This document shows positions 1-64,000 of a DNA stretch of 64,000 nucleotides, piece by piece. How positions within the stretch are numbered: the stretch's first letter is position 1; each line of letters opens with the position of its first letter. This DNA comes from Kineobactrum salinum (GTDB lineage: Bacteria > Pseudomonadota > Gammaproteobacteria > Pseudomonadales > Halieaceae). Below the pieces are notes generated by a model. It had not been told where the DNA came from. It ran no database searches and saw nothing but the letters and a program-made list of their open reading frames with translations. Both the position numbers and the translations under genes were made by a program. The stretch is from NCBI RefSeq assembly GCF_010669285.1, contig NZ_CP048711.1, forward strand, positions 3,596,001-3,660,000, in the 5' to 3' direction.

Positions 1-548
1 ACGATATTCCCGTCTATCTTACCCACGGTACCCTCAGCAGCGGTCGCCTGGACGCCTGCCCGCAACTGCATTGCTTCAACTGTGGCGACCGCTTCACCAT
101 TGGCTGCTTCGACATCGAGCCGGTCGCAGTACCCCACGATGCCAGGGAGCCCTGCCAGTACCGGCTCGGCCACCGTGGCAGCAGTCTCGGCATTCTCACG
201 GATCTCGGCAGTGTCACGGACCACGTGGTAGAGCGCTTTCGCGGTTGCGACGCCCTGTTGCTGGAGTTCAACCACGACCTTGCAATGCTGTGGCGCGGTA
301 ACTACCCACCGGCCCTGAAGCGGCGGGTGGCTGGCGACTGGGGTCACCTGAACAATGCCCAGGCGGCAACCCTGCTGCAGCAGTTGGGCTGGGAATCCCT
401 GCGCCACCTTGTGGTCGGCCACATCAGCGAGAAGAACAACAGCCGCGCGCACGCCGCCGCGGCGCTGGCCACTGTCTATGGCGCGCTCGACAGCCGGGTG
501 GTCTTCGCCGAACAGGGCAGCGGTTTCGACTGGCTGGTGCTGGACTGA
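1..548 (+). CDS. MBL-fold metallo-hydrolase, C-terminal part (start outside window)
   Basis: The reading frame is open from base 3 to the TGA at 546-548, giving about 181 residues of a metallo-beta-lactamase-fold protein whose N-terminal HxHxDH motif lies upstream of the window. Visible family signatures are VPHDAREP, GILTDLG (metal-ligand Asp region), LLEFNHD, WGHLNNAQAA and the C-terminal HLVVGHISEKNN. These match the YycJ/WalJ-like branch of MBL hydrolases, annotated as putative exonucleases or phosphodiesterases. A cytoplasmic role in nucleic-acid processing is inferred from the family. It converges on the LRR lipoprotein gene with a 24-base gap. Confidence 0.85.
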   Translation, partial: DIPVYLTHGTLSSGRLDACPQLHCFNCGDRFTIGCFDIEPVAVPHDAREPCQYRLGHRGSSLGILTDLGSVTDHVVERFRGCDALLLEFNHDLAMLWRGNYPPALKRRVAGDWGHLNNAQAATLLQQLGWESLRHLVVGHISEKNNSRAHAAAALATVYGALDSRVVFAEQGSGFDWLVLD

Positions 549-572
549 GGCCTGGCAGACGGGGCGGCCGCT

Positions 573-1058
573 TCAGCGGCAGTGGGAGGGCAGGTCCAGG
601 CGCCGCAGCTGGGGCATGTGCCTGCGCGCCGGACACAGCAGGCCGGGATTGCCACGCAGATCCAGTACCGTCAGTTCGGTCAGGCCGTACAGCGGTGCCG
701 GATTCTTGATGCGGTTGCCCTCCAGCATCAATGTCCGCAGATCCAGCAGGGCGCTCAGTTCCTGCAGATCCGTTATCTGGTTCCCCGACAGTTCCAGCCT
801 GGTCAGCCCGGAGAAGCGGGCCAGCCCGGTCAGCTCGCGAATGCCGGCATCGTTGCAGGCCAGCGTTTGCAGCTGGCCGGCATTGCTGATCTTGTCCTGG
901 TCGATGGCGCGTTCCAGACAGGCCTGCAAGCCGGCGTCTGAGACTTCAAAATCAGTCAGCAGCGGCCGCGGCGTATAGACTACCCGTTCGTTGATCGCTA
1001 CATCGTATTGCGCACAGGCGCAGAGCAACAGTAATACCGGGCCGACGACAAGCCGCAT
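573..1058 (-). CDS. leucine-rich-repeat lipoprotein
   Basis: Protein of 161 residues. The start is the ATG at 1058, chosen because AGGAG lies about 8 bases upstream and a hydrophobic signal follows at once; the frame stays open to 1127 but lacks those signals. The N-terminus (MRLVVGPVLLLLCAC) ends in a lipobox-like LCAC, so export and lipidation are likely, although Cys at -2 is unusual. The C-terminal half carries about four leucine-rich repeats (LTRLELSGNQITDL, LRTLMLEGNRI, LTVLDLRGNPG). LRR proteins bind other proteins; the partner is unknown. Confidence 0.72.
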   Translation of the reverse strand: MRLVVGPVLLLLCACAQYDVAINERVVYTPRPLLTDFEVSDAGLQACLERAIDQDKISNAGQLQTLACNDAGIRELTGLARFSGLTRLELSGNQITDLQELSALLDLRTLMLEGNRIKNPAPLYGLTELTVLDLRGNPGLLCPARRHMPQLRRLDLPSHCR

Positions 1059-1189
1059 GAGACGGGCTCCTGACATGAATTGAATTCTCCCTGGGGAAAC
1101 TGGGTGGTAGCCATGACAGCGGGCCATGGCTTCGGAATACGCAGCGGCCTATAATGCTAGCGGTTCAGGCGGTGAAAGACGAGTAGTGA

Positions 1190-2407
1190 ATGAGCAATTC
1201 CGGCGATCAGGCAATCAGTATTGTCCAGCGCGGCAATCTCAAAGTGCTGGAGGCCTCGCTGCGCAAACAGTGGCGCCTGGGTCAGAACATCGTGCTGTGC
1301 TGGAGTGCGGATGAACGCGGCCTGCTGGTACTGTTCGTACCGCATTATTTCCTCGGAAATTACTGTGCCAGGCCTGATTCCGACAGCGGCCAGGGCAACG
1401 AGAATTTCATCCGCGAATTGATCTCGGGACAACGGCGCAAGGAACGCAAGCAATTCTTTGCGATTGCTGACCGCCTGGATATTGCTCCCGGCTTCATCAA
1501 GCTCAGCTCCGCGCTGGCCGAGGAGCCACTGGTGCTGAATGCGGTCGAGCAACTGATCAAGCGTTACGGGCTCAGTTATGTCAGTGACCGCGCGGTGCTG
1601 CTGTTCGATATCACCGACTTTTCCCTGTTCACTCCCTTCGAGCAGGCCAGCCAACTCAACAGCCTGTCCTATTCACTGAATTCCGCCTACAACAAACTGC
1701 TGGCCCGGAACATCACGGTCAATTTTTCCCGCACCACCACCGGTGATGGCTACTACGTCTGGAACCGGGACCTGGGACCGGCTGCCAACCGTGATCTGCT
1801 GTACTTCATGCTGCTGGTGGTGGCGGACAACGCGGTAGCACGGGCTGCCTCCCGCGGCAATACGGTGCCAGAGATTCGCACCGGCTACCATATTGGCAGT
1901 CATTATGAGCTGTATCAGGCCGAGGGCGTGAATCCCACCGTACTGAGCTATATCGTCGGCGACGTGACCATCGAGCTGGCGCGGATGGTCGACCAGGCGA
2001 TGCCGGGCCAGATGCTGGTCGGGCATTTCGAAAGCGAGGGGGTGTACTCTCCAGCCTTCATCGAAGGCTGCCATACCGGCCTGGCCGCGCTGCGGGGTCT
2101 GCAGCTGGCGGGCAAGAGCGTGACGCAGATGGACTGTTATCTGACCGGCTCGGGAGAAGTCGATGACCGCCGTGCTGCACGCCGCTTCATCATTACCGAT
2201 AAGCACGGCCGCTCGCGACATGCCTACAACCTGGAATGCCTGGTCGCGCTGGAGACCGACAACCTGACTCTGGGACTCGGGGCAGAGGCTCTGCCAGGTG
2301 GCCGGGGACGCAGCGGCAGCGCTGCTGATCGCCGGGATCCTGAGCCGGTCGCGCTGGCGCGGCGGCCGCAGCATCAGTCCTCAATCAACGAGGAGCCGGA
2401 TCCGTGA
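1190..2407 (+). CDS. class III nucleotide cyclase-like domain protein
   Basis: Protein of 405 residues. Residues about 130-280 resemble a class III adenylate/guanylate cyclase homology domain: VLLFDITDFSLF (first metal Asp, D140), TTTGDGYYV (second metal Asp, D186), RTGYHIGSHY (230-239), and GDVTIELARMVD followed by MPGQMLVG. The position of the transition-state Asn, four residues before R265, is Ile261, so catalysis is uncertain. Residues 1-125 are an unrecognised N-terminal region with no clear membrane segment; the last ~40 residues are polar and low in complexity. The stop overlaps the rsmJ start (GTGA), so the two genes are co-translated. Whether it makes a cyclic nucleotide or only binds one is open. 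Confidence 0.65.
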   Translation: MSNSGDQAISIVQRGNLKVLEASLRKQWRLGQNIVLCWSADERGLLVLFVPHYFLGNYCARPDSDSGQGNENFIRELISGQRRKERKQFFAIADRLDIAPGFIKLSSALAEEPLVLNAVEQLIKRYGLSYVSDRAVLLFDITDFSLFTPFEQASQLNSLSYSLNSAYNKLLARNITVNFSRTTTGDGYYVWNRDLGPAANRDLLYFMLLVVADNAVARAASRGNTVPEIRTGYHIGSHYELYQAEGVNPTVLSYIVGDVTIELARMVDQAMPGQMLVGHFESEGVYSPAFIEGCHTGLAALRGLQLAGKSVTQMDCYLTGSGEVDDRRAARRFIITDKHGRSRHAYNLECLVALETDNLTLGLGAEALPGGRGRSGSAADRRDPEPVALARRPQHQSSINEEPDP

Positions 2408-3207
2408 TAGTCGTGCAGGCAGCCGCTCCCGGCTGGGCGGCGGCTGCTGCAGAGCTGGCGCGCGAGCTGGCGCTGCCGCTGCAAGCGTCTGACGATGATA
2501 GTACAGAGGCCGTGGCTGCGGTCCTGCGGGTGGGCGCCGATGGACTGGCATTGCGGGCCGCGGGGCGCGCTGCGGCTGGAGCAGTGGCGGTGGATTTTGG
2601 CGCCGGCAGCATGCGTCACCGGCGCCGCGGCGGCCAGAACGAACTGCTGGGCCGGGCTGTGGGAGTGGGCAAAATAACGGGCCTGCGGGTGCTGGATGCC
2701 ACCGCGGGACTGGGCCGGGACAGTTTCGTATTGGCGGACCTCGGTTGCCGGGTCACTCTCGCTGAACGCGAACCGGTGGTCGCTGCGTTGCTGCAATCGG
2801 GTTTGCGTCGCGCCGCTGCCGGGGCGGATCCCTGGCTGCGCCAGGTGGTTGCCCGGATGGAACTGTGGTCGGCGGACGCACGCCAGCTGCCGCTGTCGCA
2901 GCTGGAACTGCAGGACGTCATCTATCTGGACCCGATGTTCCCGCCGCGCGATAAATCCGCTGCCGTGAAGAAGGAAATGGCCCTGTTCCAGCGCCTGTTT
3001 GCCAGCGAAAGTGCCGGGCGGGATGCCGCCTCACTGCTGGACTGGGCCCGACGGACGCCGGTCGCCCGGGTGGTGGTGAAGCGCCCGTTGAAGGCGGCGT
3101 CACTGGGTGACACGCCGTCCCATAGCATCCGCGGCAAGGCGGTGCGCTATGACGTCTATGTGCTGCGGGCGCTGACCTCAACGCCCGTTCCGGAGCGGCA
3201 ACCGTGA
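2404..3207 (+). CDS. rsmJ: 16S rRNA (guanine1516-N2)-methyltransferase RsmJ
   Basis: Protein of 267 residues with a GTG start overlapping the upstream stop (GTGA). RsmJ methylates G1516 of 16S rRNA using S-adenosylmethionine. Family signatures are in order: VDFGAGSMRHRRRGG, the SAM motif VLDATAGLGRDSFVLADLGC, AEREPVVAALL, the catalytic-type VIYLDPMFPPRDKSA, VKKEMALFQRLF and VVVKRPLKA. Length agrees with E. coli RsmJ (about 250). It is coupled on both sides, to the cyclase-like gene upstream and to the dehydrogenase downstream. Confidence 0.93.
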   Translation: MIVVQAAAPGWAAAAAELARELALPLQASDDDSTEAVAAVLRVGADGLALRAAGRAAAGAVAVDFGAGSMRHRRRGGQNELLGRAVGVGKITGLRVLDATAGLGRDSFVLADLGCRVTLAEREPVVAALLQSGLRRAAAGADPWLRQVVARMELWSADARQLPLSQLELQDVIYLDPMFPPRDKSAAVKKEMALFQRLFASESAGRDAASLLDWARRTPVARVVVKRPLKAASLGDTPSHSIRGKAVRYDVYVLRALTSTPVPERQP

Positions 3208-3908
3208 ACGCGAGTCAGACGGTGGCGCTGGTCACCGGCGCCTGTTCCGCGCTGGGGCAGGAATACTGCCGCCAGCTGGCCGGGTCCTGCGACCGCCTGA
3301 TCGCGGTTGCGCGGCGGACAGAGGAGCTGGAGGGACTGGCCGGGGAACTCACGGCCCGGGTAACGCTGATACCGCTAGGGGTGGACCTGGCTACGGTAGA
3401 GGGCGTCACCCGGGTGGTCGAGACGCTGCGCCAGCAGGGGCCGGTGGACTACCTGGTGAACAATGCGGGATTTTCCACCGTGGGCGATTTCGGGCGCAGC
3501 GCGCCGGAGGCACAATTGCAGGCGGTGCGGCTGCATATCGACGCGGCGCTGGAGCTGACCCGGGCGGCATTGCCGTTCATGCGCGCGCGCGGCGCTGGCC
3601 ATATCATCAACGTGGCTTCGATCGCCGCCTGGCTGGAGCAGAAGGACCATGCCGTGTATGCGGCCAGCAGCGCTTTTATGATGCAGTTCTCGCAGTCATT
3701 GCAGGCCGAAGTCGCAGCTGATCACATCGGCGTTCAGTGCTTGTGTCCGGGCCTGGCCCAAGCAGATGTTCACCAGGCCCCAGCGGTGGTGGCGGCCAGT
3801 CTCGCCGCGCTGGCCGGCGGCGCGGTGATGGTGGTACCGGAGGCCTTCAACCGCCAGCTGCTGCGCGAGCACCTGCAGCGCCAGTTGCAGTCAGTCGGCG
3901 AGCAGTAG
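3204..3908 (+). CDS. short-chain dehydrogenase/reductase with altered active site
   Basis: Protein of 234 residues with a GTG start overlapping the rsmJ stop (GTGA). Rossmann cofactor motif TGACSALG (11-18) and structural NNAG (86-89) are intact. The catalytic serine is S139 (INVASIAAW) and the tyrosine Y152, 13 residues apart as expected. The YxxxK lysine is replaced: the sequence reads VYAASSAF, putting Ser156 where Lys is normally found. The enzyme may therefore be slow, altered or non-catalytic. The substrate is unknown. Its 3' end overlaps the convergent dapE gene by 18 bases. Confidence 0.85.
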
Positions 3909-5024
3909 CCGTTCCAGGATGCCCTGATATATCCTGGCCAGGCGCGGCAGATCATCGGCCAGCACACACTCATTGAGCTTGTGGATAGTGGCATTGACCG
4001 GGCCCAGTTCCAGCACCTGGGCACCTGTGGGCGCGATAAAACGCCCGTCCGAAGTGCCGCCGGCGGTGGACAGCCCGGCTTCCAGACCGGTGACCTCCCG
4101 GATACTGGCGACTGCGGCCGCCACCAGGGCGCCGCTTGCCGTCAGGAACGGCTCGCCGCTGAGCTGCCAGTCGATGCTGTAGTCCAGCCCGTGCGCCTGC
4201 AGGATCGCCTCGGTGCGGCGGCGCAGATCAGCGGCGGTCACCTCCGTCGAGAAACGGAAATTGAACATCGCCCGCAGCTCGCCGGGGATGACGTTGCTGG
4301 CACCGGTACCGCTGTTGAGGTTGGAGATCTGCAGCGAGGTGGCGGGAAAGAATGCATTGCCCTGGTCCCAGACCTGGGCGGTCAGCGCATGCAGCGCGGG
4401 CAGTGCCCTGTGGATCGGGTTGTCCGCCAGTTGCGGGTAGGCGAGGTGGCCCTGGATCCCGGTGACCGTCAGCTGCGCTCCCAGGGAGCCGCGCCGGCCG
4501 TTCTTGACCACGTCGCCCAGCTCGGCGCTGCTGGACGGTTCGCCCACCACACACCAGTCGATCTGCTCACCCTGCTGGCGCAGGTAATCGATTACCTTGA
4601 CCGTGCCATCGACCGCCGGACCCTCTTCGTCCGAGGTGAGCAGAAAGCCGATCCTGCCGGGGTGATCCGCATGCGCGGCGACGAAATCCTCACAGGCGAT
4701 GACCATCGCCGCCAGACTGCCCTTCATGTCGGCAGCGCCGCGCCCATAGAGCATGCCGTCGCGCAGCGTGGGCAGGAACGGCGGCGAATCCCAGCCATCC
4801 TCGGGTCCGCTGGGCACCACATCGCTGTGCCCGGCGAATACCAGCAGGGGCCCGCTGCTGCCGCGCACAGCCCAGAAATTCTGCACCTCGCCGAAGGGCA
4901 GCGGGAGACAGTGAAAGCCGATCTGCTCCAGGCGCTGCATCAACAGCGGTTGGCAGCCGGCGTCCAGCGGTGTGACCGAAGCACGGCTGATCAGCTCGCA
5001 ACACAGTTGCAGGGTTCGTTCCAC
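3891..5024 (-). CDS. dapE: succinyl-diaminopimelate desuccinylase
   Basis: Converts N-succinyl-LL-2,6-diaminopimelate to LL-diaminopimelate plus succinate in lysine and cell-wall synthesis. The protein is 377 residues with the GTG start at 5024, matching the E. coli length (375); the frame is open further upstream but that part runs into dapD. GGAG lies 11 bases before this GTG. Dinuclear zinc-site motifs are visible: [43 protein letters not shown] and the C-terminal NATIHKLNE histidine. It lies 20 bases after dapD in the same orientation, so the two are probably co-transcribed. Confidence 0.95.
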
Positions 5025-5044
5025 AGTATCTGGCGCTCCGGTGA

Positions 5045-6064
5045 CTAGTTGTGTGCGTGCAGCTCGGCGTTCAATTCCACCGCGGAGCGGTTGCTCAGGC
5101 ACTCCACCGCGCCATTACTTGAGTTGCGCCGGAACAGCAGGCCGGACTGGCCGGCCAGTTCCCGTGCCTTGACGGTCTGCGCCGACTTGCCGTCGGCATC
5201 CAGCACAGTGACCTTGGTCCCCGCGGTGACGAACAGGCCGGCCTCCACGGTGCAGCGGTCGCCCAGCGGGATACCTATCCCCGCATTGGCGCCGATCAGG
5301 CAATCCCTGCCTACCGAGATCACGATATTGCCGCCCCCGGACAGGGTGCCGATGGTGGAGCAGCCACCGCCCAGGTCGGAGCCGCTGCCCACGACCACAC
5401 CGGCGGAGATGCGGCCCTCGATCATCCCCGGACCCTCGGCGCCGGCATTGAAATTGACGAAACCCTCGTGCATGACGGTGGTGCCCTCGCCCAGATAGGC
5501 CCCCAGGCGCACCCGCGCAGTGTGGGCGATGCGCACGCCGGCGGGCACTACATAGTTGCTCATCTTGGGGAACTTGTCGACACAGCTCACTTCCAGCGTC
5601 TGGCCCCGCAGCCGCGCGGCCAGCTGGCGAGCGGGCAGTTCGGCAATGTCAACGGCGCCTTCACTGGTCCAGGCCACATTGGGCAGGATGCCGAACAGAC
5701 CCTGCAGGTTGGTGCCGTGGGGTTGCACCAGGCGGTGGGAGATCAGGTGCAGCTTGAGGTAGGCCTCCGGCACGGTTTGCGGTGCCTCGTCCCGGTGCAG
5801 CAATACCGCCACCACCGGCGCGTCAGCGGCTGCCAGTTGCGCGGCAAGCTGGGCTTGACTGGTGGCCCCGGCCGTCGCCAGCGCCGCTTCCAGCGCGGCG
5901 AGCTGCTCCCGGCTCAGGGTGCTGGTATTGTCGCTGGCGGGAATCGCCGCGATCAGCTCCGCCGGTGGCTGCAGCAGCGGTTGCGCAAAAAATACTTCCA
6001 GCCATTCCTGGTTGCTGTTGTGGGTACCGATGCCCAGCCCGAAGGCGTACGCGTAGTCTGTCAT
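5045..6064 (-). CDS. dapD: 2,3,4,5-tetrahydropyridine-2,6-dicarboxylate N-succinyltransferase
   Basis: Protein of 339 residues, close to the Pseudomonas-type DapD (about 344) rather than the 274-residue E. coli form. It transfers succinyl from succinyl-CoA to tetrahydrodipicolinate, the step whose product DapC then aminates. The N-terminal half is alpha/beta. The C-terminal half is a left-handed beta-helix with hexapeptide repeats ([48 protein letters not shown]). It starts with ATG at 6064 and is followed by dapE. Confidence 0.96.
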
Positions 6065-6110
6065 TGCCTGTGGTTCCTGTTGCTGTCGCCGCTGCCGCGG
6101 ATTGTGCCAC

Positions 6111-6467
6111 TCACAGTGTGTGGCGATTGAAGAGACTCTGGTAGGTGCTGCTCGAAAATCCGGCGTGGCGCTCGTGTCCGAGGTCCAGCAAAGGACGCTT
6201 GACCAGCGTGGGTTGGTCCAGGATGGCCTCCAGCGCGGATGCCTCCGTCATGGTTTCGCGCTGTTGCGGGGACAGGGCCTTCCAGCTGGTGCTGCGCCGG
6301 TTCACCAGCGTCTCCCAGCCCAGCTCCGCCAGCCAGTCCCTGACCTGGGTGCGGCTCAGGCCGTCTTCGCGGAAGTCGTGAAACTGATACTCGATGCCGT
6401 GCTGTTCCAGCCAGACGCGCGCCTTTTTGACAGTGTCACAGTTCTTGATGCCGTACAGTGTGATCAC
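6111..6467 (-). CDS. yffB: Spx/ArsC-family thioredoxin-fold protein (YffB-like)
   Basis: Protein of 118 residues from the GTG start at 6467. GGAG lies 8 bases upstream and the length equals E. coli YffB. The N-terminus ITLYGIKNCDTVKKARVWLE holds the single active-site-type cysteine of the ArsC/Spx/MgsR fold; WLAELGWETLVNRRSTSWK and a C-terminal LVKRPLLDLG are also family-typical. Members bind glutathione or act as reductase-like adaptors; arsenate reduction is not implied. It precedes dapD by about 46 bases in the same orientation, the neighbourhood also found in Pseudomonas. Confidence 0.85.
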   Translation of the reverse strand: MITLYGIKNCDTVKKARVWLEQHGIEYQFHDFREDGLSRTQVRDWLAELGWETLVNRRSTSWKALSPQQRETMTEASALEAILDQPTLVKRPLLDLGHERHAGFSSSTYQSLFNRHTL

Positions 6468-6509
6468 GCAGGCAACTCCAGTGGGTAGAAAAAGGGGGCG
6501 TAGCATAGC

Positions 6510-6539
6510 AAAACGGCCGCCCGGGATACAGGCGGCCGT
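6510..6539 (-). terminator. intrinsic terminator of hppA
   Basis: Read on the minus strand: ACGGCCGCC, a 9-base loop, GGCGGCCGT, then TTTT. It is a perfect 9-bp G/C-rich stem followed by a short T run (complement of 6510-6513), 21 bases after the hppA stop. It separates hppA from yffB-dapD-dapE. Confidence 0.75.
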
Positions 6540-6559
6540 CAGTGGGAGGCGGGGCCGGA

Positions 6560-8557
6560 TCAGCTCAACAGCGGGGCAATCACCAGGCTGACGATCGCCA
6601 TTACATTGATCAGGATGTTCATGGAAGGGCCCGAGGTGTCCTTGAACGGGTCGCCAACGGTATCGCCTACCACAACCGCGGCATGGGTGCTGGAACCCTT
6701 GCCACCGTGGTTGCCCTTCTCCACGAACTTCTTCGCATTGTCCCAGGCACCGCCCGCGTTTGCCATCATCAGGGCCATCAGTACGCAGCCCAGCAGCGCG
6801 CCGCCGAGCATGCCGCCCAGCGCCGCGGCGCCCAGCCCAAAGCCCACCAGAGGTGGTGCCGAGACCGCGATTACACCCGGCAGGATCATGCGACGCAGTG
6901 CGGCGGTGGTGGCAATGTCGACGCAGCGTGCGGTGTCCGGCTCGGCCTTGCCCTCCAGCAGGCCCGGTATTTCCCGGAACTGGCGCCGGATCTCATTGAT
7001 CATCTCGAATGCAGCCTCGCCCACGGCGGTCATGGTAATGGAGGCGATCAGGAACGGAATGGTACCGCCGATGAACAGGCCGACCAGGACAATGGGATTG
7101 GACAACTCGAGGTTGAACTCGGCATTGTGCAGCTGCACGGTCTCGACAAAGGCGGCGATGATGGCCAGCGCGGCCAGGGCTGCAGCGCCGATGGCAAAAC
7201 CCTTGCCGATGGCCGCGGTGGTATTGCCCACTTCGTCCAGGCCGTCGGTAATGCGGCGGGTTTCGGGGCCCATGCCGGACATCTCGGCAATGCCGCCTGC
7301 GTTGTCCGCAACCGGCCCGTAGGCGTCTATCGCCATCGTGATGCCCACCGTGGCCAGCATGCCGACCGCGGCGATGCCTACGCCGTACAGTCCGGCCAGC
7401 CAGGTCGAGATAAAAATGATCGTCGCGAGAAACAGTATCGGCAGCACCACGGACTGCATGCCGACCGCCAGACCACTGATCATTACGGTGGCGGCACCGG
7501 TTTCGCCGCTCTTGGCAATCCTGCGCACCGGCGGCCCACCGGTGTAGTATTCAGTGATCAGCCCGATCAGCACCCCGCCAACGGCGCCGCTGAGCACGGC
7601 CCACCAGATATTGCTGTCCAGTCCCATCGCCCTGATCAGGAACCAGGCCACAATGACAAACACCACCGGCGCCAGCAGGGTGCCGGCGCGCAGTGCTGCC
7701 TCCGGCGCTGCCGCCGAGCGGGCCCGTACCACCAGGATCCCGCAAATAGAGGCCACCAGGCCGATACTGGCCAGCGCCAGCGGCAGGAACATCATGGCAT
7801 CGCGGTGGGCACCGAGCATGGTCGAGGCGATGGCTATGCAGGCGATCATGGCACCGCAGTAGGACTCGAAAATGTCCGAGCCCATGCCGGCGATGTCACC
7901 GACATTGTCACCCACATTGTCGGCGATCACGCCCGGGTTGCGGGGATCATCCTCGGGGATGCCGGCTTCGATCTTGCCCACCAGGTCGGCGCCGACGTCG
8001 GCGCTTTTGGTGAAAATGCCGCCGCCCACCCGGGAGAACAGGGCCACGGTGGAGGCGCCCATGCCAAAACCGTGTATGGCGTGCACCGTGGCGGGGTCGC
8101 CGCCAAAGTACCAGTACAGGCTGCCCAGGCCAATCAGGCCCAGCGAGGCGACGCACAGGCCCATCACCGAGCCGCCATAAAAGGCGATCGACAAGGCCAG
8201 TGGCGCACCGTGGTTGTGGGCGGCAATCGCTGTGCGGACATTCGCCTTGGTGGCGGAAAACATGCCCAGGTAGCCGGCGGTGGCGGAGGAGACAGCCCCC
8301 ACGGTGAAGGCGATGGCAGTATTCAAACCCAGGGGCGAGACGTAGATGGCAATCAGCAGCACCAGGCTGAACAGCCCCAGCATCTTGTACTCGCGGTGCA
8401 TGAACACCATTGCACCGAGGTGGATCTGGTCGCCGATTTTCTTGACCAGTCCCTCGCCGTGATTGTGGCGGGTCATGACGTGATAGATGAGGAAGGCGAC
8501 ACCCAGGCCGATCAGGCCCAGCGTTGGTGGTATGACGAAGTACCCTATCATGCGCAT
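6560..8557 (-). CDS. hppA: membrane-bound ion-pumping pyrophosphatase, K+-dependent type
   Basis: Protein of 665 residues, about 15-16 hydrophobic segments. It couples PPi hydrolysis to H+ or Na+ export across the inner membrane. Substrate-site signatures are [54 protein letters not shown] and [15 protein letters not shown]. The diagnostic position reads [10 protein letters not shown]; Ala here marks K+-dependent enzymes, while Lys (GNTTKA) marks K+-independent ones. Pumping specificity cannot be settled by eye. AAAGGG precedes the ATG at 8557. It has its own promoter-like element and terminator and sits inside a dap/gln cluster, so it is probably an insertion relative to the Pseudomonas order. 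Confidence 0.95.
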
Positions 8558-8678
8558 TTATCCCTTTCGTGGTCTTTATTGGGAAAAGCCCTGATCAGCT
8601 GTCAATCCCGCGAAGACCGCGTTACCACCGCGCAAACTGCCCCTTGCAGGCAGGCCTTCCCTGGACAAGACAGCAACA

Positions 8679-8707
8679 TGCTAACCACGTTTCGGGACAT
8701 TTGACAA
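8679..8707 (-). promoter_or_regulatory. sigma70-like promoter for hppA
   Basis: On the minus strand TTGTCA (8707-8702) and TTAGCA (8684-8679) are separated by exactly 17 bases. The predicted start would leave a leader of about 115 bases before the hppA ATG. The -35 differs from TTGACA at one base; the -10 is weaker. The rest of the 169-base nth-hppA spacer shows nothing else recognisable. Confidence 0.5.
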
Positions 8708-8726
8708 GAGTGGATGAAGCTGTTGT

Positions 8727-9383
8727 TCAGGCTTTACGGGTTCGGCGGGGCTGCTTGCGGTCGGGATAGCAGGTCCGGCAGATGTCGCAGGAACGGCCAT
8801 CACAGCTGCGGGCGCTGCAATGTTCACGCCCGTAATAGATGATCTGCAGGTGCAGCCGGTTCCAGGCTTCGCGCGGGAACAGCCGCTTCAGATCGCGCTC
8901 GGTCTGGGTGACACTCTTGCCACTGCTGAGCCCCCAGCGCTGTGCCAGTCGGTGGATATGGGTGTCTACCGGAAAGGCGGGTACACCGAAGGCCTGCGAC
9001 ATCACCACGCTGGCTGTCTTGTGGCCCACGCCGGGCAGGCGCTCCAGCGCGTCGATATCCGCCGGTACTTCACCGTTGTGCTCTTCCAGCAGGATTTCAC
9101 TGAGCCGTTTGATGGCCCGGGCTTTCTGCGGCGACAGGCCACAGGAACGGATGATGGCCTGGATCTGGTCCACCTCCAGCCGGGCCATCGCCGCCGGGTT
9201 GTCGGCCAGCGCGAACAGCGCCGGCGTCACCTGGTTGACCCGCGCGTCGGTGCATTGCGCGCTGAGCAATACCGCCACCAGCAGGGTGTAGGGGCTGGAG
9301 TGCTGCAGCGGTATCGGAGGTTGCGGATACAGTTGCTGCAGGCGCTGCAGGATATACTCTACCCGTTGCGCTTTGTTCAGCAC
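8727..9383 (-). CDS. nth: endonuclease III (DNA glycosylase/AP lyase)
   Basis: Removes oxidised pyrimidines and nicks abasic sites in base-excision repair. The GTG start at 9383 gives 218 residues (MLNKAQRVEY), matching the E. coli start MNKAKR; the open frame upstream lies inside dapC. The helix-hairpin-helix LPGVGHKTASVV holds catalytic Lys122, and VDTHIHRLAQRWG holds Asp140. The C-terminal cluster loop is unusual: cysteines at 189, 194, 199, 202 and 205 instead of C-x6-C-x2-C-x5-C. C189, C199 and C205 align with canonical ligands, but the second ligand position (196) is Gly. It starts 3 bases after dapC ends. Confidence 0.92.
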   Translation of the reverse strand: MLNKAQRVEYILQRLQQLYPQPPIPLQHSSPYTLLVAVLLSAQCTDARVNQVTPALFALADNPAAMARLEVDQIQAIIRSCGLSPQKARAIKRLSEILLEEHNGEVPADIDALERLPGVGHKTASVVMSQAFGVPAFPVDTHIHRLAQRWGLSSGKSVTQTERDLKRLFPREAWNRLHLQIIYYGREHCSARSCDGRSCDICRTCYPDRKQPRRTRKA

Positions 9384-9385
9384 GG

Positions 9386-10576
9386 CTACGACTCTCCAAG
9401 GCAGCGCAGAATCCGCCTGGCGGCGTCGATGCAATCGTCGATCGGCGCCACCAGGGCGAGTCTCACACGGTTCGCGCCTGGATTGCCGGCAGCGGTGTCC
9501 CGCGCCAGATAGCGCCCGGGGACCACGGTCAGATGTTCCCGGGCATAGAGTTGGCGGGCAAACTCAGTGTCATCCAGCGGTGTACTCGGCCACAGGTAGA
9601 ATCCGGCGTCGGGCCGCTGCACATCGAGCCGCGGCTGCAGAATGCCCAGGACCGCGTCGAACTTCTCCCGGTACAGCTGGCGGTTGGCCACCACGTGCTG
9701 TTCGTCGCTCCAGGCCGCAATGCTGGCGTACTGGTGGTGCAGCGGCATGGCGCAGCCGTGGTAGGTGCGATAGCGCAGAAACGCTGCCAGTACCCGGGCA
9801 TCGCCGGCGACGAAGCCCGAGCGCAGGCCGGGCAGGTTGGAGCGCTTCGACAGGCTGTGAAATACCACGCAGCGGTGATAGTCGTCATTGCCCAGCGCCG
9901 CGCAGGCCTGCAGCAGGCCCGGGGGCGGATGCTGTTCGTCACCGTATATCTCGGAATAGCACTCGTCACTGGCGATGATGAAATCGTGTTTTTCAGCCAG
10001 TTCCACCAGTTCCTGCAGTTGCTGCAGCGGCATGACCGCACCGCTGGGATTGCCGGGACTGCAGATGTACAGCAGCTGGCAGCGCTGCCACCAGTCCTCC
10101 GTCACACCGGCGAAGTCGGGCAGGTAGCCAGTGGCTGCGGTCGCATTGATGAAACCGGGCCGGGCCCCGGCCAACAGTGCCGCGCCCTCGTAGATCTGGT
10201 AGAACGGATTGGGGCTCAGCACCAGCGCTTCCGGGCCTGGTGCCACCACTGCCTGGGCGAAGGCGAACAGGGCTTCGCGAGTGCCATTGACCGGCAGTAC
10301 CTGGGTGTCCGGGTCTATCTGCTGGAGCTGAAAGCGGCGTTGCAGCCAGCCGGCGATGGTCTCGCGCAACGCGTCCTCGCCACGGGTGGCCGGGTAGTTG
10401 GCCAGCCTGGGCAGGGCCTGTGTCAGCGCCTCCAGCACAAAGGCCGGGGAGGGATGGCGGGGCTCCCCCACAGACAGCAGGATAGGCGCGCGCTCCGATG
10501 GTGGCTGCAGGTCCGCCAGCAGCGTCCGCAGGCGTTCGAACGGATAGGGTTGCAGCAGTTCCAGCAGCGGATTCAC
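9386..10576 (-). CDS. dapC: succinyldiaminopimelate aminotransferase
   Basis: Protein of 396 residues, GTG start sharing one base with the glnD stop (TAGTG). It is a fold-type I PLP aminotransferase that makes N-succinyl-LL-DAP from the DapD product, with glutamate as amino donor. Motifs include LSVGEPRHPSPAFV, NYPATRGEDALRE, VNGTREALFAFA, SPGNPSGAVM, ASDECYSEIY and the PLP-lysine segment HSLSKRSNLPGLRSGF. Position between glnD and dapD, as in Pseudomonas, supports DapC over other class I aminotransferases. Confidence 0.93.
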   Translation of the reverse strand: MNPLLELLQPYPFERLRTLLADLQPPSERAPILLSVGEPRHPSPAFVLEALTQALPRLANYPATRGEDALRETIAGWLQRRFQLQQIDPDTQVLPVNGTREALFAFAQAVVAPGPEALVLSPNPFYQIYEGAALLAGARPGFINATAATGYLPDFAGVTEDWWQRCQLLYICSPGNPSGAVMPLQQLQELVELAEKHDFIIASDECYSEIYGDEQHPPPGLLQACAALGNDDYHRCVVFHSLSKRSNLPGLRSGFVAGDARVLAAFLRYRTYHGCAMPLHHQYASIAAWSDEQHVVANRQLYREKFDAVLGILQPRLDVQRPDAGFYLWPSTPLDDTEFARQLYAREHLTVVPGRYLARDTAAGNPGANRVRLALVAPIDDCIDAARRILRCLGES

Positions 10577-13248
10577 TATTCGGCCACCAGGTCCAGCTGG
10601 CGCCGGATCTCCCGCTGGATGGCTTCTGTCAGCTCCGGATCGGTGATTGGATCCTGCTGACTGTCGGTGATGAAGAAGACGTCCTCCACCCGCTCACCCA
10701 GGGTCTGGATCTTGGCGGCCTGCAGCTCGATGCCGAAATCCACCAGGATCTGGCCTATCCTGGCCAACAGGCCGGGCCGGTCAGGCGATGATACCTCCAG
10801 CACACTGACATGTTTGATGGTGTCCACGGTGATGCTGGTTTCCGTGGGCACCGGAAATGACTTCATCTGCCTGGGAGTCAGGCGCTGTACCGGGTCTGCA
10901 CGGTTCATGTTGTCTGCCAGCGCGCGGCTCAGGTGGTCGCGGATGTGGCGAAAACGGGAGCTCTCGACGGCGATGGAGCTGCCGTCGGAATTCAGCACGA
11001 AAAAGGTATCCAGGCTCATGCCGTCGCGGGCGTTGTAGATGCGCGCATCGTGGACGCTGAGGTCCAGCTGTTCCAGTTCCGCGCAGACCCGGGAAAACAG
11101 CTGGGCATGACTGCGGGCGTGGATGAAAATCTGGGTGGTATTGGCGACGCTGGAGTCCGAGCTGTTGCGAATCAGCACCAGCGGCTTGTCCCGGTCGTAA
11201 TGGCCGGCGATTGCTTCAGTGTGCCAGGCGATGTCCTCGGAGCGCTCGCGCAGAAAGTAATCCTCGCCCTGCTCCCGCCACAGCTCTTCCAGCTCGTCGA
11301 CGGTGAAGCCGCGGTACTCGAGCAGATCGATCGCGGCGTTGCGGGTCTCGTCGATCCAGACCTGCTTGTCCACCGGATTCTCGAGCCCGCGCCGCAGCGC
11401 ACGCCGGGTACCGGTATAGAGCTGGCGCAACAGACTGCCGCGCCAGGCATTCCACAGGGTCGGGTTGGTGCCATTGATATCGGCGACGGTCAGGGTAAAC
11501 AGGTAGTCCAGCCGGTTCTGGTCGCCCACGTGGTGAGCAAACTGCTGGATCACCTCGGGGTCGGAAATGTCCTTGCGCTGGGATACAGCCGACATGGTCA
11601 GGTGGTTGCGTACCAGCCACACTACCAGGTTGCTGTCCCGCTGGCTGAGACCGTGATCCAGACAGAAACGCTCGGCGTCGACCGCGCCCAGCTCGGAATG
11701 ATCGCCGCCGCGTCCCTTGCCGATGTCGTGAAACAGGCCCGCTATATACAGCAGCTCGATCTTGGGCAGGCGGCGCGCCACCCGGCTGGATACCGGAAAG
11801 CGTTCGTCGAACTCCGGTTTCTGGAAGCGCCGCATGTAGTGGATCACTTCCAGGGTATGGGCGTCGACGGTGTAGGTGTGAAACAGGTCGTGCTGCATCT
11901 GGCCGACGATGCGGCCAAACTCCGGCAGGTAATTGCCGAGGATGCCGTAGCGGCTCATGCTGCGCAGCAGCCGGGTCATGCGGTAGGGCGAACGCAGGAT
12001 CTGCAGAAAATTCTCGCGATTGCGGGGATCTGCGCGAAACTCGCTGTCCACCAGATGGCGATTTTCGCGGATCAGGCGAATGGTGGGGGTGCCGACACCG
12101 ATGATGCCGCTGTGTCTTCCGGCCAGTACGAACACTTCCAGCAGCGCGCCCGGATCGCGGCTGAACAGGTCGTCGCGCAGGGCTTCGATGTAACCGTTGC
12201 GAATCTGGAAGCGCTCGTTCAGCACCCTTACCTCGTCCAGGGTATGGGCCCGCAGAATCACCTGGTCGAAGTTCTGGATCAGCAGCTCGTTCAGCTCCCC
12301 CAGCGCCAGCGCCCAGCGATAATAAGTCTGCATGAACTGTTCCACGGCCAGCTTCTTGCCGTCCTTGAAACCCCACATCGAGGCCAGTTCACGCTGATGG
12401 TCGAACAGCAGCCGATCCTCCTCCCGGCCGGCGATCATGTGCAGCGCGTAGCGCACCTGCCACATGAAATCCCTGCCGCGCAACAGCACCTCGCGCTCGT
12501 CGACGGTCAGGAATTCGCCGGTATCCATCGATTCCAGTGAATCGGCGCCAAAGTGGCGTTCCGCAATCCAGGCAATGATCTGCAGGTCGCGCAGGCCGCC
12601 GGGCGAGCTCTTTACGTTCGGTTCCAGGTTGTATTCGGTATCGGCGAACTTGGCGTGACGCTGCTGCTGTTCCTGCAGCTTGGCGCGGAAAAAGTCCGGG
12701 CTGGGCCACATCCGCCCGGGTCCGGTTTGTTCCCGCACCTGCGCCATCAACGCCTCGGGTCCGCGGATTACCCGGCTCTCCATCAGGTTGGTGAGCACGG
12801 TGATGTCCTTGCGTGCTTTCTGGCAGCACTCGCTGACGGTGCGCACACTGTGGCCGATGTTCAGGCCCACGTCCCACAGCAGGGTCAGAAACTGCTCCAG
12901 CGGGGCGTGACAGCATTCGCTGTCCTGTTCCAGCAACAGCAGAATGTCGACGTCCGAGTGGGGGTGCAGTTCGCCCCGGCCGTAGCCGCCGACTGCGACC
13001 AGCGCCGGGCTTGCCCCGGCCCATTCCTGGCTGTCCCACAGCGCCCCCAGCATGGCGTCCATGAACCGGGCCCGCAGGTGCAGCAGGGTTGCCACCCGGG
13101 TGCCGCTGTGGAACTGGGCATGCAGGTAATCGGTCGCCGTGCGCATGGCCTGCTTGGCCGTGGCGATGACATCGCCCTGCGCCAGTGCGGTGGCAAAGGC
13201 CTCGGGGTGGAACAGTTCAGGGGGCAGCGGGGACGGGTTCGACGGCAT
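10576..13248 (-). CDS. glnD: PII uridylyltransferase / uridylyl-removing enzyme
   Basis: Bifunctional nitrogen sensor that uridylylates PII proteins when glutamine is low and deuridylylates them when it is high. The ATG at 13248 gives 890 residues, the E. coli length; the frame is open to 13641 but that extension lies antisense to map. Order: nucleotidyltransferase motif GGYGRGELHPHSDVD (87-101), a central UTase region, HD domain (LFHDIGKGRGGDHSELG), then two C-terminal ACT domains, the last starting near VSVLEVSSPDRPGLLARIG. It is 11 bases after map and overlaps dapC by one base, so map-glnD-dapC-nth look like one transcript. Confidence 0.97.
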   Translation of the reverse strand: MPSNPSPLPPELFHPEAFATALAQGDVIATAKQAMRTATDYLHAQFHSGTRVATLLHLRARFMDAMLGALWDSQEWAGASPALVAVGGYGRGELHPHSDVDILLLLEQDSECCHAPLEQFLTLLWDVGLNIGHSVRTVSECCQKARKDITVLTNLMESRVIRGPEALMAQVREQTGPGRMWPSPDFFRAKLQEQQQRHAKFADTEYNLEPNVKSSPGGLRDLQIIAWIAERHFGADSLESMDTGEFLTVDEREVLLRGRDFMWQVRYALHMIAGREEDRLLFDHQRELASMWGFKDGKKLAVEQFMQTYYRWALALGELNELLIQNFDQVILRAHTLDEVRVLNERFQIRNGYIEALRDDLFSRDPGALLEVFVLAGRHSGIIGVGTPTIRLIRENRHLVDSEFRADPRNRENFLQILRSPYRMTRLLRSMSRYGILGNYLPEFGRIVGQMQHDLFHTYTVDAHTLEVIHYMRRFQKPEFDERFPVSSRVARRLPKIELLYIAGLFHDIGKGRGGDHSELGAVDAERFCLDHGLSQRDSNLVVWLVRNHLTMSAVSQRKDISDPEVIQQFAHHVGDQNRLDYLFTLTVADINGTNPTLWNAWRGSLLRQLYTGTRRALRRGLENPVDKQVWIDETRNAAIDLLEYRGFTVDELEELWREQGEDYFLRERSEDIAWHTEAIAGHYDRDKPLVLIRNSSDSSVANTTQIFIHARSHAQLFSRVCAELEQLDLSVHDARIYNARDGMSLDTFFVLNSDGSSIAVESSRFRHIRDHLSRALADNMNRADPVQRLTPRQMKSFPVPTETSITVDTIKHVSVLEVSSPDRPGLLARIGQILVDFGIELQAAKIQTLGERVEDVFFITDSQQDPITDPELTEAIQREIRRQLDLVAE

Positions 13249-13259
13249 CGGACAGCGGC

Positions 13260-14033
13260 TCAGAAGGATTCGTCGCTGCGCCGGGTAAAGACTTCGCAGC
13301 CGTCGGCGGTGACCCCGAGACTGTGCTCCCACTGGGCCGAAAGGCGGCCGTCGCGGGTACTCACGGTCCAGCCGTCCTTCTGGTTGAGCTTGGTATGGCG
13401 GCGCCCGGCGTTGATCATCGGCTCGATGGTGAAGGTCATGCCTTCCTCCAATACCAGCCCGGTGCCGGGACGGCCGTAGTGCAGGATTTGAGGATCCTCG
13501 TGAAATACCTGACCGATACCGTGACCGCAATATTCCCGTACCACGGAATAGTAGTGTTTCTCGGCGTGTTGCTGAATGACGTGGCCGATGTCGCCAAGGG
13601 TGGCGCCGGGGCGTACCACCTCCAGCGCCAGGTACAGGCACTCCTGGGTGACCCTGATAAGCCGCTGGGCGTGCGGCGCCACATCGCCCACCTCGACCAT
13701 GATACTGGTATCACCATGATAACCGTCCTTGATCACAGTGACGTCGATATTGACGATGTCGCCGGATTTCAGTTTCTTGGTGTCGGACGGAATGCCGTGG
13801 CACACCACGTCGTTGATCGAGGTGCAGATCGAACGGGGGAATCCATGGTAATCCAGCGGGGCGGGAATGGCCTGTTGCACCCCGGTGATATAGTCGTGGC
13901 AGATGCGGTCCAGTTCGCCGGTGGTAATCCCGGGCTGTACCTGCGGCGCGATCATCTCCAGCACCTCGGCGGCGAGCCGGCCGGCCACGCGCATTTTCTC
14001 GACTTCAGTGCCAGTCTTGATCGTTACTGCCAT
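13260..14033 (-). CDS. map: methionine aminopeptidase, type I
   Basis: Removes initiator methionine from nascent proteins. Protein of 257 residues, E. coli-like length. All five metal ligands are visible: the Asp pair in NIDVTVIKDGYHGDTS, His in HGIGQVFHE, Glu in TIEPMI and Glu in WEHSLGV; the substrate histidine lies in PLDYHGFPRSICTS. It is divergent from rpsB across a 306-base spacer, the usual gammaproteobacterial arrangement. A TAGAAT -10-like element lies on its strand at 14114-14119, without a clear -35. Confidence 0.97.
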   Translation of the reverse strand: MAVTIKTGTEVEKMRVAGRLAAEVLEMIAPQVQPGITTGELDRICHDYITGVQQAIPAPLDYHGFPRSICTSINDVVCHGIPSDTKKLKSGDIVNIDVTVIKDGYHGDTSIMVEVGDVAPHAQRLIRVTQECLYLALEVVRPGATLGDIGHVIQQHAEKHYYSVVREYCGHGIGQVFHEDPQILHYGRPGTGLVLEEGMTFTIEPMINAGRRHTKLNQKDGWTVSTRDGRLSAQWEHSLGVTADGCEVFTRRSDESF

Positions 14034-14177
14034 TGCTAACCTATTGAAAAATAAAAAGAAAAATGATCATGTCGGGACTGAAGCGGCCTCGGTGCCGGTC
14101 CCTGGAACGGGCTATTCTACAGCAAGCCGTGGCTAAAGTGAGCAATCGACCGCGCTTTCCCCGCCCGGCCTTTGTGG

Positions 14178-14183
14178 TATAAA
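14178..14183 (+). promoter_or_regulatory. candidate -10 of the rpsB-tsf promoter
   Basis: TATAAA followed immediately by a G/C-rich stretch (GCGCGCC), the discriminator pattern of stringently controlled ribosomal operons. No good -35 is seen at 16-18 bases upstream, so this is a -10-only call. It would put the transcript start about 150 bases before the rpsB ATG. Confidence 0.4.
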
Positions 14184-14189
14184 GCGCGC

Positions 14190-14339
14190 CTTTCCGGAAT
14201 ACGGCCGCCTGCGGGCAGCCGGCTCCGGCAAAGAGAACCCAATGACGCACACATACCGAAACCTGCGCCAGGGTGCCGGCCGCGGCTGGTTTGACGCATG
14301 GGGTATGTGGAGGATTAACCCACTTCAAAGGTAAACACT
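14190..14339 (+). promoter_or_regulatory. structured rpsB 5' leader, likely S2 autoregulatory element
   Basis: CACATACC (14250-14257) is perfectly complementary to GGTATGTG (14302-14309), 8 bp. Nested inside, AAACC (14259-14263) can pair with GGTTT (14288-14292), enclosing a G/C-rich arm. The downstream strand runs into GGAGGATTAACCC just before the Shine-Dalgarno region (AAAGG, 14328-14332). In gammaproteobacteria S2 represses its own operon through the rpsB leader; that this fold is the S2 target is inferred. The rest of the map-rpsB gap (14034-14177) holds only an A-rich stretch beside map and the promoter elements noted. Confidence 0.55.
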
Positions 14340-15122
14340 ATGTCGCAAGTAAGCATGCGCGACCTGCTGCAGGCGGGCGCACACTTTGGTCACCAGACCC
14401 GCTACTGGAACCCGAAAATGGGTCCGTACATTTTTGGTGCCCGCAACAAGATCCACATTATCAACCTCGAGCACACGGTGCCCGCTTTCAACGAGGCCCT
14501 GACCCTGGTCAAGAAGCTGGCCGGCAACAAGAACAAGATCCTGTTCGTCGGCACCAAGCGCGCCGCCGGCAAGATTATCAAGGAACAGGCCGATCGTGCT
14601 GGCATGCCCTATGTCAGCCATCGCTGGCTGGGCGGCATGCTCACCAACTACAAGACCATCCGCGCCTCGATCAAGCGCCTACGCGATCTCGAGGCCCAGC
14701 AGACCGATGGCACTTTCACCAAGCTGACCAAGAAAGAAGCGCTGATGCGTTCGCGCGACATGGACAAGCTGGAACGCAGCATCGGCGGTATCAAGGACAT
14801 GGGCGGCCTGCCCGATGCGCTGTTCGTGATCGACGTGGACCACGAGCGGATTGCAATCACCGAAGCCAACAAGCTGGGTATTCCGGTTATCGGCGTGGTC
14901 GATACCAACAGCAATCCCGACGGTGTCGACTACGTCATTCCCGGCAATGACGATGCGATCCGCGCCATCAAGCTGTACGTCACCGCGGTGGCGGACGCCT
15001 GCCTGCTGGGCAGGGCGGAAGCCGGCGACATGACGGCAGTGAAGAACGAGTTCGTCGAGGAAGCCGAAGCCGCCGAAGCCGCCGAAGCCACTGACTCCGC
15101 CACGCCGGCAGCGGCGCAGTAG
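14340..15122 (+). CDS. rpsB: 30S ribosomal protein S2
   Basis: Protein of 260 residues, first gene of the rpsB-tsf unit. Signatures: [20 protein letters not shown] near the N-terminus, [52 protein letters not shown] and [27 protein letters not shown]. The last ~20 residues are an acidic alanine/glutamate-rich tail. S2 assembles late on the small subunit and bridges to S1. The start ATG is preceded by AAAGG at 8 bases. Confidence 0.98.
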
Positions 15123-15131
15123 AATCCCGGG

Positions 15132-15159
15132 CCCGGCGTGGCGGCCAGCGCCCGCCGGG
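15132..15159 (+). other. G/C-rich hairpin between rpsB and tsf
   Basis: CCCGGCG (15132-15138) pairs with CGCCGGG (15153-15159), and inside it GGCG pairs with CGCC around a 5-base loop, with one bulged T. No T run follows, so this is not an intrinsic terminator. It is placed to act as an attenuator or processing signal lowering tsf expression relative to rpsB; that role is inferred. Confidence 0.5.
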
Positions 15160-15236
15160 ACTTCCTGACCTCCGTTCCGGGGGCATGTTCTAGTATTCAG
15201 GTGCCCCTACAGGGGGTCATAGCAGGAGGAACACTC

Positions 15237-16094
15237 ATGTCTATAGTATTGATCAAGGAATTACGCGAGCGCACCGGATTGGGCATGCTGGAGTGCAAAA
15301 ATGCGCTGGCGGCCGCCGATGGTGACGTCGAAAAGGCGATCGAGGAACTGCGCAAATCCAGCGGCATGAAGGCCGCCAAGAAGGCCGGACGCACTGCTGC
15401 GGACGGCGTCGTGACCATACGGATCGCCGAGGACGGCAGTTACGGTGTGCTGGTCGAAGTCAACAGCGAAACGGATTTCGTGGCCCGTGATGAGAGTTTC
15501 CTGGCTTTTGTCGGCAAGGTCGTGGACGCTGCCTTCGAGAATCGTGAAACCGATGTTGCCGCGCTGATGTCCGGTGAACTGGAAGCGGCCCGCGAGTCGC
15601 TGGTGCAGAAAATCGGCGAGAATATCGGCGTGCGCCGCATCACTGTAGTGACCGCTGATGCCGGTGTCGTGGGTGGCTATGTGCACGGCAACAACCGCAT
15701 CGCGGTGCTGGTAGAGCTGAAGGCGGGCGACCAGGACCTGGCCAAGGATGTGGCCATGCATGTGGCCGCAGTCAACCCTCAGGTGGTCTCGCCGGCCGAC
15801 ATGCCGGCAGAACTCATCGCCAAGGAGCGGGAAATATACTCGGTGCAGGCGCAGGAATCCGGCAAACCCGCCGATATCGTCGAGAAAATGGTCGGTGGCC
15901 GGATCAAGAAGTTCCTGGCGGAAAACAGTCTGGTTGACCAGCCCTTTGTGAAGGATCCCGAGATCACGGTAGGCAAGCTGGTTGCCGGTGCCGGCGCGGA
16001 GGTGCTGTCCTTTGCCCGCTTCGAAGTCGGGGAGGGGATTGAACGGTCACAGGTGGATTTTGCTGCCGAAGTCGCGGCCCAGCTCAAGGGCTGA
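15237..16094 (+). CDS. tsf: translation elongation factor Ts
   Basis: Nucleotide exchange factor for EF-Tu. The ATG at 15237 follows AGGAGGA and gives 285 residues; the longer frame upstream is not used. N-terminal UBA-like domain: [20 protein letters not shown]; the EF-Tu-contacting dimerisation domains include [29 protein letters not shown] and [11 protein letters not shown]. The tail [14 protein letters not shown] is family-typical. A strong terminator follows. Confidence 0.98.
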
Positions 16095-16111
16095 GGTTGA
16101 CCGCTGATTTG

Positions 16112-16137
16112 AAAAACGGGGCTGCGGCCCCGTTTTT
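16112..16137 (+). terminator. intrinsic terminator after tsf
   Basis: AAAAACGGGGC, loop TGCG, GCCCCGTTTTT: an 11-bp perfect stem ending in a T run, 18 bases after the tsf stop. It ends the rpsB-tsf operon; pyrH begins a new unit. The A-tract/T-tract symmetry would allow some termination in both directions. Confidence 0.92.
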
Positions 16138-16162
16138 ATTGAGGCACTCTTATTGAGGCACT
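16136..16162 (+). repeat. 14-bp tandem duplication
   Basis: TTATTGAGGCACT occurs twice with a period of 14 bases (16136-16148 and 16150-16162), beginning in the T tail of the tsf terminator. It probably arose by slippage and lies in the upstream region of pyrH. No function is evident. Confidence 0.85.
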
Positions 16163-16215
16163 AGGGCACACGCCCTTTGTCCTGTAATATACGCGCAGTT
16201 CGGGAGAGACCACTC

Positions 16216-16941
16216 ATGGCACAGGCTTCAGGCGACAAGAAGTACAAACGGATATTGCTGAAACTCAGCGGTGAGGCCCTTACCGGCAGTGAAAAATTCG
16301 GTATTGATCCGAAAATTCTTGATCGCCTGGCGCTGGAGATCGGGCAGCTGGTCGGGATCGGGGTGCAGGTGGGCCTGGTCGTGGGCGGGGGTAACCTGTT
16401 CCGCGGCGCCGCCCTGCAGTCCGCGGGCCTGGACCGGGTCACCGGCGACCATATGGGCATGCTCGCCACGGTGATGAATGCGCTGGCGCTGCGCGATGCA
16501 CTGGAGCGCTCCAATATCGCCACCCAGGTCATGTCCTCGATCCCGATGAGCGGTGTGGTGGATCACTACGACCGGCGCAAGGCCATCCGCGCCCTCAGCA
16601 ATGGCGATGTGGTCATTTTCAGCGCCGGCACCGGCAATCCGTTCTTTACCACTGATTCCTCGGCCTGCCTGCGCGGCATTGAAGTCGATGCCGAACTGGT
16701 GTTGAAGGCCACCAAAGTGGACGGCGTATACTCCGCCGATCCGATGAAAGTCGCCGATGCGGTCAAGTACGACCGTCTGAGCTACGATGAGGTACTGGAC
16801 AAAAAACTGGAGGTCATGGATCTCACGGCCATCTGCCTGTGCCGCGATCACCGGATGCCGGTACGGGTATTCATGATGGAGAAGCAGGGTGCACTGTTGA
16901 ATATTGTGCGCGGTGGTCAGGAGGGTACCCTGATCGAGTAA
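16216..16941 (+). CDS. pyrH: uridylate kinase
   Basis: Phosphorylates UMP to UDP in pyrimidine nucleotide synthesis. The ATG at 16216 follows GGGAG and gives 241 residues, the E. coli size. Motifs: [57 protein letters not shown] and [14 protein letters not shown]. An 8-bp inverted repeat (ACCCTGAT / ATCAGGGT, 16927-16948) straddles the stop codon; it has no T run. Confidence 0.97.
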
Positions 16942-16977
16942 TCAGGGTCACAGGGTCGCACGGTAAGGAGAAGCAAG

Positions 16978-17535
16978 GTGATTGAAGATATCAAGAAGGA
17001 AGCCCGCGAGCGCATGGAAAAAAGCCTCGAGGCACTGGTCCATCATTTCAATAAGATTCGTACCGGCCGGGCCCACCCCAGCATCCTCGATGGCGTCAGG
17101 GTGGAATACTACGGTTCGGAAACGCCGCTCAACCAGGTAGCGAATATCAATGTGGAAGACGCGCGTACCCTGTCGCTGACGGTCTGGGACCGGTCCATGA
17201 TCCAGCAGGTGGAGCGCGCGATCATGAAGTCGGACCTGGGACTCAACCCCGCCACGGCGGGAGAGGTGATCCGGATTCCGATGCCGATGCTGACCGAGGA
17301 GACCCGCAAGGGCTTTATTCGTCAGGCGCGCACCGAGGCTGAGGCGGCGCGGGTGTCGGTGCGCAATGCGCGCCGGGATGCGATGGGCATGCTCAAGGAG
17401 CTGGAGAAGGACAAGGACATCAGCGAGGACGACGAACGCCGCGGTCAGGAAGCGATACAGAAGCTGACTGACACTCATGTCGAGCGCATTGAAAAGATGT
17501 TGGCGGAGAAAGAAGCCGACCTGATGGAAATTTAA
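16978..17535 (+). CDS. frr: ribosome recycling factor
   Basis: Splits post-termination ribosomes together with EF-G. Protein of 185 residues with a GTG start preceded by TAAGGAG. Family segments: [47 protein letters not shown] and the C-terminal helix ending in EADLMEI. It lies 36 bases after pyrH in the conserved order. Confidence 0.97.
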
Positions 17536-17546
17536 GTCTCCGGGCT

Positions 17547-18326
17547 ATGGTTATGCGCGAAGACCCAGGCTCCAGCGAGGCCGCACCCGGTGCGGCGACT
17601 CCCCGTCATGTTGCCATCATCATGGACGGCAACAATCGCTGGGCCCGGCGTCAGGGGCTGCCTGGCCACGCCGGCCACAGGGCGGGTGTGGAAGCGGTGC
17701 GCGGGGTGCTGCGCGCCTGCCGCCACCACCGGGTCGAGGTGCTGACGCTGTTCGCATTCAGCAGTGAGAATTGGGGCCGGCCACAGACGGAAGTGCGCGC
17801 ACTGCTGGCACTATTGTCGCGTTATTTGCGCAGCGAAGTGCGGGAATTGCACAAGGATGGTGTAAGAATCCGCTTTATCGGTCGGCGTGACCGTTTCAGC
17901 GAGCAGCTGCAGCGTCTGATGGGCAATGCCGAGCACCTGACCAGGGACAACCGGCAGGCGAGCGTGGTTATTGCCGTAGACTACGGCGGCCGCTGGGACA
18001 TTGTCCAGGCCGCGCGCCGGTTGGCCGAGCGGGTGGCTGCTGGCGGCTTGCAGCCGGAAGCCATTACCGAGCAAGCCTTGCAGGAGGAAATGTCGATCGG
18101 CGACCTGCCCGCGCCCGACTTGTGTATCCGTACCGGCGGCGATGCCCGCATCAGTAATTTCATGCTGTGGGATTTCGCCTACAGCGAGTTGTACTTTAGC
18201 AATACTCTGTGGCCGGACTTTGGCGAACTGGAATTTGCGCGGGCACTGGCGGACTATGCTCGTCGCGAACGGCGTTTCGGTCTGCGTGAGCCCGACGGCC
18301 TGGTCGCTGGCATCAGTGATGCTTAA
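17547..18326 (+). CDS. uppS: undecaprenyl diphosphate synthase
   Basis: Condenses isopentenyl diphosphate into C55 undecaprenyl diphosphate, the carrier lipid for peptidoglycan and O-antigen. Protein of 259 residues. Catalytic-site motif HVAIIMDGNNRWARRQGL with the essential Asp, SSENWGRP, and the C-terminal RTGGDARISNFMLW/YSELYF. ATG at 17547 is used, but ATG at 17553 is also possible; neither has a strong ribosome-binding site. The 3' end overlaps cdsA by 8 bases. Confidence 0.96.
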   Translation: MVMREDPGSSEAAPGAATPRHVAIIMDGNNRWARRQGLPGHAGHRAGVEAVRGVLRACRHHRVEVLTLFAFSSENWGRPQTEVRALLALLSRYLRSEVRELHKDGVRIRFIGRRDRFSEQLQRLMGNAEHLTRDNRQASVVIAVDYGGRWDIVQAARRLAERVAAGGLQPEAITEQALQEEMSIGDLPAPDLCIRTGGDARISNFMLWDFAYSELYFSNTLWPDFGELEFARALADYARRERRFGLREPDGLVAGISDA

Positions 18327-19155
18327 ACAGCGCATTATTACCGCACTGGCGATGGCAGGGCTGTTCCTCGGTGCGGTATTGTTCCTTCCCCTTGCAGGTC
18401 TGGCGATCGTGTTCGGCGTGGTGGTCTGTCTCGGCGCCTGGGAATGGTCGCGGCTGGCGGGCTGGCGCTCGCTGCCGGCCAGAGTGGTTTTCCTGCTGTT
18501 GCTGGTGGCGCTGCTGGTGGCGCTGTATGAGTATTCGCGGCTGGGCAGCGAGCCCAGCCGCACCCAGGTACAGCCGCTGCTGGGCATCGCCTGCCTGTGG
18601 TGGTCTTTTTCCCTGCTCTGGGTCAAGAGCTACCCGGCCAGTGCGGTATTGTGGCACAGCCGGATCATGCGCAGCCTGATGGGGCTGTTGATCCTCTCCT
18701 CCGCCTGGCTGGCGGCGGTCTACCTGCTCACCTTTTCCCGCGGCGGCTTGCTGCTGGTTGTCATGGTTATCGTGGTGGCGGCGACTGATATCGGCGCCTA
18801 TTTCGCCGGTACCCGGTTCGGCCGTCACAAGCTGGTGGAGCGGGTCAGTCCGGCCAAGACCTGGGAGGGATTCTGGGGCGGCATGAGCTGTGCCCTGCTG
18901 CTGGCGGTACTGCTGTGGTGGGCGATCCCGGCGCAGATGGCGCATGTCAGCCTGGCGGCAGTGATCGCGGTGGTTGTCGCAACGGCGCTGGCATCGGTGG
19001 TAGGCGACCTGACGGTCAGCATGGTCAAGCGCGAGAGCGGCGTCAAGGACAGTGGCGCACTGCTGCCCGGGCACGGCGGCCTGCTGGACCGGCTGGACAG
19101 TCTCTGCAGCGCTGCACCGGTGTTTGCCCTCGGCCTGCTGTTGGCGGGGTGGTAG
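18319..19155 (+). CDS. cdsA: phosphatidate cytidylyltransferase
   Basis: Makes CDP-diacylglycerol from phosphatidic acid and CTP at the inner membrane. The ATG at 18319 overlaps the end of uppS and gives 278 residues with about eight hydrophobic segments. The C-terminal signature is clear: [12 protein letters not shown], then [21 protein letters not shown] (S-x-x-K-R-x4-K-D-...-P-G-H-G-G). It lies 2 bases before dxr. Confidence 0.95.
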
Positions 19156-19157
19156 CG

Positions 19158-20369
19158 ATGGCCGGGATACGGAACATAGCGGTACTGGGCAGTACCGGCT
19201 CAATCGGCGTCAGTACGCTGGATGTCATCGCCCGGCATCCGGACCGCTTGCGCGTATTTGCGCTGGCGGCCCGGCAATCAGTGGCGGCCATGCTGGAGCA
19301 GTGCCGGCAGTTCCGGCCGCGCTATGCGGTAATGATGGACCCGGACGCGGCCGAGCAGCTGCGCCTGGGATTGCCGGCCGGCAGCGAGGTCGAGGTGCTG
19401 GCGGGTGCGGCGGGGCTGGAACTGGTGGCAGCCCACTCCGAGGTGGATGCGGTGATGGCTGCCGTGGTGGGCGCCGCGGGCCTGCCCTCAACCCTGGCCG
19501 CCGCGCGGGCAGGCAAGCGGGTGTTACTGGCCAACAAGGAGTCGCTGGTGATGGCGGGGCATCTGCTGATGGCTGCGGCGCGCGAAGCCGGGGCGCTGCT
19601 GCTGCCGATAGACAGTGAGCACAATGCCATTTTTCAATGCCTGCCCGACAGCGCCGATGGCAGACCAGGCCTGGCGGGTGTCAATCGGGTCCTGCTGACC
19701 GCCTCGGGCGGGCCCTTCCGGCAGTGGTCGCCGGCGCAGATCGCGGCGGCTACCCCGGACCAGGCCTGTGCCCACCCCAACTGGTCCATGGGGCGCAAGA
19801 TTTCAGTGGATTCCGCCAGCCTGATGAACAAGGGGCTGGAGTTGATCGAGGCCTGCTGGCTGTTTGACCTGGCGCCCGGACAGGTGGATATTGTGGTGCA
19901 CCCCGAGAGCATCGTGCATTCGCTGGTCCAGTATGTGGACGGTTCGGTGCTGGCGCAGCTGGGTAACCCCGATATGCGTACCCCGATTGCCTACGGCCTG
20001 GGTTGGCCGGCGCGGCTGGCGTCGGGCGTGGCGGAGCTGGACCTGGTGGCGCTGGCCCGTCTCAATTTCGAAGCGCCGGACGAGGCGCGCTTTCCCTGCC
20101 TGCGTCTGGCCCGCGAGGCGGTGGCCACCGGCGGCACTGCGATGGCGGCCTGCAACGCCGCCAACGAAGTGGCGGTGGAGGCCTTCCTGGCCCGTGCTAT
20201 TGGCTTTGCTGATATACCCCGGGTGATAGAGACCACCCTGGAACAGGCTAACGTAGTTGAACCCGTCTCCCTGGCTGTGGTCGAAGCTGCAGACCGGGAG
20301 GCTCGCCAGCTGGCCGGTGAGGCTGTTGCCCGGAGCTGGCGCTCCGGTACCCGCGTAGTGGAGCATTGA
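19158..20369 (+). CDS. dxr: 1-deoxy-D-xylulose 5-phosphate reductoisomerase
   Basis: First committed step of the MEP isoprenoid pathway, NADPH-dependent, feeding uppS. Protein of 403 residues from ATG 19158. NADPH motif [16 protein letters not shown]; metal and substrate motifs [25 protein letters not shown] and [22 protein letters not shown] are intact. Its position after cdsA follows the Pseudomonas order; in E. coli dxr precedes uppS. The stop overlaps the rseP start (TGATG). Confidence 0.97.
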
Positions 20370-21724
20370 TGGACCTGATTTATACTATTGCCATAACCCT
20401 CGGCACCCTGGGCGTACTGGTCGCGGTGCATGAGTACGGCCATTTCTGGGTGGCGCGCCGTTGTGGCGTCAAGGTACTGCGGTTTTCCATCGGCTTTGGC
20501 AAGTCCCTGTGCAGCTGGCGGGACCGCCATGGCACTCAGTACAGTATCGCCGCGATTCCACTGGGCGGCTACGTCAAGATGCTGGATGAACGCGAGGGCG
20601 AAGTGCCCGCCCAGGAGCTGGACCAGGCCTTCAACCGCAAGCCGGTATTGCAGCGCATTGCGGTGGTGGCGGCGGGGCCACTGGCCAATTTTGCACTGGC
20701 GATAGTTGCCTACTGGGCCCTGTTCATGGGCGGGGAAAGCGGCTACGCGCCGGTGATAGGCTCGGTCGAGACGGGCTCGGTTGCCGACCTGGCGGGGCTG
20801 GAAGAGGGCCAGGAGATCATTGCCGTGGATGGCGAGGAAACGCCGACCTGGCAGGCCCTGAGCTTCCGCTTGCTGGATCGGATCGGCGACAGCGGCAACA
20901 TCCAGTTTACGGTCAAATACCCCGGTTCGGACATGGTGTACCAGTCCGAGGCGCCGGTTGAGCGCTGGCTGGCCGACCAGGAGGAGCCGGACCTGTTCAA
21001 GGGCCTGGGCCTGCGTCTCTATACGCCGGAGATTCCGCCGGTGGTGGCTGAAGTCGTCGCCGACAGCGCCGGTGCCCGGGCGGGCCTGCAGCCAGGCGAC
21101 CAGGTGCTCCGTGCCGACGGCGTGGCGATGCCGCTGTGGATGGACTGGGTGGATTATGTCCGTGCCCGGCCCGGCCAGGCCATCACCCTGGAGGTGCTTC
21201 GCGACGGCGGGCAGAAGACGCTTAGCATTACACCGGAGCGGGTGACCGAGGCCGATGGCGAGGTCGTGGGCCGGGTGGGCATCGCGGTGCAGCAGCCCGC
21301 CATGCCCGATGCGATGCTGCGCGAGTTCCAGCGCGGACCGCTGGAATCCCTCGGCGCCGCGGTCATCCGTACCGGCGATCTGGTGGGATTTACCCTCAGT
21401 TCGATAAAAAAGATGCTGCAGGGCCTGATATCGCCAAAAAACTTGAGTGGTCCCATCACCATTGCTAAAGTGGCGTCCGCTTCTGCCAAATCGGGCCTGG
21501 AGTCCTACATCGGTTTTCTCGCCTTGCTCAGCGTGAGTCTGGGAGTTCTGAATCTGTTGCCGATTCCCGTGCTGGATGGAGGCCATCTCCTGTACTACAC
21601 GGTGGAGCTGGTGGTGGGAAAACCCGTGCCCGAGAAAATACAAGTGTTGGGGTATCAAGTGGGCCTGTTCATGATCCTCGGGATCATGATGCTGGCCCTG
21701 TATAACGATTTTGCGCGCCTCTAG
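20369..21724 (+). CDS. rseP: site-2 protease RseP (sigma-E regulation)
   Basis: Inner-membrane zinc metalloprotease that cleaves anti-sigma factor RseA and remnant signal peptides. The ATG at 20369 overlaps the dxr stop; a TTG one codon earlier is a weaker option. Length 451, E. coli 450. Catalytic HEYGH near residue 20 (AVHEYGHFWVARRCG), two periplasmic PDZ domains (around VIGSVETGSVADLAGLEEGQ and GARAGLQPGDQVL), and the C-terminal LNLLPIPVLDGGHL motif supplying the third zinc ligand. Confidence 0.97.
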   Translation: MDLIYTIAITLGTLGVLVAVHEYGHFWVARRCGVKVLRFSIGFGKSLCSWRDRHGTQYSIAAIPLGGYVKMLDEREGEVPAQELDQAFNRKPVLQRIAVVAAGPLANFALAIVAYWALFMGGESGYAPVIGSVETGSVADLAGLEEGQEIIAVDGEETPTWQALSFRLLDRIGDSGNIQFTVKYPGSDMVYQSEAPVERWLADQEEPDLFKGLGLRLYTPEIPPVVAEVVADSAGARAGLQPGDQVLRADGVAMPLWMDWVDYVRARPGQAITLEVLRDGGQKTLSITPERVTEADGEVVGRVGIAVQQPAMPDAMLREFQRGPLESLGAAVIRTGDLVGFTLSSIKKMLQGLISPKNLSGPITIAKVASASAKSGLESYIGFLALLSVSLGVLNLLPIPVLDGGHLLYYTVELVVGKPVPEKIQVLGYQVGLFMILGIMMLALYNDFARL

Positions 21725-21781
21725 CATTTTGAGTGCAGCGGGCAAATATAACTCAAAGACCTCGGGGTCGGACCTTGTCGG

Positions 21782-24400
21782 GTGATTAGAATTATTTTGA
21801 GCAAACGTATCCAATTGTTGCTGGCAGCCGTGATGCTGGCTCTTTCGCCCCTGGTCACCGCCCAGGACTCCTCGTTTATCGTATCGGATATCCGGGTGGA
21901 GGGCCTGCAGCGTATTTCTGCCGGCTCGGTATTTGCCGCCATGCCGCTGGCAGTGGGGGACCTGGTCAACGCCGCGGCGATCCGGGCCGCATCCCGCAGT
22001 CTGTTCGCTACCGGCAATTTCGACGATATACGCATCGGTCGCGACGGCAATGTGCTGGTAGTCATCGTCGCCGAGCGGCCCAGCATCAGCGAGATCAATA
22101 TCGAGGGCAACAAGGCGATCGAAACCGAGGCCCTGATGGAAGGCCTGAAGGGCGCGGGGTTGGCGGTCGGGCAGGTGTTCCAGCGCTCCACACTGGAGGG
22201 CATGCAACTGGAACTGCAGCGTCAGTATGTGCAGCAGGGCCGCTATGACGCCAATATCGAAACCGAGGTGCTGCCGGAGCCGCGCAACCGGGTGGCGGTC
22301 AATATCGATGTCGACGAGGGCACTGTCGCGGCGATCAAGCACATCAATGTCGTCGGCAACGAGATCTACGACGACGAGGAACTGATCGACCTGTTCGCAC
22401 TGAAAACCACTGGCTGGTTCTCGTTCTTTACCAATGACGACAAGTATTCCCGGGAAAAGCTGACCGGGGACCTCGAAACTCTCAGTTCCTGGTATCTGGA
22501 CCGCGGCTACCTGCAGTTTACAATCGACTCCACCCAGGTGTCCGTGTCGCCCGACAAGAAGGCTGTCTATATTACCGCCAATGTCACCGAAGGCGAGAAA
22601 TACACTGTCAGCAAGGTGGACCTGTCGGGTGACCTGGTGCTGCCCGAGTCGGACCTGCGCCGTTTCCTGCTGATCTCCGAGGGTCAGACGTTCTCCCAGC
22701 AACTGGTGACATCGACCGAGGAGTATGTGACCCGGCGCCTGGGCAATGAGGGTTACAACTTCGCCAAGGTCACCGGCATCCCGGAGGTCGACGAAGAAGA
22801 CAACACCGTGGCGATGAAGTTCTTTGTCGACCCCGGCAAGCGCACCTACGTGCGCAGGATCAGCTTCCAGGGCAACCAGAAGACCGCCGATGAGGTGCTG
22901 CGCCGGGAGATGCGGCAGATGGAGGGGGCCCCCGCTTCTGCGTCGGCCATCGAGCAGTCGCGGGTGCGGCTGGAGCGGCTGGGCTACTTCAGCAGGGCTT
23001 CGGTGGAAACCCCGGAAGTCTCCGGCCACGACGACCTCATCGATGTCGACTTCGCGGTCGAGGAGCAGTCCTCGGGCAGCATAGGAGCCAGCTTCGGCTA
23101 CGCCCAGGATGCAGGTCTGATCTTCGGCCTCAACCTGCAGCAGGACAACTTCCTCGGTACCGGCCGCCGGGTCGGCATTGGCCTGAACTCCTCCCGCTAT
23201 CAGGACGTGTACAATTTCAGCTATACCAACCCCTACTATACCGAGGACGGCGTCAGCCGCGGTTTCAATGTGTACTTCCGCTCCACCGACCTGTCGGAAA
23301 TCAATGTCGCCAGCTATACCACCGATACCCTGGGTGCGGCACTGAACTTCGGCTATCCGATCAAGGAAACCCAGCGTCTGGGCTTCAGTTTCGGGGTCTC
23401 CAATACAGAGATTACCGCCGGCCGGTTCGCGGTTCAGGAAATCAAGGGCAGTCCGCGTCTGATCGACGGCATCGACGGCTATTTTGTCAGCACCCTGCAG
23501 GATGACGGTACCTATTCCGGCCCGGAGGAGTTCATCCCGATCGGAGAATTGCCCGCCGATGCACTGACTCTCCCAAACGAGCCCGGCTTCCTCGACCTGA
23601 ACGGCGATGATTTCCTGAACTGGACCGCATCCATGAGCTGGAACCAGTCCTCGTTGAACCGTGGTATCCTGGCGACCCGGGGTGCATCCCAGTCGCTGGC
23701 GCTGGAGCTGGCAGTGCCGGGCTCGGATTCCGAGTTCTACAAGCTGACCTATCGCGGTGAGGTATTTTTCCCGATCACCAACGAGTGGGTGCTGAGATTC
23801 CGCACTGAATTGGGCTATGGTGATGGTTACGGCAGTACCACCAACCTGCCCTTCTTCGAGCATTTCTTTGCCGGCGGCTTTGGCTCGGTACGCGGTTTCG
23901 AGAGCAACACTCTGGGCCCGCGCAGTACGCCGGCGCAGATCTACAGCACCAACCGGCCGGCGACCGAGGTGGACGAGGACGGTAACCCGGTCGAGCTCGG
24001 GGGCGAGGACGGCCGGCTGTTCGGCTATGTGATGAACCCCGAGACTGGCAAGCTGGAATTCAGCACCCTGAACCGTCGCCGTGATCCGGATCCCTTTGGC
24101 GGCAATGCACTGATTGAAGGCGGCGTCGAGTTGCTGTTCCCGCTGCCCTTCCTGAAGGACCGCCGCAAGCTGCGCTCGGCGTTCTTCCTCGATGCCGGCA
24201 ACGTGTTCAACACCAAGTGTTCCAGCAACCAGGTCAACTGCTTTGATGTGGATGCCGGCGAGTTGCGCTACTCCGTCGGGGTCGGTGTTACCTGGATAAC
24301 AGGCTTTGGACCGATGAGTTTCAGCCTCGCCAAGCCCCTCAACGATTCTCCCCAGGATGAGCGGGAAATATTCCAGTTCACGCTGGGCCGGGGTTTCTGA
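21782..24400 (+). CDS. bamA: outer membrane protein assembly factor BamA
   Basis: Central subunit of the beta-barrel assembly machine. Protein of 872 residues: signal peptide (cleavage probably at LVTA-QDS), five POTRA domains to about residue 420, then a 16-strand Omp85 barrel ending in GRGF. The barrel motif VRGFESNTLGPR is present. It is longer than E. coli BamA (810), with extra residues in predicted loops, e.g. a Glu/Asp-rich stretch near residues 720-740. GTG 21782 is listed; TTG 21797 is an alternative start and neither has a strong ribosome-binding site. Confidence 0.96.
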   Translation: MIRIILSKRIQLLLAAVMLALSPLVTAQDSSFIVSDIRVEGLQRISAGSVFAAMPLAVGDLVNAAAIRAASRSLFATGNFDDIRIGRDGNVLVVIVAERPSISEINIEGNKAIETEALMEGLKGAGLAVGQVFQRSTLEGMQLELQRQYVQQGRYDANIETEVLPEPRNRVAVNIDVDEGTVAAIKHINVVGNEIYDDEELIDLFALKTTGWFSFFTNDDKYSREKLTGDLETLSSWYLDRGYLQFTIDSTQVSVSPDKKAVYITANVTEGEKYTVSKVDLSGDLVLPESDLRRFLLISEGQTFSQQLVTSTEEYVTRRLGNEGYNFAKVTGIPEVDEEDNTVAMKFFVDPGKRTYVRRISFQGNQKTADEVLRREMRQMEGAPASASAIEQSRVRLERLGYFSRASVETPEVSGHDDLIDVDFAVEEQSSGSIGASFGYAQDAGLIFGLNLQQDNFLGTGRRVGIGLNSSRYQDVYNFSYTNPYYTEDGVSRGFNVYFRSTDLSEINVASYTTDTLGAALNFGYPIKETQRLGFSFGVSNTEITAGRFAVQEIKGSPRLIDGIDGYFVSTLQDDGTYSGPEEFIPIGELPADALTLPNEPGFLDLNGDDFLNWTASMSWNQSSLNRGILATRGASQSLALELAVPGSDSEFYKLTYRGEVFFPITNEWVLRFRTELGYGDGYGSTTNLPFFEHFFAGGFGSVRGFESNTLGPRSTPAQIYSTNRPATEVDEDGNPVELGGEDGRLFGYVMNPETGKLEFSTLNRRRDPDPFGGNALIEGGVELLFPLPFLKDRRKLRSAFFLDAGNVFNTKCSSNQVNCFDVDAGELRYSVGVGVTWITGFGPMSFSLAKPLNDSPQDEREIFQFTLGRGF

Positions 24401-24427
24401 TTTTTTCTAGTGATAGTGGAGAGTACT

Positions 24428-24946
24428 GTGTCGAGAGTATTGAAAACCGTCCTGATTGTCGCCGCCTTGGCGTTTCCCGCGCTGGGGTGGGCGCAGGGCA
24501 AGATCGCCGTGGTCAATGTGGAACAGGCGATCTTGCAAACTGACTATGCCCAGAAACGGCTGGGTGAGGAACGTGATCGCGTTGAGTACAAGTCCGACAA
24601 GGACGAGTTCGACAGGCTGAAGGAGGAGTTCGACAGCCTGGTGCAGGAATTCCAGAAGGATGCTGCGGTGATGAGCCAGGAACAGCAACTGGCCGCGCGC
24701 AAGCGTCTGGCGAGCAAGCAGGCGGATCTGGAACATGTCGCTGGCAAGCTGCAAACGACCGAGCAGGAAGTGGGCCAGGCGTTGTTGCAGGAGATGTCGC
24801 CCAAGGTCCAGGAAGTGCTGCAGGAGCTTATTGCCTCTGAAGGCATTGGCCTGCTGTTGCAACGAGGTTCGGTGATTCACGCCGATGCGGGGTACAGCAT
24901 TACCGCCAAGGTCACCGACAAGCTGAACCAGGCCTTCGCGAACTAG
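24428..24946 (+). CDS. skp: periplasmic chaperone Skp/OmpH
   Basis: Holds unfolded outer-membrane proteins on their way to BamA. The GTG at 24428 is chosen because GGAG sits 6 bases upstream; it gives 172 residues beginning with signal peptide [23 protein letters not shown]. The mature protein starts with [17 protein letters not shown] and continues as a long charged coiled coil, as in the trimeric Skp tentacles. It lies between bamA and lpxD, the standard location. Confidence 0.93.
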
Positions 24947-24953
24947 GCGCTGC

Positions 24954-25967
24954 ATGTACTCTCTGGGAGAGTTGGCGGAGACCCTTGACGTCATACTCTC
25001 GGGTGATCCGCAGTGCCGCGTAAGCGGCCTGGCTACGCTGGCAACAGCCGGGCCGGATCAGCTCTCCTTCCTTGCCAACGACAAGTACCTGCGGCAGCTG
25101 CACGGTACCCGGGCCGCGGCAGTGATTCTTCGTCCGGCGCAGGCGGCGCAGTGCCCGGTCGCCTGCCTGCAGGCTGAAGATCCCTATCTCGCCTTCGCCC
25201 GGGCCACCGCCCTGTTTGCCCCGGCGGCCCGGCCGGCCGCCGGTATTCATCCCACCGCAGTGGTGTCGGCGCAGGCGCAGGTAGATGAATCTGCCGCTAT
25301 CGGGCCACAGGCGGTGGTCGAGGCGGGCAGCTGTATCGCTGCCGGCGTCGTCATTGGCGCCCATGTCAGTATCGGCGAGAACTGCAGCATCGGCGCCGGC
25401 TGTCAGTTGCATGCGCATGCGGTGCTGTACCGGGGGGTGCGACTGGGGCGGCAGTGCATAATTCACAGCCATGCTGTTTTGGGTGCTGATGGTTTTGGCT
25501 ATGCGCCAACTACAGAAGGCTGGGTCAAGATCCACCAGCTGGGCGGCGTCTGGTTGGGCGACCGGGTGGAGGTGGGTGCCGGCACCACGATTGACCGCGG
25601 CGCGCTGGATGACACCGTGATTGAGGATGGCGCCATCATCGATAACCTGGTGCAGATAGCACACAACTGCCACATCGGCAAAAATACCGCGATAGCGGGT
25701 TGCACCGGACTTGCCGGAAGCACGACTATAGGCGCCAATTGTACCCTGGCGGGTGGCGTCGGGGTGGTGGGGCACGTCGAGATCTGCGACAACGTCCACA
25801 TTACCGGCATGACAATGGTGACCAAATCCATCAGCCAGGCCGGCTCCTACTCGTCGGGTACCCCGATGTCCACCACCCGGGAATGGCGACGCAACGCGGT
25901 GCGATTTGCCCAGCTGGATCGCATCCAGCAGCGTTTGTCGGCATTGGAAAAATCCACAAAGAACTAG
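24954..25967 (+). CDS. lpxD: UDP-3-O-(3-hydroxyacyl)glucosamine N-acyltransferase
   Basis: Third step of lipid A synthesis: adds the amide-linked hydroxyacyl chain. Protein of 337 residues. The N-terminal uridine-binding domain includes [15 protein letters not shown]; then a left-handed beta-helix of hexapeptide repeats, with the catalytic histidine in the [10 protein letters not shown] segment and [12 protein letters not shown] characteristic of LpxD. The C-terminal amphipathic helix is present ([13 protein letters not shown]). It begins 8 bases after skp. Confidence 0.96.
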
Positions 25968-25987
25968 CCCCAGGGGAGATCTGCAGT

Positions 25988-26422
25988 TTGATAATGGACA
26001 TCACGGAAATACGCAAGTACCTGCCGCACCGCTACCCGTTTCTGCTGGTGGACCGGGTACTGGAAATCGAGCTGGGCAAGTCCATCGTCGCCTGCAAAAA
26101 CCTCTCGGCCAACGAGCCCTTCTTCAACGGTCATTTCCCAGAGCAACCGGTATTCCCCGGGGTCCTGTTGCTGGAAGCCATGGCGCAGGCCGCCGGGGTT
26201 CTGGGTTTCAAGTCGCAGGGCAAGACGCCGGCGGACGGCTCGATGTATTATTTCGTGGGTGCCGATGACCTGCGCTTCAAGCGCCCCTGTGTTCCCGGCG
26301 ATCAGGTAATGCTGCGCGCGTCGATCATCTCCGACCGCCGCGGCATCTGGAAATTCAATGTCAGCTCTGATGTGGAGGGCAAGCTCTGTGCCTCAGCCAC
26401 CATTCTCTGTGCCGACCGTTAA
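25988..26422 (+). CDS. fabZ: 3-hydroxyacyl-[acyl-carrier-protein] dehydratase FabZ
   Basis: Dehydrates 3-hydroxyacyl-ACP in fatty acid elongation, competing with LpxA/LpxD for substrate. Hotdog-fold protein of 144 residues. Catalytic motif [21 protein letters not shown] with His and the downstream Glu. The TTG at 25988 is preferred because AGGGGAG ends 9 bases before it; ATG 25994 would leave about 15. Pseudomonas FabZ begins MMDINEI, also consistent with the earlier start (MIMDITEI). Confidence 0.94.
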
Positions 26423-26425
26423 GTC

Positions 26426-27196
26426 ATGATTCACAGTCAAGCCATCGTTCACCCCTCTGCCCGTGTTGCCGACGATGTCGAGATCGGACCCTGGACCTTG
26501 GTCGGGGCGGACGTCGAGATCGGTGCCGGCTGCAAGATCGAATCCCATGTTGTCATCAAGGGTCCTACCCGGATCGGCACGGGCAACCACATCTACCAGT
26601 TCTCCACCATCGGCGAGGCGACTCCCGATCTCAAATACCGGGACGAAGCTACCCGCCTGGTAATAGGCGACAACAACATCATCCGCGAAAACGTGACCAT
26701 CCATCGCGGTACGGTGCAGGACCGCGCCGAGACCACGCTGGGCAACAACAACCTGATCATGGCCTATGTCCATATTGGTCACGACTCGATCCTGGGCAAT
26801 CACTGTATCCTGGTGAACAACACCGCGCTGGCGGGGCATGTGCGGGTGGATGACTGGGCCATCCTCAGCGGCTACACCCTGGTGCACCAGTTCTGCAAGA
26901 TCGGCGCCCACAGTTTCAGCGGCATGGGCACCGCCATCGGCAAGGATGTGCCCGCCTATGTCACCGTGAGTGGGGCCCCGGCCGAAGCCAAGACCATCAA
27001 TATAGAGGGGCTGCGCCGGCGCGGTTTCTCCGCCGAGGCGATCAGCCAGCTGCGCCGCGCGTTCAAGATTGTCTACCGGCAGGGCCTGACCCTGGAGCTG
27101 GCCATACAGCGGCTGGAGACCATGCTGCGCGATACGCCGGAGGTGCAGGTGCTGATCGATTCCATTCGCGCCTCGGAGCGCGGCATCGTTCGCTAG
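26426..27196 (+). CDS. lpxA: UDP-N-acetylglucosamine acyltransferase
   Basis: First lipid A step: transfers 3-hydroxyacyl from ACP to UDP-GlcNAc. Protein of 256 residues, mostly left-handed beta-helix, with the catalytic histidine in NTALAGHVRVDD and a second conserved His in TLVHQFCKIGAH. The C-terminal alpha-helical domain (LRRRGFSAEAISQLRRAFK) is complete. Begins 4 bases after fabZ and shares its stop with the lpxB start (TAGTG). Confidence 0.97.
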   Translation: MIHSQAIVHPSARVADDVEIGPWTLVGADVEIGAGCKIESHVVIKGPTRIGTGNHIYQFSTIGEATPDLKYRDEATRLVIGDNNIIRENVTIHRGTVQDRAETTLGNNNLIMAYVHIGHDSILGNHCILVNNTALAGHVRVDDWAILSGYTLVHQFCKIGAHSFSGMGTAIGKDVPAYVTVSGAPAEAKTINIEGLRRRGFSAEAISQLRRAFKIVYRQGLTLELAIQRLETMLRDTPEVQVLIDSIRASERGIVR

Positions 27197-28335
27197 TGCG
27201 CATCGGTATCCTGGCCGGGGAGCCTTCCGGTGACATCCTCGGTTCCCGCCTGCTGGCGGCATTGCGTCAACGCTACCCGCAGCTGCAAGTGGAGGGTATC
27301 GGCGGGCCGCTGATGCAGGCCCAGGGCCTAGACAGCTTGTTTCCGATGGAGCGGTTGTCGGTGATGGGCTTTGTCGAGCCGCTCAAGCGGCTGCCGGAGC
27401 TGCTGCGTATCCGGCGCTCGCTGTACCGGCACTTTCGGGCTCATCCTCCAGATCTGTTCATTGGCATCGATTCCCCCGACTTCGTCCTCACTCTCGAGCG
27501 CAGGCTGCGGGCCGCCGGCATAGCCACTGCGCACCTGGTCAGCCCCTCTGTCTGGGCCTGGCGCCGTGGCAGGATTCATGGCATCGGCAGGGCGGTGGAC
27601 CGCATGCTGTGTCTGTTTCCGTTCGAACCCGATATCTACCACCAGCACGGCATTGCCGCTGAATTTGTCGGCCATCCGCTGGCGGACGAAATTCCTGCGG
27701 AAGTGGATCACGGCGCCGCCCGCATCGGGTTGGGCCTGGCACCCCAGGGCAGGGTGCTGGCGCTGCTGCCCGGCAGCCGCGGCGGCGAGGTCGGCCTGCT
27801 GGCGCCCCTGTTCCTGGATTGCGCCCGGCGCCTGGCGGCGGCGGATCCGCAACTGTCCTTTGTGCTGCCCGCCGCCAGCGAGGCGCGCATGGCCCAGTTG
27901 CAGGCGCTGCTGTCGCACTATCCTGACCTGCCACTGACGGTGGTGGCGGGCCAATCCCGCGAGGTGATGGCGGCGGCGGACGCGGTGTTGCTGGCCTCAG
28001 GCACGGCTACGCTCGAAGCCTTGCTGCTGAAGCGGCCCATGGTGGTGGCCTACCGCATGGCGCCGCTGTCCTGGGCACTGGTGTCGCGGCTGGTGCGCAC
28101 CCCCTTCGCCGCCCTGCCCAATATCCTGGCCGGCCGCGAGCTGGTGCCTGAGCTGATCCAGGACGCGGCGACCGTGGACGCTTTGGTCGCGGCGATGCAG
28201 CCGTTGTTGCGCGACAGCGAGCAGGCGCGGGCACAACGCCAGGCCTTCGACACTATTCACCGCTCGCTGGCGCTGGGCTTTGGCGAGCGCTGCGCCGACG
28301 CGGTGGAGTCCCTACTGCCCGGAGCGCGCCGGTGA
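27196..28335 (+). CDS. lpxB: lipid-A-disaccharide synthase
   Basis: Condenses UDP-2,3-diacylglucosamine with lipid X to form the lipid A disaccharide. Protein of 379 residues, GT19 family, GTG start overlapping lpxA. Motifs: [16 protein letters not shown] at the N-terminus, [59 protein letters not shown] and [13 protein letters not shown]. It overlaps rnhB by 4 bases. Confidence 0.97.
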
Positions 28336-28940
28336 GCATTGTCTTTGGCGCGGGCTATGAACCCTGGGAGGTGGCCGGTGTCGACGAGGTCGGGCGCGGT
28401 CCATTGGCCGGCGACGTGGTGGCCGCCGCGGTGATCCTGGATCCCGCCCGACCCATCGCCGGGCTGCGCGATTCCAAAAAACTCTCTGCCGCCCGCCGTG
28501 AGGAACTGGCGCTGCAGATCCGCGCACAGGCCTTGGCCTGGGCGGTCGCCCGCGCCTCGGTGGCGGAGATCGACGAGCTCAACATCCTGCAGGCCTCGCT
28601 GCTGGCGATGCACCGGGCGGTACAGGCGCTGCAGCTGCAGCCGCGCTACGTATTGGTGGACGGCAACCGCCTGCCGCGCTGGCCCTATGCCTCGGAGCCG
28701 GTGGTGGGGGGCGACGACCTGGTCCCGGCGATCGCCGCGGCCTCCATTCTCGCCAAGGTTCAGCGCGACAATGAACTGGTGACACTGGATCTGAGCTATC
28801 CCGGCTACGGCTTCGCCGCCCACAAGGGCTACCCGACCCGGGCCCATTTGCAGGCGCTGCGGGCGCTGGGTGTCACTCCATTGCACCGGCGCAGCTTTGC
28901 GCCCGTGAAAAGTTTGTTAGCCGACACCGGCGAGGGGTAA
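28332..28940 (+). CDS. rnhB: ribonuclease HII
   Basis: Cleaves RNA in RNA-DNA hybrids and removes single ribonucleotides from DNA. Protein of 202 residues with a GTG start overlapping lpxB (GTGA). Active-site acids are visible: [14 protein letters not shown] (Asp, Glu), VLVDGN (Asp) and the downstream Asp in [19 protein letters not shown] is also conserved. Only 11 bases separate it from dnaE. Confidence 0.96.
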
Positions 28941-28951
28941 ACTCCCTCCCC

Positions 28952-32437
<3,486 letters not shown>

Positions 32438-32453
32438 GTACCCGCAGCGATTG

Positions 32454-34490
32454 TTATTGCACAACCAGCATCGCCCTCAGTGAATCCAGCCCAGGCGTGT
32501 TGGCGTATCCCGCGCAACTGGAGACCGCCTGTTCGAAGGCCCGCAGTGCCCGCTCGGGGCGCCCATGCTGCAACCAGGCTTTTGCCAGCCGGATCGCCGG
32601 ACCTGGCTCAAGAATGGTCGCCGAGGCAGCCTCCATGTCAGCCACGATATGCTCCCGTGCCGTGACAGGTACCTGCTCTGGAACCAGTTGCTGCAGCATC
32701 GTGTAATAATAGCCGCGCGACGCGCGATCAGCGGGTGTACCAATGCCCTGGAGAACGTCGCGTTCGGCGATTTCCGCCGCCTTCACAAAAGCCCTCACAG
32801 CCGCCGCGGAGGCGCCGTTGTGCAGATAGGAGTCGGCGAGATTGCCCCACATCTCGTGAATTTCGGGCTGTCCGACTGCGCTGAGGTTGTCGATGGCGCG
32901 CTGGCGCAGCTGCGCTGATCCTGCGTAATCGGCCTGTAGGTACAACAGCATGCCGAGGAACTCATCACCGACATAGGACTGCGGCGCAATATCGCGGGCT
33001 CGCTCATAGGCGAGCCGCGCCTGGGTCAGGTTGTTGGCACAGAAATAAAACGTACCCAGATTGGCCAGGATGAACTCGTTCTCTTCGCGCCCGCGAGCCT
33101 CCTCCGCGCTTGCAATTGCAGCGCCGATGTCGCCAGCAGTATATTCCAGGGTCGCCAACCAGAATGGCGGCTTCCAGAAGTCCGGGGCGGCGACCGTCGC
33201 CTGGGTAGCTGCGGCTCTGGCCGCTTCGAGATCAGCCGGATTCCCATCCCTGTGGAACAACTGCAGCAGCGTCACTGCCATATCCAACAGCGCCGCCGCA
33301 TCCCGTGGATTTCCTGTCAGCAGAATCCCGTAGCTATCCAAGGCTTCTTCGAGACGGCCGGTGACACGGAGAAAATGGGCCTGGGCGAGGCGGGTGGCTG
33401 GCGCCGTGGGTGCAAGCTGCAGCGCCCGGTTGCAGGCCTGGGCGGCATCCGCCAGCGCGCGTTGCGCCTCCTCCATCCAGTATTCCTCCAGCAAGGCCCG
33501 GCACAGGCCTGCATGGGCATCGGCATAATCGGGGTCCTGGCGCAGGGCGGCCTCGAAGCGGCTCTGTGCGCGCAGGACATTGAGTTCGCTGGCGGGACCG
33601 TCCAGGTGCGCCAGGCCTTCGAGATAGTAATCCTGGGCCGTTGCTGCGGGAAAGTACAGGGGCCACTCATCGTCTCCGGCTGCTGGCACCCCCAGTCGAT
33701 CGGCGATGGCGCGAGCGGCATTGGCCGCGATGCCCAGCCGATTTTCGTCGAGTTCAATAGTGGGCACGGTTTCGGCCCAGACCTGCGCGCGCACACTGCC
33801 TGTGTATAGATAAATACGCACTGCGCTGTAGCGTCCCACAGTGAGTAATTCACCCTCCACGACCGCCTGCACCCGCAGCCGCTGCGCTACCGCGTCCGCT
33901 TCGAGATCGTGGGTCAGCACGGTAGCAGTGGGAGAGGACAGCGTATACTGCTGGTCGAGGTACAGCCGCAGGGCAGCGGTTAGTTGATCGTCGCTGTCAC
34001 CGGCGATGGGATGCAGGGCGAGGGTTGGTGGGCCGGGGTCCAGCAGTGAGATGGCCGTAGCGGCGATGGTTCGGGAATCGGAGGCGGTGGAGTCCTGTTG
34101 TACCCACCACAGGCCCGCGAACCCAAGCAGCAGGAGCAGCAAGCCGACACCGATATGCCACCGGCCAATTCTGGCTGGCCGAGGTGCTGGGGTTGTGTGC
34201 CCGGGGCCGCCAGCCGACGCCGGCTCGGGTTCATCGGCGGTCTTGTACAGCTCCCAGGCGTCAACACCCAGTGCCCGTGCTACTCGTTCAAGCGTCGGCA
34301 GCTCCACCGGCTGCTCGCGAAACACCCTGCTGACCACGTCCTTGGGTGCCTGGGCAAGGCCCTCGAGGTCGGCCATGCTTTCCGCCAACGCTGCCTGGGT
34401 CTTGAACCCTGCTGCGGTCAGGGCCCGATACAACCGGGTTCGCGAGGCGCGAATGCCGCGCCTGCGACTGGGCTGTTCCCGGTTTGACAT
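32454..34490 (-). CDS. membrane-anchored XRE-like HTH regulator with periplasmic TPR domain
   Basis: Protein of 678 residues. The ATG at 34490 follows AGGAG at about 11 bases; the frame is open 23 codons further up. Residues 20-82 resemble an XRE-type helix-turn-helix (GFKTQAALAESM, VVSRVFREQ, LPTLERVARALGVDAWELYK). One membrane helix follows at about 112-130. The middle region (about 150-280) resembles the segment before the TPRs in CadC-like and cyclase-TPR proteins (VVEGELL..., VRIYLYTGSVRAQVWAE). From about residue 300 to the end there are multiple TPR-like units. This layout parallels ToxR/CadC one-component membrane regulators but with an XRE-type DNA-binding domain. A TATATT -10-like element lies on its strand at 34540-34545. 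It is divergent from the exported-protein operon at 34692 and may control it. Confidence 0.72.
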   Translation of the reverse strand: MSNREQPSRRRGIRASRTRLYRALTAAGFKTQAALAESMADLEGLAQAPKDVVSRVFREQPVELPTLERVARALGVDAWELYKTADEPEPASAGGPGHTTPAPRPARIGRWHIGVGLLLLLLGFAGLWWVQQDSTASDSRTIAATAISLLDPGPPTLALHPIAGDSDDQLTAALRLYLDQQYTLSSPTATVLTHDLEADAVAQRLRVQAVVEGELLTVGRYSAVRIYLYTGSVRAQVWAETVPTIELDENRLGIAANAARAIADRLGVPAAGDDEWPLYFPAATAQDYYLEGLAHLDGPASELNVLRAQSRFEAALRQDPDYADAHAGLCRALLEEYWMEEAQRALADAAQACNRALQLAPTAPATRLAQAHFLRVTGRLEEALDSYGILLTGNPRDAAALLDMAVTLLQLFHRDGNPADLEAARAAATQATVAAPDFWKPPFWLATLEYTAGDIGAAIASAEEARGREENEFILANLGTFYFCANNLTQARLAYERARDIAPQSYVGDEFLGMLLYLQADYAGSAQLRQRAIDNLSAVGQPEIHEMWGNLADSYLHNGASAAAVRAFVKAAEIAERDVLQGIGTPADRASRGYYYTMLQQLVPEQVPVTAREHIVADMEAASATILEPGPAIRLAKAWLQHGRPERALRAFEQAVSSCAGYANTPGLDSLRAMLVVQ

Positions 34491-34691
34491 GTGTCGAGCA
34501 CACTCCTGTTGCCGGTCGAACACCGATTCTTTGGAACACAATATAACACAGCGGATCATTCGCGCATGCGCGTGGCGGTGGCTCTTATCTGTCCTTAACC
34601 ATCCCTATTTAGCATTAGTTGTCGATGTATTTGCGGGCCTGACGCGCGATGCTTGAGGGCGTGTACCAATTGAACCCGCGGGGGGTGAACA

Positions 34692-35687
34692 ATGAGAATG
34701 ACCAGGTTTTTGGGGTACTGCCAGCTGACGTTGCTGGCAACCGTTCTGATGGTCGGATGCGGTTCTTCCGGGGAGCCTGAGGCTGCTGAAGCACCACCGC
34801 AGGCCGGGGAGGGCCGGAACAGTGAGACCGAGCCGACAGTTGAGGATACCGCCGATCGCTGCCCTCCGGTCCTGTCTACCCCCGCTCCCGCAGCCGGTCA
34901 GGCCGTCGACGACATTGTCGGGGTGCGCCCGGGGCAGAGTTTCGATGACGTCCATGCTCGGCTCGGTTGCCGGGAAGAGGGTTATACCCTGGAGGTGGCG
35001 TCGCGCTGGGTTATTCGCGACACGGGCGATCTGCCCACCCGCCAGGTGCTGCGCGCCACCAACGGGGTTGCCTGCAGCGGCCAGGAGATTGCGCGCGACA
35101 TGGGTTCGATAGCGGGAAACCAGCGCTGCATCGGTGGTTTTAGCGGGTCCAATTTTCGCGCCGTACGCGATGCCACGGACGAGGTCTACGTGGGCTTTAC
35201 CGGCATGTTCGGGCAGGAAATCGCCGGCGCAGTCTGGCGCAGCCGCAGTTATCCGGAGGATGCGAGGCCCAGTGTCGACAAACTCGAGCAGGCCTTGATC
35301 GACAAATATGGCGAACCCAGCCATCGCGAGGAAATGCGCCTGCACAACTGGGGTATGCGCAAAGGGGACATTTCGCTGAACTGGGTGTACGACCTGCGCG
35401 GTCGCAGAGTCAGCGCGGAGAATCCGCAATACCAGCAGTGCCTGACCATCAGTCCGGCTTTCTCCGGTACGCACCGCTGGTCGGGCAGTTGTGGCACCGT
35501 GGTGCGCGCTGGTATAGCCAAATACCACGGCAATGACCTGCTGGTAGACCGTTTCGATATTGGCGTAATGGATCAGAAGGCCTTCTACGAAGGTGGCGAG
35601 CGCTTCAAGGCCGAGCTGGCGGCGGCGCTCGAACAGCAACGTCAGGACGCTGCCCGCGAGGCAGCGGCAGTGATGCCGGATCTGTAG
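34692..35687 (+). CDS. uncharacterised lipoprotein with GxRxGxxF/KYGxP motif pair
   Basis: Protein of 331 residues with lipobox MVGC (Cys23) after a hydrophobic signal, then a Glu/Pro-rich linker to about residue 60. Residues 76-90 read GVRPGQSFDDVHARL and 197-210 KLEQALIDKYGEPS; the same pair recurs in the third gene of this operon (266-residue protein). Several further cysteines (57, 93, 128, 146) could form periplasmic disulfides. The C-terminus is a charged helix (AALEQQRQDAAREAAA). No known family is recognised. GGGGTG precedes the ATG by about 5 bases. It is first of three co-directional genes divergent from the HTH-TPR regulator. Confidence 0.75.
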   Translation: MRMTRFLGYCQLTLLATVLMVGCGSSGEPEAAEAPPQAGEGRNSETEPTVEDTADRCPPVLSTPAPAAGQAVDDIVGVRPGQSFDDVHARLGCREEGYTLEVASRWVIRDTGDLPTRQVLRATNGVACSGQEIARDMGSIAGNQRCIGGFSGSNFRAVRDATDEVYVGFTGMFGQEIAGAVWRSRSYPEDARPSVDKLEQALIDKYGEPSHREEMRLHNWGMRKGDISLNWVYDLRGRRVSAENPQYQQCLTISPAFSGTHRWSGSCGTVVRAGIAKYHGNDLLVDRFDIGVMDQKAFYEGGERFKAELAAALEQQRQDAAREAAAVMPDL

Positions 35688-35700
35688 GGAGATTTCAGCG

Positions 35701-36471
35701 ATGCGATTGGTAACTTTGGTACTGTCTGGCTGTCTTGCCACCGCCTGTGGTGGTGGCGACCAGGCAGCAGCTGCTGGGTCTTCTACGCCAAAGGCCTCCA
35801 CCGCCGGCCCGGAGGCAGTGTCACCGACAGGCCGGCAACGTAGCCGCCGGCTGGGGGAGTTTGATGCGGAAGCCCTGTTCTGGGCCATGTACCACTGGGC
35901 GGATGTGGTCCCGCCAATACGGGAATGGTTGGAACCCGGCCTGCGTCAGGCGGCGAGCCAACGGGGCGAGATCGTCGACGAATTCTTCGATCAGGAAGCA
36001 TTCCTGGACACCCTGGTGGCAGAACTGGAAGCCCCCTATCAGGCGGCCGGAGATATCGGTTATGTCCACGCCACCGTGCGCGGTAAACTGGGGCCCTACG
36101 ACGCCCAGTTCGAGGAACTCTATATCGAGCCCTTTGCTCCCGGCAGCGGTTTGCGCGCTTATTTCGAGCCTGTGCAGCGGGAAGCCACCGTACGCCTGGT
36201 GAACGCGCTGGATGCCTATGCCTGGGTGTTGCCTCCCGAGCAGGCACAGGCGGTACTGTCGTCCCTGGGACTACAGATGGGGCGACAGATTTTGGTAGAG
36301 ATGGAACTGCGGCTTACCGGGGCCAGCGTGGATGCCCATTCAGGTAGTGGCCAACTCGACGCCGAGATTCTCAGCTATAAATTGTTCGAAAACCTGGCCG
36401 AGAGCCGGGGCCGACTGCTGCACGAGGCGGTCGTGCTTGAGCCCTCAGCCTCCGGGGAGTCTACCCTGTGA
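35701..36471 (+). CDS. uncharacterised lipoprotein
   Basis: Protein of 256 residues. Two candidate lipidation sites: LSGC (Cys11, good motif but short signal) and ATAC (Cys16). A low-complexity Ala/Ser/Pro linker runs to about residue 45, then a mostly helical domain rich in acidic residues (FDAEALFWAMYHWADVVPP, EEFDQEAFL-like segments). No enzyme motif or known family is recognised. It lies 13 bases after the 331-residue lipoprotein and overlaps the next start (TGATG), so the three are translationally linked. Confidence 0.7.
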   Translation: MRLVTLVLSGCLATACGGGDQAAAAGSSTPKASTAGPEAVSPTGRQRSRRLGEFDAEALFWAMYHWADVVPPIREWLEPGLRQAASQRGEIVDEFFDQEAFLDTLVAELEAPYQAAGDIGYVHATVRGKLGPYDAQFEELYIEPFAPGSGLRAYFEPVQREATVRLVNALDAYAWVLPPEQAQAVLSSLGLQMGRQILVEMELRLTGASVDAHSGSGQLDAEILSYKLFENLAESRGRLLHEAVVLEPSASGESTL

Positions 36472-37271
36472 TGCCCGGCAGCTCGCTGGTGCTTCTGCTC
36501 ACCGTTTTGCTGTCGCAACTGGTGCAGGCAGAGGAGTCCCGGCCTGACATTCTCGGAATACGTTTGGGTGATACCTTTGAAACTGTAGCAGCCAGGCTCA
36601 GAGCACACTATCCACCCGCATTTATTCAGGAAGTGCCCGGTGACATCGGTAACATAGAGGGCTCGCTGTTGCAGGGCCTGCCCTACCGTGGGCGGGTGAG
36701 TGCGGCGCTGAACCGCCACGGCCGTGCGCGGCACGGTGCGGGCACCGATACTATCGTGGCCTACGGGCTGGCCCCGCCGAGCGACGGGCAGGTCGTCATT
36801 GTCTATCGCAGGGTGAACCTGCAGCAGTCGCTGCCGGCGGCAACACTGCGGCAAATGCTGGAGGAAAAGTATGGGCCGCCTCTGGTTGAAGATGCTGGCG
36901 ACAGCCGTGGCGGTGGCCAGCAGTATCGCCTGTTCCAGATGCTGTCCTGGTCCAGGGATGTCGGCGGCCAGCCGCTTGCTGCCGAGGCAGCACGACGCTG
37001 CAGCGCCGAACGTACCGGGCATCTGTTGTCGCTGCAGATGCGCCCCGACAGTTATGGCAAGCACAGCCACTGTGGCTTCATCCTGGCTGTATTCCTGGAG
37101 CAGGGCGAACACGTGCAGCAATACAGTACGCTGCTCTACGACGCCAATATGATCCGGGCAGGGAACGCGCGCACCGTGGCCTATGCCCGGGCCGAGGCGG
37201 AGCGGATTGCCGCCGAGCGCGCCGACCAGGAGCGTGAAGCGGCTGCCGGTGCCGAGCGACCCAAGTTGTAG
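36471..37271 (+). CDS. uncharacterised exported protein sharing motif pair with the 331-residue lipoprotein
   Basis: Protein of 266 residues from ATG 36471, which overlaps the previous stop; the GTG one codon earlier is less likely. A signal peptide (MPGSSLVLLLTVLLSQLVQA) gives a soluble periplasmic product. Residues 29-43 read GIRLGDTFETVAARL and 125-138 TLRQMLEEKYGPPL, matching the pair in the operon's first protein, so the two probably contain one homologous domain. Two cysteines lie in the C-terminal half. The C-terminus is a charged Ala/Glu/Arg helix, as in the first protein. Function unknown. Confidence 0.72.
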   Translation: MPGSSLVLLLTVLLSQLVQAEESRPDILGIRLGDTFETVAARLRAHYPPAFIQEVPGDIGNIEGSLLQGLPYRGRVSAALNRHGRARHGAGTDTIVAYGLAPPSDGQVVIVYRRVNLQQSLPAATLRQMLEEKYGPPLVEDAGDSRGGGQQYRLFQMLSWSRDVGGQPLAAEAARRCSAERTGHLLSLQMRPDSYGKHSHCGFILAVFLEQGEHVQQYSTLLYDANMIRAGNARTVAYARAEAERIAAERADQEREAAAGAERPKL

Positions 37272-37314
37272 CACACTCGGTTTCGCGCGCGGCCAGAACG
37301 GCGGTATGGCTTGC

Positions 37315-37342
37315 AGGTCGGCCCTCCCCCTCGACCTCTTTT
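37315..37342 (+). terminator. possible terminator after the exported-protein operon
   Basis: AGGTCG (37315-37320), an 11-base loop, CGACCT (37332-37337), then CTTTTGTATT. The stem is only 6 bp and the loop is long, so this is a weak candidate, but it is placed 44 bases after the third gene's stop. Confidence 0.4.
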
Positions 37343-37408
37343 GTATTGTAGAATGAGTATCTCATGCAAGTGCTGTGATAGTCATGGCGCCAAAACGAGG
37401 ATATTGCT

Positions 37409-38050
37409 ATGCGTAGTATTTTTGCCCTGGGCCTGCTGCTGTCGCTCGCAGGCTGTCAGTCGGCCTACTACGGCGTGGCGGAAGAACTGGGCTTCCACAA
37501 GCGGGATATTCTGGTGAGCCGTGTCGAATCCTCCAAGGACGCCCAGGGGGAGGCACAGGAAACCTTCGAGTCGGCACTGGAGCAACTCACTACGCTGATC
37601 AACTACGACGGTGGCGACCTCGAGTCCATCTACAAGGAAACCCAGGCCAACTACGATGATGCAGAGGCAGCGGCACAGAAGGTGCGCGAACGCGTAGCCG
37701 CAGTCGAGCATGTTGCCGAGGCGCTGTTCGATGAGTGGGAAGACGAGATCGATGAATACTCCAGTGCCTCGCTGAAAGCGGAGAGCCAGCGCAAGCTGCA
37801 GGAAACCCGCCGGCGCTATGCCGGCATGATCGATACCATGCAGGCCTCCACGCGCAAGATGGATCCGGTGCTCACCGCGCTGAACGACAACGTCCTCTAC
37901 CTGAAGCACAACCTGAATGCGCGTGCCGTGGCTGCCATCAATGTGGAGTTCGCGCAGATCGAGCGCGATATACGCAGCCTGATTGAAGACATGAGACGCT
38001 CCATTGCGTCCTCCGAAGCATTTATCCGCAGCATGCAGAGCGATCCCTGA
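37409..38050 (+). CDS. DUF2959-family coiled-coil lipoprotein
   Basis: Protein of 213 residues with lipobox LAGC (Cys16). The mature part begins SAYYGVAEELGFHKRDILVSRV, the conserved opening of DUF2959, followed by almost continuous amphipathic helix with heptad character (ETFESALEQLTTLINYDGGDL, LQETRRRYAGMIDTMQASTRKM). The family is common in marine gammaproteobacteria; its role is unknown. AGGA lies 8 bases before the ATG. It follows the exported-protein operon but is separated by 137 bases and a possible terminator. Confidence 0.83.
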   Translation: MRSIFALGLLLSLAGCQSAYYGVAEELGFHKRDILVSRVESSKDAQGEAQETFESALEQLTTLINYDGGDLESIYKETQANYDDAEAAAQKVRERVAAVEHVAEALFDEWEDEIDEYSSASLKAESQRKLQETRRRYAGMIDTMQASTRKMDPVLTALNDNVLYLKHNLNARAVAAINVEFAQIERDIRSLIEDMRRSIASSEAFIRSMQSDP

Positions 38051-38145
38051 TGGCAGTCAGCCGCCAGGCATTTCTGGTACAGTGGATCCTGAGAAGTGTC
38101 GCCCCGGCGGGCGACTGATCTGTACATAACCAGAGAGGATGCAGC

Positions 38146-38385
38146 ATGTCCAACATCAATAATATCGAAGCGGCCGTCTTCCGCCGCCTGCTGGAGCATC
38201 TGGACGAGCACAAGGAAGTCCAGAACATCGACCTGATGAACCTGGCGGGTTTCTGCCGCAACTGCCTGGCCAAATGGTATATGGAGGCGGCAGCCGAGGA
38301 GGGCATGGAGGTGGAGTATGAGCAGGCGCGGGAGCGCGTCTACGGCATGCCCTACAGCGAATGGAAGGCGAAGTACCAAAAATAG
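38146..38385 (+). CDS. DUF1244-family small protein
   Basis: Protein of 79 residues, no signal peptide. The central FCRNCLAKWYMEAAAEEG with CxxC, followed by YEQARERVYGMPYSEWKAKYQ, is the DUF1244 signature. Proteobacterial family of unknown function; the CxxC suggests metal or redox involvement, but only one pair is present. A perfect 7-bp G/C hairpin (38098-38115) without a T run lies upstream. Its stop abuts the stop of the opposed aminotransferase gene. Confidence 0.85.
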   Translation: MSNINNIEAAVFRRLLEHLDEHKEVQNIDLMNLAGFCRNCLAKWYMEAAAEEGMEVEYEQARERVYGMPYSEWKAKYQK

Positions 38386-40017
38386 TTACGCCTGGTCGGC
38401 TGCGTCCAGCGCCGGCAGATCCCGGGCCAGCGCAAACCAGCGCAGGGCCTCGTGGGCAGGTGCGAGCTTCGGTGGAGCGCAGCACTCAGTCTGCCGTTGG
38501 CGCAGCAACTCTGTCCTGGCCAGCGTCAGGCAGTGTGCGAAATCCGGCGCCGCGACCGGGCAACTGGGCGAATTCGACCGGGTACCCCAGCACAGTGACG
38601 CCAGCGGATCGCGCTCGCAGCCAGGGTCGTCCTGGTAGCGCCACACGCCGTGGTCGCTGTCGTAGCGGTAGCAGGGCAGCAGCCTCCAGCCATGTTCCGC
38701 CACCAGTTCCAGCGCGGACAGCAGGTACTCGAACTCTGCGTCGGCAATGAAATAATTGAAGTTGAGCCGCACCCAGCCTGGCCGCAGCAGGCTGGCGCCC
38801 CCGGCGATGGCGGCCTCCAGCCGTTTGCTGTAGTCGCGGGACATGCCCAGCAGGCTGTGGGCGTAGGGGCCGGCGCAGGAGCAGCCGCCGCGCACCTGGA
38901 TACCGAACAGATCGTTGAGCAGCGCTACCACATAGCCGTAGTGCAATTCCCGGCTGCCGTAGTGAAAGCGCAGCGAAAAGATCGGCAGTCGCGTCGCCTC
39001 GAGACTGCCCAGCACCTCGATACCGGCGCAGTCGCGCAGTCGCTGCATCGCTTTTGCAGCCAGTTCTTCCTCGCGCCGCTGGATCTCGGCGGTGCCCACT
39101 TCCTGCTGCAGCGAGAATGCCAGCCCGGCGCGGATGGACTCGACGATGGCGGGCGTGCCGCCCTCCTCACGCCGTTCTATATCGCTGATGTAGAGGTGAT
39201 CCTCGGGGCTGACCCAGGTCACGGTGCCGCCGCCCACCATTGCTGGCACCCGGTTGCGGAACAGCGCGCTCTTGGCAATCAGCAGGCCGGGCGTACCGGG
39301 ACCGCCGACGAATTTGTGCGGGGACAGGAATACCGCGTCCAGCGGATCGGCGCCATTCATGTCGATGGCGACATAGGGCCCGGCCGCGGCGTAATCCCAG
39401 AAAGCGAGTGCCCCGTGGCGTTTCAGCAACGCAGTGATGCCGGCGACGTCGCTCTTGATACCGGTCACGTTGGAGGCGGCGGAGAAACTGCCAATCAACA
39501 GTGCGCGGTCGCGGTGCCGGGCCAGCGCCTGCGCCAGTGCCTGCTGATCAATACCGCCGGCGCGGTCCAGTGGAATGACCTCCAGCTCGGCGCTGCTCTC
39601 GCGCCACGGCAACTCATTGGAATGGTGCTCGTAGGGGCCGATGAAAACCACCGGCCGTTCCGCCTCGGGCAACGGCTGGCGCAGCTTGAGTATATCGATC
39701 AGCTTGTTGATGGCCGCGGTGGCTCCCGAACCGCAGAAAATCACCTTGTCATCGGCGCCGCCATTGACCGCCCGCCGCACCGTGGCGCGGGCTGATTCGC
39801 GCAGCGCGGTGGTGTGAGCACCGGTGTACGAGCTCTCGGTATGAGTATTGGCGTACCAGGGCAGCACCTGTTCGCGGATATAGTCTTCGATAAAACCCAG
39901 GCTGCGGCCGGAGGCCGTGTAATCGGCATAGACCAGTGGCGGGCTGCCAAAGGGGGTGGTGATTGGCTGGTGCTGGCCGATAATGCCATCGCGAATGCGG
40001 GCGATCAGACTGCTCAT
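38386..40017 (-). CDS. class V aminotransferase, cysteine desulfurase/selenocysteine lyase-like
   Basis: Protein of 543 residues from ATG 40017. The PLP-binding lysine is K235 (LSPHKFVGGPGTPG), PLP-stacking histidine in GPYEHHSNELPWRE (131-132), cofactor Asp in FWDYAAAGPYV. A cysteine-rich loop RGGCSCAGPYAHSLLG (Cys377, Cys379) sits where cysteine desulfurases carry the catalytic cysteine. Beyond about residue 430 there is a 110-residue C-terminal extension with several cysteines, not part of the core fold. The substrate is not determined. An Lrp-type regulator is divergent 122 bases away, which suggests amino-acid-responsive control. Confidence 0.82.
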   Translation of the reverse strand: MSSLIARIRDGIIGQHQPITTPFGSPPLVYADYTASGRSLGFIEDYIREQVLPWYANTHTESSYTGAHTTALRESARATVRRAVNGGADDKVIFCGSGATAAINKLIDILKLRQPLPEAERPVVFIGPYEHHSNELPWRESSAELEVIPLDRAGGIDQQALAQALARHRDRALLIGSFSAASNVTGIKSDVAGITALLKRHGALAFWDYAAAGPYVAIDMNGADPLDAVFLSPHKFVGGPGTPGLLIAKSALFRNRVPAMVGGGTVTWVSPEDHLYISDIERREEGGTPAIVESIRAGLAFSLQQEVGTAEIQRREEELAAKAMQRLRDCAGIEVLGSLEATRLPIFSLRFHYGSRELHYGYVVALLNDLFGIQVRGGCSCAGPYAHSLLGMSRDYSKRLEAAIAGGASLLRPGWVRLNFNYFIADAEFEYLLSALELVAEHGWRLLPCYRYDSDHGVWRYQDDPGCERDPLASLCWGTRSNSPSCPVAAPDFAHCLTLARTELLRQRQTECCAPPKLAPAHEALRWFALARDLPALDAADQA

Positions 40018-40139
40018 GGTGGTTGTGCTCGCGGGTCGGTTGCGGGAATATCGCAATGATAGCGGCTTGTGGCTGGCACATTGTCTCTAATTGTTCCAGT
40101 ATTACGGGGAAATATGGCACGTTGTTTCGGGGAGAGCCC

Positions 40140-40589
40140 ATGCTTGAGGGACTGGACAGAAAATTGCTACGCCTGATGCAGGCGGATGCCGGCCTGTCAG
40201 TGGCAGAACTGGCGGAATTGATCGGCATTTCCAAGTCGGCCTGCTGGCGCCGGATCCAGAAACTGGAACGCAACGGCGTGATCCGGCAGCGGGTCACCTT
40301 GCTGAATGCGGCGCGGGCGGGGCTGGGGCTGACAGTGTTCATCTCGATCCGGACCAACCAGCACAACGAGGCCTGGGCGCAGCAGTTCCGGCAGGTGGTG
40401 CAGGGCGTAGAGGGGGTACTGGAAGTCTACCGCCTGGGTGGACAGGTGGATTACCTGTTGAAGGCGGTGGTGGGGGATATGGCGGGTTACGACCAGCTCT
40501 ACCAACAGCTGATCGCTGCAGATCTGTTCGATGTTACCGCCAGTTTCGTGATGGAGGAAATCAAGTCCACCACGGCACTGCCGCTGTAA
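40140..40589 (+). CDS. Lrp/AsnC-family transcriptional regulator
   Basis: Protein of 149 residues; ATG 40140 follows GGGGAGAG. N-terminal winged HTH (LDRKLLRLMQADAGLSVAELAELIGISKSACWRRIQKLER), then a RAM/ACT-like ligand domain (GVLEVYRLGGQVDYLLKAVVGDM). It is divergent from the class V aminotransferase and very likely regulates it. A short hairpin with T run follows the stop. Confidence 0.93.
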   Translation: MLEGLDRKLLRLMQADAGLSVAELAELIGISKSACWRRIQKLERNGVIRQRVTLLNAARAGLGLTVFISIRTNQHNEAWAQQFRQVVQGVEGVLEVYRLGGQVDYLLKAVVGDMAGYDQLYQQLIAADLFDVTASFVMEEIKSTTALPL

Positions 40590-40592
40590 GCG

Positions 40593-40624
40593 GGCGCGGG
40601 CCGGAACCCGCGCCGCGGGTTTTA
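40593..40624 (+). terminator. terminator between lrp-type gene and sodB
   Basis: GGCGCGGG (40593-40600), loop CCGGAA, CCCGCGCC (40607-40614). An alternative overlapping stem CCCGC-GCC-GCGGG is followed directly by TTTTA (40620-40624). It lies 4 bases after the regulator's stop, in the gap where it converges with sodB. Confidence 0.5.
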
Positions 40625-41202
40625 GCCGAAGTTCTTGTTGACGAAATCCCAGTTCACCAGCGACCAGAACGCCTCCATGTATTTCGGCCGCGCATTGCGG
40701 TAATCGATATAGTAGGCGTGTTCCCAAACGTCGACAGTCAGCAGCGGGGTGACCGTCTCGTCGGTCAGCGGCGTTTCCGCATTGCTGGTGTTGACGATTG
40801 CCACCGAGTCATCGCCCTTCTTCACCAGCCAGGTCCAGCCGGAGCCGAAGTTGCCCACAGCGGCTTCCGTGAACTGCTTTTTGAAGTCGGCGAAGGAACC
40901 GAAGGCGCTGTCGATCGCCGCCGCAACCGCTCCGTTGGCCTCACCACCGCCATTGGGGCTCAGGCAATCCCAGTAGAAGCTGTGATTCCAGACCTGGGCA
41001 GCATTGTTGAATACGCCGCCTGACGAACTCTTGATGATCTCTTCCAGTGACTTGCCTTCAAACTCAGTGCCGGGTACCAGGCCATTGAGTTTCTCCACAT
41101 AGGTATTGTGGTGTTTGCCGTAGTGGTAGTCCAGCGTCTCTTCCGAAATGTGGGGTGCCAGGGCATTGCGGGGATAGGGCAGGGGGGGAGTTCAAAAGCC
41201 AT
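40622..41202 (-). pseudogene. sodB: iron superoxide dismutase, frameshifted near the start
   Basis: Dismutates superoxide in the cytoplasm. The start codon at 41202 has GGAGG 9 bases upstream and begins MAFELPP; the frame then breaks. The next frame reads [20 protein letters not shown] and continues without interruption to the stop at 40622. The break falls in a run of seven G on the plus strand (41182-41188); eight would restore MAFELPPLPYP, the normal SodB opening. Downstream metal ligands are intact ([19 protein letters not shown]), with Fe-type [12 protein letters not shown] one-base consensus error is more likely than gene loss. Confidence 0.88.
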
Positions 41203-41278
41203 ATAATAGTGCCTCCATGGTAGTATGAGGTGCTTGAAGTGGCCAGCAGGCCGAAAAAGGGTGTAGCGCAGACGCGAA

Positions 41279-41284
41279 AGTATA
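41279..41284 (-). promoter_or_regulatory. candidate -10 element for sodB
   Basis: TATACT on the minus strand, about 77 bases before the sodB start. No convincing -35 is seen at the right distance. The 258-base gap to fadE also contains a plus-strand TATGAT (near 41324) that could serve fadE. Confidence 0.3.
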
Positions 41285-41460
41285 TCGTGGATCGCGGCGC
41301 TGCGCCTACCCCGCTACGGGCTCTGTTATGATATTGTCATCGACGCTACTCCCGGCGTCTGTGCGCGGGCCCACAATCGCGCTGCCAGGGGCTCATTGTA
41401 CGGCCGCCGCGCAATCGACTATGGTAGAACCATTGTCCCTGCAAACACCGAGGTGTTTTG

Positions 41461-43863
41461 ATGTTGTTGTCCATTGTCCTGTATCTGGTGCTGGTAGCCG
41501 CAGTGCTGATGTACCGACCCCCGTTGCTGGTGGGCTCCCTGCTGGTGATTGCGGGCACACTGTTGCTCACAGTGTTCGAAAGCGGCATGTGGTGGTTGCT
41601 GCTGCCTACGCTCGCGGTGCTGGCCATTCTCAATGTGCCCGAGTGGCGCCGCCGCCTGCTGGTGGCACCAGTGTACGAACTGCTGCGCAAGGCCATGCCT
41701 CCGATGAGCGACACCGAGCGCGAGGCACTGGAAGCGGGTACCACCTGGTGGGAGAAGGACCTGTTCAGTGGCCGGCCCGACTGGGAGCGCTTTGCCGCTA
41801 TCCGGCCGCCGCGCCTGACCGAACGCGAACAATCCTTCATGGACAACGAAGTGGAACAACTGTGCAGCCGGCTCAACGAGTGGGATGTACAGGAGCGGCA
41901 GGACCTCTCGCCCGAAGTCTGGGAATCCCTGCGTAAATTCGGTTTTTTTGGCTTGATCATTCCCGAGTCTTTTGGGGGCCGCGATTTCAGCCCCTACGCC
42001 CAGAGCCGGATCATGAGCAAGATCGCCAGCCGCTCCCTGACCGCTGCGGTTACCGCGATGGTGCCCAATTCCCTGGGCCCCGGGGAGCTGCTGGTCAAGT
42101 ACGGTACCGAAGAGCAGAAGCAGCGCTGGTTGCCCGGTCTGGCCGACGGCTCCGAGCTGCCCTGTTTTGGTCTTACCGGTCCGGAGGCGGGCTCGGATGC
42201 CGGCGCGATTCCCGATCTGGGTGTGGTCTGCAAGGGCGAGTTCGAAGGCAGCGAGGTGATTGGCCTGCGCCTGAATTTTCACAAGCGCTGGATCACCCTG
42301 GCCCCGGTGGCGACCGTTGTCGGCCTGGCATTCCAGCTGCGTGACCCCGACGGCCTGCTGGGCGACCCGGACAAAGTAGACTACGGCATTACCTGCGCCC
42401 TGCTGCCGGCCGATCATCCCGGGGTGGAGGCAGGCCGCCGGCACAATCCCGGCGCTCCCTTCATGAACGGGCCCGTCATGGGCCGGGATGTGTTCATCCC
42501 AGTGGACTGGATCATTGGCGGTCCGGCCATGGCCGGCAAGGGCTGGCGCATGCTGATCGAGTGCCTGGGTGCCGGCCGCGGGGTTTCACTGCCCTCCCTG
42601 GCGACGGCCAGCGCCGCCATGTGCTATCTGACGGTCGGGGCCTACGCCCGCATCCGGCGCCAGTTCAACCTGGAGGTGGGCAAATTTGAGGGTGTGCAGG
42701 AAGTCACCGCCGAGATTGCCGCCGGCGCCTACACACTGGAGGCCATGCGTGAGCTGGTGACCCGTGGACTGGAAGAGGGTACTCCTGCGGTGCTGACCGC
42801 GATGGCCAAGTACCACGCCACCGAGCGCATGCGGGTGCTGGTCAATCACGGCATGGATGTGGTGGGCGGCCGCGGTATCCAGCTGGGGCCGCGCAACTTC
42901 CTCGGTCCGGCCTATCACTCGCTGCCGGTGGCAATCACAGTGGAGGGCGCAAATATACTTACGCGCTCGCTGATGATTTTCGGCCAGGGTGCGATCCGCT
43001 GTCACCCCTACCTGATCGACGAAATGGAAAGCCTGGCACTGGAGCCGGACGAGGGCCTGGATGTCTTTGAGCCGATTTTCATGGGGCACCTGGGGCATAT
43101 AGCCAGCAATGCGGTCCGCCTGTTGTGGTATGGCCTGGGCGGTGCGCTGCTCAGCCCCGTGCCTGGTAATGCGAACGATTTCAGCCGGCGCTGGTATCAG
43201 CGAATCAATCATCTCAGCGTCGCGCTGGCGACCTGCGCCGACGTGGCGCTGGGTGTTCTGGGCGGCGAACTCAAGCGCCGTGAACTGTTGTCTGCGCGGC
43301 TCGGCGACGCCCACAGCCAGATGCTGATTGCCTGCAGCATCCTCAAATATCACGTCACCCAGCCCGCCAGCAGTGCCGCCGATGCGCACGCGGCCTACGC
43401 CTTGCAACAGGCGCTCTACAGCGCCCAGCAGGCGCTGCTGGCCTATTGCGACAACTTCCCCCGCCGCTGGCTGGGTCTGCTCCTGCGGATTATCAGTTTC
43501 CCGCTTGGACGTGCGTTGCTGCCGCCGGCCGATAACCTGGTTCGTCAGCTGGGCGACCTGATCATGGAGCCCAATCCCGTGCGCGAGGCTTTGGCGGCCC
43601 ATGTCTATCTGAGCAAGGACCCGGAGGACGCGGTGGGCCGGGTGGAAACCACCTATCAGTTACTGTTGAGTGTAGACGAGGCCTGGCAGACGGTATTGCA
43701 TGCCCGCGACAAGGGCGAGCTGGAGGCCGAGGATTTCGATGCGGCACTGCGCGAGGCCGTGGATAAAGGCCTGATCCGCGAGCAGGATCTCGAGCCTTTG
43801 CGGGAATACGATGCGCGCCGCTTTGACTGCCTGCTGACCGACCACTTCGAGCAGTTGGGCTAA
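41461..43863 (+). CDS. fadE: membrane-associated acyl-CoA dehydrogenase, FadE type
   Basis: First step of fatty acid beta-oxidation. Protein of 800 residues from ATG 41461 (GAGGTG 6 bases before). Two to three N-terminal hydrophobic helices (residues 1-60) precede the acyl-CoA dehydrogenase core: FGFFGLIIPESFGG, the FAD-site motif GLTGPEAGSDAG, GWRMLIECLGAGRGVSLPS and DVVGGRGIQLGPRNFL. The ~230-residue C-terminal part matches the DUF1974 extension of the E. coli FadE/YafH family (814 residues). Seventeen bases separate it from zur. Confidence 0.94.
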   Translation: MLLSIVLYLVLVAAVLMYRPPLLVGSLLVIAGTLLLTVFESGMWWLLLPTLAVLAILNVPEWRRRLLVAPVYELLRKAMPPMSDTEREALEAGTTWWEKDLFSGRPDWERFAAIRPPRLTEREQSFMDNEVEQLCSRLNEWDVQERQDLSPEVWESLRKFGFFGLIIPESFGGRDFSPYAQSRIMSKIASRSLTAAVTAMVPNSLGPGELLVKYGTEEQKQRWLPGLADGSELPCFGLTGPEAGSDAGAIPDLGVVCKGEFEGSEVIGLRLNFHKRWITLAPVATVVGLAFQLRDPDGLLGDPDKVDYGITCALLPADHPGVEAGRRHNPGAPFMNGPVMGRDVFIPVDWIIGGPAMAGKGWRMLIECLGAGRGVSLPSLATASAAMCYLTVGAYARIRRQFNLEVGKFEGVQEVTAEIAAGAYTLEAMRELVTRGLEEGTPAVLTAMAKYHATERMRVLVNHGMDVVGGRGIQLGPRNFLGPAYHSLPVAITVEGANILTRSLMIFGQGAIRCHPYLIDEMESLALEPDEGLDVFEPIFMGHLGHIASNAVRLLWYGLGGALLSPVPGNANDFSRRWYQRINHLSVALATCADVALGVLGGELKRRELLSARLGDAHSQMLIACSILKYHVTQPASSAADAHAAYALQQALYSAQQALLAYCDNFPRRWLGLLLRIISFPLGRALLPPADNLVRQLGDLIMEPNPVREALAAHVYLSKDPEDAVGRVETTYQLLLSVDEAWQTVLHARDKGELEAEDFDAALREAVDKGLIREQDLEPLREYDARRFDCLLTDHFEQLG

Positions 43864-43880
43864 TCCAGGACGCCCGCCCG

Positions 43881-44354
43881 GTGACGAGTGCCAAAATCAA
43901 CAGAATTGTCGCTGACGCCGAGCGTAGCTGCGCTGAAGCCGGTGTGCGGCTTACGACCAAACGCAAGGCTGTGCTGCTCACTCTGTTAAACCGGAAACAG
44001 GCGCTGTCGGCCTACGAGTTGGCCGAGCAGTATCGGCTCGATCATGGTGAGTCCATCCCGGTCATGTCGGTTTATCGGATGCTGGATTTTCTTGCCGAGC
44101 AGGATCTGGTGCACAAGCTCAGTGCCATCAACAAGTATGTCGCCTGCGCCCATATCAGCTGTGCCCATGCCCATGAACCACCGCAGTTCCTGATCTGCGA
44201 CGGCTGTCAACGGGTCAGTGAAGTCGGCGTTGAACCGGAAACCATGGCGTCCCTGGGGCGGGAAATCGAAGCCACCGGCTTTCATCTGAGCGGTAAACAG
44301 CTGGAGCTGCACGGCCTGTGCGGTGATTGCTTCAAAAGCGCTGACAACAAGTGA
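43881..44354 (+). CDS. zur: zinc uptake regulator, Fur family
   Basis: Protein of 157 residues with a GTG start. N-terminal winged helix (RLTTKRKAVLLTLLNRKQALSAYELAEQ...VMSVYRMLDFLAEQ) and a C-terminal metal domain with the two Zur-type cysteine pairs (LICDGC and LCGDC) and a His/Cys-rich segment ACAHISCAHAHEPPQF. These features favour Zur over Fur or PerR. Zinc transport genes are not adjacent. Confidence 0.85.
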   Translation: MTSAKINRIVADAERSCAEAGVRLTTKRKAVLLTLLNRKQALSAYELAEQYRLDHGESIPVMSVYRMLDFLAEQDLVHKLSAINKYVACAHISCAHAHEPPQFLICDGCQRVSEVGVEPETMASLGREIEATGFHLSGKQLELHGLCGDCFKSADNK

Positions 44355-44391
44355 TCCATTGTTTTTGTTTTGGCAGGGAGACCCGCTACCG

Positions 44392-45617
44392 ATGAGGCTG
44401 TCCTCGCTTGGCCTGGTGCCACAAATTCTACTCGGTGTGGCCCTGGGGCCTTGCTGGGGGCATTGTATCCAGCGGTGGCACAGCCACTGGGCCTGCTGGG
44501 CGCATTGTTCGTCGGCATGTTGAAGGCGGTGGCGCCGCTGCTGGTGATGCTGCTGGTCATGTCGGCGATCGCCAACAAGCACGAAAGTGGCAGCGATGGG
44601 CGCAAGACCCTGCTGACCCTGGCGCTTTACCTGACCGGCACGATCAGCGCAGCGGTGGTGGCGCTGCTGCTGAGTCAGGTGTTCCCCCAGACGATCGTCC
44701 TGGCCGAGGCGGTTGAGGGGAGCCCGCCCGAGGCGGTGACTGCCGTATTGAGGGATGTGCTGTTCCAGTTGATCGACAATCCGGTGAATGCATTGTTGAC
44801 CGGCAATTTCCTGGGTTGCCTGACCTGGGCGATTCTGCTGGGTCTGAGCTTTCGCCGCGCCAGCACAACATTCAAGCAGCATCTGGAAACCATCGCTACC
44901 GGCGTTACCGATATCGTGCGCTATGTGATACGGCTGGCGCCGCTGGGTATCTTTGGCCTGGTCTGTCACACCGTCGCCACTACCGGGCTGAGTGCGCTGG
45001 CAGGTTACGCCAGTCTGGCATTGCTGCTGGTTTCCTGCATGCTGGTGATGGCGTTGCTGGTGAATCCCCTGTTGGTGTTTCTGCTGATTCGCCGCAATCC
45101 CTACCCGGTAGTATTCAGGTGTCTGGAGGAGTCGGGTATCACCGCCTTCTTCACCCGCAGCTCCGCCGCCAATATTCCGGTGAACCTGAATCTGGCAAAA
45201 AAACTGGGTATCAGTGAAGAGCTGTACACAGTCACCATCCCGATTGGTGCCACGGTCAACATGGCCGGCGCAGCCATCACCATCACGGTGCTCACACTCG
45301 CCGCGGCCAATACGCTGGGAATAGAGGTGTCGATGGCCACCGCGCTGCTGCTGTGCGTGATTTCCGCACTCGCCGCCTGTGGCGCCAGTGGCGTGCCCTC
45401 CGGCAGCCTGCTGCTGGTACCACTGGCCTGCTCCCTGTTCGGCATCCCGCTGGATGTGGCGATGCAGGTAGTGGCGGTGGGCTTCATTATCAGTGTGGTG
45501 CAGGATTCCGCGGAGACGGCGCTGAACTCGAGTACCGACGTGATCTACACCTATGCTGTGGATCAGGGGGGAATTGGTAGCGGCCCAGCATCAATTAGGG
45601 AGGCGAGAGGGCCCTGA
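44392..45617 (+). CDS. sstT: serine/threonine:Na+ symporter SstT (5' frameshift)
   Basis: Dicarboxylate/amino acid:cation symporter family, about eight membrane helices, inner membrane. ATG 44392 begins [19 protein letters not shown], matching SstT; the frame then shifts to [23 protein letters not shown] and runs to the stop at 45617. One G appears missing in GGGG at 44445-44448; five would join the frames. Core motifs intact: [47 protein letters not shown] and [13 protein letters not shown]. Length after repair (about 408) matches E. coli (414). The 3' end overlaps the convergent HNH gene by 23 bases. Confidence 0.88.
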
Positions 45618-47049
45618 ATCCCGGTTGGTCCCTGCGCAGCAGGGCGTCTATCGCCATTCCGTAGTCGCAATTCTCCCCGGTCCAGCGGGTTACTGCCGTT
45701 TTGGCATTAACATTCGGCGCCATAGTTCGGAGTGCGGCGCTGGACGTTTCCGCTGAAACGCCGGGGAATTGTGGTGCCAGATTTGTTTCAAGTGTATGAC
45801 CCGCGGAGTTCTTGAAGATGAGCTGTCTGCCGCTGGGCGAGCTTTCCGCGGAAACGCTGAAAGCACCCCGGTGCAACTGCCGGTGGTGGTAGCGGCACAG
45901 GACCATTAAGTTATCCAGACTGGTTTCGCCACCGTCCGCCCAGTGCTGAATATGATGTACATCCACATAGCGCGATTCACAGCAGCCGGGGAAACGACAG
46001 GTTTTGTCCCGAATTTTCAGCGCCCGATTCAGGGCGGGTGGAACGGTGCGGGAGCGGCGGCCGATATTGAGGACGTTGCCGTCCTTGTCTTCCAGCACCG
46101 TCACCAGGGTGGCGTCGCAGGACAGGCGCCTGGCCGTGTGTGGTGCGATCCAGTGTTTGTCATCGAGATTGCAGTGCGAATGTTCACAGTCGGTGGCGTG
46201 TTGCTGCCGCCGCAGGGTTTCGATGTCCACATGCAGCATTACCTGGCAACGCTCACTGCCTTTTAGCGCCGCAAGTCCTTCGTTCCTCTTGCAGGTTGCG
46301 AGGAAGTGTTCGCTGATCGCGATCAGTGCATCGGCCCGGGTATGTTCCAGCAGCTCTTGGAATTGACAGGATTCTTGGGCCTCGAAAGGCGGCTCCCGCG
46401 TTTCCGCGGAAAGATTATCTTGCGACTGTGCTTGCCGCTGCTCTCGAATCTGCGTCTGCTTCTCTGCCTGTGTTGGCGCCACAATGGCCTCGATGGCTTT
46501 TACCAGCAGCGCTCCGGCTTCTGCCGGGAGCTTGGCATGCACTACCCACATGCCGTCCTCGTCGCGGAAATACACCAGCTTGCGCGCTGCCTCCTGTTCC
46601 AGCTCTTCTACGGCATCGTCTTTGCGCGTCACCTGCTTGTACTTGCCTACGACTTTCTCAACATGGCTGGCGGTGCCGTATTGGGCGATCTGCAACAGAT
46701 AGTCCTCGTTCTCCGGCGTGGCCACCCGGGTCATCGCGCGGACCTTGGAATAGCTGATCTCGCCGGACGCGAAGGCCGCATCGATCTGGGGCAAGGATTC
46801 CAGGCAATTCGCCACCCGCACTTTCTCCCGCGCCGCGCCGAGGTCGATACCGCATTTCCAGTTCAGCCAGTGGGCGCAGGAGCGCACGGTGCCGCCGCCG
46901 CTCCAACCCTTGCACTGGTCGAACCGGCCGATGAGTTTCAACAGGCGGTGGGTGGCGGCGTTGATCTGGCCGGCCAGCATTGTGATTTCGTTGGCGATAT
47001 GGTCGGTATTGAAGTGCGTGGGGATGGGAGGGAAGGCGAGATTGGTCAT
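45595..47049 (-). CDS. HNH endonuclease with DUF222 domain
   Basis: Protein of 484 residues from ATG 47049, which has GAGGTG upstream; ATG 47076 is possible but lies on a TATAAC-like element. The N-terminal ~350 residues are DUF222-like ([57 protein letters not shown]). The C-terminal HNH site is [20 protein letters not shown]...[10 protein letters not shown], with the His pair and zinc-type Cys. Such genes are dispersed, often multi-copy and associated with mobile DNA. It borders the less GC-rich patch containing a transposase relic. Confidence 0.88.
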
Positions 47050-47367
47050 GGGTGTCACCTCATTGATGCTGTGCATATATACAGTTATAGTGTGGGGTGT
47101 TGGGCTGGCGATCGCAAGGTGATGGCTTGTTTTGATGGATGGGAGTTGAGGGTATTGCGACGGAGAAATTTGAGTCTGGTGGTATGGTGGCTTCGGGATT
47201 AGTATGAGTGGGTGGATCCTGTAGATGGTAACAGCTGATGTCGGATAGTGGGGCCGCTTTCGACCCCAATGCGAACATTAAAAAGGTAAGCCGTCTCCCC
47301 GGAATTCCGGGTATTTTATTGGGCGGATCTGCTTTTATTAGAATATTTTCGTATCAATAGTGTTCGG

Positions 47368-47547
47368 TTAATTTTCAGCTAAATGTAGTTGGTTAGAAAA
47401 TATGTCATTTTCCGGTGGCGTCCAAAGTTGCACTTTCACGGCATTCTCTGATATGCCGTCAAACTTCTTGATGCAGAGATGTTGCTTGACCCACTTGAAT
47501 AGTATTTTGACCTGCCAACGGGCTTTGTACAGTTTGCAGATAGTCGA
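47368..47547 (-). pseudogene. relic of an IS4-type transposase (internal fragment)
   Basis: On the minus strand the frame reads ICKLYKARWQVKILFKWVKQ, then HLCIKKFDGISENAVKVQLW. This closely matches the YKARWQVE-LFFKWIKQ-HLRIKKFYGTSENAVK segment around the last catalytic Glu of IS4-family DDE transposases, but here the Glu of RWQVE is Lys. In-frame stops occur just upstream (47548-47550) and at 47368-47370, and homology ends after VQLW, so both ends are lost. The rest of the 47050-47592 gap is AT-richer than its surroundings with no other gene seen. Confidence 0.8.
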
Positions 47548-47592
47548 CTAGGATGCGCTCGCTAATTCGGAATCATTGGCAAGGATAGGTCT

Positions 47593-48363
47593 ATGCGAAA
47601 CCCGCACGTCCGCGCATTGTACTATAAAGTCTCGTCCGACGGAGTCATAACGTACAAGGAACCAGATGCTCTCCGCGTTTCCCACGCACTTGCTGATTTC
47701 ACAATTGATGACGGTAGTCTGACGGTAAGGCCCAAGGAGTACTTCGGTAGTGAGGAGGAGGCCCGGTCGGCCATCGAACCATTCCTACGGGCTTGGGAAA
47801 TGCATGAAGACCTTATCTCCAATATCGGAACCATTCGGTTCAAATTCGATCAAGCGGACGTAGTGGATCGCGAGCCGCCAAGATCTGGTGAAGCCCGCTT
47901 CATCGGTGAGCCGGCAGTATCCAAAACCGTATCTGTTAACGGTACTTTGACTGTTCAGTGGTCCCGTTATCCGGCACCGCCGAGCGACTTCTCCGTCACA
48001 CCTGATGTTGAATTGGTGTATTGTCGATGGTTGAGATTCAAGGAAGGCAAGGAGCCTTTGCAGTCTATGGCGTACTTCGTGCTTACTGTCCTTGAGCGCG
48101 CAGCGGGTGGACGGAAGCAGGCGGCAACTACATACCAGCTGGAGAAGGAAATATTGGAGAAAATAGGAAAACTGAGTTCTACCCGTGGTGATGGCCACAC
48201 CGCGCGAAAGGCTGATGCGACTCTCATGAAACTGAGCCCAAATGAATATACGTGGCTCGCCGAGGCCATTCGTCAGGTTATCCGCCGAATGGGCGAGCAT
48301 GCCGCCGGAAGGCAGGGAGGAAAATTGGCGCTTGCCGATTTGCCAACATTACGGAATACCTAA
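47593..48363 (+). CDS. hypothetical protein
   Basis: Protein of 256 residues, no signal peptide or membrane helix. AAGGA precedes the ATG by about 9 bases. The N-terminal part is beta-rich and acidic (FTIDDGSLTVRPKEYFGSEEEARSAIEPFL), the C-terminal ~100 residues helical and basic (EKEILEKIGKLSSTRGDG, WLAEAIRQVIRRMGEHAAGRQGG). No family is recognised. Third codon positions are less GC-rich than in flanking core genes, and it lies next to the transposase relic, so horizontal acquisition is likely. Confidence 0.7.
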   Translation: MRNPHVRALYYKVSSDGVITYKEPDALRVSHALADFTIDDGSLTVRPKEYFGSEEEARSAIEPFLRAWEMHEDLISNIGTIRFKFDQADVVDREPPRSGEARFIGEPAVSKTVSVNGTLTVQWSRYPAPPSDFSVTPDVELVYCRWLRFKEGKEPLQSMAYFVLTVLERAAGGRKQAATTYQLEKEILEKIGKLSSTRGDGHTARKADATLMKLSPNEYTWLAEAIRQVIRRMGEHAAGRQGGKLALADLPTLRNT

Positions 48364-48560
48364 CCTCCAAGTGTAGTCTGACGTGATCGAAAGGGCATGT
48401 ATTATGCAAAGCCGAAGAGCAAAATTCACGGTGCGCCGCTGTACCGAACGCTACAAACGTCGGCTCTTGGCCGAATGCTCAAATTCCGATCTGAGGAATA
48501 TATCTTCCCTATGAGGCGTCTGCGAGAGGCGCTGCATAAGCGCTATAGGAGTCCAGAGGT

Positions 48561-49136
48561 ATGCCCAAAGCAACTGGTATGAGTCTGGTGGTGGCGTTCA
48601 TATTGGGAGTGGCGTCAAATTTTGCATACTCTCGTAGTTGTATCCCGGAACAGGAAATTTTTGACCAAGCGGAAGTCCTTTTTTCCGCGAGAGTCAGGGG
48701 GATAATGCAAGAGCCTGATGATGTCCCACCTCCGCCAGCTGCTGTCGTACAATTACCGATTGATTCCAGTTTTTTCGACGGCGTACCATCCGGTGATGAA
48801 ATCACTATCGAAGGGTCTAGCTCGATCAGATTCACCTGGACCGGAACGGTAGATGATCTTCCTGCGTACTATTCCAGGTCCTGGTGGGTCCTATATGTTG
48901 ACGTAATTGATGTGTGGCGGGGGAATCCGAGACCGAAGGAAATCATTTACACTTTTCGTAGCGGTCTTGCCGAAACGCTTGGTGCTCGGATCACTGTAGG
49001 CTTTGCCGACGGGGCAATTTCTCCGAACCTGTTCATTGATTCTTGTCAGTCGGTGTATGTGGAAGATGAGTTGGATCGCTTGCAGATCGATATTGGACTT
49101 CCAATTTTTTCCTATCCAGATCGTCCGCTTAGGTAG
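48561..49136 (+). CDS. hypothetical secreted protein
   Basis: Protein of 191 residues. ATAGGAG lies 8 bases before the ATG. A signal peptide is likely (MSLVVAFILGVASNFAYS from Met7). The mature region opens SCIPEQEIFDQAEVLFSARVRG and has a late cysteine (FIDSCQSVYV). The pattern of an N-terminal Cys, then 'aevlFsa-V', then a late Cys resembles secreted TIMP/netrin-like bacterial proteins, but this is only a suggestion. AT-richer than the flanking core genes. Confidence 0.68.
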   Translation: MPKATGMSLVVAFILGVASNFAYSRSCIPEQEIFDQAEVLFSARVRGIMQEPDDVPPPPAAVVQLPIDSSFFDGVPSGDEITIEGSSSIRFTWTGTVDDLPAYYSRSWWVLYVDVIDVWRGNPRPKEIIYTFRSGLAETLGARITVGFADGAISPNLFIDSCQSVYVEDELDRLQIDIGLPIFSYPDRPLR

Positions 49137-49324
49137 TTGGTTCAGGAAATTTGATCACTCGGAGGCCATTCTGCCCACTGATTGAAATTGATACGAGTTT
49201 GCTCCTGAAGAACAACTTGGCCTGACAAGAGCAATCACCTAAGCTGTCCCTGTTTGGCGCAAATAACAGGCGGCGAGCACAGCACCCCGCCGATACCGCA
49301 ACGAAGGACCGTGGGAGATCCCCG

Positions 49325-51367
49325 ATGAGAGGAATTGGTGTTTTTGCGTTACTGGCTGCAACCGTAGTGCTGGGCGTTACGAGTTGTGGCTCTACTCCGC
49401 CCGACGTTTCCGAGCGATCCGCCCCAACTCAGGCAGAGTTGATCGATCGGGAGGTACTGCTGGGCAACCCTACCCGGTTTCAGGGCCGGGTGAGTCCCGA
49501 CGGCAGTATGATGAGCTTTCGGGCTCCATTGGACGGTGTGATGAATCTGTGGGTTGCACCCGCTGGTGAGATCGACGCCGCGCGGCCTGTGACGCGCAAT
49601 AAGGGCCGCGGCATTCCGGTACATTTCTGGACACTCGACAGCAAGCATCTGCTCTATATTGAGGATCGGAACGGCGACGAAAATTTTCACATCTACCGGG
49701 TGAATCTCGAGTCCGGGGAGGTCAAGGACTTAAGCCCCTATAGCGAAGTGAAGGCACAGTTCATCGCCCAGAACGAACAACACCCCGGCAAGGCTGTGAT
49801 TGGCATGAATGATCGTGATCCCCGTTGGCACGACGCCTATCTGGTTGATCTGGACAGCGGTGAGCGCGAATTGCTGGCCACGAATGCCGGCTTTGCGTCC
49901 CTGCATGTGGACAACGACCTTGCGATGAGATTGGCGACAAAACAAACGGAGGCGGGTGGCCTCACGGTCTATACGCGAGAGAACGATAGCTGGCGGCCGC
50001 TGTTTGAGGTTCCGGCAGAGGACTATTTGAGTACCAGAATACTGGGGTTCAATGCCGACAACAGTGCTTTCTATATGGTGGACAGCCGTGGCAGGGACAC
50101 CGCGGCACTCACCTTGATCGATGCCGTATCGGGCGAGAGCCGCGAGCTGGCGATCTCGCCGGAAGCCGATATCAGTGAGGTACTGCTTCACCCGCGCACT
50201 CATGAGGTGATCGCGGTCGCTATCAACCGTCACCGCCGTCAGTGGCAGGCGCTGGATGATCGCTACGCAGCGGATTTCGAGCGAATCCGTGAGCAGGCTC
50301 GCGGTGACGTCCAGATCATGTCGACTACGCTGGATGGGGAACAATGGACCCTGTTCGTCGGCAATAGCGACGCCTCTCCGGTCTATTCGGTCTATAACCG
50401 CGGCACCCGCGAACTGACGGAACTGTTTGTCACCAACACCCGCCTGGAGGGCCTGCCCCTGGCAGCCAAGCACGATGAGACCATCCAGGCCCGCGATGGC
50501 CTGGAACTGGTGTCCTACCTGAGCTTACCGGTGGGCAGTGATCCGGACGGCGATGGCCGTCCCCGGCGGCCGGTGCCAATGGTGTTGCTGGTACACGGCG
50601 GCCCGTGGGCGCGGGATACCGCGGATTATTCCGAGCAAGTTCAGTGGCTGGCCAACCGGGGGTATGCCGTGCTACAAGTCAATTTCCGCGGGTCCACTGG
50701 CTTTGGCAAAGCGTTTATCAATGCCGGTAACCACGAGTGGGGCGGCAAGATGCATGATGACCTGATCGACGCCGTCAACTGGGCCGTCGAGCATCGTGTC
50801 GCGCAACCGGAGCGGATCGGCATCATGGGTACCAGCTATGGTGGCTACGCCACTCTGGTTGGCCTGACCTTTACCCCCGACACCTTCGCCTGCGGTGTGG
50901 ATGTTGTTGGGCCGTCCAATCTCAATACGCTGCTGGCATCGATTCCGCCCTACTGGGAAGGTATCCTGCGCACCCTGGTCGCGGCCATCGGTGATCCGGA
51001 TAGTGAGGAGGGACGCAGCCTGCTCACAGCGCGCTCGCCCCTCAATCGCGTGGACGCCATCCGACGGCCGCTGTTGATGGGGCAGGGCGCCAACGACCCA
51101 CGGGTCAAGCAGGCGGAGTCCGACCAGATTGTCGACGCAATGGGAGCCAGAGACATTCCCGTGACCTATGCTCTGTTCCCGGATGAGGGGCACGGCTTCC
51201 TGAAACCGGAAAATAGACTGGCGTTTTATGCCGTGGCGGAAAGCTTTCTCGGCGCATGCCTGGGAGGTCGCGTGCAACCGATTGGCGACGACTTCCAGAA
51301 TTCCAGTATCAGGATTGTGGCAGGGGCTGGGCAGGTGCCGGGTGTGGAGGAGGCGTTGGTAGATTAG
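49325..51367 (+). CDS. S9 family peptidase, lipoprotein-anchored
   Basis: Protein of 680 residues with a lipobox-like VTSC (Cys21), so probably periplasmic. An N-terminal beta-propeller (WTLDSKHLLYIEDRNGDENFHIYRV, and further WD-like blades) is followed by an alpha/beta-hydrolase domain with the triad Ser504 (GTSYGGY), Asp591 (GANDPRV) and His623 (DEGHGF). Members of the prolyl oligopeptidase family cleave oligopeptides and act as acylaminoacyl or dipeptidyl peptidases; specificity is not clear here. The 3' end overlaps the convergent WYL regulator by 59 bases. Confidence 0.9.
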   Translation: MRGIGVFALLAATVVLGVTSCGSTPPDVSERSAPTQAELIDREVLLGNPTRFQGRVSPDGSMMSFRAPLDGVMNLWVAPAGEIDAARPVTRNKGRGIPVHFWTLDSKHLLYIEDRNGDENFHIYRVNLESGEVKDLSPYSEVKAQFIAQNEQHPGKAVIGMNDRDPRWHDAYLVDLDSGERELLATNAGFASLHVDNDLAMRLATKQTEAGGLTVYTRENDSWRPLFEVPAEDYLSTRILGFNADNSAFYMVDSRGRDTAALTLIDAVSGESRELAISPEADISEVLLHPRTHEVIAVAINRHRRQWQALDDRYAADFERIREQARGDVQIMSTTLDGEQWTLFVGNSDASPVYSVYNRGTRELTELFVTNTRLEGLPLAAKHDETIQARDGLELVSYLSLPVGSDPDGDGRPRRPVPMVLLVHGGPWARDTADYSEQVQWLANRGYAVLQVNFRGSTGFGKAFINAGNHEWGGKMHDDLIDAVNWAVEHRVAQPERIGIMGTSYGGYATLVGLTFTPDTFACGVDVVGPSNLNTLLASIPPYWEGILRTLVAAIGDPDSEEGRSLLTARSPLNRVDAIRRPLLMGQGANDPRVKQAESDQIVDAMGARDIPVTYALFPDEGHGFLKPENRLAFYAVAESFLGACLGGRVQPIGDDFQNSSIRIVAGAGQVPGVEEALVD

Positions 51368-52316
51368 AGTCTTGTCCCATCGCCAGCAATGCAGTTGCCC
51401 GCTCGCGCACGGCCAAGCTCAGCTCAACCGGCTCCAGAACTGTAAAACGGAATGGCAGGCAGGTGAGCCAGTGGGCGAAACAGGGGATGCTGTCAGTGGC
51501 GGTGTGCAGTAACACGCCGTGCTCCTGTTGTTGGAACAGGGCCTCCATCTCGCCCATCGCGCGGGTCGCGGTGGCTATATCGGTATGCAGCAACACGCTG
51601 AGCGGGTGTTCGCGCGGCGCGGTGATGATACTGCGCTGCAGATAATCCGCCGCGTCGAACTTCGGCGGGCGCAGGAAAGTGGCGGCCAGGGTCTCCACCC
51701 GGTACAGGCGGTCGAGGCGAAAGGTACGCAGCTCCTCACGCAGGTGGCAAAAGCCACAGATATACCAGCGTCCCCGGCGATAGACCAGGCCATAGGGGTC
51801 CAGCGTGCGGCGGGTGGTTTCGCCCTTTTGGGACTGATAGCTGAATTCCACCTGCTGCTGGCTTTGCGCCGCGTCCGTCAACCGCAACAATGCTCCCTCG
51901 TCCCTGGCGGCTTCTACCGGTGGCAACACTATGTCGATGGTTTCGCCCACCGCGCGCACACGGCGCTTGAGCTTCGCAGGCATGACCCGTTCCAGTTTGG
52001 CCTGTACGCTGGCGATGGCCGGCGTGGCCTCGCGCAGCCCCAGTTGTCCGGCCGCCAGCAGGCCCAGGGCGATGGCCTGGGCCTCTTCGTCGGTGAACAT
52101 CATGGGAGGCAGTTTGAAGCCTGCCACCAGCATATAGCCGCCGTAGCGCCCCTGCTCGGAGGTCACCGGGATGCCCAGTTCCTCCAGCACCGTGATGTAA
52201 CGCCGCACGGTGCGAATGTCCACATCCAGGCGCCGGGCGATGTCGGCCCCGGTCATGCGGCCGTGGGTTTGCAGCAGTTCCAGCAGTGCCAGTACCCGCG
52301 TGGTGGGGCCGGACAT
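51309..52316 (-). CDS. YafY/WYL-type transcriptional regulator
   Basis: Protein of 335 residues. N-terminal DeoR-type HTH (LLELLQTHGRMTGADIARRLDVDIRTVRRYITVLEE) and a WYL domain (VEFSYQSQKGETTRRTLDPYG, YRRGRWYICGFCHLREELRTFRLDR). The C-terminal tail is Pro/Gln-rich and reads through the end of the S9 peptidase gene. Divergent from the GST gene across 119 bases, which makes that gene its likely target. WYL domains bind nucleic acid or nucleotide ligands. Confidence 0.92.
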   Translation of the reverse strand: MSGPTTRVLALLELLQTHGRMTGADIARRLDVDIRTVRRYITVLEELGIPVTSEQGRYGGYMLVAGFKLPPMMFTDEEAQAIALGLLAAGQLGLREATPAIASVQAKLERVMPAKLKRRVRAVGETIDIVLPPVEAARDEGALLRLTDAAQSQQQVEFSYQSQKGETTRRTLDPYGLVYRRGRWYICGFCHLREELRTFRLDRLYRVETLAATFLRPPKFDAADYLQRSIITAPREHPLSVLLHTDIATATRAMGEMEALFQQQEHGVLLHTATDSIPCFAHWLTCLPFRFTVLEPVELSLAVRERATALLAMGQDSNLPTPPPHPAPAQPLPQS

Positions 52317-52435
52317 CTTGCTTCTCCTTTTTTGATTACCCGGTTTTTAAATAGGACGGAATATGGCCTGATTGGACGGTATTCTGCCCGCAGACAGGCT
52401 GGCTGTCGACCCAACCACTGTTCAGGAGCAAGACG

Positions 52436-53047
52436 ATGAAAGATCTGACCCTCTATACCAACCCATACTCCCGCGGCCGCATTGCACGCTGGATGCTGGA
52501 AGAAACCGGAGCGCCCTACGACGTTAAAATCATGGAATATGACGGCAGTATCAAAGCCCCGGAATATTTGGCAATAAACCCCATGGGCAAGGTGCCGGCA
52601 CTGGTCCACGGCGATACCGTGGTAACTGAGACGGTGGCCATCTGCGCCTATCTCGCGGACCAGTTTCCCGAAAAGAAGTTGGCGCCGGCCGTGGGAAGCC
52701 CGGAACGCGGTAGCTATTATCGCTGGTTATTCTTCGTCGCGGGCCCGCTGGAAATGGCCATGACGGCCAGGTCCCAGGGCTGGGAAATCGATCAGAAAGC
52801 TGCGCAGGTGGTGGGTTGCGGCCTGATCGGGGATACGCTGGCTACGCTGGAGCAGGCGCTGACTGGCAGGGATTACCTCTGCGGTTCACAGTTCACCGCT
52901 GCGGATCTGGTGCTGGGCAGCTATCTGGGCTGGAACTTGCTGCAGCAACAAATCGAGCCACTGCCGGTATTTAGCCGCTACGTCGAAAGACTGGAAGCCA
53001 GGGAGGCCGCAAAGCGGGCCAACCAACTGGATGGTGAGCTGGAGTAA
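52436..53047 (+). CDS. glutathione S-transferase family protein
   Basis: Protein of 203 residues. N-terminal thioredoxin-like domain LTLYTNPYSRGRIARWMLEETGAPYDV (Ser/Arg in the active-site loop), NPMGKVPALVHGDTVVTETVAICAYLADQFP with the glutathione-binding cis-Pro and ETVAI motifs, then an all-helical C-terminal domain (FTAADLVLGSYLGWNL). Substrate unknown. Divergent from the WYL regulator and convergent with opgH. Confidence 0.92.
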   Translation: MKDLTLYTNPYSRGRIARWMLEETGAPYDVKIMEYDGSIKAPEYLAINPMGKVPALVHGDTVVTETVAICAYLADQFPEKKLAPAVGSPERGSYYRWLFFVAGPLEMAMTARSQGWEIDQKAAQVVGCGLIGDTLATLEQALTGRDYLCGSQFTAADLVLGSYLGWNLLQQQIEPLPVFSRYVERLEAREAAKRANQLDGELE

Positions 53048-53056
53048 TCCGGCCAG

Positions 53057-55225
53057 CTAGCGGGCCGCCACCGGCCCCGGCTTTGCCTGCTGCAGCGTCT
53101 GCAATCGGTCCAGCCCCGCTCGCTGGTTGAGCAGGGCCAGTGTTTCTGCCGGTTCCAGCCAGCGGCACAGTTCGTCCAGACTGCTGGCGTGCTCAGCTTT
53201 CCAGGCTGCCGTGACTGCCGCGGCATTGAAGTTCGCCAGCGTCGGCTTGGCGGGAGCTGGAGCCAGTTGCGCCCGATGCCAGGCGAACAGCTCGGGGTCG
53301 CTTGCCAGATGCCTCAGCGCGGGACTGTGATCTTCCGCGGGCATCTGTTCGAGTTCGGCCTGCATACGCGCCAGCACCGGCGCCGGACGTTTCTCTTCCG
53401 GGGCCCGCAGCAATCCGAGCAGCGCAAACAGGCGGCCGCGGCGGCTGCCGCCGCTGATCCAGCTCAGCGGCACCGCCAGCATCAGCCCCAGGGTGATGGG
53501 CAGTAACCAGTAGAACAATGGCTCACTCATTTCCCAGGCGAGCAGTGCCAGTGCCGCGCCGAACAGCATGTGCCAGCGGTGGGCGCGAAAGGCCGCGCCC
53601 CAGTCCAGCGCGCCATCATCGCGCCGCTGGGGTTGCCAGCCCCCGTCGTGGCCCAGCACTACGGCCCAGATCACGTGGAACTGGGCCACCATCAGGATCG
53701 GTGCATACAAGGCGGACAGCAGCGTTTCAAACACGGTACTCAGGGTCAGCAGTATGGGGCCGCCAAAGCGCAGGCACAGCGGGATGTTGACCAGCGCTGC
53801 GAACCAGCCAAACAGCTTGGGTGCCAGTACTACGCCCATGGAGATCACAAACAGTTTCAGCGCGCGCTCGGAATCGAATACCGGCCAGGTTGGGAACAGC
53901 GAGGGTTCGGCAAAGTACTCCGGCCGCACCAGGTTGGCCTGCACCGCAATGGTCAGCCCGACCACGACCAGCAGCAGCCACAGCGCTGCGCTGACATAGG
54001 CCATGATGCCGGTGAACAGGTGCAGTCGGGTGGGCAGCGTGAGGCCGCGGGCGAACAGCACACGGATATGCTGCAGGTTGCCCTGGCACCAGCGCCGGTC
54101 GCGAATCAGCACGTCCACCAGGGAGGGGGGAGCCTCTTCCCAGCTCTGCTTGATATCTACGTCAAAGCGTACACCCCAGCCCGCACGGCGCAGCAACGCC
54201 GCCTCGATGAAATCGTGGCTCAGCACGGCACCGCCGAAGGGCGGTCGGCCGCGCAGCAATGGCAGCGCGCAGGACTCGGCAAAGGCGCGGCAGCGGATGA
54301 TTGCATTGTGGCCCCAGAAATTGGACGCCAGGCCGTGCCAGGCCGCCAGCCCGCGGGCATAGATGGGGCCGTAACACTGGTTGGCGAATTGCTGGGCCCG
54401 GCCATAGAGACTTTTGGCGCGCACGATACGCGGCAGCGTCTGGATCAGGCCGACCCCGGGTGCCGCGGCCATTCTGCGGGCCAGGGTTACCAGTGTGTCG
54501 GCACTGATGATGCTGTCGGCGTCGAGTATGATCATGGCCTCGTAGTCACCGCCCCAGCGCTGAACCCAGTCGGCAATATTGCCGGCCTTGCGCTCGCTGT
54601 TGTCGGCCCGGCGTCGGTAGAACACAGGGCAGTTGGCATCGGCCTCGACAATGAGCTGCCGGAACACGGCTTCTTCCGCAATCCAGGCATCGGCCTGGTT
54701 GCTGTCACTGAGGATGAAAAAGGCAAACTTGCCGGGCTCGTGGGCGATCAGTTCGCTGCGCATCGCGGTGATTGCCGCAGCGATGCTGTGCGGAGACTCG
54801 TTGTACACCGGTAGCAGGATCGCGGTCTGGAACGGGATCTCGCCGCTGTGTTCAGGGATCCTCAGCAGGCGCGGCAGCAGGCTCTGGATAAAGCCCAGCG
54901 TGGCCTGGGCGAAGGCAAAGGAGATCCAGGTGAAGTTGATGCTGAACAGGACCAGGAAAACCCACTGCAGCATCGTGATTGTAGTGGTACTGAGTACGCC
55001 GTGCATCTCGATGCTGCCGTAGGCCGCCATCGCCAGCGTCAAGCCGCCGACATAGAGGCGCGCGAGCAGGGTCTTCAGGCCGGCGGTCAGCGAAAAGCGT
55101 GTACGGAGTTTGTGGCGCGGTTCGTGCAATTGCCGCCGCGGCATCGGCAGTGGATTCTCCGCCGGCACGGCTGCCAGCGGTTGCTGCTCCACCACTGCCG
55201 CGGTGCTGGCATTTTCGCTACTCAT
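53057..55225 (-). CDS. opgH: glucans biosynthesis glucosyltransferase H
   Basis: Inner-membrane GT2 enzyme making the beta-1,2 backbone of osmoregulated periplasmic glucans. ATG 55225 overlaps the opgG stop by 8 bases and gives 722 residues, shorter than E. coli OpgH (847), mainly at both ends. About eight membrane helices. Motifs: AILLPVYNESPHSIAAAITAM, MIILDADSIISADTL (DxD), LSHDFIEAALLRRAGW and RDRRWCQGNLQH (QxxRW-type). opgG and opgH are co-transcribed in this order. Confidence 0.95.
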   Translation of the reverse strand: MSSENASTAAVVEQQPLAAVPAENPLPMPRRQLHEPRHKLRTRFSLTAGLKTLLARLYVGGLTLAMAAYGSIEMHGVLSTTTITMLQWVFLVLFSINFTWISFAFAQATLGFIQSLLPRLLRIPEHSGEIPFQTAILLPVYNESPHSIAAAITAMRSELIAHEPGKFAFFILSDSNQADAWIAEEAVFRQLIVEADANCPVFYRRRADNSERKAGNIADWVQRWGGDYEAMIILDADSIISADTLVTLARRMAAAPGVGLIQTLPRIVRAKSLYGRAQQFANQCYGPIYARGLAAWHGLASNFWGHNAIIRCRAFAESCALPLLRGRPPFGGAVLSHDFIEAALLRRAGWGVRFDVDIKQSWEEAPPSLVDVLIRDRRWCQGNLQHIRVLFARGLTLPTRLHLFTGIMAYVSAALWLLLVVVGLTIAVQANLVRPEYFAEPSLFPTWPVFDSERALKLFVISMGVVLAPKLFGWFAALVNIPLCLRFGGPILLTLSTVFETLLSALYAPILMVAQFHVIWAVVLGHDGGWQPQRRDDGALDWGAAFRAHRWHMLFGAALALLAWEMSEPLFYWLLPITLGLMLAVPLSWISGGSRRGRLFALLGLLRAPEEKRPAPVLARMQAELEQMPAEDHSPALRHLASDPELFAWHRAQLAPAPAKPTLANFNAAAVTAAWKAEHASSLDELCRWLEPAETLALLNQRAGLDRLQTLQQAKPGPVAAR

Positions 55226-56744
55226 TGAGCCACCGGTAGAGCCAGGTTTCCGCCACCGGCTCATCGCCACGCTTGAGGTCGACCCGCATCTCGGCAACAG
55301 GCTCCTCGCTGTTTTCCAGGCTCAGGAACACGCGGATCCCATTGATTGCCGGATTGGGTTGGACACGGGACTCCAGGATGCGCCCGGGCTGGATGGCGGC
55401 GTGAGCAACGATATCCTCCAGGTTATCTACCGCGAGGTTGCCGTAGTCGATCATCACCTCGTGGTGGTCACTGAACAGTTTCTCGCCGCCGGCGCTGCGC
55501 ACCACTCGCGCTGTATCGGCCTTGCCGGGTACATCGTCCGGCCAGCTCAGCCGGTAGGCGTACTCAAATGGCTGGCCCTGCCGCAGTCCCTGATCGGGAC
55601 GCCAGTACGCCACGATATTGTCATTGGCCTCGGAGTCTGACGGAATTTCAACCAGCTGAACATGACCCTTGCCCCAGTCCCCCAGCGGTTGCACCCAGGC
55701 GGAGGGGCGCCGATGGTAACTGGCCTCCAGGTCCTGGAAATAGCCGAAGTCCCGGTGGCGTTGGATCAGGCCGAAACCCTCGGGGTTTTCGTCGACAAAG
55801 GCGCTGATCTGCAGATGGCGGGGATTGGCCAGGGGCCGCCAGATGTGCTCGCCATTGCCGCGCTTGATGGCCAGACCCCCGGAATCGTGGACGGCGGGCC
55901 GGTAGTCACGCAGGTCGGCGGGGTCCAGCGGGCCGTGCATGAACATCGACGTCAGCGGCGCCAGGCCTACATGCTCAATGTCTTCACGGGGAAACAATGT
56001 GACTTCGACATCCATGCGCAGCGGTGAGCCCGGATAAATGCCAAACCGGTAGGCCCCGGTCACCCGCTCGCTGTCCAGCAGCGCGTGAACCACCATTGAA
56101 TCGTGGCTGCTTGAGGGCCGCTCCACCCAGAACTGGCGGAAGATCGGATGTTCCTCGCCCTGGGGGCCGGCTACATCGATGGCCAGACCGCGCGCCGACA
56201 GGCCGTACAGCTGGCTCTTCGACACGCCGCGGAAGTAACTGGCGCCCTGGAACACCAGGAATTCGTCGGCATAGTCCTCACTGTTCAGTGGATAGTGCAG
56301 GCGCATGCCAGCGTATTTGCCCACCTCGGCCAGTATCTTCGCGAGCGCGGGGTCGGGCACCCGGAATGAGTCTTCCGAGACAATGAGCGGAGAACTTTTG
56401 CCATTCTCTACAATATTGATATCGACCAGGTCACGGTACAAAAAGCCCGGGGCGAACAGCTGGATGGAGAATCGCGTTGGCGAGCGACCCCAGACAGCCG
56501 CGTCCTGTTGATAGTTGATCTTGCGGTAGTCGGAATAATCCAGGTTGCTCAGTACTTTGGGAGCCTGCGGCAGCGACTTGAAGGGCTCCTGCGACAGCTG
56601 CCGCGCGCGTTCGATCACGCTCTTTCTGGAGAAATTGTCACTTTCCTCCACCATGGCCTGGGCCAGCAGCCTGCTGCCCGGCATCGCCAGGCACAGGCTC
56701 AGGACCACTATCAAATAACGGAAGGAGGTTACAGCGACGGACAT
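55218..56744 (-). CDS. opgG: glucans biosynthesis protein G
   Basis: Periplasmic protein that branches or releases the glucan made by OpgH. Protein of 508 residues with a signal peptide ending near SRLLAQA. Typical stretches: IERARQLSQEPFKSLP, YSDYRKINYQQDAAVWG, YFRGVSKSQLYGLSARGLAID, SMFMHGPLDPADLRDYRPAVHDSGGLAI and DFGYFQDLEASYHRRPSAWV. AGGGA precedes the ATG. Two copies of a 12-bp direct repeat lie upstream. Confidence 0.96.
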   Translation of the reverse strand: MSVAVTSFRYLIVVLSLCLAMPGSRLLAQAMVEESDNFSRKSVIERARQLSQEPFKSLPQAPKVLSNLDYSDYRKINYQQDAAVWGRSPTRFSIQLFAPGFLYRDLVDINIVENGKSSPLIVSEDSFRVPDPALAKILAEVGKYAGMRLHYPLNSEDYADEFLVFQGASYFRGVSKSQLYGLSARGLAIDVAGPQGEEHPIFRQFWVERPSSSHDSMVVHALLDSERVTGAYRFGIYPGSPLRMDVEVTLFPREDIEHVGLAPLTSMFMHGPLDPADLRDYRPAVHDSGGLAIKRGNGEHIWRPLANPRHLQISAFVDENPEGFGLIQRHRDFGYFQDLEASYHRRPSAWVQPLGDWGKGHVQLVEIPSDSEANDNIVAYWRPDQGLRQGQPFEYAYRLSWPDDVPGKADTARVVRSAGGEKLFSDHHEVMIDYGNLAVDNLEDIVAHAAIQPGRILESRVQPNPAINGIRVFLSLENSEEPVAEMRVDLKRGDEPVAETWLYRWLNE

Positions 56745-56785
56745 CAGGCATTCCCTGGCAATACAGCGATCAGGATCTCATGGTA

Positions 56786-56835
56786 CGGTAGTTAACAATA
56801 TCGGGAGGAAACACGTCGTGCGGTAGTTAACATAA
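56786..56835. repeat. two 12-bp direct repeats upstream of opgG
   Basis: CGGTAGTTAACA occurs at 56786-56797 and 56821-56832, 35 bases apart start to start; each contains palindromic GTTAAC. Read toward opgG they are TGTTAACTACCG. The nearer copy ends about 42 bases before the opgG ATG. The spacing (about 3.3 helical turns) and position suit a regulator-binding pair, but no regulator is identified. Confidence 0.6.
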
Positions 56836-56874
56836 AGCCAAATTAGTGCCGCGGTTGCGGCCGCGGCGAACGCA

Positions 56875-57027
56875 CTATAGCGAGAAGTTCATGTTGTTGG
56901 CGCCGAAAATACCGGCCAGGCCGATCACGATCAGGTAGATTGCAACAATGTAGTTCAGCAGTCTGGGCATGATCAGGATGAGGATGCCGGCAATCAATGA
57001 GATCAGGGGGGTCAGGGCTATGGTCAT
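56875..57027 (-). CDS. DUF3096-family small membrane protein
   Basis: A 50-residue protein. ATG 57027 has GGAG 7 bases upstream. The sequence is almost wholly hydrophobic: LISLIAGILILIMPRLLNYI, then VAIYLIVIGLAGIFG, i.e. two short membrane helices joined at a Pro-Arg turn. The PRLLNYIVAIYLIVIGL core matches DUF3096. Function unknown. It lies between the lytic transglycosylase and opgG in the same orientation. Confidence 0.85.
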   Translation of the reverse strand: MTIALTPLISLIAGILILIMPRLLNYIVAIYLIVIGLAGIFGANNMNFSL

Positions 57028-57088
57028 GTCGTACTCCGGTTTTGGGGTTGGCTCCTTGCCCTGAGAAGGTACTACAGATTCGGGTTGT

Positions 57089-58924
57089 TCAGTAGCACTG
57101 TTTCACCGCTTCGGCGCCCTGTTTGCGAATGGCCTGGTACTTTTTCCAGAAGCCGGCGTCGATGCCCTTGAGATAGTCATTGGTCTCGGCCCTGCGGTAG
57201 CGGCTGAGGTGGCTCGGGCCGCCGTTGTAGACGCCATAGGTGGCGCGGACCAGGTCATCGACCTCGCCCCGCACTTCATGCTCCTTGCGCCTGATGGCGT
57301 AGTCCACCAGATAGTGTGCCAGAATTTCATTGCCGGCCCGGGCGTTGTAGCCGACGTCATCCTCCAGCGCCTCCAGGTCGTAGACATTGCGCCAGACATG
57401 CTTGTTGATCTGCATCAGTCCGACTGAACCCGCCGAAGACTGGATCGGCGCTATTTCGCCATCGCGTTCAACGAACTGGCGCCAGCAGGATTCCTGCCAG
57501 GCAGTGGCCCGGACCAGATTCTCGTAGAGCGGGAAAAATTGTGCCGGAACCTTGTTGCGCTTGCGCTCCGCGGCGATGCTTTCGTCCAGCAGTTGTTCCA
57601 TTGCCGCCAGGTAGCGGTCGAGGTCACCGGCCGCGGGTATCCAGCCGGTCAGGGTCTCTACCAGTGCCCGGTCGATGGACGCCGCCTCCGCCCGGGGTAT
57701 CAGCCAGGCCAGGGGGAGGGGCGTCGGAGGGGCTTCCCCGGCATCGAACTGCGGGTCCAGCCCCAGCAGCGCGCGCAGTTCCGGGTCCACGTGGGTGTCG
57801 TAGTTGAGCTGCTGCTCGGTAACCGTGGGCGTCAACATGCGGGCCAGGCGGCGCAGGGTATGCTGGTCCAGGTTCATACCCAGGTGCGGCGCGGCGTTGT
57901 CCAGTGCCTGCAGGGCATTGGCGCCGGTAACAAAGGTGGCCAACTGCAGGCTGCGGGTGCCGTCTGCGGCGGCCAGTTCACTGCGCTGCAGCAGTGGCGC
58001 CAGCCGCGACCAGGTGGCCAGGAACAGCTCGCGCACCGGCTCGCCGGCGAGCTGGTCGGCGGCCAGTGTGGCGCGCAGGTCGTGGCGGGTCTCCAGCAGG
58101 ACCTCGGCCAGCGCGCGGCGCAGGTGCGGGTCCGAGGGCGCGGCCAGATCCTTGATCAACCAGGTCGCAAAAGCGTCCCAGGCCTGCCAGCTGGCGTCCC
58201 AGCGCGCCAGCTCTTGCGCCGTGAGTGGGGCTTCCTCCGCGGCATCCCAGTCCACCGGAATCGGCGGCGGCTGCAGCGCAAAACGAATCACCAGGCCATC
58301 GGCGGTAGTCGCGGCGGAACGCAGTACCAGGGTTTGCGCGACGGCCTGGCGGTTGGCTTCGTCGCCCGGCAGAACGTCGAGCAGTAGCCCGCGCAGGTCC
58401 TGGACCGCGGTGCTAAAATCAATGGTTACCGCCCCCAGCTTCGGATGGACATGACCCTTTACCCAGTCCCATACCGTGCCGGAGAGCGTAGCCGACTCGG
58501 CATCGGTGCTGAGGATGCGGGAATCCACGATGCGGAAGGCGACAGTACTGCCGCCGACGGGCACATGGGCCTGTTCCAGGGTTTCGACGACCCCGCTCCA
58601 GTTCAGGGGCAGCAGGCAACGGCCGGCTACCGGGGTGCCGACCCGGGCATTTACCCGGGTGGTCAGGCGCAACTGTCCCGTCTCGTCGGCGTCGACCCGG
58701 GGTTCCGTCAGGATCAAGGAATTGCAGTTCTGGCTATCGCGGAACAGCTCCGCGCTGCCTTCCGGCCCGTTGAACAGCTGCTGGGTCAGGGCCTGGTGAA
58801 CGACCTGATGATCCAGGGTGACCGGCAATTCGACCTCGGCGGCGCGGGCCGCGGTGTGCGGCAACAGCCACAGCAACACCAGGGCCAGAGGCAAGTGGAA
58901 ACGAAGAGGGTTGCGCGCGCGCAT
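57089..58924 (-). CDS. lytic transglycosylase with C-terminal SLT domain
   Basis: Exported protein of 611 residues (signal peptide to about TAARA-AEV). The C-terminal ~150 residues are a goose-lysozyme/SLT domain: catalytic Glu478 in ATAWQESCWRQF, SAGSVGLMQINKHVW, ARAGNEILAHYLVDYA and ATYGVYNGGP. It cleaves peptidoglycan with formation of 1,6-anhydromuramyl ends. The first ~440 residues are not a recognised family; they include beta-rich and long helical parts and may localise the enzyme. GGAG lies 10 bases before the ATG. Confidence 0.88.
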   Translation of the reverse strand: MRARNPLRFHLPLALVLLWLLPHTAARAAEVELPVTLDHQVVHQALTQQLFNGPEGSAELFRDSQNCNSLILTEPRVDADETGQLRLTTRVNARVGTPVAGRCLLPLNWSGVVETLEQAHVPVGGSTVAFRIVDSRILSTDAESATLSGTVWDWVKGHVHPKLGAVTIDFSTAVQDLRGLLLDVLPGDEANRQAVAQTLVLRSAATTADGLVIRFALQPPPIPVDWDAAEEAPLTAQELARWDASWQAWDAFATWLIKDLAAPSDPHLRRALAEVLLETRHDLRATLAADQLAGEPVRELFLATWSRLAPLLQRSELAAADGTRSLQLATFVTGANALQALDNAAPHLGMNLDQHTLRRLARMLTPTVTEQQLNYDTHVDPELRALLGLDPQFDAGEAPPTPLPLAWLIPRAEAASIDRALVETLTGWIPAAGDLDRYLAAMEQLLDESIAAERKRNKVPAQFFPLYENLVRATAWQESCWRQFVERDGEIAPIQSSAGSVGLMQINKHVWRNVYDLEALEDDVGYNARAGNEILAHYLVDYAIRRKEHEVRGEVDDLVRATYGVYNGGPSHLSRYRRAETNDYLKGIDAGFWKKYQAIRKQGAEAVKQCY

Positions 58925-58980
58925 GCAGTATTGGCTCCGGGCCTGGATACAGTCGCCGATGATAGCGCAGGCGCCGCCCC

Positions 58981-60882
58981 TCAGTCGCGTTCGATCGCAG
59001 GCATTACCGGTAAGGCCACGCGGCTAGGGTATTGCGGTGACAGGTGCAGCGTATTGCGCGCGGTCACCGCTTCTGTTTCGTCGTAATTGTTGCCGCCGGT
59101 ATTGAGATTGCGCATGTACTGGGGAAACTTGGCCGAGGCGATTTCCACCCGGATGCGGTGGCCCTTGCGGAACAGGTGACTGGTGGACATCGGCGCCGGT
59201 GTTATTTCATACACCTCACCCTCGCGCATGAATACTTCCCGGTCATAACCCTCGCGATAGCGGGCGCGCTGGATGGTATCGTCGACATTGTAGGCGGTGC
59301 CGTCCGGATGCACGTCCACCAGTTTGACGGTAAAGTCGGTATCGCGGGCGTCTGAAGACACAAACAGCGTGGCGCGCACGCTGCCGGTGACCTCCAGGTC
59401 CTGCTCCAGTACCTCGCTGCTGAACACCAGCACATCTGCGCGGGCTTCTATTGCGCGCTGGTCATAACTGCCGCCCGGCGCGGCATCGGCATTGCAGCAG
59501 ACCCCGCCGCCCAGCGCGGGCACCGGGTTCATGGGGTCGTAGGTCCAGCTGTTGGCGACGGTTGCGGTGGGGCAGTGGTGCTCAAGCTGCCATCGCCGAA
59601 CACGCTGTTGGCGTTGCCGCCGGCGCTGTGCAGGTAGTAGACAACATTACTGGCTGCCCGGGCGGCCAGCTGTCGGCTTCGCCCCAGGCGTTGCGGCCCA
59701 TGGTGTAATACTGCACCCGTGGGTGGTGGCGGCGAAGTCGTTGGCCTCTTCCTTCAGGTAGTGGTCGAAAAATGCGAATACCTGGTCCCAGACTTCGAGC
59801 GCGGGACGGCCGACGTTGAGTTCGCCGACTAGAAGGTCCTCGTGTTCGGGAATGTTGTAGAAGCCGCAGTGCAGGGTGGGGGCGATCACTACATACTGGC
59901 CGTCGCGCACCGCGCGGTCGGAGGCATTGTTGCGGACATGATTGAACAGCGCCAGATTGGGGCCCTGGCTGACATCGAACCAGCTGTTGAACCAGAATGC
60001 CGGGACCCCGAAGTCCTGGTCATCGTGATACAGGCCGCCCTGGTACCAGCCGGGATCGTCGGGCTTGCGTGTAATCAGTTCCGCCCAGGGGCCGGTATTG
60101 GCGCCGGCCTGTTCCGGCCATTCGCTGGCAGGCAGTTTCGCCAGCTGTTGCTTCCAGTTGACTTCAGGCATGGTTGCCGCCAGGTCATACATTTTGCGCA
60201 GGCGCTGCAGTTGCTCCTGGGACAGGCCCGCCGGGAACTGCGGCCGCAGGTTCTGCTGGACGTGGTAGAGCCAGACCGAGAACAGGGTCTGGTGTACACC
60301 GCCCTTGTACCAGTTGCCCTGCTCATGGAACTCGCCCACACGGCCGATACCGGCACCGGCGGCCATCGGTACCATGGCCTTGTGGGCGGGATGATCCAGG
60401 GCCGCCAGCGACAGCTGCCACTCCGCGGATGAGGAACAGCCCAGGGTGCCCACGCTGCCGTCGGACCAGGGCTGTTCCGCTACCCAGTCGAGCGAATCCC
60501 AGCCGTCCTGTTGCGGGTTACCCAGAATCTCCCACTCGCCCTCCGAGTAAAAGCGGCCGCGCTCGTTCTGTACCACGAAGGCATAGCCGCGCTCTGTGGC
60601 TTCCAGTGCCCACTGCAGCTGGGGTCCTTCAATACGATTGAAATCATAGGGGGTTTTGACAAAGAGGGTGGGGACGGGACCCTCGCGGTCCCTGGGCAGA
60701 TAGACATCGGTGGCCAGGCCGACGCCATCGCGCATCGGCACCATGATCATGGTGTCGGCGTCGGCGATCTCCCCTAATCTGGCCTGCTCCTCTTCTTCGG
60801 TCGGCTGGGCCGCTGTCGCGGATATGGCTGTGGCAGCCAGCAACACGGTGAGCAGTCCACGATGAATTTTATGACCCGGCAT
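58981..60882 (-). pseudogene. CocE/NonD-family hydrolase (peptidase S15 type), multiple frameshifts
   Basis: Exported (signal peptide MPGHKIHRGLLTVLLAATAISATAA) serine hydrolase. The first ~380 residues are intact: MVPMRDGVGLATDVYLPRD, TPYDF, nucleophile Ser in GTLGCSSSAEWQ, WFDVSQGPNLALF. The frame then breaks three times between 59725 and 59565. Joined pieces read PRVQYYTMGRNAWGEADSW, then NVVYYLHSAGGNANSVFGDG, then TATVANSWTYDPMNPVPALGG, continuing to the stop at 58981 through the family's C-terminal jelly-roll domain. Each join needs one added base, at or near short C runs of the coding strand. Either consensus error or true decay. Confidence 0.85.
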
Positions 60883-60964
60883 TGCAGCTCCCCGATGCAG
60901 TAGTATTGTTGTCGGCGCAGGATAAGGGGCTGGGCGGGCTTAGTCAAAAACCCGTCGGGGGCGA

Positions 60965-61722
60965 TCAGGGTCTGAGATCCTCATAGGCACGCCAGGTGGC
61001 GTGGCCAAGCAGTGGGAAAATCACGATCAGGCCCAGCAACCAGGTGGCAAAGCCCACCAGGACCAGCACGCAAACCAGGCTGGCCCAGACCAGCATCACC
61101 GGCAAATGCTGCCAGGTGACGGTGGCACTGCAGCGCATTGCAGTAGTGGCATTGACCTCGCGCTCAATGATCAGCGGCACGCTGATTACGGTCAGCGCAA
61201 AGCCGCCGATCGCGGTAACCAGCGCGATGCCCGCGTAGATCAGCAACTGCACGGGGCTCAACTGACGCAGCACATCGCCCCAGACAGTGCTGGCCAGCGT
61301 GGGGGCGATATCCACCTCGGCCCAGCTCAATGCCGCCAGGGAAATCGCAAACCACAGCGCCGCCAGTGCCAGCAGCATAAAGGCGAAGCGGCGCAGTGGC
61401 TCCCGGCAGCGACGGAGAACCTGCAGCGAGATCCCGAAGTTGGCCTGCCGGCCCAGTGCACGCCAGCGTGACAACTCGCACAAGCCGGCGGCGAAAGCCG
61501 GCCCCACCAACAGGAAGCCGAGGGTAGCGGTGGCGAGAAAAAGGGGGTGGCGCTGGTAGGCCAGCAGGATCCCTCCCAGGACGGCCACCAGCGCCCCGTA
61601 GGCCAGGCTGGCGCCGGGGTGGCTCCAGAGGTCCCGCCAGCCGTCGCGCAGCCAGATGCAGGGTTGCCACAGGGGCAGACGGTGGCTGTTGCGGTGCGTG
61701 GAATGGGGGTGGTGGCAGCCAT
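60965..61722 (-). CDS. DUF2189-family membrane protein (5' frameshift)
   Basis: Inner-membrane protein with about six helices. The frame ending at 60965 contains the DUF2189 pattern (WLRDGWRDLWSHPGASLAYGA, GPAFAAGLCELSRWRALGRQ, SVPLIIEREVNATTAM, GLIVIFPLLGHATWRAYEDL) but has no credible start. In the next frame ATG 61722 has AGGAG 7 bases upstream. Adding one base in the GGGGG at 61705-61709 joins them as MAATTPHSTHRNSHRLPLWQ. The corrected protein is about 252 residues. Function unknown. Confidence 0.78.
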
Positions 61723-61787
61723 GAACCTTGCTCCTTTTGCAAGCAGTTAAGTTCACTGCGGCGCGACTGTCAAACAGCTGCCCTTTA

Positions 61788-63023
61788 TCAATCGGGTTGT
61801 TCGGCCTCGGCGATAATCGCATCGAGGTCGACCTCGTCTGTCGCCAGTTCCGCCACAATATCGCGCAGTCGCTGCAGTGATACTTTACTGGGGCCCTGGG
61901 CCAGCGCCAGTGCGACGTCATCGATAGTGGCCTCGCCACCGGTGGCCTCGCGCAGGGCTTCGTCCAGGTGATGCATTACCCCCACGGCGCGAGCTGTGAC
62001 CGGCCCGGAAGAGCGCTGCGTGAACAGCGTATCGGCGCGGCGGGCCCAGTTTGCCTGCCAGTCCAGAGTCTCCCGGTAGCGGGTCTCGCTGATGCCACCG
62101 CTGCGGTAGAGGATGGCGGAGGCGTAGTACTCGGCGATGCCCTCGACGATCCAGTCGCTGTTCTTGGCGCCCCGGATGCCGGTGCCGATATGCACCAGTT
62201 CGTGAATCATGCTGCTGGTGCGATTGCCACTGATCAGCGGCCGCTGCGCGTGCATGAACAGGGAGCGGGTGCCCGACAGGCCGCCGCGCCACATCGGCTC
62301 GCCGGCCAGTACTACCAGCAAGTGCTCGGGAAAGTCGGGGAATACAGCCTTGACCTCGGGCAGGTTCCAGGCGATGAAGGCGAGAATGTCCTGCAGTCGG
62401 GCGCCTTCGCCGGAGGGGGCCGCGACCCGCACATCCACGCCGTCAATGATGTCCTGGCGGCTGGTGATGTCGCCCAGGATCAGCCAGCCCTTGGGCCGGG
62501 GCAGGCGCCGGCCCGGGTCGATGATCCGGTAGTGCAATGGCTTGTCGTCCACCAGCGCATAGGGCGCGGCCGCGGACCACTGCCTGGGCAGTTTGAATAC
62601 CAGTTCCGCGCTCGCTTCCAGTCCCTTTACCATGCGCGCCGAGATCGGCGGGATCAGCTTGTCGCTGCGCAGAATGGCCCAGTCATCTGTGATGTGGGAG
62701 TCGTAGCGGCCACTCGTTTTTTGCTCGTCGATCACGAACTCATAACGCAGACTGGCCTCGGGCCCCCGGGGGCGCCAGGTCGCGGTGTCGTCCTTGCGGG
62801 TCAGGCCCGCGTCGCTGCGCACGTTCTGGTGCCGCTCCGGGTTCAGGTGCAGCACCAGCCGACTGGGCAGCTGTTCGCCGCGCAGCAGGATCTCCACCTC
62901 GGCCAGGCCGGTGTCGGGCTGGATTGCCGCTCGGTACAGGACCTCGAACGCCGCCGCTGGCGCGGAAGCACAGTACAGCAGGCCCAGCAGCAAAAGGGTG
63001 GCTATTGTCAGCGAACGATACAT
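61788..63023 (-). CDS. gluzincin-type (M61/M1-like) metallopeptidase, exported
   Basis: Protein of 411 residues; ATG 63023 has GAGG 9 bases upstream, ATG 63038 is the alternative. Signal peptide to about ASAPAAA. An N-terminal beta-rich domain (to ~170) precedes the zinc site HELVH (274-278) with a downstream acidic helix VEGIAEYY (Glu294 or Glu298) supplying the third ligand. A helical C-terminal domain ends in an acidic tail. The layout is like M61 glycyl aminopeptidases but lacks a PDZ domain. Substrate unknown. Confidence 0.75.
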   Translation of the reverse strand: MYRSLTIATLLLLGLLYCASAPAAAFEVLYRAAIQPDTGLAEVEILLRGEQLPSRLVLHLNPERHQNVRSDAGLTRKDDTATWRPRGPEASLRYEFVIDEQKTSGRYDSHITDDWAILRSDKLIPPISARMVKGLEASAELVFKLPRQWSAAAPYALVDDKPLHYRIIDPGRRLPRPKGWLILGDITSRQDIIDGVDVRVAAPSGEGARLQDILAFIAWNLPEVKAVFPDFPEHLLVVLAGEPMWRGGLSGTRSLFMHAQRPLISGNRTSSMIHELVHIGTGIRGAKNSDWIVEGIAEYYASAILYRSGGISETRYRETLDWQANWARRADTLFTQRSSGPVTARAVGVMHHLDEALREATGGEATIDDVALALAQGPSKVSLQRLRDIVAELATDEVDLDAIIAEAEQPD

Positions 63024-63171
63024 CGGTGCGGGCCTCATTGCCGGGATTTACGCTCAGGATACCAGTGCTTTGCACGCGAGCCTATGCAACTGGCTAACAC
63101 CCCCTGTAAAGTCGTACCATTTACCGGTCGGTGACGGCACCACAATATGGGACATCCATGGGGAGGAGATC

Positions 63172-63860
63172 ATGAACGAACAGGCTACCTTTGATATCAA
63201 CCAGGTGATTGCACAGGCCAGGGAAATTATTACCAATCCCGTCGGCTACTTTCAACACATGCCCAAAAGTGGCGGCTACGCCAATCCGGTCATATTTGTC
63301 GCCGTGATGGGGCGGCAATGGGTTTGGTGACCGCGGTCTGGTCCCTGTTCGGCTCCACCACCGGGATGCTGGCAGCGGGCTTGGGCGCGATTATCGTGAT
63401 GCCGATCTTTGCGGTGATCGGCGCTTTTATCGGCGCCGCGATCCTGTTCGTGATCTGGCGCCTGATGGGCTCGGGGGAAGATTACGAGACCGCGTTTCGC
63501 TGCCAGGCCTCGGTGGCGGCGATTTATCCGGTGACAGCCCTGCTGGCAATCGTCCCCTATCTGGGCACGATAATCACCATCGCCTGGGGTGCATTCCTGC
63601 TGGTAGAAGCCAGCGTGTCGGTGCATGGGCGTGAGCGCAAGACCGCGCAAATTGTATTTGGCGTGCTGGCGGTGCTGATGATCCTGTCCAATATCGCCAG
63701 CGAACGTGCAGCGCGGCAGATGGAAAGGCGGTTCCAGGATGTCGGTCAATTCGAGAACATGGAAGACATGAGCCCGGAGGAAGCGGGCCGCAAGATGGGC
63801 GAGTTTTTCAAGGGGCTGGAAGAGAGTTCGAACAGGTCCGCTGACGGTGACGCCGACTGA
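63172..63860 (+). pseudogene. Yip1-domain membrane protein, frameshifted
   Basis: ATG 63172 follows GGGAGGAG. The first frame reads MNEQATFDINQVIAQAREII..., NPVIFVAVMG, then runs to a stop at 63330. The next frame continues AAMGLVTAVWSLFGSTTGML and ends at 63860 after four or so membrane helices. Adding one G to GGGG at 63311-63314 gives NPVIFVAVMGAAMGLVTAV, a smooth membrane segment. The repaired protein is about 229 residues with a polar C-terminal tail. Yip1-family proteins in bacteria are of unknown function. Confidence 0.8.
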
Positions 63861-64000
63861 GACTGACGCAGGCGGTCCAGTTGCGCGCAGAGTTCGCGCG
63901 CGCCCTGCAACACCCGCGCGGTTGGGCGCTGCAGGTAGTCCGGGTCTACCGCCAGCACTGCGCCGCCAGCCACTGCCCGCAGCGCGGGAAACCGGCGCCA
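63746..64000 (-). CDS. BtuF-like periplasmic binding protein, C-terminal part (start outside window)
   Basis: The frame is open from the window edge: WRRFPALRAVAGGAVLAVDP, then DYLQRPTARVLQGARELCAQL. This is the conserved end of class III (cobalamin/iron-type) ABC substrate-binding proteins. After LDRLRQ the frame runs on through Ser/Pro-rich sequence to 63746, antisense to the end of the Yip1-type gene, a 115-base convergent overlap; the natural end may be earlier if another base is missing here. Confidence 0.65.
   Translation of the reverse strand, partial: WRRFPALRAVAGGAVLAVDPDYLQRPTARVLQGARELCAQLDRLRQSQSASPSADLFELSSSPLKNSPILRPASSGLMSSMFSN

Follow-up and report, generated by a model that had tools for sequence, protein, structure and literature searches.

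Here, we describe a locus in the 64,000-nucleotide stretch of Kineobactrum salinum DNA analysed (the window) that we judge rather probably to be a self-contained envelope-response switch of the CadC/ToxR kind, in which a membrane regulator with an XRE head controls a divergent operon of exported proteins. The general design, a transmembrane one-component regulator of the CadC plan, is already known. What is new is the combination of an XRE head with a TolB/TPR body, a dedicated candidate operator, and uncharacterised exported cargo.

Architecture and distribution of the locus

An earlier note had described a 678-residue HTH-TM-TPR protein encoded divergently, across 201 bp, from a tightly coupled operon for two lipoproteins and one secreted protein, and the reading frames bear this out (Table 1). 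The regulator gene and LP1 are separated by 201 bp, LP1 and LP2 by 13 bp, and LP2 and SP3 overlap by 4 bp. By eye, LP1 and LP2 each carry a lipobox-like cysteine followed by glycine, a feature kept in their orthologues, with an atypical residue at position -3 in the window copies, while SP3 carries a signal peptide. A 701-residue form of the regulator starting at 34559 is unlikely; orthologue starts are equivalent to the methionine at 34490, and the extension would contain the conserved TGTGTTATA (34550-34542), which lies 51 bp before that ATG.

Table 1. Coordinates of the genes, predicted domains and putative regulatory elements in the window.
Feature	Position	Strand	Basis
Regulator gene, HTH-TM-TPR, 678 aa	32454..34490	-	ORF, ATG 34490; 13 homologues, 27-63% overall identity
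Cro/C1 (XRE)-like HTH, residues 13-88, lengthened helix 2-3 turn	34227..34454	-	AF2 model, Foldseek and VIA matches, alignment A4
Single TM helix, residues 112-130	34101..34157	-	Hydropathy, 14 homologues
TolB-like alpha/beta region, approximate limits, predicted periplasmic	33696..34043	-	Profile alignment to TolB/TPR proteins
TPR domain, predicted periplasmic	32511..33650	-	Pfam TPR_1/TPR_16/TPR_19 above cut-off
Extended -10-like element TGTGTTATA of regulator gene	34542..34550	-	Conserved position
Putative operator, CATCGACA and after it four units with TA, spaced exactly 10 bp apart	34580..34627	-	Intergenic comparison, profiles, shuffles
LP1, lipoprotein, 331 aa	34692..35687	+	Orthologues in L054 (58% identity) and L062 (29%)
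LP2, lipoprotein, 256 aa, DUF4852-like	35701..36471	+	Orthologues in L054 and L062; profile match to DUF4852-like domains
SP3, secreted protein, 267 aa, LP1 paralogue	36468..37271	+	Profile comparison; AF2 model

In 97 relatives and in plasmids, LP1 was found only as the window copy, so close relatives could not settle conservation, and the regulator itself is rare within the order (2 of 390 sampled genomes). We scanned an alignment of the window HTH and that of a same-family homologue, L005 (54% identical over the HTH), against one genome per species from 84,980 species. The regulator gene is present at thirteen loci, in gammaproteobacterial MAGs that include Woeseiaceae and Lysobacterales; one of them, L061, is the same contig as L005, and a further copy (L065) lies at a contig end. 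Seven homologues (L051-L057) exceed 50% identity overall, with HTHs 72-77% identical to that of the window. Nearly all supporting genomes are MAGs, and with L051, L053 and L054 closely similar, there are fewer independent copies than the count suggests.

The genes flanking the module show no synteny among the loci compared. In the window, a DUF2959 lipoprotein gene (window:37409-38050) follows SP3 on the same strand after 137 bp and is widespread in relatives that lack the module. The GC3 of the module genes (window:32454-37271) is 0.68-0.72, against 0.75-0.87 in three neighbouring genes, which hints at a separate history or looser selection.

A predicted Cro/C1 head on a TolB/TPR body

The AlphaFold2 model of the regulator head (pLDDT 86.7) has the five helices of the Cro/C1 fold and matches the Cro/C1 regulators VanUg, NHTF, C.AhdI and 434 Cro in Foldseek with probabilities of 0.9-1.0 and TMt of about 0.58-0.68; the Foldseek E-values exceed 0.001 and are evidence at the level of the fold only. 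VIA aligned the model to SinR with Z 8.3 and to 434 Cro with Z 7.2. No HTH family reached its curated Pfam cut-off (HTH_26 gave 15.5 bits against 22 for the window protein), and membership in the XRE class therefore rests on the fold. HTH_3 matched one homologue at E 0.059, and the HTH profile gave no convincing sequence relative in the PDB. In typical Cro/C1 members the turn between helices 2 and 3 is shorter than in this domain. On these predictions, the XRE-like head proposed in the earlier note holds up. The winged OmpR/CadC-type HTH was also sought, and the regulator gave no Pfam match to Trans_reg_C.

By hydropathy, the TM helix occupies the identical position in 14 of 14 homologues, with a positively charged cytoplasmic flank. 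From this helix through the TPRs, profile alignment shows homology (P 100%, E 4e-47) to the family's common TolB/TPR membrane proteins (L006-L027), which have other N-termini and no such HTH. On this homology, the regulator seems to be a TolB/TPR sensor body that has gained an XRE head. In the homologue alignments, conservation is highest in the HTH. A second TPR membrane protein of the family (L004:922-3072) has an HTH-like N-terminus that is clearly different. A transmembrane transcription regulator (TTR) is defined by a predicted DNA-binding domain and at least one TM region (PMC10269533), and the regulator has both in its HTH model and TM helix. The comparison with the topology of CadC and ToxR in the earlier note is likewise supported: a cytoplasmic HTH, a single TM helix, and a predicted periplasmic body of TolB-like and TPR domains.

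A 10-bp-phased site between the divergent genes

The intergenic region contains a conserved site, CATCGACA-NCTA followed by units 10 bp apart, which is present in the window and in eight relatives. The nine aligned copies share CATCGACA.CTA, TA at columns 11-12, 21-22 and 31-32, and T at column 41. With a unit scored as (T/C/A)TA, at least three consecutive units at 10 bp occur in 9 of 14 intergenic gaps, and dinucleotide shuffles gave a mean of 0.035 loci and a maximum of 1 over 1000 rounds. At periods of 6-9 and 11-14 bp, none of the 14 gaps held three or more units. L051, L053 and L054 share the block and score two units because GTA stands at the third position. The site is degenerate in L056, L060, L061 and L062, absent in L063, and absent at cargo-like loci without the regulator. 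Its distance to either start codon varies between loci.

Searched with a profile of the nine sites, the entire 4.65-Mb genome gives a single match, at this gap (E 7.6e-8, a rough value, as are those that follow). Because the window site had contributed to that profile, a second was built from the other eight; its sole match was again the window site, with E 0.0015 over the 64 kb and E 0.11 over the whole genome.

The array might belong to another factor, for instance as an alternative-sigma promoter, with the HTH binding protein as in RodZ, a known membrane protein with an XRE-like HTH and a role in cell shape (PMC6946637). A promoter element could indeed account for the conserved CATCGACA block, but the site goes with the regulator gene, and at the loci with the most divergent HTHs (L060, L061 and L063) it is degenerate or lacking. 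The strict spacing of 10 bp fits an array of DNA-binding domains, and the RodZ-type HTH_25 does not appear in the list of 14 Pfam families that any HTH of alignment A4 matched at E<=10. We consider this explanation improbable.

Proposed direction of regulation

In nearly all homologues, the regulator start is preceded at 49-55 bp by an extended -10-like element, TGTGnTATA. There is no sigma-70 consensus promoter near the operon start, which is compatible with an activator, and the centre of the array lies about 88 bp before the LP1 start codon; for these two reasons, activation of the operon is weakly favoured. Repression is plausible, above all of the regulator's own promoter in L055, L058 and L062, where the array lies 2-5 bp from the -10-like element and would block it. 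Many Cro/C1 proteins repress, and the fold would suit a regulator that shuts one or both divergent promoters until an envelope signal releases it, with no partner protein sensed. In the window, L051, L053 and L054, however, the array ends 35 bp before the -10-like element, and the missing sigma-70 consensus at the operon also speaks against such a repressor, which we regard as rather unlikely.

In the activating switch that we favour, the regulator would be placed in the inner membrane, and several HTH copies would lie side by side on one face of the DNA, on the direct-repeat array between the divergent promoters. It would thereby control the exported-protein operon, most likely by activation, and perhaps itself too, while the periplasmic TolB-like/TPR body would read an envelope signal or an exported partner. 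We infer all three of HTH binding to the site, the direction of regulation and the signal.

Exported proteins and variable cargo

The earlier note held that the exported proteins lack recognisable families. LP1, LP2 and SP3 do match no Pfam or NCBIfam family at E<=1, but in the light of profile comparison the statement is too strong. Homology between LP1 and SP3 extends over most of both proteins (P 97.2%, E 4e-11), and LP2 is homologous to the DUF4852-like domains of proteins in L051, L053 and L055 (P 97.2%, E 3.6e-11). LP2 has no direct match to PF16144; one of the latter proteins scores 20.7 bits, where the cut-off is 22.8. With the paralogues LP1 and SP3 as one family and the DUF4852-like LP2 as the other, the three exported proteins represent two families.

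The AF2 model of SP3 (pLDDT 74.9) has no convincing solved relative in Foldseek or VIA (best Foldseek E 0.02, TM 0.17). VIA aligned it to YjgB with Z 6.8 and to BLIP-I with Z 3.8, and neither LP1 nor SP3 has a Pfam match to SmpA/BamE-like or BLIP-like families. The SP3, LP1 and sLP profiles (sLP is introduced below) gave no convincing sequence relatives in the PDB, and PHROGs and PADLOC returned nothing significant for LP1, LP2, SP3, sLP or the L051 fusion. Searches for SP3 and LP2 in relatives gave one real, partial SP3 relative (L029), the rest being noise. No mention of DUF4852 or DUF5640 was found in the literature searched.

By the earlier note, its proposal would fall if regulator and operon did not occur together in relatives. 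They do: regulator and LP1-LP2-SP3 are found again as a four-gene set in L054 and L062, and a divergent gene stands beside the regulator in 12 of the 13 homologues. The cargo itself is modular and differs among relatives. Its most constant member, beside nine regulator homologues, is sLP, a small lipoprotein of about 97 residues with a sub-threshold DUF5640 match, which was not found in the window's own genome or in 37 relatives in a search run without a positive control. L054 and L062 carry sLP-LP1-LP2-SP3. In L051 and L053, sLP is accompanied by an exported protein of about 700 residues (L051:5402-7513 and L053:5336-7453) whose SP3-like N-terminus is fused to a pair of DUF4852-like domains, so that a single gene links SP3 and LP2. 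In L055 the cargo is an exported protein with two DUF4852-like domains, sLP and a VirD4/TraG-like protein; L052 and L057 carry sLP, a VirD4/TraG-like protein and a coiled-coil protein, and L056 (a short contig) and L059 carry sLP. The divergent genes of L058, L060 and L061 are unrelated to LP1, LP2 or SP3, and L063 has no close divergent gene.

The VirD4/TraG-like coupling-protein genes follow sLP on the same strand (L052:5324-7390, L055:3013-5145 and L057:5168-7357); that of L057 matches PF02534 at E 1.6e-67. In the three loci, a gene for a coiled-coil protein of about 300 residues comes next. The divergent gene of L058 (L058:7391-7774) encodes a double zinc-ribbon protein with a hydrophobic segment and adjoins a well preserved four-unit site, and that of L060 (L060:4506-7808) encodes a predicted surface protein of 1100 residues, repetitive in sequence. 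At L070 (L070:5331-6408), in another genome of the class that lacks the regulator, sLP-like and SP3-like genes lie side by side; cargo can therefore exist apart from it.

Because the genes, their order and the intergenic site are kept in other genomes, a chance arrangement is excluded. Regulator and operon could still be adjacent and functionally unrelated, as the other cargo of L058, L060 and L061 and the pair in L070 might suggest. Against this, the divergent pairing with LP1-LP2-SP3 or sLP is repeated over wide divergence with the conserved site between, which makes mere adjacency very improbable.

Changing cargo would also be expected of a defence or competition cassette with immunity-like exported proteins. 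The VirD4/TraG-like protein beside sLP in three loci is in keeping with this, as are weak alignments of the SP3 model to the immunity proteins RhsI1 (Z 5.2) and TplEi (Z 4.4), although unrelated matches score in the same range. Beside the operon we saw no toxin, PADLOC did not match the window cargo, and we hold such a cassette to be a long shot.

Comparison with known systems

CadC has a cytoplasmic N-terminal HTH, one TM helix, a periplasmic alpha/beta domain and then a TPR-type helical domain (PMC9214523). Compared with CadC as described there, the regulator is predicted to share this body plan, the alpha/beta and TPR parts by homology to TolB/TPR proteins, and it has a local putative target operon. 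It differs in its Cro/C1-like head, where CadC has a winged one of the OmpR/CadC type, and in an operon for exported proteins instead of a decarboxylase and an antiporter. ToxR and TcpP bind direct repeats with periods of 10 and 11 bp (PMC4829181) and are likewise membrane-anchored with sites of about 10-bp direct repeats, but they have a winged HTH and no TPR body, and the array here has up to four units and the CATCGACA block. VtrA/VtrC pairs a membrane-tethered transcription factor genetically with a small periplasmic protein (PMC9214523); there the partner gene overlaps or adjoins downstream, whereas the exported genes here are divergent, and sLP, the small partner in relatives, was not found in this genome.

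DNA-binding domains of many types occur in known transmembrane regulators (PMC10269533). In the literature searched we found none that joins an XRE head to a membrane TPR body, which does not prove that there is none. The locus may tentatively stand for a hitherto undescribed family of transmembrane one-component regulators in which XRE heads bind head-to-tail arrays of 10-bp direct repeats and divergent, variable exported cargo feeds back on the TPR sensor. For Cro/C1 proteins, inverted repeats are the usual targets.

If the proposed switch is correct, the CadC/ToxR design would be modular, its winged head swappable for one of the phage-repressor type with a tandem 10-bp operator kept. With one genomic site and one operon, the locus would offer a simple test case of how a regulator held in the membrane locates its DNA; it would also give a handle on the role of the DUF4852-like and LP1/SP3 envelope proteins.
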